A stretch of 64,000 bases of DNA from Acidimicrobium ferrooxidans (lineage in GTDB: Bacteria; Actinomycetota; Geothermincolia; Fen-727; Anoxymicrobiaceae). A model generated the notes under the pieces. It saw nothing but the letters and a program-made list of their open reading frames with translations, was not told the DNA's origin and ran no database searches. The stretch is from the NCBI GenBank assembly GCA_020723485.1, contig DYIU01000001.1, positions 248,001 through 312,000 on the forward strand. The letters are read 5' to 3'. The position numbers were made by a program, and so were the translations under genes. This document shows, piece by piece, positions 1 through 64,000 of the stretch; within the stretch, counting starts at the first letter, position 1; every line of letters begins with the position of its first letter.

Positions 1-1895
1 TGAAGCTGCGCGAGGAGCTCTCGCAGACTTTCGGCGGCGGAATCAGCCTGGACGAGCAGGGCTACTTCACGAGCGAGGACGGCAGGTCAGCCCTGATAAT
101 AGCGCGCCCGGACTTCAGCGCCGACGACGCGAAGAAGCTGTCCCCCTTCGGGAAGAAGATGGACGAGCTCGCGGCCTCCATCGAGAAGAAGAACCCGGGC
201 ACGAGGATCCGGCTCTCCGGGAACTACACCTTCCAGTACGAGCAGAAAATCGTCGTCAATCGCGACGTACTGCTGGTCGGCCTCATCGCGCTGCTGGTCA
301 TCATCATCGTGCTAGGTGTAGCGTTCAGGAGCGCCACTACGCCGTTTATAGCCGTAGCGTCGCTGGGGGTGGGCGTTGCCTGGACACTCGCTTTTACGCG
401 CCTCACGGTCAAGTCACTCAACACGGTTTCGTCGGTCTTCGCCGCGGTGCTGATGGGCATTGGCATCGAGTACGGCATCGCCCTGCTCTCCCGCTACCAG
501 GAGGAGCGGGAACGGGGACGCGGCATCGAGGAGGCGTTCGTAAACTCCCTGGCTAACACCGGCAAGGGCATAATCACGGGTGCGCTGACCACGGCGGGCG
601 CCTTCTACGCCATCGTATTCTCCGAGTTCAAGGCCATGCAGGACATGGGGCTGGTGCTCGGGACAGGCGTCCTCTGCGTGCTGCTCTCGACGTTCTTCGT
701 GATGCCGGCGCTCGTCACGATGAAGGAGCGCCTCCTGCCGTACAAGCCGAGGTCGCTCGACGAAGAGTCGGGCGTCATGCGCAGGGAAGGCAGGCTTGTG
801 GCCAGGCGTCCGTGGTGGGTGATAGGGGCGGCGATGGCGCTCACCCTGGGCCTCGGGGTGAGCGCCGTCTTCATCAAGTACGAGAGCAACATCAAGAAGG
901 TGCAGCCCCGCGGAATGAAGGTCACAGAGGCCGAGGAAAGGCTGCTCGACAAGTTCGGCATAGGTACTGATTTTGTGATGGTGCTCTCCAGCAACGAGGC
1001 GGCCATGAGGGAAGACACCGAGAAACTCTCGGAGCTCTCGAGCGTGCGCGCGGTGGAGTCACTGGCGACGATAATCCCCTCCGACCAGCTCAGCAAGCTG
1101 GTGCTTATGTCGCGCATCAAGACGAAGATCGAGGGGATAAACCCCCAGTGGCTCACCTTCGTGCCCGCCAACATGCTGGGCATCCTCACGGACATCGGCT
1201 CAGATACCCTGACCGTCGACAAGCTCCCCCGGGACGCGCTCGAGAAATACGTGTCCTCCGACGGCACCTATGCCACCTACGTGTACCCGAAGAAGAACAT
1301 GGCCGAGGAGAAGAACGTAACCGAGTTCCTGGACCAGGTTAGGTCGGTCTCGACGGACGCCATCGGATTCCCGGTGATAGTCCAGGACATCCTGGAATCC
1401 ACACGGAAGGGCCTGAGCGACACGACGCTCCTGTCGGCGGTGGTAGTGCTGCTGATGGTGGTCATCGATTTCCAGAAGCTGCTGCCCACCCTGCTTGCCG
1501 TGCTGCCCCTCCTGTTCGCGATGGTCTGGATGGTCGGCGCGTTCAACCTCTTAGGCATGAAGTTCAACATCGTTAACATCGCGGTCACCCCGATGATACT
1601 CGGTATCGGCGTCGACTTCGGCGTCTATGTCCTTCACCGGTATGAGGAGGAGCACGAGGCCGGAGGCGAGGCTGTCACCTCCACCCTTGCCCACACCGGC
1701 AAAGCGATAATCGTCTCGGGGATCACGGTCCTGTCCGCGTTCGCGGCCCTGATGCTGGCGCGGTACCAGGGCCTTTCGTCGCTGGGGCTCGCCGCGGTCC
1801 TGGGCATCGGCTCCGCGGTGATAATATCCGTCACGCTCCTTCCCGCGATACTGCGGGTGCTGGAGAGGAAACGCAAGAAGGGCCGCGCCTTCTAA
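1..1895 (+). CDS. RND/MMPL-family exporter, C-terminal part (5' end outside window)
   Basis: The frame is open from base 3, so the gene starts upstream of the window. It shows the RND/MMPL pattern: two bundles of transmembrane helices, each opened by an isolated helix and separated by a soluble extracytoplasmic region. The bundles carry paired helix-4-like motifs GIGIEYGIALLSRY and LGIGVDFGVYVLHRY, matching the GxGxDY-type proton-relay helix of HAE3/MMPL proteins; the first copy has Glu where the second has Asp. These are proton-driven inner-membrane exporters of lipids or hydrophobic compounds. The substrate cannot be told. The family is certain; the HAE3 subfamily is likely. Confidence 0.88.
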   Translation, partial: KLREELSQTFGGGISLDEQGYFTSEDGRSALIIARPDFSADDAKKLSPFGKKMDELAASIEKKNPGTRIRLSGNYTFQYEQKIVVNRDVLLVGLIALLVIIIVLGVAFRSATTPFIAVASLGVGVAWTLAFTRLTVKSLNTVSSVFAAVLMGIGIEYGIALLSRYQEERERGRGIEEAFVNSLANTGKGIITGALTTAGAFYAIVFSEFKAMQDMGLVLGTGVLCVLLSTFFVMPALVTMKERLLPYKPRSLDEESGVMRREGRLVARRPWWVIGAAMALTLGLGVSAVFIKYESNIKKVQPRGMKVTEAEERLLDKFGIGTDFVMVLSSNEAAMREDTEKLSELSSVRAVESLATIIPSDQLSKLVLMSRIKTKIEGINPQWLTFVPANMLGILTDIGSDTLTVDKLPRDALEKYVSSDGTYATYVYPKKNMAEEKNVTEFLDQVRSVSTDAIGFPVIVQDILESTRKGLSDTTLLSAVVVLLMVVIDFQKLLPTLLAVLPLLFAMVWMVGAFNLLGMKFNIVNIAVTPMILGIGVDFGVYVLHRYEEEHEAGGEAVTSTLAHTGKAIIVSGITVLSAFAALMLARYQGLSSLGLAAVLGIGSAVIISVTLLPAILRVLERKRKKGRAF

Positions 1896-1898
1896 ACT

Positions 1899-1973
1899 CG
1901 GGTCAGGTCATTTTGTTGGATGGTCCCTTAGTTGACTGACACCCGTCGAAATCCAATGAAATGACCTGACGCC
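1899..1973. repeat. GGTCAGGTC-family inverted repeat downstream of exporter
   Basis: Arms 1902-1921 and 1951-1970 are inverted copies of GTCAGGTCATTTTGTTGGAT, matching at 18 of 20 positions, with a loop of about 29 nt. The repeat begins a few bases after the TAA at 1893-1895. It belongs to the same core family as the repeats near 14804, 29819, 32454, 47959, 52123 and 60286, here as two opposed half-elements forming a long hairpin. Confidence 0.8.
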
Positions 1974-1991
1974 GATGTAAATTCCATCAAA

Positions 1992-2019
1992 GAGCCGGGG
2001 CTCAGGAGAGCCCCGGCTC
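1992..2019. terminator. Hairpin between convergent genes
   Basis: Perfect 12-bp GC-rich stem, GAGCCGGGGCTC (1992-2003) and its complement (2008-2019), with an AGGA loop. It lies between the exporter (+) and a DUF35 gene (-), so it could end transcription from both sides. There is no clear T-run on either side, so rho-independent termination is plausible but not certain. Confidence 0.6.
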
Positions 2020-2043
2020 AAGTAGTCCAGCTGACAGCCGCAG

Positions 2044-2739
2044 CTACTTCTTCTTCTTCGCAGCCGCCTTTTTCTTAGCGGGAGCCTTCTTCGCCGCCGC
2101 TTTCTTCGCGGGGGCTTTCGCCGCCGCCTTCTTCTTTGTCGCGCCCTTGCGCTTCGCGGTCTTCTTGGTGGGCAGCTCCATCTTGATGGGGCCCTTCATC
2201 CTGGGAGGCAGTTCCTCCTTGACGACGGGCTCGCCCTTGACGACCTCGAAGTGGTCGAGGGCATGAATGGACGTGGGCCTTGGCTTCTTGGCCCACACCG
2301 CCTTCATCCTCATGCCGACCTCGAGCTTGTGCTCGTCGAGCTCGTTGCAGAAGTGCATCATCCGCGTGTCCGAGCCGTCGAGGTTTATCCAGACGGCCGT
2401 GAACGGCACCTGCATCAGGCTCCCTGTGTTGGGATCGATGTAAGGGAAGCGCACCACGGTGAAGCCCTTGAGGAGCCCGTCCGGCCCCACCTCGACCCAC
2501 TCGTTCATCTCCACGTAGCACCTGGCACAGACCGCCCTCGGCGGCACGTAGACCATCCCGCAGCTGGGGCATTTCACGGCCATGATTCGGGCGTTGTCCC
2601 TCATCTCGGCCAGGTACTTGCTCCAGTACGGTCCCATGTGCCAGCCGAAATCGTACTCGATGTGGCCCGACTCGTGCATGAGCAGCTCGTAACCGTCCGG
2701 GGTGGTGCGGGTCTTCCTCTTGTCAGTGTAAATTCCCAT
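2044..2739 (-). CDS. Zn-ribbon/OB-fold (DUF35) protein with Lys/Ala-rich tail
   Basis: 231 residues. A rubredoxin-like zinc ribbon (CPSCGMVYVPPRAVCARC) is followed by an OB-fold (GLLKGFTVVRFPYID... to ...KAVWAKKPR): the DUF35 architecture. Family members bind thiolase-superfamily proteins and acyl-CoA, as in archaeal thiolase/HMG-CoA synthase complexes and the actinobacterial Ltp2-ChsH2 aldolase. The last ~45 residues are almost only Lys, Ala and Pro, like a histone-H1 tail, and are absent from the paralogue at 5099. A GGGAGG site precedes the ATG. It is the last gene of the thiolase operon, 20 bp after its probable partner. Confidence 0.88.
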   Translation of the reverse strand: MGIYTDKRKTRTTPDGYELLMHESGHIEYDFGWHMGPYWSKYLAEMRDNARIMAVKCPSCGMVYVPPRAVCARCYVEMNEWVEVGPDGLLKGFTVVRFPYIDPNTGSLMQVPFTAVWINLDGSDTRMMHFCNELDEHKLEVGMRMKAVWAKKPRPTSIHALDHFEVVKGEPVVKEELPPRMKGPIKMELPTKKTAKRKGATKKKAAAKAPAKKAAAKKAPAKKKAAAKKKK

Positions 2740-2759
2740 GTGTTGTTACCTCCCTCGAC

Positions 2760-3914
2760 TTATGGCAGATCCGCGCCCAGGATGAATACGTCCGACCAGC
2801 TGCAGCCGCCGAATCCGGTGGCGATCGCCTTCTTTACTCCGGGCACCTGCCTGTCTCCGGCCCTGCCCATAATCTGCCAGGCGGCCTCGCCCACGCGGAT
2901 GAGCGCCGTCGCGCCGATCGGGTTCGTCGCGACGACCCCGCCCGACGGGTTTATCGGAAGTATGCCGTCCATGTGAGTGGCGCCGCTCCTGATGAGCTTG
3001 GGGGCCTGGCCCCTGTCGCAGAACCAGAAGGAGTCCATCCACTTTACGGCGCAGGTCGAGCACGGCAGGTAGAGCTCGGCCACGTCGAGCTCTTTCAGTG
3101 GATTGGTGATGCCGGCCAGCTTGTACGCCTGAAGGGTCGCGCGCTCCAGCGTGGGCATCCACTGCCACTCGAGGTCCCCGAAGTGCGTATAGTCGTGGCG
3201 CACCACCGAGGCGTGTATCCAGGCCGGCTGAGGAGCGAGCTTCTTCGCCTTCTCCTCGGTCGCGAATATGACCGCGCAAGAGCCGTCCGAGCGCGGGCAC
3301 ATGTCGAGGAACTTGACCGGGTACGAGAGCATCGGGGAGTTCATGACGTCCTCGACGGTCACGTGCATGCGGTTGTGCGCGTACGGGTTGTTCAGCGCGT
3401 TGTTGCGGTCGCGGGCCGCCGCTATCGCGGCGTCCTCCTCCGTGGCCCCGTACGCCTTCATGTACATCGAGTACTCGGTGGCCAGCGGCCCGATGGCACC
3501 CGCGAAGGGGTCGCGCTCCAGCACCGGGTTGGCGCAGGTGGCGATGGCCGCCTGGGTATCGGACTCTGAGTTCTTCTCCCAGCCGACCCCCATGACCACG
3601 TCGAACATCCCCGAGGCGGCGGTGTAGTAAGCCGCCGCGCCCACTGTCGTCCCCGTGGTGCCGCCCGTCGTCACCTTGAAGACCGGCTTCATGCAGGAGC
3701 CAAGCCCGTCGGTGGCCCACATGTCGACGTAGTTGATGTTCTCGAAGTGGTCCATGTTGCCAATGACTATGGCGTCGATATCGTCCAGGGTGACCTGGGC
3801 ATCGTCGAGCGCCCTCGTAACGGCCTCAGCAATTAGCTCGACACCGGAGGCATCCAGCCTGTGGGCCGCGTGATGGGTCTGTCCGACCCCTACAACTCCT
3901 ACTCGCTTTCCCAT
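2760..3914 (-). CDS. Thiolase-like protein, probably not a thiolase (Ltp2-type lyase?)
   Basis: 384 residues with the fold markers of SCP-x/thiolase proteins (VGVVGVGQT at the N-terminus, NPSGG near residue 320, GGCSWSDVFILG at the end). The nucleophilic Cys expected near residue 85-90 is missing: the region reads KVTTGGTTGTTVGAAA. The GHP histidine motif reads ATNPIGATA. A Tyr stands in ELYLPCS where SCP-x thiolases have EVHDCF. This pattern fits Ltp2-like retro-aldolases, which act with a DUF35 partner on acyl-CoA aldols. The function is inferred; the loss of thiolase residues is read directly. GGGGG precedes the ATG. Confidence 0.82.
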   Translation of the reverse strand: MGKRVGVVGVGQTHHAAHRLDASGVELIAEAVTRALDDAQVTLDDIDAIVIGNMDHFENINYVDMWATDGLGSCMKPVFKVTTGGTTGTTVGAAAYYTAASGMFDVVMGVGWEKNSESDTQAAIATCANPVLERDPFAGAIGPLATEYSMYMKAYGATEEDAAIAAARDRNNALNNPYAHNRMHVTVEDVMNSPMLSYPVKFLDMCPRSDGSCAVIFATEEKAKKLAPQPAWIHASVVRHDYTHFGDLEWQWMPTLERATLQAYKLAGITNPLKELDVAELYLPCSTCAVKWMDSFWFCDRGQAPKLIRSGATHMDGILPINPSGGVVATNPIGATALIRVGEAAWQIMGRAGDRQVPGVKKAIATGFGGCSWSDVFILGADLP

Positions 3915-3928
3915 ATGGCATACCCCCT

Positions 3929-5077
3929 TTACTTACCCAGTATCCAGACGCAGTGGGACTGCCCGCACATGCCGTTGATCCCGTGTGCCAGCGCTTTCTC
4001 GGCGCCTCTTACCTGGCGCCTGCCGGCCTCGCCGCGGAGCTGCAGGACGCACTCGATTACCGCGGCCAGCCCGGCGACCTGCACCGGGTTCGCGGACATG
4101 CGGCCGCCGGATGGGTTCACCGGGAGCTTTCCGCCGAAGTCGAAGGCTCCTCGCTCTTCGAACTCGGGCCCGGTGCCGTCCTCGCAGAAGCCCAGGCCTT
4201 CCAGCCAGAGCGGCTCCATGTAGGAGAAAGCGTCGTAGACCTCCGCGACGTCGATGTCGTCGGGGGTCACCCCGGCCATCTCGTAGGCCTTCTTCGCGGC
4301 CTTCTTGAGTGCCCTGGTGTCCGCCAGGTCCCTGTCGCCCAGCCTGTAAGCGTCCGCGCAGTGCCCGACGCCGTTCAGCCATACCCTCTTCTTGTTCGTC
4401 GAGAGCTTCTTGGCGTTGCGCTCCGCCGCCAGCACCACCGCGGCCGCCCCGTCGCACACCGGGGAGCAGTCGAGCTTCTTCAGCGGCGACGCCAGCATGG
4501 CCGAGTTCATCACGTCCTCGACCGTGATCTCCATCGGCACGGTCGCGAACGGGTTGCGAGTCGCGTTGACATGGTTCTTCACCGAGACCATCGCGAACTG
4601 CTCCTCGGTCGCGCCCGAGGTGTGCATGTACCTGCGCGCCTGCAGGGCCGCCGACGACAGCGCGTCGAGGCCGAGCCTCCTCTCGACCAGCGGATCGAAG
4701 GAGGTATTGGTGATGCCGTTCATGTTGCTCTCGGTGCCCTTGTGATGCGCCACCACCATCGTGGTGCCGAAGCTACCGGAGAGGATGCGCATCATCCCGT
4801 AGAGGACCCCGAAGGTGCCGTCGCCCTCGACGGTCGATATGTCCTTGTTGAAAGCGCCGGAGGCATCCGATATGGCCATGCTGGAGATGGTCCTGCCATC
4901 CCAGAAGTCGCTCGAGACCGAGACGACGTTGTCGATATCCTCGACGGTGATGTCCGTGTCCTTGAGCGCCTTGCTCGCAGCTTCATAGACCAGCTCGTGG
5001 AACGTCTCCCGCTTGCCCTGCTGATACTTCGTCTGTCCTACTCCTATGACAGCTACTCTTTCCAAATTTCTCACCAC
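3929..5077 (-). CDS. Second thiolase-like protein, also lacking the thiolase Cys
   Basis: 382 residues, paralogous to the gene just downstream (VAVIGVGQTKYQQGKRETF..., NPSGG, GQSHCVWILG). The nucleophile region near residues 82-92 reads STVEGDGTFGVLYG with no Cys; the GHP site reads SANPVQVAG; the EVHDCF site reads EVYDAFSY with Tyr. So both copies lack thiolase chemistry in the same way and probably form aldolase/lyase complexes with DUF35 partners. The start is GTG after a GGAA-type site, 21 bp from the upstream DUF35 gene, so all four genes are likely one transcript. Confidence 0.82.
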   Translation of the reverse strand: MVRNLERVAVIGVGQTKYQQGKRETFHELVYEAASKALKDTDITVEDIDNVVSVSSDFWDGRTISSMAISDASGAFNKDISTVEGDGTFGVLYGMMRILSGSFGTTMVVAHHKGTESNMNGITNTSFDPLVERRLGLDALSSAALQARRYMHTSGATEEQFAMVSVKNHVNATRNPFATVPMEITVEDVMNSAMLASPLKKLDCSPVCDGAAAVVLAAERNAKKLSTNKKRVWLNGVGHCADAYRLGDRDLADTRALKKAAKKAYEMAGVTPDDIDVAEVYDAFSYMEPLWLEGLGFCEDGTGPEFEERGAFDFGGKLPVNPSGGRMSANPVQVAGLAAVIECVLQLRGEAGRRQVRGAEKALAHGINGMCGQSHCVWILGK

Positions 5078-5098
5078 CGTTCCTGTTTCCCGCTGGCC

Positions 5099-5572
5099 TC
5101 AAGCAATGGGCTTGAAGTGCTTGATGTCCGTGATGTGCCCGTCGCGCTCCTTGGCGAGCACCGCCTTCACCCTCATCCCCACCTTGACCTTCTCCGGGGC
5201 GACCCCGTCGATGAGGTGGACGAGGCCCGTGTCCGCTCCGTCCATCTTTATGACGCCGTACACAAACGGCGGCTTCTTGGGGTGAAGCGAGGGCTCGTGG
5301 TAGTTGACGACCGTGTATGTCTCGACCGTACCCGTCCCGGGCAGCTTCACCCACTCGTTCATGTCCTTATAGCACTCTATGCACTTGATCTTGGGAGGAA
5401 CGTACACCCTTCCGCAGGACGGACAGCGGTTCGCCCAGATCTCCCCGTCATCTCTCAGCTGAACGTACCACTTGCTGAGGGTACTGCCGACGGTCCACGA
5501 GTAGGGAACGCATATCTTCCCCGGGAAGACAATCTCCTCCACCTCGTCTTTCCAACCAGCCAACTGCCTCAC
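5099..5572 (-). CDS. Zn-ribbon/OB-fold (DUF35) protein, first gene of operon
   Basis: 157 residues: an N-terminal helix, a zinc ribbon (CPSCGRVYVPPKIKCIEC) and an OB-fold with FVYGVIKMDGADTGLVHL. It is the partner-type subunit of thiolase-superfamily enzymes and is expected to bind the thiolase-like product of the next gene and supply the CoA-binding surface. It lacks the Lys/Ala tail of its paralogue. It is the first gene of the DUF35-thiolase-thiolase-DUF35 operon, with about 190 bases of leader between the candidate promoter and the start. Confidence 0.86.
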   Translation of the reverse strand: MRQLAGWKDEVEEIVFPGKICVPYSWTVGSTLSKWYVQLRDDGEIWANRCPSCGRVYVPPKIKCIECYKDMNEWVKLPGTGTVETYTVVNYHEPSLHPKKPPFVYGVIKMDGADTGLVHLIDGVAPEKVKVGMRVKAVLAKERDGHITDIKHFKPIA

Positions 5573-5769
5573 CTCTTTTCGCTGAACCTGTACCTGGTCA
5601 CGTATGTAAAGGTCTAAGGGTACCCCTTGGGATGCAATGGTGTGTGGTAATGCAGAACGGCCGCGGTCTCTTGCGACTGGGCAGCGTACAAGGCTTTGAC
5701 GTGTCTGAAAACGGTCTTAGCAAGCCCTATCACCGTCGTCTCTCGGGCTCCTGATTACAAAGCGAGACT

Positions 5770-5797
5770 ATTCTATAGGTTTTGAACGTATAGTCAA
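5770..5797 (-). promoter_or_regulatory. Candidate sigma-70 promoter for the DUF35/thiolase operon
   Basis: On the minus strand, TTGACT (complement of 5792-5797) is followed after 16 nt by TAGAAT (complement of 5770-5775). The site lies in the 289-bp spacer before the gene starting at 5572 and implies a leader of about 190 nt. No other element is evident in the spacer. Confidence 0.5.
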
Positions 5798-5861
5798 TCA
5801 CGGTTACCGAGGAGTTTTATTTGTGGGAAGGAGCGGATATCGGCGCTTAATAATCAGCTTA

Positions 5862-6512
5862 TTAATCCTGGCCGGAGCCGCCTCCGAAGCCACGGATTTC
5901 CTCCATGTAAGCGGCCCTGTAGCGCCCGGTGCGGAGCGCCTCCATCAGCTCTTCTTCATTGGAAGGCTCGTCATCGAAGACGGTGACGCACCTTCCGATA
6001 TGGCTCACGTGGTGTGCGTCGCTCCCCCCCACACCGAACAGGCCGTATTCCTGCCGTATCCTCTCGGCCTCGTCGTTGCTCTTGCGGGTCATGGCACCGT
6101 TGTGCGTCTCGAGCGCGAAGATGCTCTCGAGCAGGCCGTCCGGTATCCCGTGGCGGTGCCGGTGGCGCGCGTCGGCGACCCCCCTGCACGGGTGGGCCGG
6201 GATTATCACGCCTTTCCTCTTCTCCACCTCGCGTTTGAGGTCAGCGAACGGGAAGAGGTAATACCTGATGTGCTCCTCCCAGCCGAAAACGAGCATGTCG
6301 CCCAACTCGGTGTAGACCTCCATTCCCCTGAAGACCTTGAACCCGCGCTCGAGCGCGTACTCGTAGTTGACCTGCGCCCCCCTGTAGGTCGAGTGCTCGG
6401 TGACACACACCGCGTCGAGCCCGAGCTCCCGCGCGCGCTCGACGAGTTCCTCAGGCTGGACTGAGGAGCACCTCGAGGAGACGTTGGTGTGAACGTGCAA
6501 ATCAACAAGCAT
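5862..6512 (-). CDS. PHP-domain metal-dependent phosphoesterase
   Basis: 216 residues from the ATG at 6512, which puts the signature MLVDLHVHTNVSS at the N-terminus as usual for PHP proteins. Further metal ligands are visible in VTEHS, PAHPCR and GGSDAHH. PHP proteins are cytoplasmic phosphoesterases acting on phosphate esters or nucleotide 3' ends; this short stand-alone form could be a nucleotidase. The frame is open upstream to 6698, but that part is not conserved-looking and would run through a good promoter. The C-terminus is Gly-rich (GFGGGSGQD). Confidence 0.85.
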   Translation of the reverse strand: MLVDLHVHTNVSSRCSSVQPEELVERARELGLDAVCVTEHSTYRGAQVNYEYALERGFKVFRGMEVYTELGDMLVFGWEEHIRYYLFPFADLKREVEKRKGVIIPAHPCRGVADARHRHRHGIPDGLLESIFALETHNGAMTRKSNDEAERIRQEYGLFGVGGSDAHHVSHIGRCVTVFDDEPSNEEELMEALRTGRYRAAYMEEIRGFGGGSGQD

Positions 6513-6569
6513 GCTTATCTCACGGTTCAGTCGCGCCCACCGGCAATCGGCCGGCGAACAATCGCGTTC

Positions 6570-6598
6570 ACTATAGTATTCGATAATTCCCTTATCAA
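6570..6598 (-). promoter_or_regulatory. Sigma-70-type promoter for the PHP gene
   Basis: Minus strand TTGATA (complement of 6593-6598), 17-nt spacer, TATAGT (complement of 6570-6575). The predicted start site is about 50 nt before the ATG at 6512. It supports the shorter PHP start. Confidence 0.6.
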
Positions 6599-6696
6599 GC
6601 CTGAGCTCCCTGGGCAGTGGTAGAATCTGCACAGAGCTTCGCCAGCAACGCCTCCGGCCGAAAGAACGCCTGACAAGGGGTGCTGTCACGAAGGAC

Positions 6697-8190
6697 ATGT
6701 ACGAAGACAGAAGGATCAGGTACGCGGCCCTCGCGTCCCTGGCGCTGGCGGTTCTCGCGGGCCTGTACGTTGTCAGGCTCGGCGACTACCTCCTGTTTCA
6801 CAGCCTGGTCGAGATATTCACTGTCGTGATAGCGGCGGGCATCTTCGTGATGGCCTGGAACTCGCGCAAGATACTGGACAACAACTACCTGCTCTTCGTC
6901 GGCATAGCCTACCTCTTCGTGGCATTCCTGGACGGCCTGCACACACTGGCATACAGCGGGATGGGCGTCTTCACTGGTTACGGGGCGGACCTGGCGACCC
7001 AGTTGTGGATTGCGGCTCGCTACATGCAGGCACTGTCCCTTCTCATCGCGCCGCTCTTCCTGGGACGCCGCCTGCGGATATGGCTCGTGGCGGGCGCCTA
7101 CGCGATGCTGACCACCCTTGTGACGCTGTCCATCTTCTACTGGAAGATCTTCCCGACCTGCTTCGTGGAGGGAAAGGGGCTCACCCCGTTCAAGAACATC
7201 AGCGAGTACGTCATCTCCGTCCTGCTGGTCGCCGCCGCGGCCCTCCTGTTCCACAGGCGGGGTTCTTTCGACCGGGACGTCCTCTGGCTCCTGGAGGCCT
7301 CCATCGCTCTCACTATCGCATCCGAGCTCGCCTTCACGCTCTACACGCACCCTTACGGCCTCGCGAATTTCATAGGTCACCTGTTCAAGCTGGTGTCTTT
7401 CTACCTGATATACAGGGCCATCATCGTCACGGGGCTCACGAGGCCGGTGGACCTTCTCTTCAGGGACCTGAAGGGACGGGAGCGGGAACTACAGGACCTC
7501 AACGACGAGCTGGACGGTTACGCCAGGATGGTGTCCCACGACATCAGGGGCCCGCTCGCCTCGATAAAGCTCGCCGTGGGGATGGTGGACGAACTTATCG
7601 AAAGGCCCGGGCTGGAGGAAGAGGACAGGCTCGAGATACGGGAGAACGTCAGAACCATCTCGAGCAGCGTGGAAAAATCGTTCGCGCTGGTCGACGACCT
7701 GCTGGCCCTGGCGCGGGCCGGCCATGCTGACGAGCAGGTCATGGAAGTCGACATCGCAGCCGTCGTCCGTGGAATAGCAGAGGAGCGGTCGGCGGAGCTC
7801 CAGGAGAGGGAAGCCCGGGTCGATACCGCCAACGAGCTGGGCACGATGCGGGCCTGCCCGACGCAGATATACCAGCTCTTCTCGAATCTAATCGGCAATT
7901 CGCTCGCACACAACACGTCGAAGGGCCTGACCGTAACTGTCTCCCGGCTCCGGGACCCCGAGCCGGGAGCGAGTAGGTTCCTCGTGCGCGACAACGGAAC
8001 CGGCATCCCCGAGGAGCTGATCGACCATGTCTTCGACCCCTTCTTCAAGGGCCCGGGGGGTGGCACCGGAATAGGGCTGAGCACTGTACAACGGATAGTC
8101 CTGGCGTACGGCGGTTATATCAGGGCCTACAACGAGGGTGGCGCCTGCTTCGAGTTCTCCCTGGGCGATCTCGAGGGCGATACCTGCTAG
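6697..8190 (+). CDS. Membrane histidine kinase with MASE3-type sensor
   Basis: 497 residues. Seven or so N-terminal transmembrane helices (to about residue 250) resemble the MASE3 sensor domain. After a short coiled coil (LKGREREL...LNDELD) comes HisKA with H-box MVSHDIRGP (His281), then HATPase_c with N-box QLFSNLIGNSLAHN, DNGTGIP, and GTGIGLSTVQRI. It autophosphorylates and probably signals to the response regulator that follows 116 bp downstream on the same strand. The ligand is unknown. The gene is divergent from the PHP gene. Confidence 0.9.
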   Translation: MYEDRRIRYAALASLALAVLAGLYVVRLGDYLLFHSLVEIFTVVIAAGIFVMAWNSRKILDNNYLLFVGIAYLFVAFLDGLHTLAYSGMGVFTGYGADLATQLWIAARYMQALSLLIAPLFLGRRLRIWLVAGAYAMLTTLVTLSIFYWKIFPTCFVEGKGLTPFKNISEYVISVLLVAAAALLFHRRGSFDRDVLWLLEASIALTIASELAFTLYTHPYGLANFIGHLFKLVSFYLIYRAIIVTGLTRPVDLLFRDLKGRERELQDLNDELDGYARMVSHDIRGPLASIKLAVGMVDELIERPGLEEEDRLEIRENVRTISSSVEKSFALVDDLLALARAGHADEQVMEVDIAAVVRGIAEERSAELQEREARVDTANELGTMRACPTQIYQLFSNLIGNSLAHNTSKGLTVTVSRLRDPEPGASRFLVRDNGTGIPEELIDHVFDPFFKGPGGGTGIGLSTVQRIVLAYGGYIRAYNEGGACFEFSLGDLEGDTC

Positions 8191-8306
8191 CTCCCGGCCG
8201 CAGATACCCCTTGTGGGAAAAACCGCCGCGTTCCTGTGGCAGGGTACCCGGCTCATGCGTTGAAATAATTTCCCCAGGAACACAAACTTTGGGGTTCAGA
8301 ACCAGA

Positions 8307-9980
8307 ATGACGAAACAAGCCAAGAACGACGTCGTCAGGATGCTGATCGTAGATGACGATCCCGATACGGCGGCAAGCGTCAGGCGACTCCTGTCGAAGA
8401 AGTTCAGGTCGGTCGTCGAAGTGGCGGCCACGGTGTCCACCGCCAGGGACAGGCTCAAGGCGGAGACTTTCGATATCCTGATACTCGACTACAACCTGCC
8501 TGACGGGACGGGCCTCGACCTGCTCGAGGAGCTTTCCTGCTCGGGTGACCACCCCCCGGTGATCATGGTCACCGGGCAGGGGGACGAGTCTATCGCGTCC
8601 GAGGCGCTTCGATTGAGGGCGTCGGGCTACGTGGTGAAGGACAGGCGCCTCCCGGCGGCGCTCCCCGAGGCGGTCAGCGGCGCTCTCAGCGAGATAGCGC
8701 TGCGCCGGGCGGAGGAGCGGATAAGGTACAGCGAAGAGACCGAGCGCGCCCTGCTGAACGCCGCGCCCGAATCGCTGTTCCTTCTGGACCCTTCAGGGAC
8801 CATACTCCAGGCCAACAGGACCGGGGCGGAGCGGTTCGGCCTGGGTGGCGACGAAGCCAGGGGACGGAACTTCTACCAGCTCCTCCCGGAGGGCCTTCGC
8901 GTCGAGCGCAAGAGGCACATCGACTCCGTCTTCCGCACCGGCCAGACCCTTCATTTCAATGACGTCCGGGAGGGGCGGGACTACTCGAACGCGGTCTTCC
9001 CTGTGCTGGGCGAGTCCGGGGACATCGAACGCGTCGCCTACACGGCCCGCGACGTGACCAGCCAGAAACGCGCCGAAGCCGTCATGGAGGAGGCCCGCGA
9101 CGAACTGGAGGCCATGGTGCAGCAGCGCACCGCGGAGCTGCTGGCGACCAACAGGGAGCTGCGCGATGAGATAACCATGCGGATGCGGGTTGAGGAGTCC
9201 CTGAAGACACTCTCGGCGCAGGTACACGGACAGGCCCGGATGCTGGACCAGATCCTCTCCTCTTCCCCGGACCACTTCTTCCTCTTCGACCGCAAGGGGA
9301 AGTTCATCTATGCGAACTCCACCGCCGCCGGCGTGCTGGGGCTCGACCACGCGGAGATGGAAGGAAAGTACTGGTGGGACCTGGGCCTTCCCGAGGAGCC
9401 CATGAAATCCCTGGATATACAACGGGAGGCGGTGCTCGCCTCCGGGGAGCAGAGGGTAGGGAGGATGGTGCTGCCGACTCCGGGGGGAGAAAGAGACTTC
9501 GAGTACGTCCTGAGCCCGATAATGGGCCTCGACAACAAGGCGAACACCGTCGTCGCGACCCTGCGGGACATCACCAGCGAAGACAGGCTGCGGGAGGAGC
9601 TGGAGAGTCACATGGGGGTCCTCGAGGAACGGGCCCAACTGCTGGACCTCATGCCGTGCGCGGTGATCCTGCGCGACATGAACGACGAGGTGCTGCACTG
9701 GAGCGCGGGCGCGGAGAAGATGTACGGCTGGTCCTCCAACGAAGTCGTCGGGAAGAGTTGCCACGAGATGCTGCGGACCGAGTTCCCGGTACCCGTAGGT
9801 GACATCGGCTTCGAGCTGCTGGAGACCGGCTCCTGGGAGGGCAGGCTGATCAAGTTCGCGAGTGACGGGAGCAGGGTCGACGTGCAGAGCCGCTGGGTGT
9901 TGAAGCGCCTGGCGCAAGGACAACCTGACGCCGTTCTCGAAATCGACGACAGTAGAGGGGTGCAGCCGCCACTCTCCTGA
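8307..9980 (+). CDS. Response regulator with several PAS domains, no output domain
   Basis: 557 residues from the ATG at 8307; the frame opens earlier, but MTKQAKNDVVRMLIVDDDPD is the natural receiver N-terminus. The receiver has phosphoacceptor Asp61 (ILDYNLPDG). PAS domains follow at about 145-255, 315-435 and 445-545, with a coiled coil (ARDELEAMVQQRTAEL) between the first two. The protein ends right after the last PAS core (VLEIDDSRGVQPPLS). No HisKA, GGDEF, EAL or DNA-binding domain follows, so it is a signalling scaffold or a kinase that lost its catalytic end. It probably accepts phosphate from the adjacent kinase. Confidence 0.86.
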   Translation: MTKQAKNDVVRMLIVDDDPDTAASVRRLLSKKFRSVVEVAATVSTARDRLKAETFDILILDYNLPDGTGLDLLEELSCSGDHPPVIMVTGQGDESIASEALRLRASGYVVKDRRLPAALPEAVSGALSEIALRRAEERIRYSEETERALLNAAPESLFLLDPSGTILQANRTGAERFGLGGDEARGRNFYQLLPEGLRVERKRHIDSVFRTGQTLHFNDVREGRDYSNAVFPVLGESGDIERVAYTARDVTSQKRAEAVMEEARDELEAMVQQRTAELLATNRELRDEITMRMRVEESLKTLSAQVHGQARMLDQILSSSPDHFFLFDRKGKFIYANSTAAGVLGLDHAEMEGKYWWDLGLPEEPMKSLDIQREAVLASGEQRVGRMVLPTPGGERDFEYVLSPIMGLDNKANTVVATLRDITSEDRLREELESHMGVLEERAQLLDLMPCAVILRDMNDEVLHWSAGAEKMYGWSSNEVVGKSCHEMLRTEFPVPVGDIGFELLETGSWEGRLIKFASDGSRVDVQSRWVLKRLAQGQPDAVLEIDDSRGVQPPLS

Positions 9981-10150
9981 GCGAGCCGGGTAAAGGGTTC
10001 GCATACAACTGGCCGGAGATACCCCAAGAAATTCCAGAAGGTATTTCCGGTTTGCGTTGAGGGGCCCGGGTACCGCCCCGGGAGGCCCGGAAGGACAGCC
10101 GGGCCGCCCGGAAGAAACATGATTTAGGCGCCGAACCCAGGGAGGGCCCG

Positions 10151-10801
10151 ATCAACAGTCGCAACAGCACCGAGCCCGTATTCAGCCCGGCGCGGATTGA
10201 GTCGTTCAGCGACGCCGTCTTCGCGGTGGCGATCACTCTTCTCGTGCTGTCGCTGCGCCTCCCGGCAAGACACATTGCGGATGCCCAACTCTGGCAGTAC
10301 ATCCAGGACCAGTGGCCCTATTTCTTCGCCTACGTCCTGAGCTTCGTGATCATCGGAGGTTTCTGGGTCAGCCACCACATGTTCTTCTCACAGGTGGAGC
10401 GCCACGACGGAGGGTTCGTCTGGCTCAATTTGCTGTTCCTCATGCTCATAGTCTTCATCCCGTTCCCGACGAGCGTCATAAGCGAGTACGGCGAAACGGT
10501 GACCGGGACGGTGCTCTACGCCGTGAGCATCGCCGCCGCCGCCCTGGTGCTCGCATTCATGGTGTGGTACGCCGTGAGGGAGGACAGGCTGGTGTCGGAT
10601 TCCTTCGAGCGGGAGATGGGCAGGCACCTCATTCTGCAGTACCTCAACGTGGCTTTTATCTTCCTGGTGTCCGTGGGGATTGCCTTTATCAACACAGACG
10701 CGGCGAAGTATTTCTGGCTGCTCATCCTTGTCAGCAGCAGGCTCCTGGACTACATCTTCAAGCGGCGGCGGCGCGCGGCGGCCGCCTTGAGGGGAACCTG
10801 A
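10151..10801 (+). CDS. TMEM175-family (DUF1211) cation channel; start codon unclear
   Basis: The conserved helix-1 motif RIESFSDAVFAVAITLLVL is encoded from about 10193, upstream of the first GTG (10226), so the real start must lie before it. The frame is open from 10061 but has no ATG, GTG, TTG or CTG before 10226. An ATC at 10151 follows a GGAGGG site by four bases and would give 216 residues, a normal length for bacterial TMEM175. Six helices are visible, including PYFFAYVLSFVIIGGFWVSHH. These proteins are tetrameric potassium-selective channels in the membrane. The start as given is inference. Confidence 0.75.
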   Translation: MNSRNSTEPVFSPARIESFSDAVFAVAITLLVLSLRLPARHIADAQLWQYIQDQWPYFFAYVLSFVIIGGFWVSHHMFFSQVERHDGGFVWLNLLFLMLIVFIPFPTSVISEYGETVTGTVLYAVSIAAAALVLAFMVWYAVREDRLVSDSFEREMGRHLILQYLNVAFIFLVSVGIAFINTDAAKYFWLLILVSSRLLDYIFKRRRRAAAALRGT

Positions 10802-10894
10802 ACGGAGCCGACAGGCGAGTTCACTTCCGATTGTTGAGCAGGCCTCGAACGCACAGTCGGGCGCTTGGTTAACGCTCTCCCCGGTCGTATCCCC

Positions 10895-10990
10895 TTCGGG
10901 CGGGTAAACCATGTGGGTGCCTTCGGGGCGTAGATAGGGTAAGCCAAGCAGGCATACGGGCAGGTGACCTGCGCGTGACCCGGGTGAGCC
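10895..10990 (+). promoter_or_regulatory. Structured leader upstream of pilin-like gene (riboswitch candidate)
   Basis: The spacer before the pilin-like gene holds several potential RNA structures: a hairpin around a TTCGG loop (10918-10932), a GCAGG/CCTGC hairpin (near 10960-10972) and a near-direct repeat GGGTAAACCA (10902-10911) / GGGTAAGCCA (10937-10946). The AAACC element and the pilin context recall the c-di-GMP-I (GEMM) riboswitch, but the diagnostic GACGCAAAGCC block is not there. It is an unassigned structured leader candidate. Confidence 0.35.
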
Positions 10991-11081
10991 CAAAATCCCG
11001 AGTACGTTCACTATTGTTCAGAGTAATAACCCGCCGATTCCAATTATTGAAAGAGCCACCTTCGTCTCTGGAGGTATTGTG

Positions 11082-12296
11082 ATGCATCGCGATACGAGAG
11101 GAACGGCGACGAGGTTCCTGGCGAGTATCGGTCGCGAGGATGGTCTGACCCTCGTCGAGGTTTGCGTAGCGCTCATAGTAATAGCCATCCTGGTGGGGAT
11201 AGCCGTTCCGGTCTTCCTCAATAGCCGGAACAAGGCCGACAGGGCTACGGCGGAATACAACCTGAGGCTCGGGGGCTCATGCATGGACCGGCTGTGGTTC
11301 CAGGCACTGGACAGGGGCTCGAACAGCCCGGACGGCGTCGATTCCTACAGGGACTTCCTCCCCCCGGAGGAGCTCAAGGAATGCGAGGAGTTCCTGAGCA
11401 GCGGCTACGTCCCGTTCGACGCGCGGTACATGAGCTTCTATGAGACCAGGATAAAGTGGGCTGACCTTGAGGTCGGAGGGACTTCTCCCCCGGTGGCCTC
11501 TGCCGACACCATCGCTTATGAGCTCGCCTCCGATTACGGTTTCCAGATCAAGGGCGCTTACAGGAACGGGAAGGCGCTCGACCTCGGCGTGGACTTCGCC
11601 GAGGACTGGAGCCTGCTCCCCGGAAAGATATGCGTGGTCGGCAACAAGTACTACTGGGACGGCGGCTGGAAGGACAATACCGACAGGTTCTACGTAACCC
11701 TGATAACCCTCGAGCGCAGCGGGATAGCGCACTACCTGACCATGAGGCAGGGCGCGGTTGTCGATTACGGCAAGTTCGAGTGGGACAACGGAAGCGGGAA
11801 TCCCGGTGATGGATGGAAGGAGGGCGACGAGCCGCCCGATGACGACACCACTCCTCCCGGTGACACTACGCCTCCGGGCGACACCACTCCCCCGGGAGAC
11901 ACGACGCCTCCGGGCGACACCACTCCCCCGGGAGACACGACGCCTCCGGGCGACACCACTCCCCCGGGCGAGGATCCTCCACCGCCCGTGGCGGCGGTCC
12001 TCAATGTGTCCGTCGAGCCGGAGGTCCTGAACCTCAACAACGGGGACTTCACCATCTTCATCGAGGTCGCGATGTCACCCAACTACTCGGTCTCCGACAT
12101 AGACCCGGACTCGATATCGTGCTTCCAGGCGGGTCCTACAGAGTTCAACGTCGCCGCGGACAACAAGGTTGTAGTGAAGTTCGAGAGGAAAGACCTGGTC
12201 GACGTGCCCCTGGGAGACGCCGTGACGTTCACGGTCTCAGGCATGTTCTTCGACGGCGTCACGTTCCAGGGCTCCGACACCGTGAGGGTGATATAG
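11082..12296 (+). CDS. Type IV pilin-like surface protein with Pro-rich stalk
   Basis: 404 residues from the ATG at 11082, seven bases after GGAGG. A class III-type leader ends EDG|LTLVEVCVALIVIAILVG: cleavage after Gly by a prepilin peptidase, Glu at mature +5, then the hydrophobic stem helix. The globular domain (about 60-245) contains Cys residues. It is followed by seven DTTPPG repeats and a C-terminal beta-rich domain (VAAVLNVSVEPEVLNLNNG to the end). It is far longer than a usual major pilin, so it is probably a minor or tip pilin, or a pseudopilin displaying an adhesive domain. No assembly ATPase or peptidase lies in the window. Confidence 0.85.
   Translation: MHRDTRGTATRFLASIGREDGLTLVEVCVALIVIAILVGIAVPVFLNSRNKADRATAEYNLRLGGSCMDRLWFQALDRGSNSPDGVDSYRDFLPPEELKECEEFLSSGYVPFDARYMSFYETRIKWADLEVGGTSPPVASADTIAYELASDYGFQIKGAYRNGKALDLGVDFAEDWSLLPGKICVVGNKYYWDGGWKDNTDRFYVTLITLERSGIAHYLTMRQGAVVDYGKFEWDNGSGNPGDGWKEGDEPPDDDTTPPGDTTPPGDTTPPGDTTPPGDTTPPGDTTPPGDTTPPGEDPPPPVAAVLNVSVEPEVLNLNNGDFTIFIEVAMSPNYSVSDIDPDSISCFQAGPTEFNVAADNKVVVKFERKDLVDVPLGDAVTFTVSGMFFDGVTFQGSDTVRVI
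11844..11969 (+). repeat. Tandem 18-bp repeat (7 units) coding DTTPPG
   Basis: Seven in-frame 18-bp units (GACACCACTCCCCCGGGA-type) encode DTTPPG. Inner units are nearly identical and outer ones have diverged, so the array has probably expanded by slippage or recombination and may vary in copy number between strains. It separates the pilin head from the C-terminal domain. Confidence 0.9.
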
Positions 12297-12310
12297 CCTA
12301 TGTTTTTTGC

Positions 12311-12365
12311 GGGCAACCAGGGTTGCCACGCGGTGAAGGGCGGGCTTAAAGGCCCGCCCTTTCTA
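12311..12365. terminator. Rho-independent terminator between convergent genes
   Basis: AAGGGCGGGC (12336-12345) pairs with GCCCGCCCTT (12352-12361) around a TTAAAG loop and is followed by TTTCT, a good terminator for the pilin-like gene. In the minus direction the upstream A-rich bases give a weaker tail for the P-type ATPase gene. A smaller palindrome, GGCAACC AG GGTTGCC, lies at 12312-12327. Confidence 0.85.
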
Positions 12366-12371
12366 TTACAT

Positions 12372-14765
12372 TCACCCTTCGGACGGCGCAGGGCTGTTGT
12401 GGCGCGCATGCTCCAGCCATCCCGCCAGCCGCCAGGTGAGCTCCAGGAGAAGCACCGCGGCCGCGGCGATTCCCAGGGCCTCGAGCACGTAGGGCCATGA
12501 AGGCAGGTAGAGAGCAAAGAAATCCCTGGTCCACGGTATCGTGAACGCCCCAACCAGTCCCACCACCATCGCTCCGACCAGGAGCGTCTTCCACCAGTTG
12601 AACGGCCGGGCCAGCTCTCCGAGGACCCAGAGCCCCGCTATGGCGAGCACGAGGGTGGCCATGGTCCTGGACTCGGCCAGGGTGACGTTGTGGTGGGTGT
12701 GCGAAATGGAGCCGGCGGCCAGGGCGGCCAGGGCGGCTATCAGGCCGGCTGGCACGGCGAACCGCAGTACTCTCCTGACAAATCCCGGCCTGTACAGCTG
12801 CTTGTTGGGAGCGAACGAGAGCACCAGCGCGGGGGCACCGATCGTAAGGCTGCTCACCAGCGTCATGTGCCTCGGGAGGAAGATGAATGCCCAGCCCGCG
12901 AGCCCGATGATTATCGAGAGCAGGGTCGCGTAGATGGTCTTGGTCAGGAACATGTTGGCCACCCGCTCGATGTTGCCGATCACCCGCCTTCCCTCGGCGA
13001 CCACCCCGGGCATGGTAGCGAACTTGCCGTCGAGAAGAACCAGCTCGGCCACGGCCTTGGACGCCGCCGAGCCCGACCCCATTGCGATGCCTATATCCGC
13101 CTTCTTCAACGCAAGCACGTCGTTCACGCCGTCGCCGGTCATGGCCACGACGTGGCCCCTCGACTGGAGCGCCGTAACCATTCCTTCTTTCTGGTCAGGG
13201 GTCACCCGCCCGAACACCGAGTGCTCCTCCAGGACCCCGGCCAGCTCCTCGGGGTCCTCCGGCATGCTCCTTGCGTCCACCGGCTCGCCGACGTCCGGGA
13301 CCCCCGCGCGCCGGGCGACCGCGGCGACGGTCACCGGGTTGTCCCCCGAGATGACCTTTATCGTGACCCCCTGGTCAGTGAAATACCGCAGCGTGTCGCT
13401 CGCGTCGGGTCTCACCCTCTCCTCGAAGAGGAGCAGCGCGGCGGGGTCCAGCCGCTCAGGGAGGCTTTCGGATGCGAGCGGCGCCGGGGCCCTGGCGAGC
13501 AGTAAGACCCGCTGGCCGGACGACGCGAGCCCGGTCACCTCGTCGCGCAGGGAGGCGGGCGCTCTCGAGCTCTCGAACAGGACCTCCGGCGCCCCGAGAA
13601 CCCACGTACCGGAGCCGCCGAAAGTCTCCGCGCTCCACTTCCGCGCGGACGAGAACGGCACCCCTCCCGTCCTCTCCCATCCCGGTGACTCGGGGAAGGC
13701 CGCCCTGACAGCGCTCAGTGTGGAGCTCTCGGAGGCGGTACTCGCCCCGAAAGCCCCCAGGACCTCGTCAAGGGAGACGTCCCGATTGGCGGCGGAGAAG
13801 CCCTCCAGCGGCTCGATACTGCTGAACGCCAGCTGGCCCTCGGTGAGTGTTCCCGTCTTGTCGAGGCAGACCACGTCCACGCGGGCGAGGCCTTCCACCG
13901 CGGGCAACTCCTGGACCAGCACCTTGCGCCGCCCGAGGGTCACCACGCTCACGGCGAACGCGACGCTCGTCAGGAGCACCAGCCCCTCAGGGACCATGCC
14001 CACCAGGCCGGCCACCGTGCCGGGGACGGCCCTGCCGAACGTTCCGAACACCTTCATCTGGCTGGCCAGGAGCAGCGCGCCGGCCGGGATCATGATCCAG
14101 GTGATGTAGCGCAGTATCAGGTTTATCCCGTCGCGGAGCTCGCTAGGCACCACCTGGAACCTGCGCGCCTCGGCCGCGAGCCTGCGCGCGTAGGAGTCCT
14201 GGCCGACGGCGGTGGCCCTGAACCTTCCCGAACCGGCGACCACGAAGCTGCCGGAGAAAACGTTGTCGCCCGGGTGCTTGACCACCGGCACTGATTCCCC
14301 TGTGAGGAGCGACTCGTCCACCTCGAGGCTCTGGCTGGTCAGCACCTCGCCGTCGACCACGAGCTGGTCGCCGGTGTGAAGCTCGAGCACGTCGTCGAGC
14401 ACGACGTCCCCGAGCGACACCTCGGCGGCCGCGCCGTCACGGACGACGGTCGCCTTCGGCGCGCTCAGGACGGAGAGCCGGTCGAGGGTCCACTTGGCCC
14501 TGACCTCCTGGACTATCCCGATGAACGTGTTGGCGAGCAGCACCAGCCCGAAAAGGCCGTCCCGGACCGAGCCGAAGATGAGGATAACGATGAAGAGCCC
14601 TCCCAGGAGCGCGTTGAAGCGGGTGAAGACGTTGGCCCGGAAGATGTGCCAATAGCTGCGGCTGGTGGCCTCTTTCACGTCGTTGGTCTGCCCGAGCGCT
14701 ATCCGCTCGGCGACCTCGGCGGTGGAAAGGCCCGTCGTTTCAGCGACTTCAACGCTTCCTGCCAG
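12372..14765 (-). CDS. CtpE-like P-type cation ATPase
   Basis: Phosphorylation site DKTGTLTEG, actuator LLTGES, hinge MTGDGVNDVLALKKADIGIAMG and C-terminal helices with MFLTKTIYATLL place it in the P-type ATPase family, closest by motif and layout to actinobacterial CtpE (a calcium transporter). The first standard start (GTG, 14678) would cut off a conserved N-terminal part (TTGLSTAEVAERIALGQTNDV). The frame continues to a TAA, and the only near-start before it is CTG at 14765 behind a G-rich stretch, giving 797 residues, the length of CtpE. It imports or exports divalent cations at the membrane. The start is inferred. Confidence 0.85.
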   Translation of the reverse strand: MAGSVEVAETTGLSTAEVAERIALGQTNDVKEATSRSYWHIFRANVFTRFNALLGGLFIVILIFGSVRDGLFGLVLLANTFIGIVQEVRAKWTLDRLSVLSAPKATVVRDGAAAEVSLGDVVLDDVLELHTGDQLVVDGEVLTSQSLEVDESLLTGESVPVVKHPGDNVFSGSFVVAGSGRFRATAVGQDSYARRLAAEARRFQVVPSELRDGINLILRYITWIMIPAGALLLASQMKVFGTFGRAVPGTVAGLVGMVPEGLVLLTSVAFAVSVVTLGRRKVLVQELPAVEGLARVDVVCLDKTGTLTEGQLAFSSIEPLEGFSAANRDVSLDEVLGAFGASTASESSTLSAVRAAFPESPGWERTGGVPFSSARKWSAETFGGSGTWVLGAPEVLFESSRAPASLRDEVTGLASSGQRVLLLARAPAPLASESLPERLDPAALLLFEERVRPDASDTLRYFTDQGVTIKVISGDNPVTVAAVARRAGVPDVGEPVDARSMPEDPEELAGVLEEHSVFGRVTPDQKEGMVTALQSRGHVVAMTGDGVNDVLALKKADIGIAMGSGSAASKAVAELVLLDGKFATMPGVVAEGRRVIGNIERVANMFLTKTIYATLLSIIIGLAGWAFIFLPRHMTLVSSLTIGAPALVLSFAPNKQLYRPGFVRRVLRFAVPAGLIAALAALAAGSISHTHHNVTLAESRTMATLVLAIAGLWVLGELARPFNWWKTLLVGAMVVGLVGAFTIPWTRDFFALYLPSWPYVLEALGIAAAAVLLLELTWRLAGWLEHARHNSPAPSEG

Positions 14766-14803
14766 TGCGCCCCCTTAGGCTCGGCGGGGTCGCCGGGTGA
14801 AAA

Positions 14804-14834
14804 TGCAACAATGTGACCTGACCCCGCTGTTGCG
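14804..14834. repeat. GGGGTCAGGTC repeat, 31 bp
   Basis: The ends TGCAACA (14804-14810) and TGTTGCG (14828-14834) flank the core TGACCTGACCCC. It lies one base from the TAA (14836-14838, minus) of the flavin reductase gene and about 40 bases before the atypical start of the ATPase gene. Confidence 0.85.
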
Positions 14835-14835
14835 T

Positions 14836-15393
14836 TTACTTTATCAGGTCTTTGCCTATGCTCCACGCGTCCGCGAAGCGTTCGCCCAGCCTGAAGTAGC
14901 TTTTGTCGTACATCGCGAAAAGAATGGGGTCGGCCTTCGCGAAGTCCACGGTCTCACCGTCGGTGACGAGCTCCTCCTCGCAGTAGGCCTCGACTATCTC
15001 CCCGACGAAGACGTCGTGGTTGGGCATGTCCACTGTCATCGCGAGCCTGCACTCCATGTTCACCGGGCACTTCTTTATCATCGGCGCGGTCCCCAGCCGG
15101 CCGTAGAACGTCTCGAACGCGGAGCCCTTGTCGAACTTGCGGCCGGAGACGAGCCCGCAGTAATCTGTCTCCCTGACCATGTCCGCCGAGGGGATGTTGA
15201 CGCTGAAGGTCTCGTTCTCCCTGATGCCGCCGTTCGTGTAGTGTATCTTGCCCATGCTCAAGCAGACGTGGGCGAAGTCCATTATCCCCACGTGCGCTAT
15301 CGTAATGAAGTTGGGCTTGCCCTCAACGTTCGCGCCTATCAGGGTCACCGGCATGGGATACAGGCAGTTCTTCACGCCGAGCTCTTTCTTCAT
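14836..15393 (-). CDS. Flavin reductase family (flavoredoxin-like) protein
   Basis: 185 residues from the ATG at 15393, chosen because GGGAGG lies six bases before it and MKKELGVKNCLYPMPVTLIGA is the typical N-terminus; a longer frame to 15477 looks non-coding. The split-barrel FMN-binding pattern is visible (PNFITIAHVGIMDF, NETFSVNIPS, DYCGLVSGRKFDKG, MTVDMPNHDVFVGEI). Such proteins bind FMN and pass electrons from NAD(P)H or ferredoxin. The gene is followed at its stop codon by a 31-bp repeat and then by the ATPase gene on the same strand. Confidence 0.86.
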   Translation of the reverse strand: MKKELGVKNCLYPMPVTLIGANVEGKPNFITIAHVGIMDFAHVCLSMGKIHYTNGGIRENETFSVNIPSADMVRETDYCGLVSGRKFDKGSAFETFYGRLGTAPMIKKCPVNMECRLAMTVDMPNHDVFVGEIVEAYCEEELVTDGETVDFAKADPILFAMYDKSYFRLGERFADAWSIGKDLIK

Positions 15394-15558
15394 GTCGTCC
15401 TCCCTGCTTGTGACGCCGGCCTGGAGCCGGGCGGCGTGCGCCGCCTTTGGATATACCTCCAAGAATGGTATCTTCAAGTTAGTGTAACGTGCAGCGGCCG
15501 GTCAACCGGGCCCGTGCCCGAGGTGACGCGGGTGAGGTGGTGGGTTCCCTTGTCGAGA

Positions 15559-16518
15559 ATGCAGCCCGGTGGGAAGGTGCCGGCAGCCGCGGCGCTGCTC
15601 GCCGTCCTTCTTCTCGCGGCAGTTCTTCCGGCCGCCGCCGGGTGCCGCCGCTTCGGGGGTCAGGGCGCCGGAGAAGATTCCATGACCTTCCAGGGCCGCG
15701 AGAGGACCTACATCGTCCACCTGCCTCCTTCATACGACAGCTCTCGCAGGTATCCCCTGGTAGTGGTGCTCCACGGCGGCACGAGCAACGCGGAGCAGAC
15801 CGTCAAGCTCACCGGGATGGATGCCACCGCTGACCGCGAGGGGTTCATCGCCGTCTATCCGAACGGGACGGGAAGGGTGCCCACCTGGAACGTCGGCTTC
15901 GGGTACGGCTACGCGCTCCGTAACCAGGTCGACGACGTCGGTTTCATACGGGCACTGGTCGAGAAGCTGTCGGGGGAGCTTGCCGTCGATCCGGACCGCG
16001 TCTACGCCACCGGGATATCGAACGGGGCCATGCTGGCCTACCGCCTCGCGTCGGAAGCCGCCGACGTCTTCGCGGCCGTCGCTCCCGTGGCCGGAGTCGC
16101 CGGGGGAAGGGAGGATTATGGCGCCCCGCTCGTTGTCTTCCAGGCGCCCTCACGTCCCGTCTCCGTCATGGCGTTCAACGGCAAGGCGGACGAGATGGTA
16201 CCCTACGAGGGGGGGAAGGGCCGCGGGCTCTCCAAGGTAGTCTACCTATCCGTTCCCGAGACGATCGCGCTGTGGGTGGGGTACGACGGCTGCGCGCCTC
16301 AGCCCGCCGAGGAGGTCACCGGCGGCGGCAACATAATCATGCAGGCTTACGGCGGAGGCGCCGAGGGATCCGCGGTGGTGCTGTATACGATAGTGGACGG
16401 TACGCACTCGTGGCCTGGAGGTACCAAGCTTCGTCCCGGCGGGCCGGGGCCGAACCAGCAGATATCGGCTAACGACCTGATGTGGGATTTCTTCGAGTCC
16501 CACCCAGGGAAGCGTTGA
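15559..16518 (+). CDS. LpqC/PHB-depolymerase-type esterase lipoprotein
   Basis: 319 residues from the ATG at 15559. The signal peptide ends in a lipobox (LPAAAGC), so the protein is probably anchored outside the membrane. Family motifs: YPLVVVLHGGTSNAEQ (oxyanion region), DREGFIAVYPNGTGR, DVGFIRALVEKL and the nucleophile GISNGAML (GxSxG). The C-terminal His lies in DGTHSWPGG. It is expected to hydrolyse polyester, feruloyl or acetyl esters outside the cell. The long open frame upstream of 15559 is antisense to the flavin reductase gene and is not part of it. The cupin gene follows 29 bp on. Confidence 0.88.
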   Translation: MQPGGKVPAAAALLAVLLLAAVLPAAAGCRRFGGQGAGEDSMTFQGRERTYIVHLPPSYDSSRRYPLVVVLHGGTSNAEQTVKLTGMDATADREGFIAVYPNGTGRVPTWNVGFGYGYALRNQVDDVGFIRALVEKLSGELAVDPDRVYATGISNGAMLAYRLASEAADVFAAVAPVAGVAGGREDYGAPLVVFQAPSRPVSVMAFNGKADEMVPYEGGKGRGLSKVVYLSVPETIALWVGYDGCAPQPAEEVTGGGNIIMQAYGGGAEGSAVVLYTIVDGTHSWPGGTKLRPGGPGPNQQISANDLMWDFFESHPGKR

Positions 16519-16547
16519 AGAGGCCGACACGGCCGGGAAGGGAAAAG

Positions 16548-16907
16548 ATGCACGTGATCAAGCTCGAGGACTGCGAGGAGTTCGTGTCGCGCGACGGGGC
16601 GAGGCTCCGGGAGATGCTGCACCCGGACAAGGCCGTCCTCGACCTGCGGTACAGCCTCGCGCACGCGATCGTCGAGCCGGGGCTCTCCACGGCGGAGCAC
16701 AGGCTCGCGGCCTCGGAGGTCTACTACCTGCTGTCGGGCAAAGGCCTGATGCACATCGACGGCGATGAGGAGGAGGTATCGGCCGGCTGCACGGTATATA
16801 TCCCGCCGGGCTCCGTCCAGAAGATAACCAACACGGGGTCAGATGACCTTGTGTTCCTCTGCATCGTCGACCCGGCCTGGCAGGAGCACCTCGAGGAGAT
16901 ATTGTAA
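16548..16907 (+). CDS. Small single-domain cupin
   Basis: 119 residues from ATG 16548 (MHVIKLEDCEEF), following GGGAAGGG. Cupin motif 1 is HRLAASEVYYLLSGKGLMHI and motif 2 is GCTVYIPPGSVQKITN, giving a small beta-barrel with a probable metal site. Small cupins of this type are isomerases, dioxygenase relatives or regulators of sugar/polyketide metabolism; no specific role can be read. It is probably co-transcribed with the esterase and the next gene. Confidence 0.85.
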   Translation: MHVIKLEDCEEFVSRDGARLREMLHPDKAVLDLRYSLAHAIVEPGLSTAEHRLAASEVYYLLSGKGLMHIDGDEEEVSAGCTVYIPPGSVQKITNTGSDDLVFLCIVDPAWQEHLEEIL

Positions 16908-16939
16908 GGCGGCGCACTACACACGGGGAGGGGATCAAC

Positions 16940-17392
16940 TTGGCGAAGCCTGAGCACGAGCGCGCGGCGGAAAAGGCGAAAGACCTTTTCCTTTCGGGAT
17001 ACAACTGCGCCGAGTCCGTCCTGCTGTCCACCCTGGAGCTGATGGGGGGCGAGGCCGAGTGGGCGCCCAGGGTGGCTTCCGGTTTCGGCGGCGGCATCGG
17101 CCGGACCTGCCAGGTCTGCGGCGCCATCACTGGAGCGGTAATAGCCGCGGGCTGGGCCCGGGGAAGGGAGCGCGCGGGAGAGGGGCTGGACGACCTCTAC
17201 TCCACCGTCTCCTCTCTCATGGACGGTTTCGTGGAACGCTTCGGGACGACGAGCTGCAGGATGCTGATTGACGTCGACCTCGCGGACCCGGAGCAGCAGG
17301 CAAAGGCCGGGAAGGAAGGTGTCTTCGCCGAGCAGTGCACGAAGTTCGTCGAGTTCTGCACCCTCATGATAGCCGAGAAGCTCGACCTGTAA
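16940..17392 (+). CDS. C-GCAxxG-C-C family redox protein
   Basis: 150 residues, TTG start six bases after GGGGAGGGG. Cysteines fit the C_GCAxxG_C_C family: GYNCAESVL, RTCQVCGAITGAVIA, a Cys in TTSCRMLIDVDL and QCTKFVEFC. The family is predicted to bind a metal or act as an intramembrane/redox protein and is often near oxidoreductases. It is the last gene of the esterase-cupin run and is followed directly by a strong hairpin. Confidence 0.86.
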   Translation: MAKPEHERAAEKAKDLFLSGYNCAESVLLSTLELMGGEAEWAPRVASGFGGGIGRTCQVCGAITGAVIAAGWARGRERAGEGLDDLYSTVSSLMDGFVERFGTTSCRMLIDVDLADPEQQAKAGKEGVFAEQCTKFVEFCTLMIAEKLDL

Positions 17393-17395
17393 GGG

Positions 17396-17425
17396 TTGAG
17401 CCGGGCCCGCGATGGCCCGGCTCAA
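17396..17425. terminator. Strong hairpin between convergent genes
   Basis: Perfect 12-bp stem, TTGAGCCGGGCC (17396-17407) and its complement (17414-17425), with loop CGCGAT. It starts 3 bp after the C-GCAxxG stop and lies 24 bp from the MFS stop. It has no T-run, so it is a probable bidirectional terminator or 3'-end stabiliser. Confidence 0.65.
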
Positions 17426-17449
17426 TACTCGTGACGGCGTGGCCAGCGC

Positions 17450-18772
17450 TCAGGCCGCCTTCTGCGCCTCCTTGCGCTTCGGCCCGGTCTCCCGCACAAA
17501 GAACACGACGCCGACTACGGCGATTATCGCCAGGGCGGCCAGGAACAGTATCGCCCAGCGGTAGTCTGTGAGCCCGTCGACCTTCCTGGCGAAGACCTCC
17601 ATGAGCAGCGGAATACCCGCAGACCCGATGCTCCCAACGGCGAGCAGGGTGCCGACGCCGGTGGCGGCGAGCCTCGGCCCGATCTCCTCCATCTCGCCCA
17701 CTATTGTGAACGTCACTGGAAGTGCCGGCAGGAGGAAGAATCCCATGAGTATTCCGAAGCCCACGTCGAGGGGCTTGTTGCCCACGAAAGCGATAATTAG
17801 CAGCGCGGGCACGGCTACGGAGCCAGCCAGGATCAGGAACGGCTTGCGCACTCCGACCTTCTCGGAGTAGGGAGGTATCAGGCCCGCGCCGATTATCCCT
17901 CCCACGGTGATGCCCGCGGCGACCAGCGAGGCGAAGCTCGTCGTGAAGCCGTGGTACTGCATTATCTTCTCCATCGTGACCGTCATGCCGATGTAGACGC
18001 CGTACCCCGCCAGGGACACGATGCACAGCGCTCTGAAAGTATTGGAGCGGAAGAGCGTGCCGAACGCCTCCCGCAGCGGGACGTTTGCGAGCTCCTCCAT
18101 CGGCCCGGCGGGGGTAGGCGGCGACTCCTTGGCAAATACGAAGAACAGCACGCCGGTGACTGCCATTATTATCCCCATGACCAGCAGGACGTTGTTGAGG
18201 CCGTTCTGGGCGACTTGCTGGCTTGCTCCTTCGGGTATCCCCGCAATCGCCGTCACGAGCGGCAGGCCGATGGCCGTGCCAAGGTACATGGACATGGTAG
18301 TGAGGCCGTTGCCCAGCGCCCTCTGTTTCTCCGGGTACCACTTGATGGGCATCTTGGAGAGGTTTGCCAGGGCGAATGCGGCGCCCATGCCTCCGAGGAC
18401 CTGCATGAAGAGATATACCCACCATTGGGCTGTGCCGCTGTCGATGACGTGCGGGGTCACAGCCTTGACGATTCCGGCAATGACCAGCATGACCGTGCCG
18501 ATCCCGGCCGAGAACTTCCAGCCCTTGTTGTCCCCGAGTGAACCAGCGTAAGAGGACACCAGGATGAACATGAACGGGCCGACAAGGGCGAGCAGGCGCA
18601 CCTGGGTCGTGCTTACGCCCAGCGCCGTCTCAACGGCGGTCTCAATAGGCGCGAAGCTCAACCACAGGAAAGCCTGCACCAGCAGCACCAGGCCGAAAAC
18701 GGCGGTCACGACCCATCGGTAACCATAGACCTTGTACTCGGATTCCTCAGGAATGGCACTCACCCCCCGCAC
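17450..18772 (-). CDS. MFS transporter, 12 helices
   Basis: 440 residues with twelve predicted helices and a central loop (FAKESPPTPAGPMEELANVPLREAFG). Loop 2-3 reads SSYAGSLGDNKGWK, matching the MFS GxLaDrxGrr signature loosely. The layout resembles OFA/NarK-type carriers of organic anions. Starts are GTG at 18772 or 18763. A perfect 19-bp palindrome sits at the ribosome-binding region just upstream. The substrate is unknown. Confidence 0.85.
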   Translation of the reverse strand: MRGVSAIPEESEYKVYGYRWVVTAVFGLVLLVQAFLWLSFAPIETAVETALGVSTTQVRLLALVGPFMFILVSSYAGSLGDNKGWKFSAGIGTVMLVIAGIVKAVTPHVIDSGTAQWWVYLFMQVLGGMGAAFALANLSKMPIKWYPEKQRALGNGLTTMSMYLGTAIGLPLVTAIAGIPEGASQQVAQNGLNNVLLVMGIIMAVTGVLFFVFAKESPPTPAGPMEELANVPLREAFGTLFRSNTFRALCIVSLAGYGVYIGMTVTMEKIMQYHGFTTSFASLVAAGITVGGIIGAGLIPPYSEKVGVRKPFLILAGSVAVPALLIIAFVGNKPLDVGFGILMGFFLLPALPVTFTIVGEMEEIGPRLAATGVGTLLAVGSIGSAGIPLLMEVFARKVDGLTDYRWAILFLAALAIIAVVGVVFFVRETGPKRKEAQKAA

Positions 18773-18776
18773 TCAC

Positions 18777-18795
18777 CCCGGGCGGTCCGCCCGGG
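18777..18795 (-). promoter_or_regulatory. Perfect palindrome over the MFS ribosome-binding region
   Basis: CCCGGGCGG T CCGCCCGGG occupies the bases about 5 to 23 upstream of the MFS GTG start. As RNA it would form a very stable hairpin that could hide the ribosome-binding site; as DNA it could be an operator. Nothing in the sequence chooses between the two. Confidence 0.5.
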
Positions 18796-18915
18796 CGCAA
18801 CAATGGGCCGGTCGTGTAGAGGCAGAATATCCCGTCCTGCCGTTGGATCAGGGCCTTGTCCGCTTCGGTCACAGGATTCCCTTACGTAATCCTATAATCT
18901 CAGCCCCGTCCAGTC

Positions 18916-18961
18916 GAGTGTCGTTTTTCGCCCGCTGCGCTCTGCTTGTCACCCGACACTC
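18916..18961. repeat. Inverted repeat GAGTGTCG/CGACACTC in divergent spacer
   Basis: Eight-base arms at 18916-18923 and 18954-18961 are separated by 30 bases that include a T-run (TCGTTTTTCG). It lies in the 253-bp spacer between the divergent MFS and DUF3592-like genes. A TATAAT at 18893-18898 (+) could be part of a promoter. The role is unknown. Confidence 0.45.
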
Positions 18962-19025
18962 ATTTGGACACCTCCACGTCATTCATAATATAGTCAGTCG
19001 GTGAACGGGGAAAGGAACTCTCGTC

Positions 19026-19796
19026 ATGAGCATCTACGACAAGCGGATCAAGCTGATATTCTACGCCAGCGTCGGGGTGGACCTGCTGGTGGTAGGCCTG
19101 CTGATAGCCCTGGTCAACCCGCTCGTGGGGCTGGTCTCGGCGGCCGCACTGGCGGCAGGGCAGGTCGTCGTGTACTGGGTGCTGGTCCGCCCCGGCATCC
19201 TGCGGGAAAAAGTGCTGGCCTCCGGGCAGCCCGGCGAGGCCAGGATATTGAAGATTGACGCCGGGGCGTTGACCGGGACAAGCCTGGTCCAGCGGGTCAC
19301 GATGTCGCTCGAGGTGCGACCCTCCTCCGGTGAGCCGTACCAGCTCGACGGCCCCATGCTGGTAGACAGGGGCCAGCTGCAGGCTCTCACGCCCGGCGCG
19401 GTCGTACCGGTCATGATCGACCCTCAGAACCCGGCCAACGTAGCCATCGGCGGGCCGCAGGGCGAGAGCGCCCTGGCCGGCGCGGCGCAGGACAAGGCGC
19501 GCGAGGCCGGCGAAATGGTGGACGGCTGGGAGGCGGTGAACAACGCCATCAGGGAGAGGGGGCTTCCCGCGGAGGCAGCCGTCCTGAAGGCCTGGGAGCT
19601 TGGTGTGAACGTCAACGGCCCGAACCCCGCGATGCAGCTGCTGCTGGAGGTCCGTCCCGCCGACAGGCCGCCGTTCCAGGCACAGGCCACTTGCGTTGTA
19701 GCCGAGGCTTCCCTCGACAAGTTCCAGCCCGGCAACCTGATACATGTCAAATACGACCCGGAAGACCTCACGCGCGTCGCGGTCGTTCACTCATGA
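19026..19796 (+). CDS. Membrane protein with two DUF3592-like domains
   Basis: 256 residues. Two N-terminal helices (about 11-33 and 36-56) are followed by two copies of a small beta-rich unit: GEARILKIDAGALTG...GAVVPVMIDPQNPANVAI and AEAAVLKAWELGVNV...GNLIHVKYDPEDLTRVAV. Each ends in the vxYDPxnp motif of DUF3592-like proteins. The role is unknown; it may be an envelope protein acting with LemA, whose gene begins 31 bp later. AUG start. Confidence 0.78.
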   Translation: MSIYDKRIKLIFYASVGVDLLVVGLLIALVNPLVGLVSAAALAAGQVVVYWVLVRPGILREKVLASGQPGEARILKIDAGALTGTSLVQRVTMSLEVRPSSGEPYQLDGPMLVDRGQLQALTPGAVVPVMIDPQNPANVAIGGPQGESALAGAAQDKAREAGEMVDGWEAVNNAIRERGLPAEAAVLKAWELGVNVNGPNPAMQLLLEVRPADRPPFQAQATCVVAEASLDKFQPGNLIHVKYDPEDLTRVAVVHS

Positions 19797-19827
19797 GCCG
19801 ACCGGGCGCCGGACTGAAGGGGACCGC

Positions 19828-20388
19828 ATGCTAGTAGCCCTGATAGTAGCAGCCTCCATACTGGCGGCCCTCGCGGCCGTCCTTCTGCTCCTCTACAACA
19901 GGCTCATACGCCTGCGCAACAAGACCGACAACGCCTGGCACCAGATAGACGTCCAGCTGAAGAGACGTTACGACCTGGTGCCCGAGCTCGCAGCCGTTGT
20001 CGAGGGATACGCGCTACACGAGCGGGAGACCCTCGAGCTCACCGCCGCTGCCCGGGGGCGCGCCATGAGCGCCGCGAGCGTCGGCGAGCAGGGACCGGCG
20101 GAAGATGGTCTGACAGCTGCAATCGGCAGCCTCATCGCTCTCGGCGAGAACTACCCCGACCTCAAGGCCAACCAGGACTTCATCAAGTTCCAGAAGGAGC
20201 TCGCCACGACCGAGAACCGGATAGCCGGCGCCAGGAAGTATTACAACGGCGCTGTTATGTACTACGACAACGCCAGGCAGGGGTTCCCGGGTAATATGGT
20301 TGCGCGCCTGTTCCGGGGCAGCTTCCCGGACAGGGACTACTTCGAGATAACCGACCCTGCTGACCGCGAAGTCCCCTCCGCGACCTGA
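19828..20388 (+). CDS. lemA: LemA family membrane protein
   Basis: 186 residues from the ATG at 19828, behind GAAGGGG. One N-terminal helix (ALIVAASILAALAAVLLLLYN) is followed by the LemA signature RLRNKTDNAWHQIDVQLKRRYDLVPEL and a helical bundle (LIALGENYPDLKANQDFIKFQKELATTENRIAGARKYYN). LemA proteins are membrane-anchored helical proteins of unknown biochemical role, often found with DUF2207 or TPM-type proteins, as here. The stop is 8 bp from the convergent stop of the DUF2207 gene. Confidence 0.93.
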   Translation: MLVALIVAASILAALAAVLLLLYNRLIRLRNKTDNAWHQIDVQLKRRYDLVPELAAVVEGYALHERETLELTAAARGRAMSAASVGEQGPAEDGLTAAIGSLIALGENYPDLKANQDFIKFQKELATTENRIAGARKYYNGAVMYYDNARQGFPGNMVARLFRGSFPDRDYFEITDPADREVPSAT

Positions 20389-20396
20389 GACCCGGG

Positions 20397-22175
20397 TTAT
20401 CCCGCAGACGAGCCGCCGCCGCCGAACCCTCCCCCGGAGGACCCGCCGCCGAAGCCCCCTCCCCCGCCGCCGCCGCTGGACGAGGGTGAAGAGCTCAGCG
20501 TGCTCCCTACGCTTGTCTCCATCCTGGACAGCGAGTCTGCGAGGTAGACCGTGCTGAAAGCACCAGGGTAATACCCGCGGTACCAGTCAGGCGGCTCTGT
20601 GTAAATGTCCTTGAACTTCTCCGCCCACGCGGTCGCAACGCCGAGCACCATGGCGTACGGCATGTTGGCCTGGAAGTTCTCGGGGGTCATGAACTTCATC
20701 TCCTCCTGCTCCGCGGTCGCCATGTACTCCTTGAACCCCTTCACGTATGAAAGCGCCTCGGACCCCTTCGCTGTACGCCTCGACATGAAGCGCCCGACTA
20801 TGAAGATGGAAACGCCAGCGATGGCGAGCGCCGGCACGAACGCGTACAGGTACCCGAGGTCTATCCAGGCGCGCACGAGGAAGACCGGGATGATGAGCAG
20901 CAGCAGGAGCAGGCCTATCATGGTGTACCGGTGCTTGACCTTCGAGGGGTCGCCGTCGAAAAAGCCCTTGTCCAGCACCTGGTCCTTCAGGTCGCCGTCG
21001 ATCTCCGGTATGTGTGTATAGAACTTGTTCTCCAGGTCGTCCTCGGTGACCGTGTCGCCGCTCTCGAACAGCCCGTCCATCAGCTGCTTCTCAAAAGGAG
21101 CCAGGTCGGTGAGGTCCTTGTCCCACCGCTGGAAGCTGAACTCCCTGGCATCGAGGAGCCCCTTGATGCCGGTCTTCTCCTGCTCGTTTATCACCAGCTT
21201 GCGCCGTATCGCGAGGTCGACGATCGTCGCGGTGATGTCGCTGATGGTCGGCGACTCGTTCACCAGCACCCCCACCTCCGCGGGACGAAGGTCGGGAGGT
21301 GGCTCATATCGGACCACGTCGAGCTCCGGCGCCCCGATATCGCGGCCCTTGCGGTACCAGAGGATTATCATTCCCAGCAGCGCCCCGAAGCCGAGCAGCG
21401 CCGCAAGCGCTATCATCACCGCCCCGAACCACGAGCGGTACGTCAGGGGAACGGACACAAGCCCCTTCGGGAACGCGACGTCGATGGTGAGGGTGGTGTA
21501 CGGCGCGAGGTCGGTCGCCTCCCACCAGATGGTCCTTCCCTCAACGCCGGAGTTAAGGCTGGACGGCGGCAGGTTCTCGTTCGGGTACTGTGTCCACTTC
21601 ACCTCGCTCATGTCCGTTCCCTCCGGGAGGGTGACGGTCGTACGCGAGGCCTTGATGGGGACGGAGCGGTCGTATGAGACAGTGTTGTAGTAGAGCCGGT
21701 CGTATTCGGGAGCGTAGATGAGCGCCCCGGTCATGCGGTACTCGATCACCCATCCCTTCTGCTCGTTGAAGGCGTTGAACCCTATCCGCACCCTTTTGCC
21801 GTCGGTGATCCCCTCGACCTTGACGTCGCTCACCTCACGCCCGGCGAGGTCGGTGACCTTTATGTCCTTGAACCGGACGGCCCCGTAAGACCGGCCCTCG
21901 TCGAAACCCGCTTTGCCTGCGGTGAGGTCGCGGTTGAGGAAGGAGAAGCTCCCCGTGAAGTTTATGACCTGGGTCTCCCTTACCGAGAGCGACCCGTCCG
22001 TGTTCACCTGGATGTCCACGTCGAACCGCTCGAACTCCCACGTCTTGACCTGGGCGACCTGGCGGAGAGCCGCCGAGACGGCAGGGACAAGAAGCGCCGC
22101 CGCAAGGAGCATGAGCGCGGCCACCGTGAGCAGCAGGCGTACGGTTCGCCCGCCGCGCCTTTTCAAAGCAGTCAT
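20397..22175 (-). CDS. DUF2207 membrane protein with Gly-rich C-terminus
   Basis: 592 residues from the second ATG (22175), which has AAGGAG eight bases upstream; the longer start at 22199 lacks a site. N-terminal signal helix; extracytoplasmic domain with FDVDIQVNTDGSLSVRETQVINFTG, the DUF2207 opening; a helix near residue 260; a cytoplasmic part (PTISDITATIVDLAIRRKL); two more helices (about 410-450); and a Gly/Ser tail (GGGFGGGSSGGGFGGG). It typically co-occurs with LemA. Last gene of a minus-strand operon starting at 24790. Confidence 0.9.
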   Translation of the reverse strand: MTALKRRGGRTVRLLLTVAALMLLAAALLVPAVSAALRQVAQVKTWEFERFDVDIQVNTDGSLSVRETQVINFTGSFSFLNRDLTAGKAGFDEGRSYGAVRFKDIKVTDLAGREVSDVKVEGITDGKRVRIGFNAFNEQKGWVIEYRMTGALIYAPEYDRLYYNTVSYDRSVPIKASRTTVTLPEGTDMSEVKWTQYPNENLPPSSLNSGVEGRTIWWEATDLAPYTTLTIDVAFPKGLVSVPLTYRSWFGAVMIALAALLGFGALLGMIILWYRKGRDIGAPELDVVRYEPPPDLRPAEVGVLVNESPTISDITATIVDLAIRRKLVINEQEKTGIKGLLDAREFSFQRWDKDLTDLAPFEKQLMDGLFESGDTVTEDDLENKFYTHIPEIDGDLKDQVLDKGFFDGDPSKVKHRYTMIGLLLLLLIIPVFLVRAWIDLGYLYAFVPALAIAGVSIFIVGRFMSRRTAKGSEALSYVKGFKEYMATAEQEEMKFMTPENFQANMPYAMVLGVATAWAEKFKDIYTEPPDWYRGYYPGAFSTVYLADSLSRMETSVGSTLSSSPSSSGGGGGGGFGGGSSGGGFGGGGSSAG

Positions 22176-22195
22176 CCGAGCATCTCCTTTTCGCG

Positions 22196-22714
22196 TCAAC
22201 CCGTGCTGAAGACCCTGCAGAAGAATACGCTCTGGAGCCCCGGAAGGCTCGCGACGTCTATCTCCTCGACCTGCTCCAGCCCCCTCTCCTCGAAGACCTC
22301 CCTGAAATCCCGGGCGGTGCCGTCCGACCGGGGGCGCTCGTCCTCTATGACCACCACATAGGAGGACGCGACTCTGACCATCTGGTCAAAGAGCCAGTCG
22401 TAGTCGCCAGCGCCCTCGAAATAGCCGACCGAGAAGACCAGCTCGAACTCCCCGTCGGCGAACCGGCGCATCGAGCCGGTGAGCGGCCCCTCTATCACGC
22501 GGATGCGCCGCCAGACCTCGGGGAAGCGCCGCTCCACCTGCCCGATCCTCTCCGGGTCCTCCTCGATGCCGGTCAGTTCCGTCATTCCGGCCCTGTAGAG
22601 CGGGTCGAGGTTCCTGCCGCCCTTGCATCCCACTTCCAGGATGCCGGCTTCAGGTCTTACGTACCTCCCTATAAGCTCGGCGAGGAACTCTCCCCTGGCG
22701 TCTTCGACAGCCAT
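22196..22714 (-). CDS. Class I SAM-dependent methyltransferase
   Basis: 172 residues. Motif I is GILEVGCKGGRNLDPLY, followed by the acidic residue of LTGIEEDPERI, DGEFELVFSVGYFEGAGDYDW (motif IV region) and SSYVVVIEDERP. The fold is clear but the substrate is not; Cys replaces the usual first Gly of GxGxG. It lies between DUF3795 and DUF2207 genes in a minus-strand operon. Confidence 0.78.
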   Translation of the reverse strand: MAVEDARGEFLAELIGRYVRPEAGILEVGCKGGRNLDPLYRAGMTELTGIEEDPERIGQVERRFPEVWRRIRVIEGPLTGSMRRFADGEFELVFSVGYFEGAGDYDWLFDQMVRVASSYVVVIEDERPRSDGTARDFREVFEERGLEQVEEIDVASLPGLQSVFFCRVFSTG

Positions 22715-22751
22715 CTATCGCCTCCGTCAAATCACTGTCGCCCGGCAGGCT

Positions 22752-23099
22752 TCAGGGAGCCTCTCCCCTAAGCCTGTCCAGGTTCGCTCTGCCCTCAGCC
22801 TCGAACGGCGCAAAACCGCTCAGCCTGCCACAGGGGTATTCCCCGCATTCACCGCACGTGCCGAACCCCCTGCCCGAAGCGCAGTCCCTGATCTCGCAGA
22901 CCGCGCAGAACGCGTTGATGCGCCCGCTTCCGGACCTGCAGCCGTCACAGCGGATCGAGTCGACCGCAATCTTCATGCCGGTTTCGGCGCCCCAGCGCGC
23001 GGCCACCTCCTCGAGGGCGTCCGTGTCCCCGCGCTGCGTGGCCAGGTAAGCCGGGCAGCTGTCACAATCCAGGCCGCAATAAGCAATGGCCTCCGCCAC
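22752..23099 (-). CDS. DUF3795-type cysteine-rich protein
   Basis: 115 residues. The N-terminus is AYCGLDCDSCPAYLA, the DUF3795 hallmark, with further Cys pairs at IRCDGCRS, NAFCAVCEIRDCA and GTCGECGEYPCG. At least eleven cysteines suggest zinc or Fe-S binding. Members are common near radical SAM genes in anaerobes; here one lies two genes upstream. Biochemical role unknown. Confidence 0.88.
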   Translation of the reverse strand: MAEAIAYCGLDCDSCPAYLATQRGDTDALEEVAARWGAETGMKIAVDSIRCDGCRSGSGRINAFCAVCEIRDCASGRGFGTCGECGEYPCGRLSGFAPFEAEGRANLDRLRGEAP

Positions 23100-23110
23100 C
23101 TGTCAGGCTC

Positions 23111-23323
23111 CTACTCCGCGGCCTTGAGCTTCTCGACGAACGCCCGCCGGCCCGCATCGTCGCCCGTCATCTCCTTGACCCTGCGCCAGGCCTGCGGGCA
23201 ATCCTTGTATTCGATCCCCGCGATCTCGTGTATCCTGCGGTCGACCGCTTTCCTGTTGTCCTTGTCGACTACGATACCCGCCTCCGCGAAGATGTCTTCC
23301 ATGTGACGGAAATAGCAGGACAT
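23111..23323 (-). CDS. Small conserved-looking protein
   Basis: 70 residues (MSCYFRHMEDIFAEAGIVV...), predicted mostly helical, with Cys at positions 3 and about 42. I recognise the style of a small protein encoded beside radical SAM/SPASM enzymes and DUF3795 but cannot name a family. Spacing of 9 bp to the radical SAM gene and 11 bp to DUF3795 makes it part of the operon. Confidence 0.75.
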   Translation of the reverse strand: MSCYFRHMEDIFAEAGIVVDKDNRKAVDRRIHEIAGIEYKDCPQAWRRVKEMTGDDAGRRAFVEKLKAAE

Positions 23324-23332
23324 ACTCGCTCC

Positions 23333-24790
23333 CTACAGGTATTCGGCTTCCCAGACGCCCTGGCTCAGGCGGGCCGATTCCTCCCCGTAGGAGGTCAGCC
23401 CAAGATAGTATTCTTCGTCAGCGGCGGCGAACCTCGCCGCCTCGTCCTCCGGCTCGGGCGCGTGGGCCTGGAGCATGTCCCTGAAGTCGCGGTAGTGGTC
23501 CCGGACCGGGCAGGGGACCAGCAGGTTGCCTTCACGCGAGGGCCCTCCGTTGCCGAAGCCGTAAGCCCTCTGCCAGCCTCGGAGCGCCTCGAAGAACGGG
23601 GCCTCCCAGAGTTCGTTCAGGTCCGAGCCCCGGGCGAACAGCTCGTTCACGTTGCCGACGGAGTAAGGCGCGAAGACGCACGGCATGACCTTCCCGTCCC
23701 AGTCCACGTAGATGTAGCCCCGCTCGCGGCCGGCGCCGACGCAGCCGTTCACGAGGGTCCCGTGGTTCCAGAAGTCGAACAGGAATACCTTCTTCTCCGA
23801 GACGGCCTCCCAGGAGCGGCGCCAGAACTCGAGCCTCTGTTCGGGTGTCGGCATCGCGCCCGGGTCCGCGTCCCTGCCTGTCGGCATGTAGTGGAAGAAG
23901 AAGCCGTAGAACGCCTTGTTCTCTTCGAAAAAGAAGTCGAGGAAGCGGTCCGACATCAGCTCCCGGCAGTTCTCGCGCGTCACCGTGGCCGAGATGCCGA
24001 CCGGGACGCCCGCCTCCCGGAGGGTGGACATCGACTCGAGGACTCGGTCGAACACCCCCGCGCCGCGCCTCGAGTCAGTGCTCCCCCGCATCCCCTCGAC
24101 CGAGAGCGCCGGGGTGAGGTTCCCCAGCCGTTCCATGCGCTCGGCCGCGGCCCTGGTCACGAGCGTGCCGTTGGTGAACATGAGGAACAGGCAGTCGGGG
24201 TGTCTTTCGACGATGTCCAGCACGTCAACGCCCCCGGAGCTGTACGCCATCGGTTCGCCCCCGGAGATGACGACGAGCCTCACGTCCCAGAGTCTCTTCG
24301 CATCAGTGATGACCCGGTCGAAGACCCGCCAGTCCAGCTTCGCGCTGCCGTCGGTGGAGCTCGCATAGCAACCGGGACAGGAGAGGTTGCACGCATGCCC
24401 CGGGCTCACGGCTATGAACCACGGGGGGTCGCAGCCGCGCTCGGAACGGAACTCCCTGCCCTGGGGAGTGGCCCTCACGGGCACCAGGAGCGCACGTGCC
24501 CACAGCCTGGTGATGACCCTTGTCAGGTGCGGGCTGAGCGCCCCCGCGGCAACGAGGCGCTCGAGCGTCGACAGGACCGCCCGCGCGAAGAGTACCCGCT
24601 CATCCTGGAGACGGCCCCGGTCCCCGTTTCCCCCACCGGCCAGTCTCAAGGACGGCTCGACCATACTGTCGGCAAGCCGGAGGGCCGGCTCGCGGAACCA
24701 CCCCTTGTGGAGGAGGGTCGCGACCGTATCGAGCAGCAGGGTCCCGGTGGGACCCGCGAGCAGCTTTCCGCCCACCACTCCGGCGTCCAT
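23333..24790 (-). CDS. Radical SAM protein with SPASM-like C-terminus
   Basis: 485 residues from ATG 24790, which has GGGAGGAG just upstream. The 4Fe-4S motif is CNLSCPGC (CxxxCxxC) in VSPGHACNLSCPGCYAS, followed by ISGGEPM and FTNGTLVT. C-terminal cysteines (GCVGAGRERGYIYVDWDGKVMPCVF and LVPCPVRDH) fit SPASM-type auxiliary clusters. An N-terminal helical part of about 130 residues is unusual. It may modify a peptide or protein; the 70-residue product of the next gene is a possible substrate, by position only. First gene of the five-gene operon. Confidence 0.88.
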   Translation of the reverse strand: MDAGVVGGKLLAGPTGTLLLDTVATLLHKGWFREPALRLADSMVEPSLRLAGGGNGDRGRLQDERVLFARAVLSTLERLVAAGALSPHLTRVITRLWARALLVPVRATPQGREFRSERGCDPPWFIAVSPGHACNLSCPGCYASSTDGSAKLDWRVFDRVITDAKRLWDVRLVVISGGEPMAYSSGGVDVLDIVERHPDCLFLMFTNGTLVTRAAAERMERLGNLTPALSVEGMRGSTDSRRGAGVFDRVLESMSTLREAGVPVGISATVTRENCRELMSDRFLDFFFEENKAFYGFFFHYMPTGRDADPGAMPTPEQRLEFWRRSWEAVSEKKVFLFDFWNHGTLVNGCVGAGRERGYIYVDWDGKVMPCVFAPYSVGNVNELFARGSDLNELWEAPFFEALRGWQRAYGFGNGGPSREGNLLVPCPVRDHYRDFRDMLQAHAPEPEDEAARFAAADEEYYLGLTSYGEESARLSQGVWEAEYL

Positions 24791-25021
24791 GTCTCCTCCC
24801 TCCCGAGCGGATGTCCTATCTCTACAGGTCGCTCCGCCGGCGGCCGCGGAGCGTGGCCCGTGAGGGCCTGTCACGACGTATTAGGCGGAACGCGTCGAAA
24901 CCCTGCGCGTACCGGAACCCGCAGGGGTTACCAGCACGGGTATTAAGTGGTTCAATGTCGTAGGAGACGAAGCGGCGCCGGACCCGGGGGGCGCCCGATG
25001 ACCCCGTGCATCTGGAGGAAC

Positions 25022-25735
25022 ATGGGCTGGCTCGATTGGGATGATTTCGCAAGGGAGTATGACGCGGTCTTCCTGGAAGACCCCGTGTATCTGAACCTGC
25101 TCGAGGAGATGATAAGAGAGGTGGGGGATGCGGCCTCCGGCAGCGTCCTCGACCTGGGGTGCGGCACAGGGAACGCCACGTTCCAGCTGCTGCGGGCATC
25201 CCCGGGAGCCGAGGTCCTCGCGGTCGACCCCTCCCTGAGGATGCGGGAGCTCAGCGCCGAGCGTTTCAAGGACGAGGCCGGCGTGACCGTCGAGGAGGGG
25301 GACGGCAACTCCATCCCTGCCGGTGACGGCACTTTCGACGTGGTCATGAGCAGCCTGACCCTCCACCACGTGCCCCGCGAGCGCAAGGCCGGCTGCGCCC
25401 GCGAGCTCGCACGGGTGCTCAAGCCGGGCGGCAGGCTCGTGTACGCGGACCGGTTCTGCGACGTGGACGGGCCCCCGGGGGACCCCGGCCGGGCCAGGGA
25501 CATGCTCCAGAAGCTGGTCGGCTGGGCTCTATACCTTCTCGACCATGGTGCGACCCGCAAGATGATGATGGTGCTGGAGTCGATACCGAACGACCTCAAG
25601 GAGAACGGCGAGTACGTGGTGACCGCCGGAGAGTGGCTCGACCACCTGGCGGAGGCGGGTTTCGAGGGAACACGGGTGACCGGGGTCGAGCCGGTTGAGT
25701 TCGGCCTCAAGGTCCTGAGCGCGAAGCGAGCGTGA
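25022..25735 (+). CDS. Class I SAM-dependent methyltransferase
   Basis: 237 residues from ATG 25022 (GGAGG five bases before); ATG 24998 is an alternative. Motif I VLDLGCGTGNATFQLL, acidic residue VLAVDPS, FDVVMSSLTLHHVP and LKPGGRLVYADRF define a UbiE/Methyltransf_11-type enzyme on a small molecule. The next gene starts 4 bp after its stop, so the two are co-translated, pairing methyl transfer with an acyltransferase. Substrate unknown. Confidence 0.88.
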   Translation: MGWLDWDDFAREYDAVFLEDPVYLNLLEEMIREVGDAASGSVLDLGCGTGNATFQLLRASPGAEVLAVDPSLRMRELSAERFKDEAGVTVEEGDGNSIPAGDGTFDVVMSSLTLHHVPRERKAGCARELARVLKPGGRLVYADRFCDVDGPPGDPGRARDMLQKLVGWALYLLDHGATRKMMMVLESIPNDLKENGEYVVTAGEWLDHLAEAGFEGTRVTGVEPVEFGLKVLSAKRA

Positions 25736-25739
25736 TCGC

Positions 25740-26540
25740 ATGCCTGGAGACGAGACTGTGGGAAACTACAGCGAGACGAGGGTCCCCGATACGAGGCTCC
25801 TGGGCAACGACATGCTGCAGGTCACGGGGCGGAAGTTATGGGTGGCCGGCCTCATCGAGATCGACGTCACTCTTGCAAGCCGCGCCCTCGCTTCCAAGGC
25901 CCCGGGCACGAGACAACCGTCCTTCACGACGTGGGCGATCAAATGCATAAGCCAGGCGGCCTCGGAACACCCCGAGGTGCACAGCGCCAGAAGAGGCCGG
26001 AAGCTGATCGTCTTTGACGACGTCGACGTCACGGTAGTAATCGAGTCCGAGCGGCGGGGCAAGAAGGTGCCCCGGCCATACGTCATAAGGAAGACGAACG
26101 AGAAGAGCCTCGAGGAGATAGGCGAGGAGATAGAGACATTAAAGACCGAGACCACCGACGAGCTGGTCCTCGGCAAGAGGAGGGGCGCCGCGGGCGCGGG
26201 CAGGTACCTGCTCTTCCTGCCTGCGTTCGCCCGGCGGTGGATACTGCGAGTGGCGGGCAGGCGGCCGTTCCTCATGAAGAAGATGGGGGGTACCGTGGTA
26301 GTGACCTCGCTCGGTATGTTCGGGCGGGCCAGGGGCTGGGCCCTACCCGTCGGAACCCTGCCACTGTCCGTCGCAATCGGTTCGACCACCAGGAAACCTG
26401 GTGTGGTCGGAGACGCCATCGAGATCCGTGACTACCTCAATATCACCCTGCAGTTCGACCACGAGGTCGTGGACGGTGCCCCGGCGGCACGGTTCATCTC
26501 GCGGCTGGTGGAACTGATGGAGGAAGCGTACGGGCTCTAA
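25740..26540 (+). CDS. Stand-alone E2-type acyltransferase domain
   Basis: 266 residues matching only the catalytic domain of 2-oxoacid dehydrogenase E2 enzymes: WVAGLIEIDVTLASRAL, SFTTWAIKCISQAASEHPEV, and the active site FDHEVVDGAPAARF (HxxxDG, with Glu for the usual Arg). No lipoyl domain, E3-binding domain or E1/E3 gene is present, so it is not part of a normal complex. Such single-domain relatives of chloramphenicol acetyltransferase may move acyl groups from CoA to unknown acceptors. A central insert (KKVPRPYVIRKTNEKSLEEI) is usual for the family. Confidence 0.87.
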   Translation: MPGDETVGNYSETRVPDTRLLGNDMLQVTGRKLWVAGLIEIDVTLASRALASKAPGTRQPSFTTWAIKCISQAASEHPEVHSARRGRKLIVFDDVDVTVVIESERRGKKVPRPYVIRKTNEKSLEEIGEEIETLKTETTDELVLGKRRGAAGAGRYLLFLPAFARRWILRVAGRRPFLMKKMGGTVVVTSLGMFGRARGWALPVGTLPLSVAIGSTTRKPGVVGDAIEIRDYLNITLQFDHEVVDGAPAARFISRLVELMEEAYGL

Positions 26541-26611
26541 AGGTTTTCAAGACCCCGGCCCGATGTCTTTGAATATAGTGGCATCAGGGTCAGAGGACTG
26601 GAGGACAAGAG

Positions 26612-26797
26612 ATGCACAAGTGCAAGAAGTGCGGCGTCGAGATGAAGCTTCCCGAGGACCCGTGTCCCGCCTGCGGTGAGCTGCCCGGCGCGGCCGAGAC
26701 CATCACCGACATCCCCCGGACTGACTTCAAGGCGGCGCGAAAGAAACTCAGGGAAGAGATCAACCAGGGCATCGAAGAGGACAAGAAGAGACTGTAA
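26612..26797 (+). CDS. Small zinc-ribbon protein
   Basis: 61 residues: an N-terminal ribbon CKKCGVEM...CPACGEL (two CxxC pairs) and a charged helical tail ending EEDKKRL. GGAGGA precedes the ATG. Role unknown; the length and charge suggest a nucleic-acid or protein adaptor. The next gene starts 27 bp on. Confidence 0.8.
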   Translation: MHKCKKCGVEMKLPEDPCPACGELPGAAETITDIPRTDFKAARKKLREEINQGIEEDKKRL

Positions 26798-26823
26798 GCC
26801 CCCACTCGACTCGAGGGCGTGCC

Positions 26824-28023
26824 ATGAGAAGCCCCGATGAGTACCGCCGCGGCGCCGGTCCGCTGATAGCCCGCATAGAGCTCACGCCTGTCTTCGTTCC
26901 ATTCCAGGAGTTCGTCGTCGATGCGATGAGCCAGGCGGGCGGCCTGGGGATGGCCATCCCTGCAGAGGAGCCCTGGCTCGGGGGCGATTTCGTCATCTGC
27001 CGCCTCGTTGCAGAGGACGGCACCACCGGTGTCGGAGAGGCGTTCCTGTGGCTGCCCGAGACGGGGGCCATACCCGAGCAGGTCATAGCCATCATCGAGC
27101 ACTCCCTGGGAGCGTACGCGCTGGGTCGCAGCCCCTTCGACTTCGAGAGCATCCTCCACCACATGGAGGTGAACGCCACCCGGAACGAGGTGGCCAAGGG
27201 CCTCATCGACATGGCCTGCTACGACCTGATGGGGCGCCTGTCCGGGCAGCCGGTCTGCGAGCTCATCGGGGGAAGGCAGCTCGAGGAGGTCCCCCTGGCG
27301 GCGCTCATCCCGCTCATGTCCCCGGAAGCGATGTCGGTCGTGGCCCGGTGGTTCGGCGCGGACGGCTGGGGGACGTTCCGGTGCAAGCTGGGGGCCGGTG
27401 CCGAAGAGGACGTCCGCATAATGGAAGCCGTCCGGGATGCGTCAGGCGCGGGGTCCAGGCTGCGCGTCGATTACAACCAGGCCTACACGGTCCCCGAGGC
27501 CATCCGGGCGATCAGGGCCATCGAGCCCCTGGGCATTGACGTCGCGGAGCAGCCTGTGGGCGCGTTCGACTTCACCGGCATGGCCGAGGTCCAGCGCTCG
27601 GTATCGACGCCGCTCATGGCCCACGAGGGATGCTTCAGCCTCGCCGACGTGGAGACCCTTCATGCCCTCGGCGCCATCGGGGTGGTCGGGATCAACTCCG
27701 ACAGGCCGGGCGGCATGACGTACGCCCTGAGGGCGGTGGATTTCGCGGAGCGGAACGGGATGGGGGTAGTCCTCCACAACCAGCCCCTCGGAATCGCCTC
27801 CGCCTGGCAGGTCCACCTGGCCGCGGCCCGGTTCGGCTCGCTCGGCCACGACATCGAGCTGTTCGGGCACGTGATGTTGAGCGACGACCTGATAGTCGAG
27901 CCGATCGACTACAGCGGAGGAACCGCTTCGGTCCCGGAAGGCGCAGGCTGGGGTGTCGAGCTCGACCTGGACGCCCTGGATAATCACGCCACCGGGGCGA
28001 CAGTTGTTATTGACAGCTGCTGA
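26824..28023 (+). CDS. Enolase-superfamily (MR/MLE-like) enzyme
   Basis: 399 residues. An N-terminal capping domain (to about 130) is followed by a barrel: TFRCKLGAGAEED (Lys at the end of strand 2), LRVDYNQAY (Asp ligand), DVAEQPVG (Glu ligand), LMAHEGCF (third ligand region) and VVLHNQPLG. The usual Lys in the later VxxK site reads VVGINSDRPGG, so the base on that face is absent or changed. The family abstracts a proton alpha to a carboxylate: racemases, dehydratases, cycloisomerases. It is followed 21 bp later by an alpha/beta hydrolase, suggesting one catabolic route. Confidence 0.86.
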   Translation: MRSPDEYRRGAGPLIARIELTPVFVPFQEFVVDAMSQAGGLGMAIPAEEPWLGGDFVICRLVAEDGTTGVGEAFLWLPETGAIPEQVIAIIEHSLGAYALGRSPFDFESILHHMEVNATRNEVAKGLIDMACYDLMGRLSGQPVCELIGGRQLEEVPLAALIPLMSPEAMSVVARWFGADGWGTFRCKLGAGAEEDVRIMEAVRDASGAGSRLRVDYNQAYTVPEAIRAIRAIEPLGIDVAEQPVGAFDFTGMAEVQRSVSTPLMAHEGCFSLADVETLHALGAIGVVGINSDRPGGMTYALRAVDFAERNGMGVVLHNQPLGIASAWQVHLAAARFGSLGHDIELFGHVMLSDDLIVEPIDYSGGTASVPEGAGWGVELDLDALDNHATGATVVIDSC

Positions 28024-28043
28024 ACCCGTCAAGGAGGCCTGAC

Positions 28044-29246
28044 ATGAAAGCCGTCTTCGACGACCCCCAGTTCTCGTTCCAGATGCTCCGGGCACTCTCC
28101 GGAGCCGTCTACGGGGCGTCCGACATCGGGGAGTGCCTGTCCACGGCCTACCGCATCAAGGAGGGGGACTTCGAAAGCTGGCATGACGAGTGGAACCGGA
28201 CCGCCGAGCGCATCCACAGGCTGGCAGGGGAATTCTTGAAGGCGGGGCATGATGTCAGCGCGCGCGAGGCGTTCAACCGCGCCTCGAACTATTACCGCCT
28301 GGCCGAGTTCTACCTGCATGGAGACCCCGGAGACCCCCGCATAAGGAAGCTCTCGAATAAAAGCTCCGAGTGCTTCAAGAAGTTCATCGAGCTCGGCGAC
28401 GTGCTGCTCGAAGAGGTGAAGATACCGTACGAGCGCACCACTCTCCCGGGCCATCTCTACCGCGTCGACGGCTCAGGGAAGGCCAGGCCCACTCTTATCG
28501 CGCAGACCGGCTTCGACGGCACCATCGAGGAGCTCTACGCGATAGCCATGGGCGCCGTGGGGCGGGGCTTGAACTGCCTCACGTTCGAGGGCCCCGGCCA
28601 GGGGAGCGTCATCAGGGACCAGGGCCTCGTGTTCCGGCCTGACTGGGAGAAGGTGGTGACGCCCGTGGTCGACTTCGCGTTCACTCTCCCGGAGGTCGAC
28701 CGGGAGCGTACGGCCCTGATGGGGATAAGCTTCGGGGGCTACCTGGCCCCGAGGGCGGCGGCGTTCGAGCACAGGCTGGCAGCGGTGATAGCGAACGGAG
28801 GCGTTTTCAGCTTCATCGAGAGCAAGGTCCCCGACGGCATGACCATGGAGCAGATGCTCGAGTTCATACGCAGCGACCCGGACGATTTCAACAAGGGCGT
28901 ATGGAAGATGGCGGAGAAGAACAGCGAGATGCGCTGGGGCATGCAGAACGGCATGTTCACCTTCGGGGCAGACTCGCCGGGGGAGTGGTGGCTGAAGTGC
29001 GCCGACTACACCATGAAAGGCCTGACGGGCAAGATAACCTGCCCGATCCTCGTTGTCGACAGCGAAGGCGACAAGTCGTTTCCCGGCGAAGCCAGGAAGC
29101 TCTTCGACGCGCTCAAGGGCGACAAGACCTGGATACGGTTCACCGCCGAAGAGGGCGCCGAGGAGCACTGCCAGATAGGGGCGGGTTTCCTGTCCGGCGA
29201 AAGGATATTCAACTGGCTCGCTGAAACACTTGGCATGTCCGACTGA
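28044..29246 (+). CDS. Alpha/beta hydrolase with helical N-terminus
   Basis: 400 residues. The helical N-terminal part (SEWHDE-like region, SAREAFNRASNYYRLAEFYL) and the core with nucleophile MGISFGGYLAPRAAA, acid VVDSEGDKSF and histidine EEGAEEHCQIG match the family of 2,6-dihydroxypseudooxynicotine hydrolase and related C-C bond or ester hydrolases. Strong site AAGGAGG before ATG. Likely cytoplasmic; pairs with the enolase-superfamily enzyme upstream. Confidence 0.87.
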   Translation: MKAVFDDPQFSFQMLRALSGAVYGASDIGECLSTAYRIKEGDFESWHDEWNRTAERIHRLAGEFLKAGHDVSAREAFNRASNYYRLAEFYLHGDPGDPRIRKLSNKSSECFKKFIELGDVLLEEVKIPYERTTLPGHLYRVDGSGKARPTLIAQTGFDGTIEELYAIAMGAVGRGLNCLTFEGPGQGSVIRDQGLVFRPDWEKVVTPVVDFAFTLPEVDRERTALMGISFGGYLAPRAAAFEHRLAAVIANGGVFSFIESKVPDGMTMEQMLEFIRSDPDDFNKGVWKMAEKNSEMRWGMQNGMFTFGADSPGEWWLKCADYTMKGLTGKITCPILVVDSEGDKSFPGEARKLFDALKGDKTWIRFTAEEGAEEHCQIGAGFLSGERIFNWLAETLGMSD

Positions 29247-29266
29247 GCGACCTACCGGGAGGGAAC

Positions 29267-29818
29267 ATGGGTGGCGCGATACTGGGAAAGAGCTGGTGGA
29301 CCTGGGTCCTGGCCGGGCTGGGAGCCCTTGCCTTCGGGATAATCCTTCTGGCATGGAACGAGCCTACCGTCGCGGCGATAGAACTGGTGGCCGGGCTGTT
29401 CCTGCTGGCTTACGGCGTGTTCGCCTGCTTCAGCGCGAGCTCCGCTGCGCGCAGGGAAGAGAAGTACTCCGGGCAGCTCGCCCTCGGCGTCATCGCGATT
29501 ATCGCCGGCATCGTGGTGCTCTCCTGGCCGGGGATGACATCCCGGGTGGTCCTGTACCTGCTGGCGATATGGGCGATCGTGTCGGGTGTCGTCCAGCTCT
29601 ATACGGCCTATACGGTAAGGGGCAGGGGTGCCCCGGCGGTCCTGTTCGCACTGGCGGGGGCGGTGTCGCTCCTTTTCGGCATCATCCTGATAGCGAAGCC
29701 GAGCGGCGGCGCGACCGCGATCACCTGGCTCATAGGAGTCTACGGCGTCGTCTTCGGGGTGCTCTATGTCATCATCGGGTTCGAGATGCGGCACCTCTCC
29801 GTCGACCAACCCACCTAA
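29267..29818 (+). CDS. HdeD-family (DUF308) membrane protein
   Basis: 183 residues with six helices in three similar pairs (AGLGALAFGIILLAWNEPT, LGVIAIIAGIVVLSWPGMT, AGAVSLLFGIILIAKPSGG), the internal repeat typical of HdeD/DUF308. Integral membrane protein of general stress role; exact function unknown. GGGAGGGAAC precedes the ATG. A GGGGTCAGGTC repeat begins at the base after its TAA. Confidence 0.9.
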   Translation: MGGAILGKSWWTWVLAGLGALAFGIILLAWNEPTVAAIELVAGLFLLAYGVFACFSASSAARREEKYSGQLALGVIAIIAGIVVLSWPGMTSRVVLYLLAIWAIVSGVVQLYTAYTVRGRGAPAVLFALAGAVSLLFGIILIAKPSGGATAITWLIGVYGVVFGVLYVIIGFEMRHLSVDQPT

Positions 29819-29849
29819 CGCAACATCGGGGTCAGGTCACTTTGTTGCG
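29819..29849. repeat. GGGGTCAGGTC repeat, 31 bp, between two stop codons
   Basis: CGCAACA (29819-29825), core TCGGGGTCAGGTCACT, TGTTGCG (29843-29849). Its first base follows the HdeD stop TAA (29816-29818). From the other strand it encodes the last residues (RNKVT) and the stop codon of the BrkB-type gene. Confidence 0.92.
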
Positions 29850-30857
29850 CTTTCGAGGCGAGACGCCGGGCCCCGGCGCTGCGGCCCGCTCGCTCAGCGA
29901 CCTCGGGATGAAGCTCCACTTGCTCGCCCTCTCGCGGTGCTGTTCCACCAGTGCCTCGTTGTGCGTGACGTAGATCATCTCCGCCCCGAAGAACGTTATC
30001 ATCCCGGTCACGTGGAGCCACACCAGCAGGATGATGACGGTCGAGAGGCCGCCGTAGACTGACGGGACCTTCGATATCGAGCCGAAGTAGAAGGAGAGCA
30101 GGTACTGGATGCCCAGGAACAGGGCCGCTGCGACGGCGGCTCCCAGGGCGATTTCTCTTATCGACTGCCTGACGGTCGGCACTATCTTGTAGATGGCAAG
30201 GAACAGGGCGAAGTTGACCGTGAACCCGATGAGAGGCTTCGCCACGAAAGCGCCCAGGTCGTAGACCGCACCGCTGTCGCCGACCGCCCAGCTCCAGAAC
30301 GCGGTGAAGCCGAACTGCACCAGGAAAGCGGCGAGAAAGAGCAGTCCTATCACGGATATCAACAGAAGCCCGAACACCTTCTTCCTTGCGTAGCTGCGTC
30401 TCTTGCTCCCGTATATCTCGCAGAAGCCCCACTCCAGGGCGCCGAATATCTTGGTGCCCGTCCATATCAGGGCCAGGATGCCGATGATGCCCGCCACGCT
30501 CTTGTATGTCTTCATGACATCCAGGGTCTGCTGGGGCGTCGTCCCGAAGATGGGCACCACGCTCTTGAGGGTCTTGACGAAATCATCACTCAGGTTCTTC
30601 GAGCCCGCCAGGAGCCCGATGAGCGCGGAGAGGGCCACGAGCAGCGCCACTATGGCCAGGAAGGCGTTGTAGGTGAAGGTCCCGGTGTAGTAGTACATCT
30701 TCTTGGTCCAGAAGTCCTCGGCGGCCGCCGAGAGGACCGCGAACCAGCGGCGGTCGGTGATGAAGACCCTGTAAATCGACTCGACCGCTCGCAGGCCGCG
30801 CAGGACAGCTCGCTCGACTCTGTCCTTGAGGTCGCTGAAGCGATTTCCGTGGGGCAT
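29832..30857 (-). CDS. YihY/BrkB-family membrane protein
   Basis: 341 residues from ATG 30857 (MPHGNRFSDLKDRV); an upstream in-frame ATG at 30902 would overlap the channel gene. Six helices with the family features FWTKKMYYYTGTFTYNAFLAIVALLVALSALIG (first helix), ALIWTGTKIFGALEWGFCEIYG and QYLLSFYFGSISKVPSVYGGLSTVIILLVWL. Function unknown despite the old RNase BN name. The C-terminal residues RKRNKVT and the stop are supplied by the 31-bp repeat. Confidence 0.9.
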   Translation of the reverse strand: MPHGNRFSDLKDRVERAVLRGLRAVESIYRVFITDRRWFAVLSAAAEDFWTKKMYYYTGTFTYNAFLAIVALLVALSALIGLLAGSKNLSDDFVKTLKSVVPIFGTTPQQTLDVMKTYKSVAGIIGILALIWTGTKIFGALEWGFCEIYGSKRRSYARKKVFGLLLISVIGLLFLAAFLVQFGFTAFWSWAVGDSGAVYDLGAFVAKPLIGFTVNFALFLAIYKIVPTVRQSIREIALGAAVAAALFLGIQYLLSFYFGSISKVPSVYGGLSTVIILLVWLHVTGMITFFGAEMIYVTHNEALVEQHRERASKWSFIPRSLSERAAAPGPGVSPRKRNKVT

Positions 30858-30870
30858 GGAGGTGTCCCGT

Positions 30871-31947
30871 TCAGGTGGCGCCCGGCGGCTCATTTTCCGC
30901 AATCACCGCCAGCATGTCGCCCTCCGCGAAGCGTATGTCATCGGGGGGGAGCGTCATCCGGCCTTCGTGGCTGACCGCCAGCAGGCTCGCCCCCATCTCG
31001 CTGTCGAGGTATCCGGCGAGCTCGTCGGTGCTCATGCCGACCATCTTCCCACTCACGGGCAGCCTGAATATCCTCGTCGAGGGCTTCCTGGTCACAAGCT
31101 GAGTGACCATCCCTATCGTCCCGTAGTGCACGGCCGACTGGGCGAGGAGATTCCCTGAGAGCATGTTGGCGTCGTAGATCTCGCCTACCCCCGCGAGCTG
31201 CAGGTGGTGCGTGTTCTCAGGCTGCAGTATCTCGGCCGTCATCTTTATTGCGGCATTCATCGACCTTATGGTCAGTGCGGCCAGGACAGTCCTCGCGTCC
31301 TGGTCCGAGCTGTCGCCGCTCTTCGACTCGTCCGCCAGCAGCACCGCCGCCTCCGCCTTCTCGACATTGGCCCTCTTCAGGTCTCTTTCGCTCACTGCGT
31401 TTCCCCTGATGAAGAAAGGGTAGTCGTCGTCGCAGGGATTGACCTCCTGGTCGCAGAGTATGACCACCGGCGTCCTGGACGGCTCCAGTTCGGCCTTCAG
31501 CCGCTCTATGACAAAGGGCGCCCTCTGGTTCCAGCCGCACACGAGGTAGTGGCCGCCTACCTTCACGTTGGTGTCCATGTTCGTCGCCCTCCTCTGCGCT
31601 GTTCTCTGCTTGTTGGCCGACCTTATCCCGAAGAACGCCGTCAGGAGGCTGACCCCGATGAGTATCTCTATCACAACCGTCAGCTTTCCACCCGTGGTGG
31701 TGGGAACGGCGTCGCCGTAACCGACCGTCGCTACCGTTATCACGGTGACCCACAGGGCGTCGCCGTACGTGTGTATTCCTGGATTGACCTTGCGCTCGAA
31801 ACCCAGCATCACCAGAGAGCCGAGCATTATGACGAGCACGAGGTTGATGATGACCAGGAACCCGACGGTCCTCATGCTCAGCGACTGGCGCAGCGACTCT
31901 CTCCTGTAAGAGATCCTCGCCCCGGCTGTGGCTCGTGTTCCCGGCAT
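30871..31947 (-). CDS. Potassium channel with RCK (TrkA-N) domain
   Basis: 358 residues from ATG 31947, preceded by GGGGAG; the frame runs on to 31992 without a site. Two helices flank the pore with selectivity filter TVGYGDAVP, followed by a cytoplasmic RCK domain (GGHYLVCGWNQRAPFVIERLKAEL, acid-rich nucleotide region) and a C-terminal TrkA-C-like domain (LAGYLDSEMGASLLAVSHEG). It is a gated K+ channel in the cytoplasmic membrane. It is 13 bp upstream of the BrkB gene on the same strand. Confidence 0.92.
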   Translation of the reverse strand: MPGTRATAGARISYRRESLRQSLSMRTVGFLVIINLVLVIMLGSLVMLGFERKVNPGIHTYGDALWVTVITVATVGYGDAVPTTTGGKLTVVIEILIGVSLLTAFFGIRSANKQRTAQRRATNMDTNVKVGGHYLVCGWNQRAPFVIERLKAELEPSRTPVVILCDQEVNPCDDDYPFFIRGNAVSERDLKRANVEKAEAAVLLADESKSGDSSDQDARTVLAALTIRSMNAAIKMTAEILQPENTHHLQLAGVGEIYDANMLSGNLLAQSAVHYGTIGMVTQLVTRKPSTRIFRLPVSGKMVGMSTDELAGYLDSEMGASLLAVSHEGRMTLPPDDIRFAEGDMLAVIAENEPPGAT

Positions 31948-32033
31948 CGTTTCTCCCCGGTACATGGAATCAGGGCGTATGGAATACGCCAATATAATAG
32001 ACCGTGGAGGCCCCGGCAGGTAGTCGTGGGACT

Positions 32034-32306
32034 CTAGACGATGTGGACCCGGACCTCGCCGGGGCGGTCGAGCTCTATGTGGAGGATGCGCGCGCTCTCC
32101 ACGACGGGTGTTACCCCGACCAGGGGGTGGGCGAGACGTCCGGCCCCGTCGCCTTCACGGGCCAGGGTCTCCAGTTCGACGCCGATTATCATGGCGCGGG
32201 AAAAACCCTGTGGGGGTTCCGCGTAATTTGCTATCAACCGCGCCGCCTGCCGCTGGGACAAAGGCCGGTACCTTCTCCCGTGGGCGGGGCCACTACCGCT
32301 CATCAT
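32034..32306 (-). CDS. Hypothetical protein, 90 aa
   Basis: 90 residues (MMSGSGPAHGRRYRPLSQRQAARLIANYAEPP...). Third codon positions are strongly G/C-biased, especially in the second half, and the end RILHIELDRPGEVRVHIV looks like a regular beta strand pair. No overlap with any stronger gene. I do not recognise a family. It could be a small cytoplasmic protein; existence is likely, function unknown. Confidence 0.55.
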   Translation of the reverse strand: MMSGSGPAHGRRYRPLSQRQAARLIANYAEPPQGFSRAMIIGVELETLAREGDGAGRLAHPLVGVTPVVESARILHIELDRPGEVRVHIV

Positions 32307-32453
32307 CGGACCTCAAATCTTCGCACGAAAAACGAAACCTTCAGTGTTGGAGACGCCTACCCGCGTCCAGTGATACCTGAGTCTATTACGACTCCGGGCG
32401 CTCGGCAACGGAAAACGACCAATTCGTGCTCATTTTCACGCATTTGGGTGATT

Positions 32454-32484
32454 CGCAACAATGGGGTCAGGTCATTTTGTTGCG
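32454..32484. repeat. GGGGTCAGGTC repeat, 31 bp
   Basis: CGCAACA (32454-32460), core ATGGGGTCAGGTCATT, TGTTGCG (32478-32484). It lies 35 bp after the stop of the amidase gene (minus). The remaining bases of the 213-bp spacer (32307-32519) show no gene or clear hairpin. Confidence 0.9.
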
Positions 32485-32519
32485 TTTTCATTCGACAGGT
32501 GACGCCTGGCGGTAAATCC

Positions 32520-33956
32520 TCAGGCGGATACACCCGGCCTGCGGCCCGCCCAGGGACGCGCCTCCTCGAGCTGTGCGGCGAGCCTGAAGAGCGTTCCCTC
32601 GTCACCGAACCGGCCGTAGAACATCGTCCCGATAGGGAGCCCCTCGGCGCTCCAGTAGAGGGGCACTGACATGGCCGGGAGCCCGGTGAAGTTGGCTATC
32701 GTCGTGAACGGCACCACCAGCGCCGCGCGCATCAGCCCCGCGAGCGGGTTATCGGGGGGTGAGTCGAACGTCCCCAGGGGTGGAGGAGGCTCCGGGATGG
32801 TCGGCGTGAGCACCGCGTCATACGGCTCGAACGTGTCCGCTATCAGGCGCGACGTGAGCTGCAGGGCGGTCATCGCCATCAGGTATGAGGGAGCGCTCAC
32901 CTGCCGTCCCATCTCGTACAGCGCCCAGGTCAACGGCTCGAACTGGTCCGGCGCCGGTTCCTTGCCCGCGACCAGGGCGTTGGCGTCGACCCCCCACGCG
33001 TTGCCGGCGGCATAGATGGTCATGAATGACTGGACGATCGTGTTTATGTCGTAGTCCAGCGGGACGCCGTCGACCACCTCGTGCCCCAACTCCTCGCAGA
33101 GCGAGGCAGCCTCGCGGACAGCCGCCACGCAGTCCGGGTGCACGGGCACTCCAGTGGGTGCCTCCGTGATGAAGGCGATCCGCAGCCTGTCCACCTTAGC
33201 GCCCACCTCGCTGAGGAACGGCCGGACGGGAGCGGGCGCGCAGTATGGATCGCCGAGGCATGGGCCGGAGGTGGCGTCAAGAAGGGCCGCGCTGTCCCTT
33301 ACCGACCGAGTAACGGCATGCTCCACCACGAAGCCGCCGAACACGTCCCCGACATCGGGGCCCATCGGGTTTCGCGCCCTTGTCGGTTTCATCCCGAAGA
33401 CCCCGCAGCAGGATGCCGGGATCCGTATGGAGCCGCCGGCGTCGTTGGCATGAGCCATTGGCACTATGCCCGCCGCGACCGCCGCCGCCGAGCCCCCGCT
33501 GGAGCCCCCGGTGCTCCTCTGTGTGTCCCACGGGTTCCGGCAGGGGCCGAACAGCTCGGGCTCGGTGGTGCAGAGTATGCCGAACTCCGGGGTGTTCGTC
33601 TTCCCCACGGTGATTAGACCCGCGCGCTTCTGGCGCGTGACCAGCTCGCTGTCATGGGTGGCGATGTAGTCCGCGAGAAACCTCGAGCCCCACGTCATCC
33701 TCACGCCCTCGTATGAGGCCAGCAGGTCCTTCAGAAGGAAGGGCACGCCGGTGAACGGGCCTTCCGGCAGGGGACCCCCAGCGGCCCGGCGCGCGATGTC
33801 GTACATGGGCGTCACCACTGCGTTCAAGGATGGATTGACGCTCTGGGCGCGGTTAATCGCAGCATCGACGAGCTCCGACGAGGTGAGCTGCCCGCTCCTC
33901 ACGAGCTCCGACTGCTCGGTAGCGTCCTTGAAAGCCAGCTCGTCACTCAAAGGCAT
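32520..33956 (-). CDS. Amidase-signature-family amidase
   Basis: 478 residues with the Ser-cisSer-Lys triad: Lys in FLLKDLLA, cis-Ser in the Gly/Ser-rich [16 protein letters not shown] and nucleophile Ser in [14 protein letters not shown]. Length and order are normal for the family. It hydrolyses a carboxylic amide (for example aryl or acyl amides) in the cytoplasm; no Gat subunits lie nearby, so a tRNA-amidotransferase role is unlikely. ATG start; the URO-D gene lies 51 bp upstream on the same strand. Confidence 0.92.
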
Positions 33957-34007
33957 CTTTCCGCCTCCTGGAATCGCGGGCGAACCACATCGCCGCCCTG
34001 GTGGCTG

Positions 34008-35099
34008 CTATCGCATACCCCTCACGAGCTCGAGGAAGTATCTCCAGTTGTCGAGCGATACCTCCGGGGGCACGAGGTGGTCTATCGCGGGGATATAGCC
34101 GCCCTGCCGTAGCATTGTCGGGACCACCCTCGTCACCTCCTCGTCGATGGCCCGGCGGTCGGTATAGAGCGCGCGCTTGTCGATGCCCCCGCAGATGAGG
34201 AAATCGCGCGGCCAGCGGCGCCTTATCTCCAGGACGTCCATGCCGGCCTGTACCTCCCAGGGCAGGATCATGTTGACCCCGGCCTTGACGAACAGCGGGA
34301 CCAGCAGCGTGCAGTCTCCGTCCGTATCAACGCAGACGACCTTCACACCGAGCTCGTTCCTGAGGTACCCGACCAGCTCCTCGTAGTACGGCGACATGAA
34401 GGTCTCGAACGCCCTCGGGCTTATCATCGGCCCGTTCCTGTAGCACATGTCCTCCCACAGGTACACGCCGTCCGGGACCCGTCTCTGTGCGATAGACGAG
34501 ATGACGCCTTTCCAGAAATCCACCCAGTGGCGAGCCATCTCGTGAAGCAGGTCCGGCTGGCGCCGGTACGCCAGCACCAGCGCGTTGAAGCCCAGCAGCA
34601 TCCGGTGGGTCCCGAACAGGCCGGTTGTATACACCATCAGGGGCCACTCGTCGGCGCCGGGCAGGTCCAGCAGCCAGAGCACCGCATCGAGCCGGCCGGG
34701 GGTCGCCGGGTCGAGCCGCTGCCGAACCTCCTCCCAGCTCTCTGGGCCTGTCACCGGCGAGGAGAGCCAGGCAGGTATCGTGCTGGCGCCGCTTGCGAGC
34801 ACCTTCACCGTCGAGCCGGCGCTGTCGCGCTTGATGACGTACTCGTCCGTCTGCTCGATCACCTCTTCTTCGAAGAGAGGCCAGAACCCGGGCTGGTCGG
34901 CATCGCCGATTATCATGGGCAGCTGGGTGTCTTCCTCGAAGTACAGGTACGCGCTCACCAGCTCATTTATCTCAGGCGGAAGGCCCTCACCGTGCCAGCG
35001 CTCGAGGGTCTCGTCCCAGAACCCGAGAGTCTCCCATCGGAACGGCCTGTCCGGGGACTCGAACGCGGCGGTAGCCAGGAACCTCTCTCTCGGATTCAT
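34008..35099 (-). CDS. Uroporphyrinogen-decarboxylase-family protein (methyltransferase-like)
   Basis: 363 residues: MNPRERFLATAAFESPDRPFRWE at the N-terminus, SPYYEELVGYLRNELGVKVVCVDTDGDC near residue 250 and FLICGGIDKRALYTDR near 300 identify the URO-D fold. The usual heme-pathway neighbours are absent. In anaerobes and actinobacteria such proteins act as methyltransferases of the MtaA/MtbA kind or in aromatic breakdown, so heme synthesis is unlikely. Substrate unknown. The protein ends with LVRGMR. Confidence 0.87.
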   Translation of the reverse strand: MNPRERFLATAAFESPDRPFRWETLGFWDETLERWHGEGLPPEINELVSAYLYFEEDTQLPMIIGDADQPGFWPLFEEEVIEQTDEYVIKRDSAGSTVKVLASGASTIPAWLSSPVTGPESWEEVRQRLDPATPGRLDAVLWLLDLPGADEWPLMVYTTGLFGTHRMLLGFNALVLAYRRQPDLLHEMARHWVDFWKGVISSIAQRRVPDGVYLWEDMCYRNGPMISPRAFETFMSPYYEELVGYLRNELGVKVVCVDTDGDCTLLVPLFVKAGVNMILPWEVQAGMDVLEIRRRWPRDFLICGGIDKRALYTDRRAIDEEVTRVVPTMLRQGGYIPAIDHLVPPEVSLDNWRYFLELVRGMR

Positions 35100-35288
35100 C
35101 GGCAGCCTCTCCCTTCCAGGACTCGCCAGCGTGACTCTTATAGGAAATAATACGACCTAACAGCCGCCTGCGGCTATTACTAATGTCCGGGCGGCTCCAG
35201 GTAGGAAACAGGGCGGCCGGGTTGAACTCCTTTTGTTGAGGTGCGCGTGTCAGGGCCGGCGCCCCATAGACACTCACGGGTGGTATGC

Positions 35289-35582
35289 ATGGATGACGAA
35301 GTGTACCGTAAGAAGCTCCTGACTTACTCGGTCCTGGTCGTCCTGGCGGCGGTGTTCAGTTCGAGCACTCCGCTGCTGGTGTTCGTGGACCTGCCCGGCG
35401 CCTGGACCGTGACCCTCGGGATCGCGGCGATAGTGCTGTTCATCTACGCGACGGCGTGGTTCGGCAGCTACCTGAGGCTGACCGGCGCCCAGTGGGCCAT
35501 AGCTGTGCTCCTGGCCCTCCTGGCGTGGGTGGGCTCTGTCATCTACCTGGTGACCCGGAAGCCGAACGCGGTGGAGGCGTAA
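35289..35582 (+). CDS. Small membrane protein, three helices
   Basis: 97 residues from ATG 35289 (MDDEVYRKKLLTYSVLVV). Three hydrophobic segments: LLTYSVLVVLAAVFS, VTLGIAAIVLFIYATAWFG and WAIAVLLALLAWVGSVIYLV. The upstream in-frame GTG-rich part to 35241 looks untranslated. Family not recognised. It lies 15 bp before the next small membrane protein gene, probably one unit. Confidence 0.72.
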   Translation: MDDEVYRKKLLTYSVLVVLAAVFSSSTPLLVFVDLPGAWTVTLGIAAIVLFIYATAWFGSYLRLTGAQWAIAVLLALLAWVGSVIYLVTRKPNAVEA

Positions 35583-35597
35583 GGGAAAGGAGACATT

Positions 35598-35888
35598 ATG
35601 TGCAGTTGCCTGTTCGTCATCCTGGCCGCGTTCACCCCGCGCCTGGCGCTGTTCCTGGTCTGGGTGTTCACGGACTACGTCAAGATAGCCTTCCACGGCG
35701 GGTTCATCTGGCCGTTCCTGGGCCTCATATTCCTGCCCTTCACCACGCTCATATACACCTTCGCCTACCAGCCCGGCGTCGGGGTCACCGGCTGGGGCTG
35801 GTTCTTCGTCGTCATCGGGGTCCTGCTCGACCTTTGCTCCTACGGCGGCGGCGGTTACAGCGGCCGCGAGCGCCTGCAGTCCGGCTGA
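35598..35888 (+). CDS. Small membrane protein, 96 aa
   Basis: 96 residues with AAAGGAG before the ATG. N-terminal MCSCLFVILAAFTPRLALFLVW, a second helix FIWPFLGLIFLPFTTLIYTFAY and a third GWGWFFVVIGVLLDLCSYGGGG. This pattern (TPRxxLFLVWxFTDYV) is familiar from short actinobacterial membrane proteins without assigned role. A Cys-x-Cys at the N-terminus is notable. Confidence 0.8.
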   Translation: MCSCLFVILAAFTPRLALFLVWVFTDYVKIAFHGGFIWPFLGLIFLPFTTLIYTFAYQPGVGVTGWGWFFVVIGVLLDLCSYGGGGYSGRERLQSG

Positions 35889-36014
35889 GATTGACGCGGT
35901 TCGGCCCGGCAAACCCGCTGGACAGCATGAAGACGCGGGCCTAACAGCGGCGGCTCGTTCAGTCTAACGGGGAATGGATTTTTCTCTTGACTCGTGATAT
36001 CCCGTATATGGTGA

Positions 36015-36464
36015 ATGACGATGAAAGAGAAGAATGAGCCCGGGGAGCGCCCGTACTGCCCGGAGTGCGGCGTCCCGCAGATGATATCCCTCGCGCACTC
36101 ATGGTTGAGCGACGGGTCGATAGTGCTCGCGATAGACCCCGCTACTCGGATGGCGTTCGTGGAGACCGAGAACTTCGACCCGCTCTTCAGGGGCATCAGT
36201 GAGCTCATAGGAGTTCCCGTAGAGCCCCTCGTGGCTCAGGCCTCTAAGAGAGCGACGCGCTCGTACATGAGGCGCCTCATCCCCAGGTCCGCCCGCGAGC
36301 TGGTACGGGACGGCGAGGTCGCGGTCGAAGCCATCATGGACACCATCCTCCCGATAATGCACTTCATGGGGTACGGCAGTCCCATCTCCTACACCTTCCG
36401 CTACAAGAGAGACGCGGATGACTTCATGGTCGTCCGCTACACAGAGCCTTACTCGTGCCCCTGA
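36015..36464 (+). CDS. N-terminal half of a split tandem paralogue
   Basis: 149 residues matching the first half of the intact gene at 37262: PYCPECGVPQMIS, TRMAFVETENFDPLFRGISELIGVPVEPL, MGYGSPISYTF. The frame stops at TGA 36462-36464, where the intact paralogue reads on (PCSSPLIAGTIAGTVEA). The cause looks like loss of one C in a C-run (GTGCCCCTGATGG against GTCCCCCCTGATC). Either a frameshifted gene or two proteins made by a stop-start TGATG junction. Family not recognised; a CxxC suggests metal binding. Confidence 0.75.
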   Translation: MTMKEKNEPGERPYCPECGVPQMISLAHSWLSDGSIVLAIDPATRMAFVETENFDPLFRGISELIGVPVEPLVAQASKRATRSYMRRLIPRSARELVRDGEVAVEAIMDTILPIMHFMGYGSPISYTFRYKRDADDFMVVRYTEPYSCP

Positions 36465-37111
36465 TGGACGGCAATATCGCAGGCACCGTCGAGGCTTTCA
36501 CCGAGATGGAGAACGCCATCGAGCACAAGCAGCTCACGGCCACCACGCACGAGGTGAGCCTCACGGTCACCGAACACCACGCGGAGGCGAAGAAGAGGCT
36601 GACGCTGGCGCCTTACGAGCCGGCCGAGGGGGACATAGAGCTGCGCCGCTGCCGCACCTGCGGGGCGCCTGCGGCCCTGGCGGACAACACCTGGGACACC
36701 GAGTGGGGGATCATCAGGAGCAGGACCACCGGAAGGCGCATGGCGATGCTCGGGCCCGCCATGACGGACCCAGTGTTCCAGGAGCTGGAGGCCGAGCTGG
36801 GCTCGGAGGTGCCGGCGATAGTGGTCGAGGCCGAGCGCCGGTTCGTCAGGAACGGGTTCTTCTCCGTATCCGAGATACGCAGCGAGGACGAGATGCGAGA
36901 GGTGCTCGCGCTCCGGGGCCTCGGAGACCTCAAGCAGCTCCAGATGGGGCGAAACGGCGTAGCACTCCTGCTCGAGAACGCCGCGATGCATCTGGTCGTG
37001 GCCGGACTCGCGCAGGGGCTCTACGAGCTCGCCTACGGCAGGGAGAGCATGGTCGAGTGGGAGCTCGCCGGCGACGGCACCCTGAAGGTAGCGGTGACCC
37101 CCTGGGACTGA
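36464..37111 (+). CDS. C-terminal half of the split tandem paralogue
   Basis: 215 residues from ATG 36464, which overlaps the TGA of the first half (TGATG); GTG 36455 is an alternative. It aligns with the second half of the gene at 37262: GNIAGTVEAF, RRCRTCGAPAALADNTWDTEWGIIRSRTTGRRMAMLGP, AERRFVRNGFFS, LVVAGLAQGLYELAYG. Both halves keep coding character with no further stops, so decay is recent or the split protein works. A weak likeness of the C-terminus to V4R-type domains is only a suggestion. Confidence 0.75.
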   Translation: MDGNIAGTVEAFTEMENAIEHKQLTATTHEVSLTVTEHHAEAKKRLTLAPYEPAEGDIELRRCRTCGAPAALADNTWDTEWGIIRSRTTGRRMAMLGPAMTDPVFQELEAELGSEVPAIVVEAERRFVRNGFFSVSEIRSEDEMREVLALRGLGDLKQLQMGRNGVALLLENAAMHLVVAGLAQGLYELAYGRESMVEWELAGDGTLKVAVTPWD

Positions 37112-37261
37112 GCCCGACCCCGGGCGATCCACGCCCGCAGTCTGACGCCCCGTTCTCAAACCGATCTTTACCCGCGTTGATAATGACTCAGCCTGCAGCT
37201 TCGTTATATGCTGTAGGAGCGGACGGGCCGCGCAAGCGGCCTGGGACTCTTGAGGGAACAC

Positions 37262-38341
37262 ATGTTCAAGGTACAGCTGTGCCCCGAATGCGGGGTCCCG
37301 AGATACATCACAGGCGAGCACCGTTGGATGCCGGACGGCTCCATAGTGCAGGCGAGCGACCCGGGGAACCGGGTGGCATTTATCGAGACCGAGAACTTCG
37401 ACCCGCTCTACACCGGCATCGGCGAGCTCATCGGGGTGCCCATCGAGCACATACTCACGGACGCCTCCCGCAGGTCGACTTACGGCTACATGAGCAAGCT
37501 CGTCTCACCGGAAGCGGCAGAAGCCGTGCGGTCCGGCGCCGTCGACCTCGAACTGGTCTTCGAGACCATGTTCGAGGTGGCCCGGATAATGGGGTATGGA
37601 AACCCCTCCCTGGTCGACGTCAGTTACGAGCATGCGAACGACGACTACCTGGTCGTCCGCTACGTCAATCCCTGTTCGTCCCCCCTGATCGCCGGTACGA
37701 TCGCGGGCACCGTGGAGGCATATGACGGGCGCGCCTGCGGCGTGACGTACGTCGAGCCGGTCAGCGGGACGATAGACGTAACGGTACGCCAGTCACACTA
37801 CCGCGAAGAGCTCAAGGACAGGCTCTGGCTGAGGCCTTACAGCCCGGGACACGGAGACGTGGAGCTCGAACGCTGCGACACGTGCGGCGGACCGACGGTC
37901 CTCGCCAGATACGAATGGGATACCGGGCGCGGCGTCATAAGGAGCAAGAGCACCGGCAGGCGCATGGCGCTTGTCGGGCCGCCCATGATAGACGCGGTCT
38001 TCGAAGAGCTCGAGGCGGAACTCGGCGAGACGATACCCGAGGTGGTCGTAGAGGCGCAGCGCAGGTTCGTGCGGAACGGCCTCTACTCGTATTCTGAGAT
38101 CCAGGGCGGCGAGAAATGGCTGCGAGAGCAGTTCGCCCGGCGGGGGCTGGGTTACATCGATGAGATGAAGATGAGCCCCTCGAGAATGAGCCTGCGGCTC
38201 GCGAACGCGACCCTCTGCACGATGCTGGTGGGGCTCGTCCAGGGACTGTTCGAGCTCGCGTACGGGGTGGAGAGCAGGGCCGAATGGCAGCTTGACGAAC
38301 GCCGCCTGCTCGAGGTCGAGGTGGTCCCCTGGAAGGAATGA
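37262..38341 (+). CDS. Intact two-domain paralogue of the split gene
   Basis: 359 residues from ATG 37262 (GAGGG five bases before); the TTG at 37250 is in frame. Two halves, each beginning with a CxxC knuckle: LCPECGVPRYITG near the N-terminus and ERCDTCGGPTVLARYEWDTG near residue 205. Other shared blocks: VAFIETENFDPLYTGIGELIGVPIEH, TIAGTVEAYDGRACG, VEAQRRFVRNGLYSYSEI, LVGLVQGLFELAYGVES. No family assigned by eye; possibly a soluble ligand- or metal-binding protein. The direct neighbour on the opposite strand encodes an ATC-hydrolase-like protein. Confidence 0.82.
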   Translation: MFKVQLCPECGVPRYITGEHRWMPDGSIVQASDPGNRVAFIETENFDPLYTGIGELIGVPIEHILTDASRRSTYGYMSKLVSPEAAEAVRSGAVDLELVFETMFEVARIMGYGNPSLVDVSYEHANDDYLVVRYVNPCSSPLIAGTIAGTVEAYDGRACGVTYVEPVSGTIDVTVRQSHYREELKDRLWLRPYSPGHGDVELERCDTCGGPTVLARYEWDTGRGVIRSKSTGRRMALVGPPMIDAVFEELEAELGETIPEVVVEAQRRFVRNGLYSYSEIQGGEKWLREQFARRGLGYIDEMKMSPSRMSLRLANATLCTMLVGLVQGLFELAYGVESRAEWQLDERRLLEVEVVPWKE

Positions 38342-38360
38342 CGGGCCGCCAGGCCGCCGA

Positions 38361-38864
38361 CTAGAGGTTGAACCTCACGATGCCCTCGCACGCTCCGGTG
38401 TCCCTCATCAGGCACCCGGCTATCTCCGGCTCGACGGTGTACTCGATATCAAGCTGGTCCATCCAGCACATCACCCGGTAGAGCACGCCGCACTCGTAGG
38501 CGTCGCTCACCCCGATCTTCTTCATGCCCTCCAGGGCGAAGCACCTGTGCATCTTCCAGTGCATCACGTTCTCTTCAGGAAAGTCATATACGAAGCCCAT
38601 GAACTCCCCCGCTATCACCGAGAACATCCCGTCTATCGCCACGCGCAGGTCCTCGAAGCTCCAGGGGCCCGATGTATCTATGCCGAGCGCCCTGGTCACC
38701 CGGCCGAACTCTTTCGGCGCGAGCAGGCGTATCGCCTGTTTGTTGAGCCGGTTGGCCGCGTCCATCCCCATTTCCCGGGCACAGCTGTAGAACCACGTCC
38801 CGTCATGCGTCATCCAGCACTTGACCAGGAGTTCCCTCAGCTCGTCGTTCTCCAGCGTCCGCAT
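38361..38864 (-). CDS. DUF6125 / ATC-hydrolase-like protein
   Basis: 167 residues (MRTLENDELRELLVKCWMTHDGTWFYSCAREMGMDAANRLNKQ...). The pattern of helix with THDGTWF, later MHWKMHRCFALEGMKKIG and CEGIVRF resembles the DUF6125 group related to L-2-amino-thiazoline-4-carboxylate hydrolases; several Cys and His could bind a metal. Convergent with the intact paralogue at 37262 (19 bp). A second, longer relative is at 56685. Confidence 0.75.
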   Translation of the reverse strand: MRTLENDELRELLVKCWMTHDGTWFYSCAREMGMDAANRLNKQAIRLLAPKEFGRVTRALGIDTSGPWSFEDLRVAIDGMFSVIAGEFMGFVYDFPEENVMHWKMHRCFALEGMKKIGVSDAYECGVLYRVMCWMDQLDIEYTVEPEIAGCLMRDTGACEGIVRFNL

Positions 38865-38951
38865 ATCGCTCCCCCCCTCCTGTCCATGGAACTGTAACTG
38901 TGATTATAATCGTGCCGGGCGGACCTCGAGAACCAAGTGGGAGGCGGTGCC

Positions 38952-39755
38952 GTGCCGGATGAATCCGGGCTTTCAGAAGAGATTGCGGCGGGTACGCCCT
39001 GCACCGTGACCAGGGACATCACCATCGGCGGGGAGCTCGCTTTCGAGGAGGGCGAGACGGTGACCGTCGAGAAGGTCGATCCCAATCCGGCAAAGCCCGA
39101 TTACAGGTACGTTGTCCGGTCGCGTCTGCTGGGCAGCCTGTACCAGCTGAGGGAGAAAGACCTGGTCCCGGCCGTCGAGACTGCGCCGGATGACGATGAG
39201 GTCGGAGAGGGCACGGAGGAGGCAGGCCGGCGGGAGCTGGGTTGGCTCCGGCGGCACCGTAAGGCAGTGACTGTATGCGTCGCCCTCGCCCTCCTCGCAG
39301 GGGCCGCGGTGGTGGTCGTGCTCCTCCTGAAGGGCGGCAAGAGTCCGAGCGAGACTCTCTCCGAGAAGGCCACTGAGCTAAGGAAAGTCGTCGAAGAAGC
39401 GGGCTCGTCCAGCACCAGCCTGTCCGTCGAGATACAGAACGCCTCGCGCAAGGCACCCACTGCCGAGGAGTTCACACCCCTCGGCAAGGAGATAGCCAGG
39501 AAGTACGTGGCGGCGTTCCAGGGCTACTACAAGCGAATCAAAGCAATCCGCGAAGAGCTACAGGCCGTTGAAGCGGCCCCCGAGGTCAAGGCGGTCAGGG
39601 CAAACCTCGTCAAGGCGAGTGACAGTTACGAGAGGGCGATGCTGGAGTACGTCACAGCGCTGGACCAGATAGGCAAAGGCCAGATCAACGAGGCGTTCGC
39701 TACGTTTCAGGACATCCAGAAACTGATCAACCAGGGCAACGCCTTGCTCCAGTAA
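38952..39755 (+). CDS. Single-pass membrane protein with extracytoplasmic coiled-coil
   Basis: 267 residues from GTG 38952 (GGGAGG six bases before); GTG 38937 is in frame. The N-terminal ~60 residues form a small beta-rich unit (TCTVTRDITIGGELAFEEGETVTVEKVDPNP) inside the cell. Next come a linker rich in Glu/Asp, one helix (AVTVCVALALLAGAAVVVVLLL) and a C-terminal helical domain (about 140 residues) outside. Family not recognised. Its TAA is the outer base triplet of a perfect 32-bp inverted repeat. Confidence 0.72.
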   Translation: MPDESGLSEEIAAGTPCTVTRDITIGGELAFEEGETVTVEKVDPNPAKPDYRYVVRSRLLGSLYQLREKDLVPAVETAPDDDEVGEGTEEAGRRELGWLRRHRKAVTVCVALALLAGAAVVVVLLLKGGKSPSETLSEKATELRKVVEEAGSSSTSLSVEIQNASRKAPTAEEFTPLGKEIARKYVAAFQGYYKRIKAIREELQAVEAAPEVKAVRANLVKASDSYERAMLEYVTALDQIGKGQINEAFATFQDIQKLINQGNALLQ

Positions 39756-39850
39756 TAAAGTGGGGTCACGTCTGATTCTATTACACGGTATCTCACTCGC
39801 TCTTAGCGGAGTCCGCCGGTAATAGAATCAGACGTGACCCCACTTTATTA
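39753..39850. repeat. Perfect 32-bp inverted repeat starting at both stop codons
   Basis: The arms at 39753-39784 and 39819-39850 are exact inverted copies (outer part TAATAAAGTGGGGTCACGTC), spacer 34 bp. The first three bases of each arm are the TAA stop codons of the genes on either side (38952 + and 39848 -). The core GGGGTCACGTC resembles that of the 31-bp repeats. As RNA the arms form an unusually long perfect stem and could end transcription from both directions. Confidence 0.93.
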
Positions 39851-42706
39851 CGCGCGGACTCTCCAGATAATGCCCGCGCCGACGAGCAGCACCGCGAGGA
39901 CAATGGATATCACCAGGGCGACCGTCGAGCTCGAACCCTCAAGGTAGGACGCAGCTGACTTATTCTCGTAGACGAACGAGACGACGTTCTCCGCATCCTC
40001 GGCCCGCCCCAGCAGGTAGTCGAACTTCTCGCCGCGCTTCTCGATGGCCTCGAGCTCGCCGGTCGTGAGGTTCAGCTCGGCAAGCCCTTCGGCCAGCCCG
40101 ACGCTCATCACCTGCGTGCCCTCAGTGGTGGCCTGCACCATCCCGGCCTGCATCTCCTGCGCGCCGCTGTCTATCTGTGTCATCCCCCCCACCAAAGAGT
40201 CCGGGTTGGACGCGCTCCCCAGGCCGGTGATCGCCTCTCCGAGCCCGCTGGCGACCTGCACCAGCCCCTCCCTGAGCCCCGGGTTGTTCGGGTCCCCGGT
40301 TGCCATGCCGGCCTGCATCTGGTTGAGCCCGTTGTTGACGGCGGCCATGGCGAACAGGAGAGTGTTGGGCGCCCCTGAGTCCCCGATGCCGAGCTTCATG
40401 AGCTCGAGGCCCGCGCTGACCTGCGCCAGGCCGTACAGCAGCGAGTTGGTCGCTTCCGGCGAGCCTATTCCCTTCTCCATCTGGGCAAGGCCCCCGTTCA
40501 TAGCCGTCATGGCGTAGAGCAGGGTGTCCTGCGACTTATTTGAGCCGATCCCCGCCTTCATCTCGTTCAGCCCCGCCTGCATCTGCGAAAGCGCGTAGAG
40601 GAGCGAGTCGCCCTGTGCCGGGTCGCCGATCCCGGATTTCATCTCGTTCAACCCCTGCTGCATGGCGCTCATCGCGTAGAGCAGCGTGTCGGGGGTCTGA
40701 GCCGAGCCGATGCCCGCTTTTGACTGCTCCAGCCCCCCGCGCATCGCCTCCATGGCGAACAGGAGCGTATCCGGAGAGCCTGATGCGCCGATGCCGGACT
40801 TCATCTCGCTCAGCCCCGCGCTTATCTGGTCTGCCGCGTACAGCAGCGTATCCGGTGACGAGGGGGCGCCCACCCCCTGCCATATCTCTAGCACGCCGTC
40901 GTCGGCCTGCTTGAGGGCGGGCGCCAGGCCCAGCGGCTCGTCATCTATGTAGGCCAGCGCCTGCGACCTCTGAGGCTCGGGCATGTACCTGGATATCATG
41001 TCCCTCAGCACGCCGGTGGAGTGCATGGAGTACTTCAGGATGAAATCGAGCGGCGTGCAGCCGCCGCTTATCTGCTGCAGGCCCGCGGTCATCTGCGCCA
41101 TGCCGTTCAACAGGGTGTCCGGCGCTGCGGCGTCGCCGAGGCCCGCTTTCATCTGCTCGAGGCCGGCGCTCACCTGCGCCACCGCGTAGAGGAGCGTGTC
41201 GCCGGTCTCGGCCGAACCGATGCCGGCCTTCATCTGGTCGAGGCCGCCCTGGACCTGCGAGACCGCGTAAAGCAGCGTATCGCTCGTCCCCTCGGCTCCG
41301 ATGCCCGCCTTCATCTGGTTGAGCCCGTCCTGCATCTGGGCAACCGCGTAGAGGAGGGTGTCCTGCATCGCCTCTGCGCCGATTCCCTCCTTCATCTGCT
41401 GCAGGCCGCCGACCACCTGGTCGCCGGCGTACATGAGCGTATCGGGCGTATCCGGGGAGCCGATGCCGGCCTTCATCTCCTCGAGCCCGTTACTCATCGC
41501 GTACATCGCGTTCATGGCGCTGTTGGGGTTCGTCGGGTCCCCGATGCCCTGCTGCATCTCGTTGAGCCCCGCGGTAGTCTGGTCTATAGCGTACAGGAGC
41601 GTGTCCGGAGTCGCCGGCGAGCCAATGCCGGCCACCGCCTCGTCGACCCCCGGTATCATCTTGGTCACGATGGCGTCCTGCGCCTCGGGCAACCCGCCCG
41701 CCATCTGCTTCAGGCCGTCCAGTATCTGGCCGGTGCCATACAACAGTGTGTCCGGCGTTGCGGCGCTGCCGAGCCCGGCCACCGCTTCGTCGAGCCCCGC
41801 ATCCAGCTGCTTGACGCCGTCATACAGCTGCTCGAGGCTCGCCTGGAACTCGGGGATGGGGTCGGTCTGGTTGGTCTCGGGGAAGACGAAGTTCGCCGAG
41901 AGCACCAGGGGCGGCATGGCGAAGTCCTTCACGTCGGCCTCGACCCAGATGGTATGGCTCTCCTCGCTGGCGGGAGGGAACAGCGGGATAGACCAGCCGG
42001 TGGTGTAGAACTCGGGGAACCGAACCGTAACGCCTGTGGGGTCGGTCTTGAGGTTGTGGAACACCTCGCTGTCCCAGTACCAGTCGTACGGCAGGATGAC
42101 GAGCGGCAGGTAGGTCTCGACATCCTTCGTGACCATCTGCCCGGTGTCGGGGTCCTCGTACTCGACCTCGGTCGTCTCCTTGCTGGTGTTGGTCAGCTTG
42201 CACGACACCTTGAAGTGGCCGTCTTTGCCGGCGATGGTCGCCGGGTCCTTCACTTCTACGCCGTCCAGCCAGTACCTGTACCTGATATCGAGCGGAATGC
42301 GCATCGATAATTCTTTCATCTGGTCTTCGGGAATCTGCGCGCTCGATATGACGTTCCTCTCACCGTCGACCTGCACGTTCTCCCACACGAGCGTGTCGCC
42401 CTCCACCTTCGGGTTGGTGAAACCGTGCACTCCCTGCCACTTGACCCCCTCCCCGAAAGTGTTGTCCTGGCGCACGTCGACCGTGCCCTCGCCCTCGAAC
42501 TCCATGAACTCTATGACCCTCGCCGTCTCCACCTTGCCGGAAGGGTCGACGGTGAGGTCGACCGCTTCGCTCGCCCTGGTCTCCACGGGAGAGCTCTCGT
42601 CGTTCTCGCCGCTCGAGGCGACCATGAAGACTACCGGGGCTGCGATGACGATGACCGCGACCAGGGCCGCTACCAGCGCTTTCTTCCGCCGCATCATCTT
42701 CACCAC
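39848..42706 (-). CDS. Exported membrane-anchored protein with 27-residue repeats
   Basis: 952 residues. N-terminal signal/anchor helix, a beta-rich domain (about 50-270, with VWENVQVDGERN, VILPYDWYWDSEVFHNL), then about seventeen units of 27 residues of the form MKAGIGSPxTPDTLLYAMxQVxxGLNE. A 60-residue non-repeat insert (PLDFILKYSMHSTGVLRDM) splits them near the middle. A C-terminal helix (VALVISIVLAVLLVGAGIIW) anchors it. The repeats are amphipathic helices with Gly hinges, recalling the loop repeats of YhgE/Pip-type proteins. Likely a cell-surface or periplasm-spanning rod. The upstream gene encodes a membrane partner with a 3-bp gap. Confidence 0.85.
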   Translation of the reverse strand: MVKMMRRKKALVAALVAVIVIAAPVVFMVASSGENDESSPVETRASEAVDLTVDPSGKVETARVIEFMEFEGEGTVDVRQDNTFGEGVKWQGVHGFTNPKVEGDTLVWENVQVDGERNVISSAQIPEDQMKELSMRIPLDIRYRYWLDGVEVKDPATIAGKDGHFKVSCKLTNTSKETTEVEYEDPDTGQMVTKDVETYLPLVILPYDWYWDSEVFHNLKTDPTGVTVRFPEFYTTGWSIPLFPPASEESHTIWVEADVKDFAMPPLVLSANFVFPETNQTDPIPEFQASLEQLYDGVKQLDAGLDEAVAGLGSAATPDTLLYGTGQILDGLKQMAGGLPEAQDAIVTKMIPGVDEAVAGIGSPATPDTLLYAIDQTTAGLNEMQQGIGDPTNPNSAMNAMYAMSNGLEEMKAGIGSPDTPDTLMYAGDQVVGGLQQMKEGIGAEAMQDTLLYAVAQMQDGLNQMKAGIGAEGTSDTLLYAVSQVQGGLDQMKAGIGSAETGDTLLYAVAQVSAGLEQMKAGLGDAAAPDTLLNGMAQMTAGLQQISGGCTPLDFILKYSMHSTGVLRDMISRYMPEPQRSQALAYIDDEPLGLAPALKQADDGVLEIWQGVGAPSSPDTLLYAADQISAGLSEMKSGIGASGSPDTLLFAMEAMRGGLEQSKAGIGSAQTPDTLLYAMSAMQQGLNEMKSGIGDPAQGDSLLYALSQMQAGLNEMKAGIGSNKSQDTLLYAMTAMNGGLAQMEKGIGSPEATNSLLYGLAQVSAGLELMKLGIGDSGAPNTLLFAMAAVNNGLNQMQAGMATGDPNNPGLREGLVQVASGLGEAITGLGSASNPDSLVGGMTQIDSGAQEMQAGMVQATTEGTQVMSVGLAEGLAELNLTTGELEAIEKRGEKFDYLLGRAEDAENVVSFVYENKSAASYLEGSSSTVALVISIVLAVLLVGAGIIWRVRA

Positions 42707-42709
42707 CCC

Positions 42710-43333
42710 CTATCGCTCGACCACTGTCGGCGCCGCGGCCCGCTCCTCTTCGAGGGCCGCCTTGCGCTTCGCCGGGGAGAGTATGAAAGCGTTGAGCCCC
42801 GCCGCGAGCAGTATCCCGACCAGGACCGAGACAAGGACCCCGGCGGCGGTGGTCAGGACCCTGGGCATGGCCTCAACCGGTTTCTCGAGGAGAAGGTAGT
42901 CGAAGCGCGCCACCGCCCCCAGGAAGCACCCCCATCCCACCAGGACCATCGGCAGAATGGTCCTCATGCCGGGGATGCTTATCAGTCCCGCAACGAGGAT
43001 GATGAGCGCGCCGGCTATCGCCCAGGAGAGAGTGTAGTAGAGCGGGAGCACCAGCATCGACACGGCGAAGGTCACCACCCCCAGCGCCACCCCGAGCACT
43101 CCGGCGCCGGTCAGGCCCGGTAGCGATGAGACGGCCGGGCCCGACGCCAGGCACACCGCGAAGGCTACCAGCGCGACCCAGTACGCCGGCGCGCCGATAT
43201 AGCCGGACAGCCATATCCAGAAGAAGGCAACCACGCACAGCACGACAGCCAGCAGAGCATTTCTTTTCATGGGGGAGACACCTCCGCGTGAAGAGGAACC
43301 GGACGAGAGCCCTTTACCCAGGTCGATTTTCAT
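42710..43333 (-). CDS. Polytopic membrane protein upstream of repeat protein
   Basis: 207 residues; a start at MKRNALLAVVLCVVAFFWIW is also possible. Five or six helices (LLAVVLCVVAFFWIWLSG, YWVALVAFAVCLASGPAV, GVLGVALGVVTFAVSMLVLPLYYTLSW, MVLVGWGCFLGAVA, VLVSVLVGILLAAGLNAFIL). No family recognised. It ends 3 bp before the start of the 952-residue repeat protein, so translation is coupled and the two probably act together. Confidence 0.78.
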   Translation of the reverse strand: MKIDLGKGLSSGSSSRGGVSPMKRNALLAVVLCVVAFFWIWLSGYIGAPAYWVALVAFAVCLASGPAVSSLPGLTGAGVLGVALGVVTFAVSMLVLPLYYTLSWAIAGALIILVAGLISIPGMRTILPMVLVGWGCFLGAVARFDYLLLEKPVEAMPRVLTTAAGVLVSVLVGILLAAGLNAFILSPAKRKAALEEERAAAPTVVER

Positions 43334-43461
43334 CGTAACCGCCTACCCGTGCAGTTGACCTAGTCTGCCCAGCTTATGATATTGAGGACCGCCTGAGTGC
43401 ACCCTGAGTATATTTAGATGCATCGCGACTGTTCAAGTTTTCTCGCGCCGGGAGCGTCTTT

Positions 43462-43520
43462 ATCACCCGAATGGGTGATGAATGCGGGGTGCGGGGAAAG
43501 CGTTTCCCCGGTGCTATAAT
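43462..43520 (+). promoter_or_regulatory. Photolyase promoter region with two palindromes
   Basis: ATCACCC GAAT GGGTGAT is at 43462-43479, GGGGAAA GCG TTTCCCC at 43493-43509, and an exact -10 box TATAAT at 43515-43520. The predicted start is about 33 bases before the photolyase ATG. The palindromes sit where a regulator or the -35 contact would be, so one may be an operator. No regulator gene is next to it. Confidence 0.5.
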
Positions 43521-43559
43521 CCACGATAGGCATCTCGCCATCTACCAGTCGATGGAGGC

Positions 43560-44927
43560 ATGTACCTGGACCCCCTGAGAGTCACACAGCTCAACTCCCG
43601 GCCGGCGGGGCCGGGGCCCGTGCTCTACTGGATGAGCCGGGACCAGCGAGTGCGCGACAACTGGGCGCTGCTCTTCGCCGCCGAGCTCGCAGCCGAGCGG
43701 AACGCCCCCCTGGAGGTCGCGTTCTGCCTCTCCCGCCGATTCCTGGGCGCCTCGGCGATCCACTACTCCTTCATGCTAGGCGGGCTCGCCCGCGTCGAGC
43801 GGGACCTCGAGTCCCGCGGCATCGGGTTCCAGGTGCTGGAGGGCGAACCGGCCGGGGAGGTAGCCTCGCTGGCCCGGAGGCTGCGCGCCGGCGCGGTCGT
43901 CTGTGACTTCGACCCACTGAGGATCAAGAGGCGCTGGAGGGCCGCCGCCGCGCGGGGGCTCGACGTGGTGCTCTTCGAAGTGGACGCGCACAACATCGTT
44001 CCGTGCCGCTACGTCTCGCAGAAGCAGGAATACGCCGCCTTCACGCTCAGGCCGAAGCTCCACAGCGCGCTGCCGGGTTTCCTGCGCGAGTTCCCGGTGC
44101 TCGCAGGACCGCGCGTGGCCGCGGGCGATGTCGGGCGGACCGAATGGGAGGCGCTCACAGAGAGATACTCCGGAGGCGCCGCTCCCGCCACGGCTCCAGG
44201 CGAGAGCGCCGGCCTTGACGCGCTGCGGGATTTCGTCGACGGTCGGCTGAAGGGATACGCGGAGAACTCCAGCGACCCAAACAGCGAGGCAGAGTCCGGA
44301 CTGTCTCCGTACCTGCATTTCGGGCAACTCTCCGCGCAGCGCGCGGCCCTCGAGGTGATGGGGGCGGATGCCCCTGCGGCGGCGAAGGAAGCGTTCCTCG
44401 AACAGCTGATCGTGCGGCGGGAACTAAGCGACAATTTCTGCCTGTACAACAGCCGTTACGACAGCTTCGCGGGTTTCCCCGACTGGGCAAGGAGGACGCT
44501 CGACGCGCACCGGGACGACCCCCGCGAGTACATCTACGGCTTCAGGCAGCTCGAGGCCGGGCGTACGCATGATGAGCTCTGGAACGCCGCCCAGCTGCAG
44601 ATGGTCGCGACGGGCAAGATGCACAATTACCTCAGGATATACTGGGCCAAAAAGATACTGGAATGGACCAGGTCCCCGGAAGACGCGGTGAAGTACGCCA
44701 TCAAACTGAACGACCGCTACGAGCTCGACGGGCGCGACCCGAACGGCTACGTGGGGGTGGCATGGTCCATCGGGGGCGTGCACGACCGCGGATGGAGAGA
44801 GCGTAAGATCTTCGGGACCATCAGGTACATGAGCCTCGAAGGCTGCCGGCGGAAGTTCGACGTGGACGCCTATGTCCGCCGGGTCGACGAGCAGGCCTCA
44901 CGGGCCGCTGTCGATGCCTCATCCTGA
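43560..44927 (+). CDS. phrB: Class II CPD photolyase
   Basis: 455 residues. N-terminal Rossmann-like antenna domain (GPVLYWMSRDQRVRDNWALLFAAELA is the class II opening), then the helical FAD domain with SPYLHFGQLSAQR, YDSFAGFPDWAR, LWNAAQLQMVATGKMHNYLRIYWAKKILEW and NDRYELDGRDPNGYVGVAWSIGGVHDRGW. It uses blue light and FADH- to split cyclobutane pyrimidine dimers in DNA. Length is as usual for class II enzymes. A GGAGG site lies only one base before the ATG, an unusually short spacing. Confidence 0.96.
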   Translation: MYLDPLRVTQLNSRPAGPGPVLYWMSRDQRVRDNWALLFAAELAAERNAPLEVAFCLSRRFLGASAIHYSFMLGGLARVERDLESRGIGFQVLEGEPAGEVASLARRLRAGAVVCDFDPLRIKRRWRAAAARGLDVVLFEVDAHNIVPCRYVSQKQEYAAFTLRPKLHSALPGFLREFPVLAGPRVAAGDVGRTEWEALTERYSGGAAPATAPGESAGLDALRDFVDGRLKGYAENSSDPNSEAESGLSPYLHFGQLSAQRAALEVMGADAPAAAKEAFLEQLIVRRELSDNFCLYNSRYDSFAGFPDWARRTLDAHRDDPREYIYGFRQLEAGRTHDELWNAAQLQMVATGKMHNYLRIYWAKKILEWTRSPEDAVKYAIKLNDRYELDGRDPNGYVGVAWSIGGVHDRGWRERKIFGTIRYMSLEGCRRKFDVDAYVRRVDEQASRAAVDASS

Positions 44928-45038
44928 GGACGGGAGAGTAACGGACCGCTCCTGCCCGATGGCGCCGGAGGCGCCCGGGGAGCCGCCGGTCGTCTTCAGG
45001 GATTCTCCCACTCCACGAGCGGGCTCTTCGGCATCACC

Positions 45039-45119
45039 TCACGTGCTCCAGCATCCGGCGGACAGGAGCAAGGCCGCGAGGGCTATCGCCAGGCAGACCA
45101 GGACAAGGACCTTCTTCAT
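45039..45119 (-). CDS. Tiny lipoprotein, 26 aa
   Basis: ATG 45119 to TGA 45039 encodes a 26-residue product: MKKVLVLVCLA at the start, a hydrophobic core, and lipobox LSAGC followed by only WST. A GGAG site lies about seven bases before the ATG. After cleavage and lipidation the mature part would be just four residues. It recalls very short entericidin-like lipoproteins. It is not a shadow of a larger gene; both strands are otherwise empty here. It lies 96 bp from the end of a larger lipoprotein gene on the same strand. Confidence 0.6.
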   Translation of the reverse strand: MKKVLVLVCLAIALAALLLSAGCWST

Positions 45120-45215
45120 ATGTTCACTCCTTCGCTGGAGGAGGCTTCTCCAGTCAGGGGGATTCAAACACGGAAGATGGACCCGTGTAATTGATGGAAG
45201 GCAATCACCGCAGAA

Positions 45216-45836
45216 TCACGGGCTCACTGGTGAGGAGTCGGGCAGCGGGCCCTGCTTTCCGAAGGCGCTCTGCTCCTGGACCGCCCTGGCTCTCAATCCC
45301 AGGTCGACGGCTTTCCGGTAGAGCTCGTCGTATTTCGCGCGGTAGGCGGCGACCTCTGAGGCGAACCAGGCAGGCTCGAGGCCAGTCTTTGACATGCGTT
45401 CGGAGGTCCTGATGAGAAAACCGTCGAGCTCGTTCAACAGGGCGTCGGACACTGCTATCTCGCGTATCTTCAGCCTGGCATAGGCGTGGTACCCCTGCGG
45501 AGCCTCCATGTCGAGGATGTCCTGGTAATCCTGGGCCGCCACGCCGTACTCCGACTGGATATCACTCACCTGCCCCCGGAGCTCATCGACGGACTCGTCG
45601 AAGCCGCCCTGGTCGATGCCGCTGCCGGAGGAGAGGGCCCCGGTGAGCCACGCGCTGAGTTCGTCCGTGCTGGAACTCACCTGGCCGACAGCCTTCCAGT
45701 TCGCCATCATCTTCCCGTCGGCCGCCTCCATCATCCCCTGGGCCTGCCCGGCGTCTGACCCGCAGCCGGCGAGCATGGCGGCGAGCGACACCGTGAGAGC
45801 GGCGGCTACAGCCGCTGCAGCGAGCCTCCTAAGCAT
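45216..45836 (-). CDS. Predicted lipoprotein, helical
   Basis: 206 residues with signal peptide and lipobox (MLAGC) at about residue 25. The mature part is helical (ESVDELRGQVSDIQSEYG, ARLKIREIAVSDALLNELDGFLI) and resembles predicted surface lipoproteins of unknown role in actinobacteria. ATG start. The SDR gene upstream ends 15 bp away on the same strand. Confidence 0.8.
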   Translation of the reverse strand: MLRRLAAAAVAAALTVSLAAMLAGCGSDAGQAQGMMEAADGKMMANWKAVGQVSSSTDELSAWLTGALSSGSGIDQGGFDESVDELRGQVSDIQSEYGVAAQDYQDILDMEAPQGYHAYARLKIREIAVSDALLNELDGFLIRTSERMSKTGLEPAWFASEVAAYRAKYDELYRKAVDLGLRARAVQEQSAFGKQGPLPDSSPVSP

Positions 45837-45851
45837 TGCTGCCCCTTTCTT

Positions 45852-46688
45852 TCACAGCCACCTGAGCAGGAACCGGAGCGACCCCCTGATGTTAATTCCC
45901 CACAGGCCTCTGCTGAACCTGTGGACCCAGTCCATCACCTTTGTCTCCGGGCCGACGGCCACCACGCCTGTGTTCCTCTCGACCGCCTTGAGGATGGCGT
46001 CGGCTACCTTCGAGGGGTGGTAGTTCCTGCGGACGTAGAACCTGTCGATGCGCGACAGGAGTTCTGCCGGCTCCGAGCGCCGCGTGCAGGACCGCATCCG
46101 GGTGGTCTTCGATATATTGGTGGCGACGATGCCGGGACATATGGCCGTGACGCCGACGTTGTTGAGAGCGGCTTCCGCGCGGAATGCCTCGGAGAACCCG
46201 AGCACCGCGTATTTTGTGGAGCAGTAAGCTGTCATGGTGGGCAGCGGCGCAAGCGCCGCGCCCGAGGAGATGTTCACGATATGCCCGCCCCCCTGGGCCG
46301 CCATCCTCGGGTAGAACGAGCGGCACCCGTGGATGACCCCCCAGAAGTTGATGCCGACTATCCACTCCCAGTCTGCGAGGCTCATGTCCTCGAGCATCCC
46401 TGCTACGCCCACGCCCGCGTTATTGACCAGGACGTCCACCCTGCCGGCGGCACGGAACGCGAGCTCGCAGAGCGCCTCCACCTGGGAGGGGTCGGAGACG
46501 TCGACGGTCTCAGCCATGACCTCGCACCCGCGCGAGGATAGCTCCGCCGCGACACCGGCCAGGCCCTGCGCGTCTATGTCGCAGACGACCAGGTCCGCTC
46601 CGCGCCTGCCGTAAGCGAGGGCCGTCTCACGGCCGATCCCGCTCGCCGCCCCGGTCACGACCACCACCCTGCCGTTGAGATCTTTCAT
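45852..46688 (-). CDS. Short-chain dehydrogenase/reductase
   Basis: 278 residues: cofactor loop TGAASGIGRETALAYG, VVCDIDAQG (Asp at the end of strand 2, favouring NAD), NNAGVG, active site Ser in NISSGAAL and YCSTK (YxxxK). The C-terminal 40 residues (VAVGPETKVMDWVHRFSRGLWG) are typical of acyl or steroid-type SDRs. Cytoplasmic oxidoreductase of unknown substrate. Confidence 0.92.
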   Translation of the reverse strand: MKDLNGRVVVVTGAASGIGRETALAYGRRGADLVVCDIDAQGLAGVAAELSSRGCEVMAETVDVSDPSQVEALCELAFRAAGRVDVLVNNAGVGVAGMLEDMSLADWEWIVGINFWGVIHGCRSFYPRMAAQGGGHIVNISSGAALAPLPTMTAYCSTKYAVLGFSEAFRAEAALNNVGVTAICPGIVATNISKTTRMRSCTRRSEPAELLSRIDRFYVRRNYHPSKVADAILKAVERNTGVVAVGPETKVMDWVHRFSRGLWGINIRGSLRFLLRWL

Positions 46689-46839
46689 GCTTGCCTCCGG
46701 TGAGCCGCGCTAAAGACACCCCAGTATACCGTTAATCACAGCGAACTCCCCCGTGCAGCGGCCGGATTGCCGCGCCCCCGCGGGCTGTGACATGATTATC
46801 TGACTCGACCGGTCACGCGGGAAATCCGGAGGTAGCGCC

Positions 46840-47904
46840 ATGGGTGACGAGGATACAGGCTCAAAGACCGCGACCATGGAGACGGCTGGTCCAGCCACGG
46901 AAGGTACCCCTCCAGACATGAAGCCGCCTCGTCCTGCCGGACGCGGAAAAGAAAGTCATCCCGGGCGAAGCTTCGTCGCCTGGCTGCTCATCGTGCTGGG
47001 CTGCCTCTGCGCCATCAGCGGGACCGCCGCCCTGTGGATGAAGGTGACAGCCCTTGATACCGACACGTTCGTCGGGACGGTGGCCCCGCTCATCCAGAAC
47101 GACGCGGTGGCGAAGGCGGTAAGCGCCGAGGCGGTGCAGATACTCCTCGAGCAGGAGGACGTGCAGGGGAAAATCGAGGGCGTGCTTCCCTCGGAGCTCC
47201 AGTTCCTGGCGGAGCCCGCGACTGGCGGTGTTGAGGCGGTGCTCGAGAAGGTGGCCGAGGAGATACTGAAGAGCGGCGCGTTCCAGGCCGTGTGGCGGGA
47301 GACCCTGCGGCAGGCGCACGCCACGGCGGTCGCGGTGCTCACCGGCGATGGAGAGGTGAAGGTGACCCGACAGGGAGAGGTGGTCCTCGACCTGAACGAC
47401 CTCGTCAACGAGCTCAAGGACCGCCTGGTCTCTGAAGGGGTCGAAGAGCTCGAGGACGTCAGGATAGACGAGGAGGACGCGAGCGTGGTCCTCTTCACCT
47501 CCGACGAGCTGGGAGCCGCGAAGACGGCCGTCGACATCCTGGAGCTCCTGGCGTGGGTCCTGCCCGTGCTCGCGCTGGTCTTCTTCGCGGGCGCGATACT
47601 CATTGCATGGGACCGCAGGGCTATCGTCATGGGGGCGGGGGCGGCTCTCGCCCTGACCATGGCGCTCGAGCTCGTGCTCCTGGCGGTGTCAAAGTCCCAA
47701 CTGCTCGGGGAGATATCGGATGCCGGCGTCCGCGCGGCGGCGAACGTCATATGGGACAGCCTCTTCTCCGGCCTCATCTGGCTCAACGTAGGCCTTTTGA
47801 TTGCCGGGGCGGTGGCGTTCCTGGTGGCGGTCCTCGCGGGGCCCTACGGGTGGGCGAAAAAGCTGCGGGGGCTCTTCAGTCGGAAGGAAGCGGGCAGCGC
47901 CTGA
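46840..47904 (+). CDS. Four-helix membrane protein with extracytoplasmic domain
   Basis: 354 residues. A charged cytoplasmic N-terminus, first helix WLLIVLGCLCAISGTAALWM, a soluble outer region (about 75-225, VTALDTDTFVGTVAPLIQNDAV), then three helices at the C-terminus. This layout with TxxFVxxxxPLxxD is common among actinobacterial integral membrane proteins of unknown function. ATG start. The gene is followed by two repeats of the GGGGTCAGGTC family. Confidence 0.78.
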   Translation: MGDEDTGSKTATMETAGPATEGTPPDMKPPRPAGRGKESHPGRSFVAWLLIVLGCLCAISGTAALWMKVTALDTDTFVGTVAPLIQNDAVAKAVSAEAVQILLEQEDVQGKIEGVLPSELQFLAEPATGGVEAVLEKVAEEILKSGAFQAVWRETLRQAHATAVAVLTGDGEVKVTRQGEVVLDLNDLVNELKDRLVSEGVEELEDVRIDEEDASVVLFTSDELGAAKTAVDILELLAWVLPVLALVFFAGAILIAWDRRAIVMGAGAALALTMALELVLLAVSKSQLLGEISDAGVRAAANVIWDSLFSGLIWLNVGLLIAGAVAFLVAVLAGPYGWAKKLRGLFSRKEAGSA

Positions 47905-47921
47905 CAATCACCGGGTCAAAC

Positions 47922-47950
47922 GTCACGTGGGACCTGACCCCAAATGTGCG
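47922..47950. repeat. Variant GGGGTCAGGTC repeat
   Basis: It reads CGTCACGTGGGACCTGACCC on + and ends ATGTGCG; the ends differ from the CGCAACA/TGTTGCG type and resemble the element at 61653. It is 18 bp after the TGA of the membrane protein gene and in the same orientation as the next copy. Confidence 0.75.
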
Positions 47951-47952
47951 CC

Positions 47953-49581
47953 TCAGGACGCAACAAAATGACCTGACCCCGATTTTGCGTCGTATACGGT
48001 GATGCCGCCGATAATCGTCCTCTCGACGGTGATGCGGCGCAGCCGGCCCGGCTCCACGCGCGCCGGGTTGTCGCTCAGCACGACGAGGTCTGCGCGCTTG
48101 CCGGGGGCGATGCTCCCTTTTATCGATTCCTCGAACTGCGCGTAGGCGGCGTCAATGGTGAACATCCGGACCGCCTGCTCACCCGAGATGGCCTGGCCGG
48201 GCTGGAACCCTTCGCGCGTCACACAGCAGTCGAGAGCGTGAACGACGTCGGTCGATTCCACCGGGGCGTCGGAGGCTCCAGCCACCCTCACGCCGGCGCC
48301 GACGAGCGAGCGCAACGGGTAAGTCCATGCCGTGCGCTCCTCGCCAAGGCGCGCGTCCAGCCATCCCCGCTCGGAATGGATGTACATCGGCTGGGTCGAC
48401 ACCACGAGCCCGAGGCGGGCGATGTCTTCCACCAGGGTCGGGCTCAGCTGCGAGGCGTGCTCCAGGCGGTGCCTGTGGTCCGAGCGGGGGTGCTCGGTCA
48501 GGAGCCTGTCGAAGAGGTCCACGCAGGCGCGGTTGGCCGCGTCTCCTATCGCGTGGACCGCCACCTGCAGGCCTTCCGTGTGCGCCATGACCATGCGCCT
48601 GTATAACTCCTCGCCGCCCAGGGTCATGTAGCCGCGGGTCTCCGGGTGGTCGCTGTACGGCTCCTCCATGAACGCCGTGCACGAGCCGAAAGTACCGTCG
48701 GAGAACATCTTCACGCCGCCGACCCTCCGCCCGGCCGCCTCGTCGGCGAGCCCGGTGTCGAACGCGGCCTTCACCTTCTCGATATCCGAGGCCTGGAGGA
48801 TGGCATACGTGCTCTGCGGTATCTGTGGGAGCAGCATCCCGATGAGCGGTACCTCGAAAGCGCCGTCCGCGCCCGCCGGCCCCTCCGCTTCCGTCTGCAT
48901 GACAGCTCCTACGGAGGTCACGCCGTGGGCGGCCAGCCTCCCGAAGGTAGACGCCGCGCCGGCCATGAACTCCCCCGGGTCCGGGATCGGTATCATGCTC
49001 TTGAGCAGGGAGGAGGCCTCCTCCCGGAAAGCGCCGGCCGGGTATCCGCCAGGCTCGCGGTCGATGGTGCCCCCCTCCGGGTCCCGGGTCGAAGCGTCCA
49101 CCCCCGCCGCCTCTATCGCCCTCGTATTGCCTATCGCCGTATGGCCGTCGTGCTTGATGAGGACCACCGGCAGGTCCCCGCACGCCGAGTCCAGCTCGAC
49201 CCTGGTCGGCAGCCGGGCCTCGGCGAGGTCCTGCTCCTCGAACTGGAGACCTACCACCCAGGCGTCGTCCTTCGCGCCCGAGGCGGCCGAGCGCACCCGC
49301 TCCTGCAACTCGGCGATGGAAGCCGTGCCGCGCAGGTCGAGGTTCATGTCGTAGTAGACCAGCACCAGCGGATGAATATGGGTGTCTATGAAACCGGGGA
49401 GCATGGTCCGGCCGGCGAGGTCGAACGCCTCGAACTCTCCGCCGAGCGCCGACTCGCATTCGTCTCGCGAGCCCACGGCCGCTATCATTCCACCGCGAAC
49501 GGCAACGGCCCCGGCGGCGGGCGCGGCGTCCTCGACGGTGTGTATGTCGCCCCCGAAAAAGAGCTGTCCCGTTCTCTGCAT
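47953..49581 (-). CDS. YtcJ-like amidohydrolase (amidohydrolase 3 family)
   Basis: 542 residues. Metal site FIDTHIHPLVL (HxH) at about residue 65, AVHAIGDAANR and RHRLEHASQ later, AGASDAPVESTDVVHAL near the end: the order found in YtcJ-type amidohydrolases. It is a TIM-barrel metal enzyme that hydrolyses amides or related C-N bonds; substrate unknown. The last residues, AKSGSGHFVAS, do not resemble the family and are encoded by the 31-bp repeat, which seems to have displaced the old stop codon. Confidence 0.92.
   Translation of the reverse strand: MQRTGQLFFGGDIHTVEDAAPAAGAVAVRGGMIAAVGSRDECESALGGEFEAFDLAGRTMLPGFIDTHIHPLVLVYYDMNLDLRGTASIAELQERVRSAASGAKDDAWVVGLQFEEQDLAEARLPTRVELDSACGDLPVVLIKHDGHTAIGNTRAIEAAGVDASTRDPEGGTIDREPGGYPAGAFREEASSLLKSMIPIPDPGEFMAGAASTFGRLAAHGVTSVGAVMQTEAEGPAGADGAFEVPLIGMLLPQIPQSTYAILQASDIEKVKAAFDTGLADEAAGRRVGGVKMFSDGTFGSCTAFMEEPYSDHPETRGYMTLGGEELYRRMVMAHTEGLQVAVHAIGDAANRACVDLFDRLLTEHPRSDHRHRLEHASQLSPTLVEDIARLGLVVSTQPMYIHSERGWLDARLGEERTAWTYPLRSLVGAGVRVAGASDAPVESTDVVHALDCCVTREGFQPGQAISGEQAVRMFTIDAAYAQFEESIKGSIAPGKRADLVVLSDNPARVEPGRLRRITVERTIIGGITVYDAKSGSGHFVAS
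47959..47989. repeat. GGGGTCAGGTC repeat inside the 3' end of the amidohydrolase gene
   Basis: CGCAACA (47959-47965), core AAATGACCTGACCCCGA, TTTTGCG (47983-47989). On the minus strand it is read as the C-terminal residues AKSGSGHFVA of the amidohydrolase, whose TGA stop follows at 47953-47955. Confidence 0.9.
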
Positions 49582-49673
49582 GCGTATACTGTAGCCGTAG
49601 AGTAGGCCACTGGTACAGAATTAATACGCCCGGCCGATACTCGGAGTATTCAAAGAGCAGCATCGGAGCCGTA

Positions 49674-50915
49674 TTGAAAAGGACCGAGAAGACAGTCCTC
49701 ATTGCAATAGCGGCCTATGGCGTCCTGGTGGGATACCTCGTCGTGGTAGCCGCCCTGACGCAAACGCGCGGCGTCTGGGCCGGCGCCGCGCTGGTCGGGA
49801 TACGCCTCCTGACATCGGTGATGCTGCTCGCCGGCCTGAGACTCTCAGAGCGCCATTCCTCCTCCTTCCCGCTGGGCCTTTACAAGCTGCAGAACCTGCT
49901 GGCGGTCCTCTTCGGAGGGTTCATCATCCTTATCGCCTACGAGTTGATGAAGGGCAACATCTGGAAGCTGTACGCCGGGCACGGGGCGCCGCACGGGGGC
50001 CTGCTCGCGTTCTCCAGCCTGCTGCTCTCTGTCGCGGTGGCCGCGTTCTTCGCCTGGTACAAGGAGAGGGTCGGCAGGCAGGAGAGCTGCCCGGCGCTGG
50101 TGGCGGACGCTCGCAATTCGTTCGCGGATTTCCTGGCCTTCGCCGGCGTGGCGATTAGCCTGGTCCTCGAGATGCTCGGGGTACGGCATATCCACACCGT
50201 AATCACCCTGATCGTTGGAGTGTACCTCGTCTACGTCGGCGGCAGGGTCGTCCTCGACGGCCTCAAGGTCCTGCTCGACGCCTCCGTGGACAGGAAGATC
50301 CTGCGCGAAGTCGGACGCATCGCGGCGGGCCATCCCCTCGTCGAGACAGTCGTCGACGTCAGCGGAAGGAGCTCGGGAGGCTACCGCTTCATAAACCTCT
50401 CGATCCTCGTCGTCACCACCGACCTGCGCCAGGCATCGAGGGTGGCGCGGGACATCGAGCAGCAGGTGCGGAGCGCGGTGCACAACATCGACACGGTCCG
50501 GGTCGAGTTCGACGTGAAACCCAGGGACACGTTGCTCTGCGCCGTTCCCGCGGGGGAATCAGGAGGCGAGGTCAACCCCGGTTTTTCGGATGCGCACTCG
50601 CTCGAGCTCTTCGAGATAGATATCGACAGGGCCTCCGTGGTCTCGACCGAGCGGTTCGGCAATCCCGTGCCGCCGGAGGCGTCCGGGCGCGGGGCCAGGC
50701 TCGCTGTCGCGCTGGCGCGCCGCGGCGTCGACACCCTTCTCACACGCGGTGCTCTGGAGGACGGGGACGCCCAGGGCGCACTGGAGGCGTACGACATCGA
50801 GGTGCTTGACCGGCCGGACGCCCTGACGATGGGCGGTGCCGAAGCGGACATCCTTGCCTACGCGGTCACTCTCCGGGATGAAGCCGCGGGACCGGCCGGG
50901 GGTGAGCCGTCATGA
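49674..50915 (+). CDS. CDF-like transporter with NifX-like tail, degenerate metal site
   Basis: 413 residues, TTG start with GGAG upstream. Six helices and a cytoplasmic beta-alpha domain of the cation diffusion facilitator fold (SFPLGLYKLQNLLAVLF, DASVDRKILREVGRIAAGHPLV). A further C-terminal part (TLLCAVPAGESGG...FSDAHSLELFEIDIDRASV) resembles the dinitrogenase FeMo-cofactor (NifX) domain. The metal motifs are eroded: the site in helix 2 reads VGIRLLTSV and the HxxxD of helix 5 reads NSFAD. So transport may be lost or altered. It overlaps the next paralogue by four bases. Confidence 0.85.
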   Translation: MKRTEKTVLIAIAAYGVLVGYLVVVAALTQTRGVWAGAALVGIRLLTSVMLLAGLRLSERHSSSFPLGLYKLQNLLAVLFGGFIILIAYELMKGNIWKLYAGHGAPHGGLLAFSSLLLSVAVAAFFAWYKERVGRQESCPALVADARNSFADFLAFAGVAISLVLEMLGVRHIHTVITLIVGVYLVYVGGRVVLDGLKVLLDASVDRKILREVGRIAAGHPLVETVVDVSGRSSGGYRFINLSILVVTTDLRQASRVARDIEQQVRSAVHNIDTVRVEFDVKPRDTLLCAVPAGESGGEVNPGFSDAHSLELFEIDIDRASVVSTERFGNPVPPEASGRGARLAVALARRGVDTLLTRGALEDGDAQGALEAYDIEVLDRPDALTMGGAEADILAYAVTLRDEAAGPAGGEPS

Positions 50916-52120
50916 GGCGCACCGAGAAGGCCGAACTCATCGCCGTAATTCTCTCCGCGCTCATGGCCGCGGGGATGATAACCGTGGCGATGATGACACA
51001 CAGCATCTCCATCCTCGCCGAGGGGACCGACACCGTGATAGACGTCGTGGCCTCCATCGCTGTCCTGGCGGGCCTCCGGCTCTCGATGCGCAAGACCAGG
51101 GTGTTCCCATCCGGCCTGTACAAGCTCGAGAACCTCATCGCCACCGGGATAGGGATACTCATCCTGATAAGCGCCTACGAGCTCGCGCGAGAGTCCATCG
51201 AGAGGCTCGTCTCCGGGGAGAGCAAGCTCGAGGACCCGTGGCTCGTGATAGCCGTCATGGCGGTGGTCGTCGTCCTCACCGGCGCCATAGCCTGGTACAA
51301 GGGAAAGGTGGGCAGGGAGGAGAACTCGCCCAGCCTCAGGGCCGACGCCAGGCATTCCTGGACCGACACGATAGCATCCATGGCGATAATCCTGGGCATC
51401 GGGCTCGAGATCGCCGGCATAGAGAACATGGACTCGATCGCCGCGCTCGTCGTAGTGGGGTTCCTCGCCTGGTCGGGGGTACAGGTGCTCGTCGGGGGCG
51501 TCAGGGTGCTCCTCGACGCCTCCATAGAGAAAGAGGTCCTCGCCCAGGCACGTTCCCTGGCCGAAGCACACCCCCTCGTGAGGCGCGTGCTCGACGTCGA
51601 GGGCAGGAACTCCGGGAGCTTCCGGTTCCTGGAGCTGTCGCTGGTGCCTGTGGAATACGACCTGCGGGACGCCGGGAAAATAGGCACCGACGTCAGGGCG
51701 TCCATCTGTTCGGAGATAGCCAACGTCGACGAGGTGCTCTTCGACTTCTCTGTCGAGCACGCCGAGGTGCTGCTGTGCGCGATACCGCTCGAAGCCGGAG
51801 GCGAAAAGGTCTCCGGGAGCCTCCGGGGGGCGCCGTCCTTCGAGCTCCTTGAGGTGGACTCCTCGACCGGAGAGGTGGCTACGCGTGACAGGGTGGAGAG
51901 CCCCGTGGCTCCCGGGGCGGCCGGCCCCGGGGCCCGCGCGGCGGTGTTCCTCGCCCGCAGGGGTGTCCAGGCTGTGCTGCACCGCGAGCCCGAGCTTGAC
52001 GCGGGCGCGTTTGCCGTGCTGGACGCCAACGATGTGTCCATCCTTTCGCTCGACACCTCTGACGTCGCCGAAGCGGAGCAGGCGCTCGCCGGCCTGGCAA
52101 CCACCAGGAGGAACTCCTGA
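50912..52120 (+). CDS. CDF metal transporter with NifX-like tail
   Basis: 402 residues; ATG overlaps the previous TGA (ATGA). It keeps metal-binding motifs: ILAEGTDTVIDVVAS in helix 2 and ADARHSWTDTIAS (HxxxD) in helix 5. The CDF cytoplasmic domain is followed by a NifX/Nitro_FeMo-Co-like domain (VLLCAIPLEAGGEKVSGSLRGAPSFELLEVD to the end). CDF proteins export Zn, Fe, Mn or Co as dimers driven by protons. Translational coupling with the degenerate paralogue suggests a heterodimer. The gene's TGA is followed after two bases by a GGGGTCAGGTC repeat. Confidence 0.88.
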   Translation: MRRTEKAELIAVILSALMAAGMITVAMMTHSISILAEGTDTVIDVVASIAVLAGLRLSMRKTRVFPSGLYKLENLIATGIGILILISAYELARESIERLVSGESKLEDPWLVIAVMAVVVVLTGAIAWYKGKVGREENSPSLRADARHSWTDTIASMAIILGIGLEIAGIENMDSIAALVVVGFLAWSGVQVLVGGVRVLLDASIEKEVLAQARSLAEAHPLVRRVLDVEGRNSGSFRFLELSLVPVEYDLRDAGKIGTDVRASICSEIANVDEVLFDFSVEHAEVLLCAIPLEAGGEKVSGSLRGAPSFELLEVDSSTGEVATRDRVESPVAPGAAGPGARAAVFLARRGVQAVLHREPELDAGAFAVLDANDVSILSLDTSDVAEAEQALAGLATTRRNS

Positions 52121-52956
52121 ACCGCAACATCGGGGTCAGGTCATCTTGTTGCGTTTTCAGGCGGGAGGGCGGGCTCGCCTGGATACTGCTCCTGCTCGCG
52201 GCGCTCGCCGTCACCTCAGTCGGGTGCGGCGAGGTCGAGACCGCCGGGAAGCCCGTCCGCTTGTGGAGCAGCCCGCCGTTCCCGGGGATCGAACTGCTTT
52301 CTGACCCCGCCCGGCGCTGCGCGGATAAGAGCGCGCTGGCCGCGAGCCTCGGCTGGTGGGACGTCACCAGGGGAAGCACCGGGAGCCCCCCGCGCATCGC
52401 CCTCACGTTTGACGCAGGCTCCGGGGCCGGGCCTACGCCCGCGATACTGGACACACTCAAAGCCAGCGGGCTCCACTGTACTTTCTTCCTGACCGGCGAG
52501 TTCGCGCAGTCGAATCCGGAGCTGGTGAAGAGGATGGCGTTCGAAGGGCACGAGCTCGGAAACCACTCCTGGTCGCACCCTCACTTCAACGGCATAGCAC
52601 CCGGGGAAGCGGCGTCCCAGGTGTCGAGGACGGAGTCCCTGGTCAGGGAGGTCACCGGCCTTTCGACGAAGCCGTACTTCCGCTTCCCGTACGGGTGGAA
52701 GAGCGACGCGCTCATCCGGCAGGTCAACGGCATGGGTTACCTGAGCGTGTCATGGACTTTCGACAGCCTCGACTCGCTCGAGGGGACGAGCGCGGATGAG
52801 ATACGCGCCCGCGTATCGAGGCTCGCGTGCCCTGGCGCCATCGTCCTCATGCACTGCGGCTCGGCGCAGGAGGCAGCGGCGTTACCCGGGGTTATCGAGG
52901 ACCTCCGGGCTGCCGGGTACCGCCTGGTGAGCCTTACGGAGGTCCTCTCACCCTGA
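52117..52956 (+). CDS. Polysaccharide deacetylase lipoprotein; start displaced by repeat
   Basis: The NodB domain is clear: ALTFDAGSGAG (TFDxG), CTFFLTGEFAQ, HELGNHSWSHPHF (HxxxH metal site), FRFPYGWKSDAL and VLMHCG. It is preceded by a lipoprotein signal (LAWILLLLAALAVTSVGC). No ATG, GTG or TTG precedes this signal in frame; the frame runs back through the 31-bp repeat to CTG 52117, five bases after AGGAGG and overlapping the CDF stop. TTG 52261 would lose the signal. It probably removes acetyl groups from cell-wall glycans. The start is inferred. Confidence 0.8.
   Translation: MNRNIGVRSSCCVFRREGGLAWILLLLAALAVTSVGCGEVETAGKPVRLWSSPPFPGIELLSDPARRCADKSALAASLGWWDVTRGSTGSPPRIALTFDAGSGAGPTPAILDTLKASGLHCTFFLTGEFAQSNPELVKRMAFEGHELGNHSWSHPHFNGIAPGEAASQVSRTESLVREVTGLSTKPYFRFPYGWKSDALIRQVNGMGYLSVSWTFDSLDSLEGTSADEIRARVSRLACPGAIVLMHCGSAQEAAALPGVIEDLRAAGYRLVSLTEVLSP
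52123..52153. repeat. GGGGTCAGGTC repeat, 31 bp, at the start of the deacetylase gene
   Basis: CGCAACA (52123-52129), core TCGGGGTCAGGTCATCT, TGTTGCG (52147-52153). It starts two bases after the CDF TGA and lies in the region that should carry the deacetylase start codon. Confidence 0.9.
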
Positions 52957-52958
52957 GC

Positions 52959-53141
52959 CTAGTCGGCAGGGGCCCAGAAGCATCTCTTGGGCGACGTGAT
53001 CTTCCCGCTCTTCTTGAGCATGTTTATCGCCTTGGTGACCTCGTCCTTTGTCAGGCCCGTGGCACCGACCAGGTCGCCGGGCCTCACCGGCTCGCCGGCT
53101 TTCTTCATAGCCTGCAGCACCTTGTCCTCGTTTCCGGCCAT
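52959..53141 (-). CDS. Small winged-helix-like protein
   Basis: 60 residues (MAGNEDKVLQAMKKAGEPVRPGDLVGATGLTKDEVTKAINML...): three helices and a wing in the order of a minimal winged helix-turn-helix (recognition helix around KDEVTKAINMLKKSG). It may bind DNA as a dimer or be a small adaptor. It converges with the deacetylase gene at 2 bp and follows the exoprotein gene at 9 bp, so it is probably co-transcribed with the latter. Confidence 0.75.
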   Translation of the reverse strand: MAGNEDKVLQAMKKAGEPVRPGDLVGATGLTKDEVTKAINMLKKSGKITSPKRCFWAPAD

Positions 53142-53150
53142 CAGTTCCTC

Positions 53151-55802
53151 CTAGTCCGAACAGCCACCGACGGTGTCCGTGCCGGCGCCCCGGTTGCTCC
53201 AGTACATCGCCCGTTCGACGATCACCTTCTTACCCGTGGTCTTGCAGGTCACCATTGTAGACGCGCGCCCCTGCAAGCCCCGCGTGGGCTCGGCCATCGA
53301 GTAGGTCCGTCGGCTCCCCGCGGGCACGGTTTCGGTGAACGTGACGTTCCCGGCCCCGGACGGGGTCATGTAGGTCACCTCGACGACCACGTCACTCGGG
53401 TTGGGGTTCTGGACGAGGGTCCAGGTCTCCCTGCCGTCGGTGGTCTGCCCGTCCGGCAGGTAGAACCTCGTATGAGCGGCCTGGATCCCTATCGAGTCGT
53501 GGCATGCCTCCCCCTGTCCGGCGTCCCAGTACATCGCGCGCTCGGCGACTATGGGAAGCGAACCGTGGATGCCCGTCGAGAAGTCGGTGCCGGGCAGGAC
53601 GGCGTTGACCCTTATGGTCTTCCTGGAGTCCGGCCCCATCAGGAACTGCGCCTGGGGCTCGGGGCCGGACGGGGTCATGTAGGTGATGTCAACGGTCGCC
53701 TCCTCGGCGTTGGGGTTCTGTATGAGCACGTAGGTGGTGAAACCCCAGGCCGTTGTGCCCTCCGCCAGGTAGCTGTCCAGCACGGGCATCACGGCCCCTG
53801 TCGAGTTGTGCCCCTCCCGCCTGCCGTTCCGGTACATCGAGCGCTCGGCGATGACCGGTGCGTCGGCGTCGACCTTGATGCTCGCGTCCTTTCCCCCGAC
53901 GTCGTCGGCCATGTTGAAGCTCTGGCGCGAGTTCCCGGGCACCGTCTTGGTGAACTCTCGCGGCTGCTCGTCCTCCGTCATGTAGGTCACCCGGCAGCTG
54001 GCGGCGGCCGCGTTGGGGTTCTGGATGCACAGCCAGGTCTCGAATCCCCAGTTGCTCGAGCCCTCGGGGAGGAACCACTCACAGGACGGGGCGGTGACGC
54101 CCACGGAGCTGTGCGCCTCGGGCGAGGAAGCTCCGGCGCCGGTCCACGAGATCGTGCGGTCCACGGCGATAGTCTCACCCTCGCGGCAGGCCACCCTGGT
54201 GGAGAAATCGATCTCGCCGAGCACAGTCTCGAGATGCTCGTTCGTGAGTGTGGTCTGGCTCGACGCCGGCAGGGCGACGCTCTCCGTTCTTGTCGCTCCC
54301 CCGGTCAGCATGTAGGTGATATCCGCCGTGACGGCGGTCGAGTTCGGGTTCTGTATCGTGATGTACGTCTCGAATCCCCAGGCGGTAGTGCCCTCGGCGA
54401 GGTACCACGCCGGGTGCAGGTCGGAGAGTTTCTGGGCGAACAGCTCCCTGTCCTCGCTGGGGCCGGAGACCCATGAGAGGAAAGCCCCGCCGGAGCCGTC
54501 GGGGACGGCCCCGAACCAGCCGGCACTCTCGGAGGTTCCCACGCCGCGGAGCATCGTTCCGTTTGCCTCCCACCGCGCCCTTCCGGTCGGGCTCAGCCTC
54601 TGAGCGTAGACACCCCGGGCAGCCGGCCTGCCGTCCATCCAGGCCAGAACGGCGCCTCCTTCCCCGTCCCCGACCAGTACGTGCTCCTCCCCCTGGTCGT
54701 CCGCGGCCGTGCACACGGCTACGCCGCCGGTCGCCCACATCCCGGCACCGTCTGCCGCCCTCACCCTCTGCGCGTAGAGGTCCTCTTCCCCGGTGCGCCT
54801 GTCTCGCCAGGAGATGACCGCCCCATCCTCGCCGTCCGGAGCTATCTCCACGTCGCTATCTTCTCCTGAAGATGGGGATATTCTCTTCCCGTCAGCCGTC
54901 CATTTGGCCGTCCCACTCGAATCCAGGCGTTGAGCGTACACATCGCTCTGGGCGCTACGGATATCCTGCCAGACTACAACGCAGCCGCCCGCCCCACTGG
55001 GCGCAAGGTCGGGGAACGCCTGGTTGGTCGGATCGGTGCATACTTGTTTGGCGCTGTCCGACCACTGCCTCGCTCCAGAGGCGTTGAACCTCTGTGCGAA
55101 GATATCGTCGTTGCCCGAGCTCTCATCCCACCAGCAGAGTACCGCACCGCCCGAGCCGTCCTCAACGATGTGGGCGTTGTGTTCCGCCACCGGCGTGAGC
55201 TTCACCCCGACCCCGTCCGCCGGAGCCCACTTCACGGCCCCGCCCGCGTCGATCCTCTGGGCGAAGACGGCCAATGTCGGGATGCGTTGGTCCTGCCAGC
55301 TGATGATGGCCCCGTGCGCGCCGTCGGTACATATGTCGAGCATGCCCTGATTGTGTGTTTCCGTGCACACCGGCACCCCGTTGGGGGCCCACTTCCGTGC
55401 GCCTCCGGGGTCGAGCCGCTGAGCGTACACGTTCATGTTGGTCCCCGAGCGCCCGTCGACCCAGGCGACGATCGCCCCACCGGCGCCGTCCGAGACGATA
55501 ACTGGCTCCGACTGCCTTTCCGTTGCGTTGCAGACCACGATGCCGTTTATTCCCCAGCGGAGCCTGCCCAGGGAGTCTATCCTCTGGGCGAAGATGTTTC
55601 CCGTCTCGCTCTCCCAGTCGCTCCAGGCGATGATAGCCCCTCCCGAGCCGTCCGGCGCCAGCATGGGCCCCCTTGGATTGGGGCGGTCCGCCACCTTGAC
55701 TCCTCCGGATGCCCACTGTCCCTGCGCGAGGCACGCGGGCGCAAACGCGAGAACGAGAACTATGACGAAACATGCGGCGAGTGCCTGGTGTTGCCTCTTC
55801 AT
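53151..55802 (-). CDS. Secreted protein with propeller-like repeats and DUF5719-type repeats
   Basis: 883 residues. A signal peptide (ALAACFVIVLVLAFAPACLA) is followed by about seven to eight repeats of ~50 residues (DGSGGAIIAWSDWES...NIFAQRID...G..RW), a beta-propeller pattern. Then come about four longer repeats of ~100 residues (WYLAEGTTAWGFETYITIQNPN...ADITYML...VAERAMYW) of the DUF5719 kind. It is probably an exported surface or matrix protein. No anchor or sorting signal is visible at the C-terminus (GTDTVGGCSD). Role unknown. Confidence 0.88.
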   Translation of the reverse strand: MKRQHQALAACFVIVLVLAFAPACLAQGQWASGGVKVADRPNPRGPMLAPDGSGGAIIAWSDWESETGNIFAQRIDSLGRLRWGINGIVVCNATERQSEPVIVSDGAGGAIVAWVDGRSGTNMNVYAQRLDPGGARKWAPNGVPVCTETHNQGMLDICTDGAHGAIISWQDQRIPTLAVFAQRIDAGGAVKWAPADGVGVKLTPVAEHNAHIVEDGSGGAVLCWWDESSGNDDIFAQRFNASGARQWSDSAKQVCTDPTNQAFPDLAPSGAGGCVVVWQDIRSAQSDVYAQRLDSSGTAKWTADGKRISPSSGEDSDVEIAPDGEDGAVISWRDRRTGEEDLYAQRVRAADGAGMWATGGVAVCTAADDQGEEHVLVGDGEGGAVLAWMDGRPAARGVYAQRLSPTGRARWEANGTMLRGVGTSESAGWFGAVPDGSGGAFLSWVSGPSEDRELFAQKLSDLHPAWYLAEGTTAWGFETYITIQNPNSTAVTADITYMLTGGATRTESVALPASSQTTLTNEHLETVLGEIDFSTRVACREGETIAVDRTISWTGAGASSPEAHSSVGVTAPSCEWFLPEGSSNWGFETWLCIQNPNAAAASCRVTYMTEDEQPREFTKTVPGNSRQSFNMADDVGGKDASIKVDADAPVIAERSMYRNGRREGHNSTGAVMPVLDSYLAEGTTAWGFTTYVLIQNPNAEEATVDITYMTPSGPEPQAQFLMGPDSRKTIRVNAVLPGTDFSTGIHGSLPIVAERAMYWDAGQGEACHDSIGIQAAHTRFYLPDGQTTDGRETWTLVQNPNPSDVVVEVTYMTPSGAGNVTFTETVPAGSRRTYSMAEPTRGLQGRASTMVTCKTTGKKVIVERAMYWSNRGAGTDTVGGCSD

Positions 55803-55817
55803 GCCGACCTCCTCATG

Positions 55818-55839
55818 TCACGGGGTCAGGTCTATTCTA
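55818..55839. repeat. Partial GGGGTCAGGTC element at the MBL stop codon
   Basis: CACGGGGTCAGGTC runs into TATTCTA, whose last three bases (55837-55839) are the complement of the TAG stop of the metallo-hydrolase gene. Only the core is shared with the 31-bp repeats; the CGCAACA ends are absent. Confidence 0.6.
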
Positions 55840-56634
55840 ATCCAGCAGTGAGGCGATGAGGTTGTCCGATGAGAAGTGACCGCCGGTGAGCGCGGCGAGC
55901 GAGCTGCCGGCGCCGAAGAGGCGCTCACGTATCTCCGTGGTGGCGAGGCCCTCTCGAGCGAGTGCGTTAGCCTTGTCACCGATGTCTTCGAAGTAATCCG
56001 CGCAGGACTCGAGCGCGCGGCGCCCATCGGGGACTATCTCCCCCATCGACGTGAAGAGCACGAGCCGCTCGGTGGGCAAGGCAGCCATCTGCCTCATCGA
56101 GCGGATGAGGCTCCGGGCATCCTCGTCCACCCTTATCACCTTCGGCCGCTCGGTGATGTAGATGTCCGCCGAGAAACACCAGCCGCGCTCCATCTCGACC
56201 AGGGCCACGTGGCCCTCGCTGTGACCACCCGTCTCGACTACGTCAAACCGGAACCGCGGCGTCTCGACCGCCGGCCCCAGGACGCCGACGTCGCTCGGCT
56301 CCGGGACTCCCCACACGTACTCCTGGTACGGTCTGAGCTCTGGCACCTCCGCGATGCGGGGCACCGAATCCGCGTGGGCCAGTATCGGCACGCCGAACCG
56401 CTCCTGGATGATGCGGTTCGCGCCGACATGGTCCTCGTGGTAATGCGTGTTGACCACAACGTCGAGTGTCCGTCCCTCGAGGAAATCGGCGAGCTCGCGC
56501 GCCGTGTGCGGGCAGCCGGTGTCGACCAGCAGCCCGTCCACCAGGTACGAGGCCACCCAGTAGACCGGCTTTCCATCGGCCTCGATGCTCATCCTTATAC
56601 TGGTTACTTCCTCGAACTCTGATGTCTCCAGCAT
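55837..56634 (-). CDS. Metallo-beta-lactamase-fold hydrolase
   Basis: 265 residues with the metal motif VVNTHYHEDHVGANRI (HxHxDH), later VETGGHSEGHVAL (second His), and LVLFTSMGEIVPDGR. The fold serves lactonases, glyoxalase II, and other hydrolases; nothing here is specific. Start ATG 56634. The C-terminal part (SCADYFEDIGDKANALAREGLATTEIRERLFGAG) is helical and might cover the active site. Divergent from the operon beginning at 56685. Confidence 0.9.
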   Translation of the reverse strand: MLETSEFEEVTSIRMSIEADGKPVYWVASYLVDGLLVDTGCPHTARELADFLEGRTLDVVVNTHYHEDHVGANRIIQERFGVPILAHADSVPRIAEVPELRPYQEYVWGVPEPSDVGVLGPAVETPRFRFDVVETGGHSEGHVALVEMERGWCFSADIYITERPKVIRVDEDARSLIRSMRQMAALPTERLVLFTSMGEIVPDGRRALESCADYFEDIGDKANALAREGLATTEIRERLFGAGSSLAALTGGHFSSDNLIASLLD

Positions 56635-56684
56635 GCCTGTATATTACACTGTTATGGCACCCGTCCCCGGCGCGAGGAGGAGCC

Positions 56685-57353
56685 ATGGCACACTGGGAGA
56701 ACCGCGACGAGGCTTCCTGGAAGGAGTTCCGGTTCGGCCAACCGTACGCCAACGGCCTGAGGCGGCTCAGGGAAGAGGTGCTGGAAAAGACCGACTTCGA
56801 CCCGGCGGTGCTCTGGCAATGGGGAACGATGCAGGCCATGGCGGTCATCCAGATACTCAAGGAGTGCGAGAGAGCGTTCGGGGAGAAGGGCCAGCAGGTC
56901 GTGGGCGAAGCTATAAGAAAGGTCGGCCTCGACGTCGGCCGTCAGGTGTTCGCGGGCGCCAGCTGGCCGGAGGACCTCTCCGAGGCGGAGGGCGCGAGCT
57001 TCTTCGCCACCGTGGTGAACCGCATCGCCTACGCCTCGCTCGAGGACCCGCGCATCGACTCGCCCGACGAGGTGAGCTTCGACATCCTCTGGTGCCCGCA
57101 CCAGGACTACTACGGCGCGTTCGACTGCCGCGTGCAGCGCTACTTCGTCCAGGGGATGCTGGACGCCGCGAAGGAGACGGGCCTCATGGGCGACTGGCAG
57201 GTGCGTTTCACGCAAACCATACCCGCGGGCGCGCCGACGTGCCGGTTCGTGCTCTGGAAGGCGACAGCGGAGGAGAAATCGGAGTGGGAGAAGTACTCGG
57301 ACGCGCTCGCGAAAAAAGCGCTCGAGCTTGCGGAAAAGGACCGGACAGAGTGA
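56685..57353 (+). CDS. ATC-hydrolase/DUF6125-like protein
   Basis: 222 residues from ATG 56685 (GAGGAGGAG just upstream). MAHWENRDEASWKEFRFG at the start, VLWQWGTMQAMAVIQILKECERAFGEKG, WCPHQDYYGAFDCRVQRYF and CRFVLWKA: the L-2-amino-thiazoline-4-carboxylic acid hydrolase-like pattern. Members are thought to open a ring or hydrolyse a thioether-type bond; actual substrates are mostly unknown. It overlaps the next gene by four bases (GTGA) and starts a tight operon. Confidence 0.82.
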   Translation: MAHWENRDEASWKEFRFGQPYANGLRRLREEVLEKTDFDPAVLWQWGTMQAMAVIQILKECERAFGEKGQQVVGEAIRKVGLDVGRQVFAGASWPEDLSEAEGASFFATVVNRIAYASLEDPRIDSPDEVSFDILWCPHQDYYGAFDCRVQRYFVQGMLDAAKETGLMGDWQVRFTQTIPAGAPTCRFVLWKATAEEKSEWEKYSDALAKKALELAEKDRTE

Positions 57354-58570
57354 CGCGCACCGGTCCCGCCCTGGGTGCCGCCGTCGGGTCTTACGCCGCC
57401 TACATCTACCTCGGGCTCAAGACGCCCATGCCGGGGGAGACCCAGGACGTTGCGACCGGCCTGGAAGTCGAAAGGCGCGAGTTCGTAACCACAGACGGGC
57501 TCACACTGCGCCCGAAGCGCTACGCCAACCCCGGCGGGGTCCCGGTCCTGCTCTGCCACGGGTTCGGCGGAAACGGAAACACATTCGACCTGCCCCGCGA
57601 AGGCCGCAACATGGCCGTCCACCTGGCGCGGGACGGCTTCGACGTCTGGGTCTCGTCGTTCAGGGGGTGCGGGCGGGAGCCGTACCGCAGCGACGAGGGC
57701 GACTGGCGCCATTCCATGGACCATCTGGCCATCTACGACGCTTCGGCCCTCGTCGAAGGCATCTTATCGGTGACCGGAAAGCCCGTGTTCTGGGTCGGGC
57801 ACAGCATGGGAGGGTTCGTCCTCTACATGTACCTTCAGGGAGCCCGGTTCGCGGGTGGTGACACCGTAGTCTCGGACCCCGGGCTGGTCGCAGAGCGCCA
57901 CGGCAAGCTCGCCGGCGCCGTGACGCTCGGTGCGCCCGGGGCGTTCAGCTGGCCGGCCGACGACCCGGAGCGCAAAGGTGTCAACCGTGCGGTCAACCGG
58001 CGTTACGTCGAGCACTACATCAGGGTGATGCGCGAAAAAGAGAGCTCGTCACCGCGCATCCACAGGAGGGGCAGCCGCAATGGATTCCTGCGGTCCCATC
58101 CGCGCATAACGTCAGCCCTGGTGCGGACCCCGCTTGCCGTCAACGTATACAACCGCGCCAACACCGACAGGGACGCCACGACCGCGCTCGTCTACAACGG
58201 GAGGGACGACGTCTCGGCGGCCATGTGGCTCCAGCGCCTCGAGAGCGTGCTGGGCGGCGACCTGGTCCAGCACCGCCCTGTCGACAGGCGGGTTGACGCG
58301 TTCAACTACACGCGGAACATGCACCTAATCACCCTGCCCGTGATGTTCATCACCGGAGACCGGGATTACAATCCCAGGATGGTAGAGAGCTTCGCGTACG
58401 AGATTGTCTCGAGCGTCAAGAAGGAGTTCGTGCGGCTGCCCGGTTACGGCCACATCGACATGTTGATGGGCCGCAATGTCGCCTCGGAGGTATATCCGTT
58501 AATATCTGCCTGGATCAAAGAAGTCGCCGGCGGCGGGCCGGCTCGCGACGAGGAGGGTGTTCGGCAATGA
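57350..58570 (+). CDS. Lipase-like alpha/beta hydrolase
   Basis: 406 residues, GTG start overlapping the previous stop (GTGA). A short hydrophobic N-terminus (LGAAVGSYAAYIYLG) may anchor it. The core follows acid-lipase-type hydrolases: VLLCHGFGGNGNTFD, DVWVSSFRGCGREPY, nucleophile VFWVGHSMGGFVLY, acid FITGDRDYN and His in GYGHIDMLMG. Likely acts on a lipid-like ester. It overlaps the next gene by ATGA. Confidence 0.88.
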   Translation: MTRTGPALGAAVGSYAAYIYLGLKTPMPGETQDVATGLEVERREFVTTDGLTLRPKRYANPGGVPVLLCHGFGGNGNTFDLPREGRNMAVHLARDGFDVWVSSFRGCGREPYRSDEGDWRHSMDHLAIYDASALVEGILSVTGKPVFWVGHSMGGFVLYMYLQGARFAGGDTVVSDPGLVAERHGKLAGAVTLGAPGAFSWPADDPERKGVNRAVNRRYVEHYIRVMREKESSSPRIHRRGSRNGFLRSHPRITSALVRTPLAVNVYNRANTDRDATTALVYNGRDDVSAAMWLQRLESVLGGDLVQHRPVDRRVDAFNYTRNMHLITLPVMFITGDRDYNPRMVESFAYEIVSSVKKEFVRLPGYGHIDMLMGRNVASEVYPLISAWIKEVAGGGPARDEEGVRQ

Positions 58571-59406
58571 ATCTGATGGCACCGACCACGAGGCGGCTCC
58601 AGGTGCTGAAAGCAGGCGTCCTCACCGCCGCGGTGATGTGGCTCACGAGCCCTTCTCACCTCGCGGACCCGCTCATCGCCGAGGACAGCGCGCTGCGCAA
58701 GTTCATGCTCAAGCGCTACGCCAGGGTCGAGGTACAGCTGCTCGCGCTTTTCTACTGGCTGCTCAACCTGCCGTTCATGAGCAACCGATGGATGCGCAAG
58801 GCAATGTACTACGGTCTGGCCAAGTTCATGGCCGAGAGGGCGATCGCGAGCAAGGTGATGACGCTCGCCGAGATGGAGGAGTTCATTGAAAGCCTGCCCG
58901 CCGAGAGCGAGATAGCGGTCGGCCCATGCAGGTGCCGCCTCGCGACGCGTGCCTGTGACCACCCACTCGAAACCGACATCGTCATCATGACCGGAACGCC
59001 GATATGGCTCGACCTCTTCCCGAAGGACTACCGCGTCATCGGCAAGGATGAGGCGAAAGACATAGTGCGGAAGGGTTATGAGATAGGCCTGGTGCCGATG
59101 CTGGACCGGCACATGTACTTCGGCGGGACCACAAACTACTTTGTCATATGCAACTGCTGCGGCTGCTCGTGCCTGCCCATCATCGGCTACAGGATCTTCA
59201 AACACGACGGTTACCACTACATCCCGTCGGAGTACCGCTCGGTCACCGACACGGGACTCTGCAAGGGAGACGGCGCCTGCGTCGAGGCCTGCGCCTTCAT
59301 CGAGCGGGTGGTGATAGCGGGAAAATCGCGTGTGCTCGACTGCCAGGGCTGCGGGCAGTGCGTGAGGGTCTGCCCGCACGGGGCGGCAAGCATGGTAAGG
59401 CGCTAG
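58567..59406 (+). CDS. Iron-sulfur protein with two clusters at the C-terminus
   Basis: 279 residues. The C-terminal region has two 4Fe-4S motifs, CKGDGACVEACAFIE and CQGCGQCVRVCP. Two further Cys clusters, GPCRCRLATRAC near residue 120 and CNCCGCSCL near 200, suggest one more metal site. Two hydrophobic stretches in the first 80 residues may bind the membrane. A 4Fe-4S electron carrier or regulator coupled to the hydrolase upstream and SDR downstream. Family not named. ATGA overlap with the previous gene. Confidence 0.83.
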   Translation: MNLMAPTTRRLQVLKAGVLTAAVMWLTSPSHLADPLIAEDSALRKFMLKRYARVEVQLLALFYWLLNLPFMSNRWMRKAMYYGLAKFMAERAIASKVMTLAEMEEFIESLPAESEIAVGPCRCRLATRACDHPLETDIVIMTGTPIWLDLFPKDYRVIGKDEAKDIVRKGYEIGLVPMLDRHMYFGGTTNYFVICNCCGCSCLPIIGYRIFKHDGYHYIPSEYRSVTDTGLCKGDGACVEACAFIERVVIAGKSRVLDCQGCGQCVRVCPHGAASMVRR

Positions 59407-59469
59407 GGCCCGCCCGCGCGCGGCAGCCGCGGAGGACAAGGCCGGCGACAGGAGAAAGGACTGGGGGCA

Positions 59470-60285
59470 ATGGAAGACCTTAGGCAGAAGATAGTGCTGG
59501 TGACCGGTGCGGCCCGCGGCATGGGGAGATTCGACGCGGAGCTCTTCTGCCGGGAGGGCTCCGTCGTGGTCATAACGGACGTGGACGAGGCTGAGCTGAA
59601 CAAGGTGGCCGGCGAGCTCAAGGCCAGGGGCCACGAGGTCTACCCGTACGCGCTCGATGTCTCCGACCGTGCCGCGTGCTTCGCGCTCGCGGAGAAGGTC
59701 AAGGCCGAGGTGGGGACGGTCGACGTGCTCATCAACAACGCCGGGATAACCGACTGCAGCGAGGTGCTCGACCTCGCGGAGGACTCCGTGCGCCGCATGA
59801 TGGAGGTCAACTACATGGGCCAGGTCTGGATGCTCCAGGCTTTCGTGCCGGACATGGTGAAGCGCGGTTCGGGTCACGTGGTCGACATGTGCTCGGTCGC
59901 CGGCAAGGTCGGAGCCGCGAACATGGGCGGCTACTGCGCCACGAAGGCCGCCATGCTGGCCCTGACCGACGCAATCCGCATCGAGCTCCGCAAGAGCGGC
60001 GTGAACTTTACCATCGTCAACCCGAGCTTCGTGTCCACCGGGATGTTCGAGGGCGGAGCACGCTCGTTGATCTCCCCCTGGCAGACTCCGGAGCAGGTAG
60101 CCGAGAAGATATTGAAAGGCGTCAAGAAGAACAGGGCAGAGGTGTGCGCGCCCAGCGGGCCGGTGCGCCTGGCGGCGTTCCTCCGCGGCATCTGCATGCC
60201 CAAGCTCACTGATTTCTCTCTCCACCTGTTCGGCCTCGACAGGCCGATGGACAACTGGCGGAAAGACGAGTGCCGCCCGTTCTAA
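59470..60285 (+). CDS. Short-chain dehydrogenase/reductase
   Basis: 271 residues: VTGAARGMGRFDAELF cofactor loop, VITDVDEAE, NNAGITD, Ser in DMCSVAGKVG and catalytic YCATK. Typical classical SDR of about 270 residues acting on an alcohol or ketone, often with acyl or steroid substrates. Start ATG after GGAGAAAGG-like bases. A 31-bp GGGGTCAGGTC repeat starts at the base after its TAA stop. Confidence 0.92.
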   Translation: MEDLRQKIVLVTGAARGMGRFDAELFCREGSVVVITDVDEAELNKVAGELKARGHEVYPYALDVSDRAACFALAEKVKAEVGTVDVLINNAGITDCSEVLDLAEDSVRRMMEVNYMGQVWMLQAFVPDMVKRGSGHVVDMCSVAGKVGAANMGGYCATKAAMLALTDAIRIELRKSGVNFTIVNPSFVSTGMFEGGARSLISPWQTPEQVAEKILKGVKKNRAEVCAPSGPVRLAAFLRGICMPKLTDFSLHLFGLDRPMDNWRKDECRPF

Positions 60286-60316
60286 CGCAAAATCGGGGTC
60301 AGGTCACTTTGTTGCA
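60286..60316. repeat. GGGGTCAGGTC repeat, 31 bp, directly after a stop codon
   Basis: CGCAAAA (60286-60292), core TCGGGGTCAGGTCACTT, TGTTGCA (60310-60316). The SDR TAA occupies 60283-60285, so the repeat begins at the very next base. It precedes the DUF362 gene by 52 bp. Confidence 0.9.
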
Positions 60317-60367
60317 TTTTCGACCGGGGCCAGGGCGTTCGGTCCTGAGCGGAATATCAAAGGGGAG

Positions 60368-61486
60368 ATGGCAATGGCGGAATCAGAAGTATTCCTTACA
60401 GACCTGAGGGCGAAGCCCGGACGGAACCTCCTGCGCAAGCTCGGGTCCCTGGTCAAGCAGGCCGGCTTCGATGAGCTCGACCTCGAGGCGAAATTTGTCG
60501 CCATCAAGCTGCACTTCGGCGAGCCGGGGAACCTCGCGTTCATCAGGCCGAACTACGCCTCGCGGATCGCCGGCATGGTGAAGAAGGCCGGCGGCAGGCC
60601 GTTCCTGACCGACACCAACACCCTCTACACAGGCAGGCGCTCGAACGCCGTGGACCACCTGGCGGCGGCCGCCTCCAACGGGTTCACCCCGCTCACGGTC
60701 GGGTGCGAGGTCATAATCGCCGACGGTCTCAAGGGCAGTGACCACCGGGAGATCGAGGTCGGCCTCAAGCACACCTCCGCCGCGAAGATAGGCACTGTCA
60801 TCGCCGACTGCGACGCGATAATCACCCTGACCCACTTCAAGGGACACGAGCTGACCGGGATAGGCGGAGCGATAAAGAACCTGGGGATGGGATGCGGCTC
60901 CCGGGGCGGCAAACTCTTCATGCATTCGGCGTCAAAACCCAAGATGGTCTCCGAGAACTGCACCGGGTGCGCACTGTGCGTTAAGTCCTGTCCGCAGGAG
61001 GCGATAAGCCTGACCCCCGACCACAAGGCCCTTATAGATTTCGACAAGTGCGTCGGCTGCGGGCAGTGCATCGCGATGTGCCAGTACAGCGCGGTCACAG
61101 CCGTGCTCGACGAGTCCGCGCAGAACGCCGCCGAGAAGGTCGCGGAGTATGCCTACGCCGTGCTGAAGGACAGGCAGAGCCTGCACGTGAGCTTCATAAC
61201 CAACGTATCCCCCCTCTGCGACTGCTGGGGATTCAACGACCAGGCGATAGTAGCGGACATAGGCATCGCCGCCTCGCGAGACCCCGTGGCACTCGACCAG
61301 GCGTGCGCCGACCTCGTCAACCAGGCGCCGGTGGTGCCGGGCAGTCTCCTCGAAGGCCGCGGCCTCTCCCCGGGGGACGACAAGTTCACGAGCGTGAGCC
61401 CCAACACCGACTGGAAGGCCGGGCTCGCGTACGCGGAGGAGATAGGTCTGGGCGCACGCTCCTACCGCCTGACCCGCGTCGAGTGA
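60368..61486 (+). CDS. DUF362 iron-sulfur protein
   Basis: 372 residues; ATG 60368 after AGGGGAG, with another ATG six bases on. The DUF362 domain (VAIKLHFGEPGNLAFIRPNY, CDAIITLTHFKGHELTGIGGAIKNLGMG) is followed by two 4Fe-4S motifs (CTGCALCVKSCP and CVGCGQCIAMCQY), then the rest of the domain (HVSFITNVSPLCDCWGFND). Members are putative redox proteins linked to flavin/quinone or corrinoid metabolism in anaerobes. It is the last gene of the operon started at 56685. Confidence 0.92.
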   Translation: MAMAESEVFLTDLRAKPGRNLLRKLGSLVKQAGFDELDLEAKFVAIKLHFGEPGNLAFIRPNYASRIAGMVKKAGGRPFLTDTNTLYTGRRSNAVDHLAAAASNGFTPLTVGCEVIIADGLKGSDHREIEVGLKHTSAAKIGTVIADCDAIITLTHFKGHELTGIGGAIKNLGMGCGSRGGKLFMHSASKPKMVSENCTGCALCVKSCPQEAISLTPDHKALIDFDKCVGCGQCIAMCQYSAVTAVLDESAQNAAEKVAEYAYAVLKDRQSLHVSFITNVSPLCDCWGFNDQAIVADIGIAASRDPVALDQACADLVNQAPVVPGSLLEGRGLSPGDDKFTSVSPNTDWKAGLAYAEEIGLGARSYRLTRVE

Positions 61487-61652
61487 CCCGGTCGGGCGGC
61501 TCGACGGTTGAATAATGACCTGCGGAATGGTTTATTTACACATTATATTGCCGGCGTGGCCGCACTCGTCCCGGAGGTATGTCGCGGCCGGGCAAGAAGA
61601 AGTCATGTCACGCGTCGGATGGCTGAGGGGCCCGGCCCGGGCCCGATAGCAG

Positions 61653-61681
61653 TGCACAACGGGACCTGACCCCGGTGTGCA
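61653..61681. repeat. Variant GACCTGACCCC repeat, 29 bp
   Basis: TGCACA (61653-61658), core ACGGGACCTGACCCCGG, TGTGCA (61676-61681). Same core as the 31-bp family but with TGCACA/TGTGCA ends. It sits 30 bp before the ATG of the last gene. The rest of the 224-bp spacer has no gene or clear promoter. Confidence 0.8.
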
Positions 61682-61710
61682 TATCAATGTGTGAAGGGGT
61701 TGGTAGCGCG

Positions 61711-64000
61711 ATGAGAGGTTTGCCAAAGGGAGGCGCGGGCGCGCCGGGGCGGGTAGATGGTCTGAACCCGGTGTGCGACCGCATGATATCGGCCGTCATG
61801 CCCAGGAGCTGGCGGGAGGGCATCTTCTACGGGGCGTGGTCGACCTCCGAGTTCGTGAAGTGGGGCTACTTCGCCGTCGCCCTGCACGTGCAGGTCCTGA
61901 TCGGCATCTTCTACCCCACGTTCGCCGAGAGGATCTCCGGCTCTCTCGTGGGGTTCTTCATCGAGTTCGGGTCCTCCACCCTGCTCGCCGCCGCGTTCGC
62001 CTACATCATGCTGGGCGGGCACCACACGCTGCACGTGCTCGAAGCCGCCAAGACTTTCAACCTCGAGCGGACCGTGCAGGAGACCATCGGCGCGAGGCTG
62101 GTCGAGAAGATGCCGGACGGCACCGTGAGATTCCGGACAGGCACCTTCGCGTTCTGGAAAGAGGTCCTGAAGAGCTTCTTCGTCGGGCCGACCGGCAAGT
62201 ATCCCGCCATCATCAGGGAAGGACTCAACTACAGGCTGAACGGCACCCCGGCCCTCAACGTCTCGGCCGCCGGGCCCCGTTTCGACCTGATAATGGCCTA
62301 CATCTTCGGAATAAGCGGCCTTGTTCTCTTCGGCATATCCATATGGTTCCGCGCCGCGGACATTCACACCCCCGAGGCCATGGCACTGCTCACCCCGAAG
62401 ATCCTGGCCATCGGCGTGATAGCTTTCCTCGGCAGGCACCAGGACTCGAACGCACTTTACAGGTACAGGGAGAAGAGGAAGACCGAGGCGAAGCTCGCGG
62501 CCCAGATCGCCGCGGGTACCGTGGTCGTGGAAGCCGGGCGCCAGGAGATCGACTCGCTGGCAAAGGCCAGGTACGAGAGGCTCGTGGGAGAGGTCAGGAA
62601 CTCCGCGGTCTACGGCGGTGACGACCCGCGCTTTAAGGACGTGGCGGTCTACCTCCCGGAGGGCGCCCACAACGCGATACAGGGCGGAAAGCACACCGAG
62701 TACGTGGACGCCGAGGGAAACAAGGGCAACACCTCGCCCGACCTTGTGGCACAGGAGAAGTGGATAATCCTCTTCCCGAAGGAGACCGAGGACGTAGCCG
62801 AGCGCGGCTTCTTCGGGACCCTGCGGGTGCTGCCCCACCTCCAGAACCAGGTGATCGCCGAGATACTCTCCAGGGAGGGAGTGTCAGGCGGCGGCCGCGA
62901 GAACGAGGGCGGCGTCTCGTTCAACGGGTACGGCGGCGGGGACGAGGCGGCCATCAAGCTCCTCATGGAGGCGGCCGCCAAGGCCGGGGTCGAGCACGAC
63001 TACCGGTACGGGGAGAACATGTTCCTGGGGATAGACAACGCTGCGGATTCGGACGACATGTTCGACCCCGAGTCGCACCTCTATACATGGCAGGGGCAGA
63101 AGATGAGCGGCGACGAGCTGGTGGACCGCTACGTCGACCTTTTCTACAAGTGGGAGAACCAGCTCGCCTTCGAGGACCCGTTCGCCGCGCCCCGGAGCCA
63201 GTGGAAGTTCTGGCAGAAGCTGACCGACACCCTCGGCGACCGGATGATAATCATCGGGGACGACAGCCTGGTCACCAACCCGTCCATCGCTTACGACGCT
63301 CTCAAGGACGGCGTCTGCAACGCCGGGCTGGTGAAGCTCAACCAGGTGGGGACGTTCTCCCAGGCGTGGATGTACATGGAGGTCTTCCACAGCGCCGGAA
63401 AAGACACCGTGATATCCCACCGCTCGACGCAGCCGGACACGGTCCCGGACCCCCTGGAGGTCACCGCGACGCTGGCGGCCTCCTACAGGCCGAAGGGGCG
63501 AGTGGTGCTGGCCAAGCTCGGCGGCGTGTTCCTGGCCAACAGGGCCGGGCTCTACTACCAGATGCAGAAGTCGGCCGAGGACTGGCGCACGGGAGTCTCT
63601 ATAACCCCCGGTGTCGGTCCGGACGTCACCATCTCGTCCATCGAGGCGTTCCCCTCCACGCTGGGGGCCGGCAAGTACGGCCTTATGTCCTCGATGAGGC
63701 TCTCGAACGGCCTGGAGATAATCTCGCCCATTCCGGGCGGGCTCTCGAGAGGAGAGAACGAGACCAGGCTGGTAGGCCCGGAGGAGGGCATCCCGATCGT
63801 CAGGGAGATAGTGGAGAGGCTGGGGCTGGTCGGCCTCCCGCTCGGGGCGATAGAGAACGTCTTCGAGATAGAGCGGATGATAATGGCGATGGACATCGAG
63901 AAAGCCCGGGACGGCGGCGTGATCCCGGCCTTCTCGGAGGACGCCTGGGACGCCTACGAGGAGGAGGCCGGCTTCAAGCGCATGGTCGGCGGAGACGTGA
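61711..64000 (+). CDS. Membrane-anchored enolase-like protein (3' end outside window)
   Basis: 763 residues in the window, frame still open. Four helices (about 48-68, 80-102, 193-213, 228-241) precede a helical linker. From about residue 300 the sequence follows the enolase barrel: GGKHTE (His328, where enolase has INGGEHA), QEKW (Glu349), GGDEAA (Glu412), GIDNAA (Asp442), AFEDP (Glu488), IIGDDSLVTNP (Asp517), VKLNQVGT (Lys542), ISHRST (570-572) and LAKLGG (Lys602). These align with E. coli His158, Glu167, Glu208, Asp245, Glu289, Asp316, Lys341, HRS and Lys392. The enolase N-terminal domain is missing, and about 140 extra residues follow. ATG 61687 is an alternative start. Confidence 0.85.
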   Translation, partial: MRGLPKGGAGAPGRVDGLNPVCDRMISAVMPRSWREGIFYGAWSTSEFVKWGYFAVALHVQVLIGIFYPTFAERISGSLVGFFIEFGSSTLLAAAFAYIMLGGHHTLHVLEAAKTFNLERTVQETIGARLVEKMPDGTVRFRTGTFAFWKEVLKSFFVGPTGKYPAIIREGLNYRLNGTPALNVSAAGPRFDLIMAYIFGISGLVLFGISIWFRAADIHTPEAMALLTPKILAIGVIAFLGRHQDSNALYRYREKRKTEAKLAAQIAAGTVVVEAGRQEIDSLAKARYERLVGEVRNSAVYGGDDPRFKDVAVYLPEGAHNAIQGGKHTEYVDAEGNKGNTSPDLVAQEKWIILFPKETEDVAERGFFGTLRVLPHLQNQVIAEILSREGVSGGGRENEGGVSFNGYGGGDEAAIKLLMEAAAKAGVEHDYRYGENMFLGIDNAADSDDMFDPESHLYTWQGQKMSGDELVDRYVDLFYKWENQLAFEDPFAAPRSQWKFWQKLTDTLGDRMIIIGDDSLVTNPSIAYDALKDGVCNAGLVKLNQVGTFSQAWMYMEVFHSAGKDTVISHRSTQPDTVPDPLEVTATLAASYRPKGRVVLAKLGGVFLANRAGLYYQMQKSAEDWRTGVSITPGVGPDVTISSIEAFPSTLGAGKYGLMSSMRLSNGLEIISPIPGGLSRGENETRLVGPEEGIPIVREIVERLGLVGLPLGAIENVFEIERMIMAMDIEKARDGGVIPAFSEDAWDAYEEEAGFKRMVGGDV

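What the first reader, a model, noticed from the sequence alone, without database searches (positions are those of the whole stretch)
61711..64000. Enolase barrel fused to four membrane helices in place of the enolase N-terminal domain
The frame from 61711 carries, in order and spacing, the residues that form the enolase active site: His328, Glu349, Glu412, Asp442, Glu488, Asp517, Lys542, His570-Arg571-Ser572, Lys602. Normal enolases are soluble and begin with a ~140-residue capping domain. Here that domain is not recognisable; instead there are four transmembrane helices and a linker, and a ~140-residue tail follows the barrel. No membrane-integrated enolase family of this kind is known to me. 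It may be an enolase that works at the membrane, or a new superfamily member with changed chemistry, since the Ser-containing substrate loop of the capping domain is gone.
Basis: partly seen in the sequence, partly recalled or inferred. Interest (0 to 1): 0.87.

Follow-up and report, generated by a model that had tools for sequence, protein, structure and literature searches.

The report
Membrane-bound rearranged enolase replacing normal enolase
A few soil and sediment bacteria have lost the ordinary form of enolase, one of the most conserved enzymes of sugar breakdown, and carry instead a strongly diverged version built into the cell membrane with its two domains probably in swapped order, which probably does the same job.

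Summary
One unbroken 827-codon gene (61711 to about 64194, 194 bases past the window) encodes four membrane helices followed by an enolase barrel (Pfam Enolase_C 7e-25) with every catalytic residue kept. It is no frameshift artefact: five other Actinomycetota genomes carry the same architecture at 73-81% identity (two with truncated or split contigs).
The interpretation needs changing. The capping domain is probably not lost but moved behind the barrel: the tail matches the canonical cap in collinear order (shuffle P = 0.001 and 0.018, no profile-level significance), restores the P-x-G-x-S-x-G-x-x-E substrate loop, and was modelled, without any cap sequences in the alignment, as three strands then helices, as in enolase. 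So this looks like a circularly permuted enolase.
It also appears to be the host's enolase. In 31 genomes of the class, none of the six carriers has an intact canonical enolase, but 23 of 25 others do. Canonical eno is cleanly missing between mazG and pyk in three carriers; in the window's own genome it remains there as an open frame without Lys345, His159, Glu168, Asp320, His373 and Arg374. Catalysis and membrane insertion are untested. One genome (G001) lacks both forms.

The parts
61711..64000 (+). membrane enolase gene (827 codons; stop about 64194, outside the window)
   Evidence: open frame; same frame in five other genomes
61852..61914 (+). transmembrane helix 1 (residues 48-68)
   Evidence: hydropathy, conserved in homologues
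61942..62013 (+). transmembrane helix 2 (residues 78-101)
   Evidence: hydropathy
62014..62280 (+). 89-residue loop between helices 2 and 3, K/R-rich (12 K+R, 7 D+E), with conserved GGHHTLHVLEAAKT and NGTPALNV motifs; predicted cytoplasmic
62281..62349 (+). transmembrane helix 3 (residues 191-213)
62377..62433 (+). transmembrane helix 4 (residues 223-241)
62434..62640 (+). charged linker, K/R-rich just after helix 4
62641..63561 (+). enolase TIM barrel (residues 311-617); H328, E349, E399, D442, E488, D517, K542, H570-R571-S572, K602 aligned with yeast H159, E168, E211, D246, E295, D320, K345, H373-R374-S375, K396; active-site loop between H328 and E349 longer than canonical by about 12 residues
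63622..64000 (+). probable relocated capping domain (residues 638-827, cut by window end): three strands, Ser loop IPGGLSRGENE (Ser679 = yeast Ser39), helices
   Evidence: ungapped collinear match to the canonical cap; model topology; not significant by HMM

Best explanation
The gene encodes an inner-membrane enolase. Four N-terminal helices anchor it, with the enolase part on the cytoplasmic side (positive-inside rule, inferred). The catalytic part is a circular permutation of enolase: barrel first, capping domain after it, so that the Ser loop still closes over the active site. It interconverts 2-phosphoglycerate and phosphoenolpyruvate with the standard metal-and-lysine chemistry and has replaced the canonical soluble enolase of its hosts. 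Shown: barrel homology, retained catalytic residues, conserved fused architecture, absence or decay of the canonical gene in carriers. Supported but not proven: the permutation. Inferred: activity, topology, benefit of the membrane anchor (for example keeping phosphoenolpyruvate production next to a membrane consumer).
For: Barrel homology. All catalytic residues kept in the homologues that cover them. Permutation: first cap segment (44 columns, no gap) best-matches exactly after the barrel, shuffle P 0.0011, and no non-enolase chunk among about 1,280 scores as high; second cap segment at the collinear place within the tail, P 0.018; AlphaFold2 of barrel plus tail with canonical barrel rows but no cap rows, pTM 0.78, tail strands 355-363, 373-379, 384-388 then helices. 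Replacement: canonical Enolase_C/Enolase_N absent from five of six carriers, present in 23 of 25 others, Fisher P 4e-5 counting G000's decayed copy as lost, 7e-4 counting it as present. Synteny: ppi-mazG-eno-pyk-ftsB in G005; mazG directly next to pyk in G003, G009 and G010 with no eno remnant. G000's canonical copy sits in that locus but has lost H159, E168, E211 (to Asp), D320, K345, H373, R374, and 40 of 144 class-invariant columns against 0-11 in leave-one-out controls, branch 1.41 against 0.05-0.25 for family relatives. Carriers keep pgk and pyk, and three a phosphoglycerate mutase near pgk. Membrane insertion.
Against: The cap is not recognised by Pfam, NCBIfam, HMMER or hhalign. The DSRGNPT motif of canonical caps is absent. 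The segment tests followed an eye alignment of the same sequence. The genomes are related, so the Fisher P overstates independence. G001 lacks canonical eno at the mazG-pyk locus and also has no detectable membrane enolase.
Confidence: 0.77

Rival explanations
1. A membrane enzyme of the enolase superfamily with changed substrate; glycolysis in these hosts runs without enolase or uses an unknown enzyme.
For: Extreme divergence of the barrel (long branch); longer active-site loop; enolase-negative bacteria exist, under 0.5% of isolates (PMC6118326).
Against: All residues that bind 2-phosphoglycerate and metals are kept; canonical enolase is missing or dead exactly in carriers; pgk, pyk and, in three carriers, a phosphoglycerate mutase are kept.
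Confidence: 0.1
2. The membrane enolase is active but the tail is an unrelated C-terminal domain, not the permuted cap; the active site is closed by something else.
For: No profile-level similarity between tail and cap.
Against: Two collinear ungapped matches with the Ser loop and matching strand/helix order in a model given no cap sequences.
Confidence: 0.1
3. The barrel is a non-catalytic membrane moonlighting protein, and the decayed canonical copy in G000 is still active.
For: The G000 canonical copy keeps an open frame and passes the NCBIfam eno equivalog cut-off (468.7 bits, cut-off 300).
Against: That copy lacks Lys345, His159, Glu168, Asp320, His373 and Arg374, whereas the membrane protein keeps all of them; the other five carriers have no canonical copy.
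Confidence: 0.02
4. Assembly chimera or frameshift joining two genes.
For: None found.
Against: Same fusion in five other genomes; in G017 membrane enolase and pyk lie on one contig.
Confidence: 0.01

Closest known systems
Canonical enolase (phosphopyruvate hydratase, EC 4.2.1.11; PF03952 + PF00113, TIGR01060)
   Same: TIM barrel with all catalytic and metal residues; cap-like domain with Ser loop; lower-glycolysis context
   Different: Four membrane helices, barrel before cap, about 30-37% identity over the barrel only, about 12-residue active-site loop insertion, DSRGNPT motif absent, below the TIGR01060 cut-off
Surface or membrane-associated moonlighting enolases
   Same: Enolase found at a membrane
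   Different: Those are ordinary soluble enolases without membrane helices or permutation (own knowledge; PMC5014317 abstract)
Enolase-negative bacteria (rumen Butyrivibrio, Prevotella; PMC6118326)
   Same: Loss of the canonical enolase gene
   Different: No replacement was found there; here loss goes with presence of the membrane enolase
Glutathione synthetase, a natural circular permutation of a metabolic enzyme (PMC2876114)
   Same: A permutation hid the homology of an enzyme with the same function
   Different: Different enzyme; no membrane anchor

Membership tests
Enolase (phosphopyruvate hydratase) | Enolase C-terminal barrel (PF00113) | tested here: met
   7.2e-25, 88 bits over a cut-off of 21.5
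Enolase (phosphopyruvate hydratase) | Catalytic and metal residues H159, E168, E211, D246, E295, D320, K345, H373-R374-S375, K396 | tested here: met
   alignment with nine canonical barrels and residue map; conserved in the homologues covering them
Enolase (phosphopyruvate hydratase) | N-terminal capping domain (PF03952) in front of the barrel | tested here: not met
   no Enolase_N match in the carriers' membrane gene; region in front is membrane helices
Enolase (phosphopyruvate hydratase) | A cap with Ser39 loop anywhere in the chain | tested here: inconclusive
   collinear ungapped matches P 0.001 and 0.018 and model topology; HMM comparison not significant
Enolase (phosphopyruvate hydratase) | NCBIfam eno equivalog cut-off (TIGR01060) | tested here: not met
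   98.5 bits, cut-off 300
Enolase (phosphopyruvate hydratase) | Conversion of 2-phosphoglycerate to phosphoenolpyruvate | not testable with these tools
   needs an assay; indirect support from replacement of canonical eno
Polytopic membrane protein | Conserved transmembrane helices | tested here: met
   four hydrophobic segments in the five homologues whose N-terminus is available; prediction only

The most novel reading that the evidence does not exclude
A naturally circularly permuted, membrane-integrated enolase has displaced the canonical soluble enolase in at least two lineages of one actinobacterial class, leaving a decayed canonical copy in one genome as a fossil of the takeover.
Probability: 0.72. 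Interest if true: 0.9.

Novelty: new variant of a known kind. Interest (0 to 1): 0.85.

Why it matters
Enolase is close to universal, and every canonical enolase met here has the cap before the barrel. A permuted, membrane-built version that takes over an essential step would show that even this enzyme can be rebuilt and swapped, would give glycolysis a fixed address at the membrane, and warns annotation: the standard enolase model accepts the dead canonical copy of this genome (468.7 bits) and rejects the probable real enzyme (98.5 bits). It also offers a testable idea for other genomes reported to lack enolase.

Tried and rejected
Pfam and NCBIfam on the tail and on the membrane part: no usable match; a weak holin_4 hit to the membrane part (E 0.15) was dropped. 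hhalign and HMMER of the tail against the canonical cap: not significant, no better than reversed or shuffled controls; replaced by an ungapped segment test motivated by an eye alignment, so those P values are for a hypothesis formed on the same sequence. Full-length AlphaFold2 with 7 rows: too poor to use. Viral contigs and plasmids: no relative of the family; phage records: only canonical enolase barrels at under 60% identity. A weak tail hit in G190 (2e-4) and weak membrane-part hits in G019 and G202 were judged chance; the G190 locus shows no enolase among its long frames. Shared gene neighbourhood: none clear beyond the congeneric pair G017/G028, so no operon clue. Literature for permuted or membrane-anchored enolase in the open PMC library: nothing relevant.

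Full report
The frame. The frame from 61711 is open and runs beyond the window; in the whole genome it ends after 827 codons, about window position 64194. Pfam finds Enolase_C at residues 356-574 (7.2e-25) and nothing else. NCBIfam's eno model matches at 98.5 bits, far under its 300-bit cut-off, so automatic annotation by that model would not call this an enolase. The closest solved chains are enolases (1.5e-23).

Residues. Aligned with nine canonical barrels the protein keeps the equivalents of yeast His159, Glu168, Glu211, Asp246, Glu295, Asp320, Lys345, His373-Arg374-Ser375 and Lys396, at 328, 349, 399, 442, 488, 517, 542, 570-572 and 602. The loop between 328 and 349 is about 12 residues longer than in canonical enolases.

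The family. Searches found the same architecture in five other genomes: G003, G009, G010 (split over two contigs), G017 and G028, all titled Actinomycetota MAGs, 73-81% identical to the window protein over the matched parts. In 397 genomes of the phylum the tail gave strong matches in only these six, and so did the membrane part. A scan of one genome for each of 84,980 species with exact peptide patterns gave the same five besides the window's own, but such patterns find close relatives only. Four hydrophobic helices recur in all five members whose N-terminus is available. K/R counts of the loops (12 K+R in the long loop, 11 after helix 4, 0-1 in the short loops) place the N-terminus, the long loop and the enolase part in the cytoplasm by the positive-inside rule; this is inference.

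The cap. By eye the tail behind the barrel resembles it: ISSIEAFPSTLGAGKYGLMSSMRLSNGLEIISPIPGGLSRGENE against [44 protein letters not shown]. Profile methods do not support this on their own. An ungapped test does: scored against 23 canonical enolases, the best of all windows in the whole protein is this one, P 0.0011 over 20,000 shuffles, and among 1,292 chunks of real and mechanical frames only canonical enolases score as high. A second cap segment (LGANAILGVSLA...GLPLY) finds its best place within the tail at the collinear position, P 0.018, though not in the whole protein. These tests followed an eye alignment. AlphaFold2 on barrel plus tail, with canonical barrel rows but no cap rows, gave pTM 0.78 and mean pLDDT 70; the tail came out as strands 355-363, 373-379 and 384-388, then helices 405-419, 432-449, 458-467, 475-494 and 498-513. 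These strands are the three expected from the alignment, with the Ser loop after the third, and the enolase cap is known to be a three-stranded sheet followed by helices (own knowledge). Foldseek matches enolases over barrel-sized stretches (E 8e-15); being order-dependent it cannot score a permutation. I judge a circular permutation likely, not proven.

Replacement. In the class (31 genomes) 23 of the 25 non-carriers have a canonical enolase, all with Enolase_N as well; of the six carriers five have none. The sixth, the window's own genome, has one canonical copy (G000:C3:531283-532527, minus strand). Aligned with 20 relatives it lacks the segment with His159, and has Ala for Glu168, Asp for Glu211, Gly for Asp320, Ser for Lys345, Asn for His373 and Leu for Arg374; 40 of 144 class-invariant columns are changed against 0-11 in leave-one-out controls. 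In a tree it sits among its family's canonical enolases on a branch of 1.41 against 0.05-0.25 for its relatives. It looks like a dead enzyme. Fisher's test gives 4e-5 counting it as lost and 7e-4 counting it as present; relatedness makes both optimistic. But G017 and G028 carry the membrane form while G023 of the same genus has the canonical one, and family f1 is mixed too, so at least two replacements or losses are needed.

Synteny. In G005 the order is ppi-mazG-eno-pyk-ftsB. In G000 the dead eno lies in that place. In G003, G009 and G010 mazG is followed directly by pyk, with no trace of eno by tblastn. In G017 and G028 eno is absent near pyk, where G023 has it. G001 also has mazG next to pyk and no eno, but no membrane enolase either, although its assembly is 94% complete; G002's mazG is at a contig end. 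pgk and pyk are present in all six carriers (pyk of G003 split over two frames); G000, G003 and G009 have phosphoglycerate mutase near pgk. So the step from 2-phosphoglycerate to phosphoenolpyruvate appears to be needed and no other candidate was found.

Spread. The membrane enolase is about 80% identical between G000 and G017 of another order, where mazG is 52% and pyk 45% identical, and canonical enolase between orders about 62% (G005 against G023). The flat high identity and the lack of shared neighbours suggest horizontal transfer within the class; slow evolution is not excluded, since the tree of the six is compatible with vertical descent. The clade is separated from all canonical enolases by a very long branch.

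Known work. The open literature held here shows no circularly permuted or membrane-anchored enolase. Enolase-negative bacteria are known but rare, under 0.5% of over 30,000 isolates, many of them rumen Butyrivibrio, Prevotella and Lachnospiraceae, with no complementing function identified (PMC6118326). Whether those hide a permuted enolase was not tested here.

Verdict. A membrane-built, probably circularly permuted enolase that has very probably taken over from the canonical enzyme. Activity, topology and the reason for the anchor remain to be shown.

Noticed in passing
L020:3260-4597 (minus strand; G000:C3, outside the window): Decayed canonical enolase with open frame that lacks most catalytic residues yet passes the NCBIfam eno cut-off (468.7 bits, cut-off 300): an annotation trap.
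   Followed up: yes
L237 (G001:C34:148500-153500): Genome G001 lacks eno between mazG and pyk and shows no membrane enolase or other Enolase_C match anywhere in a 94% complete assembly; how it makes phosphoenolpyruvate is open.
   Followed up: partly
L234:341-1670 (G003:C75): The pyruvate kinase of G003 is split over two reading frames, a real frameshift or an assembly error.
   Followed up: no
window 62014-62280: The 89-residue loop between membrane helices 2 and 3 has strongly conserved motifs (GGHHTLHVLEAAKT, NGTPALNV) that match no known family; it may bind something at the membrane.
   Followed up: partly
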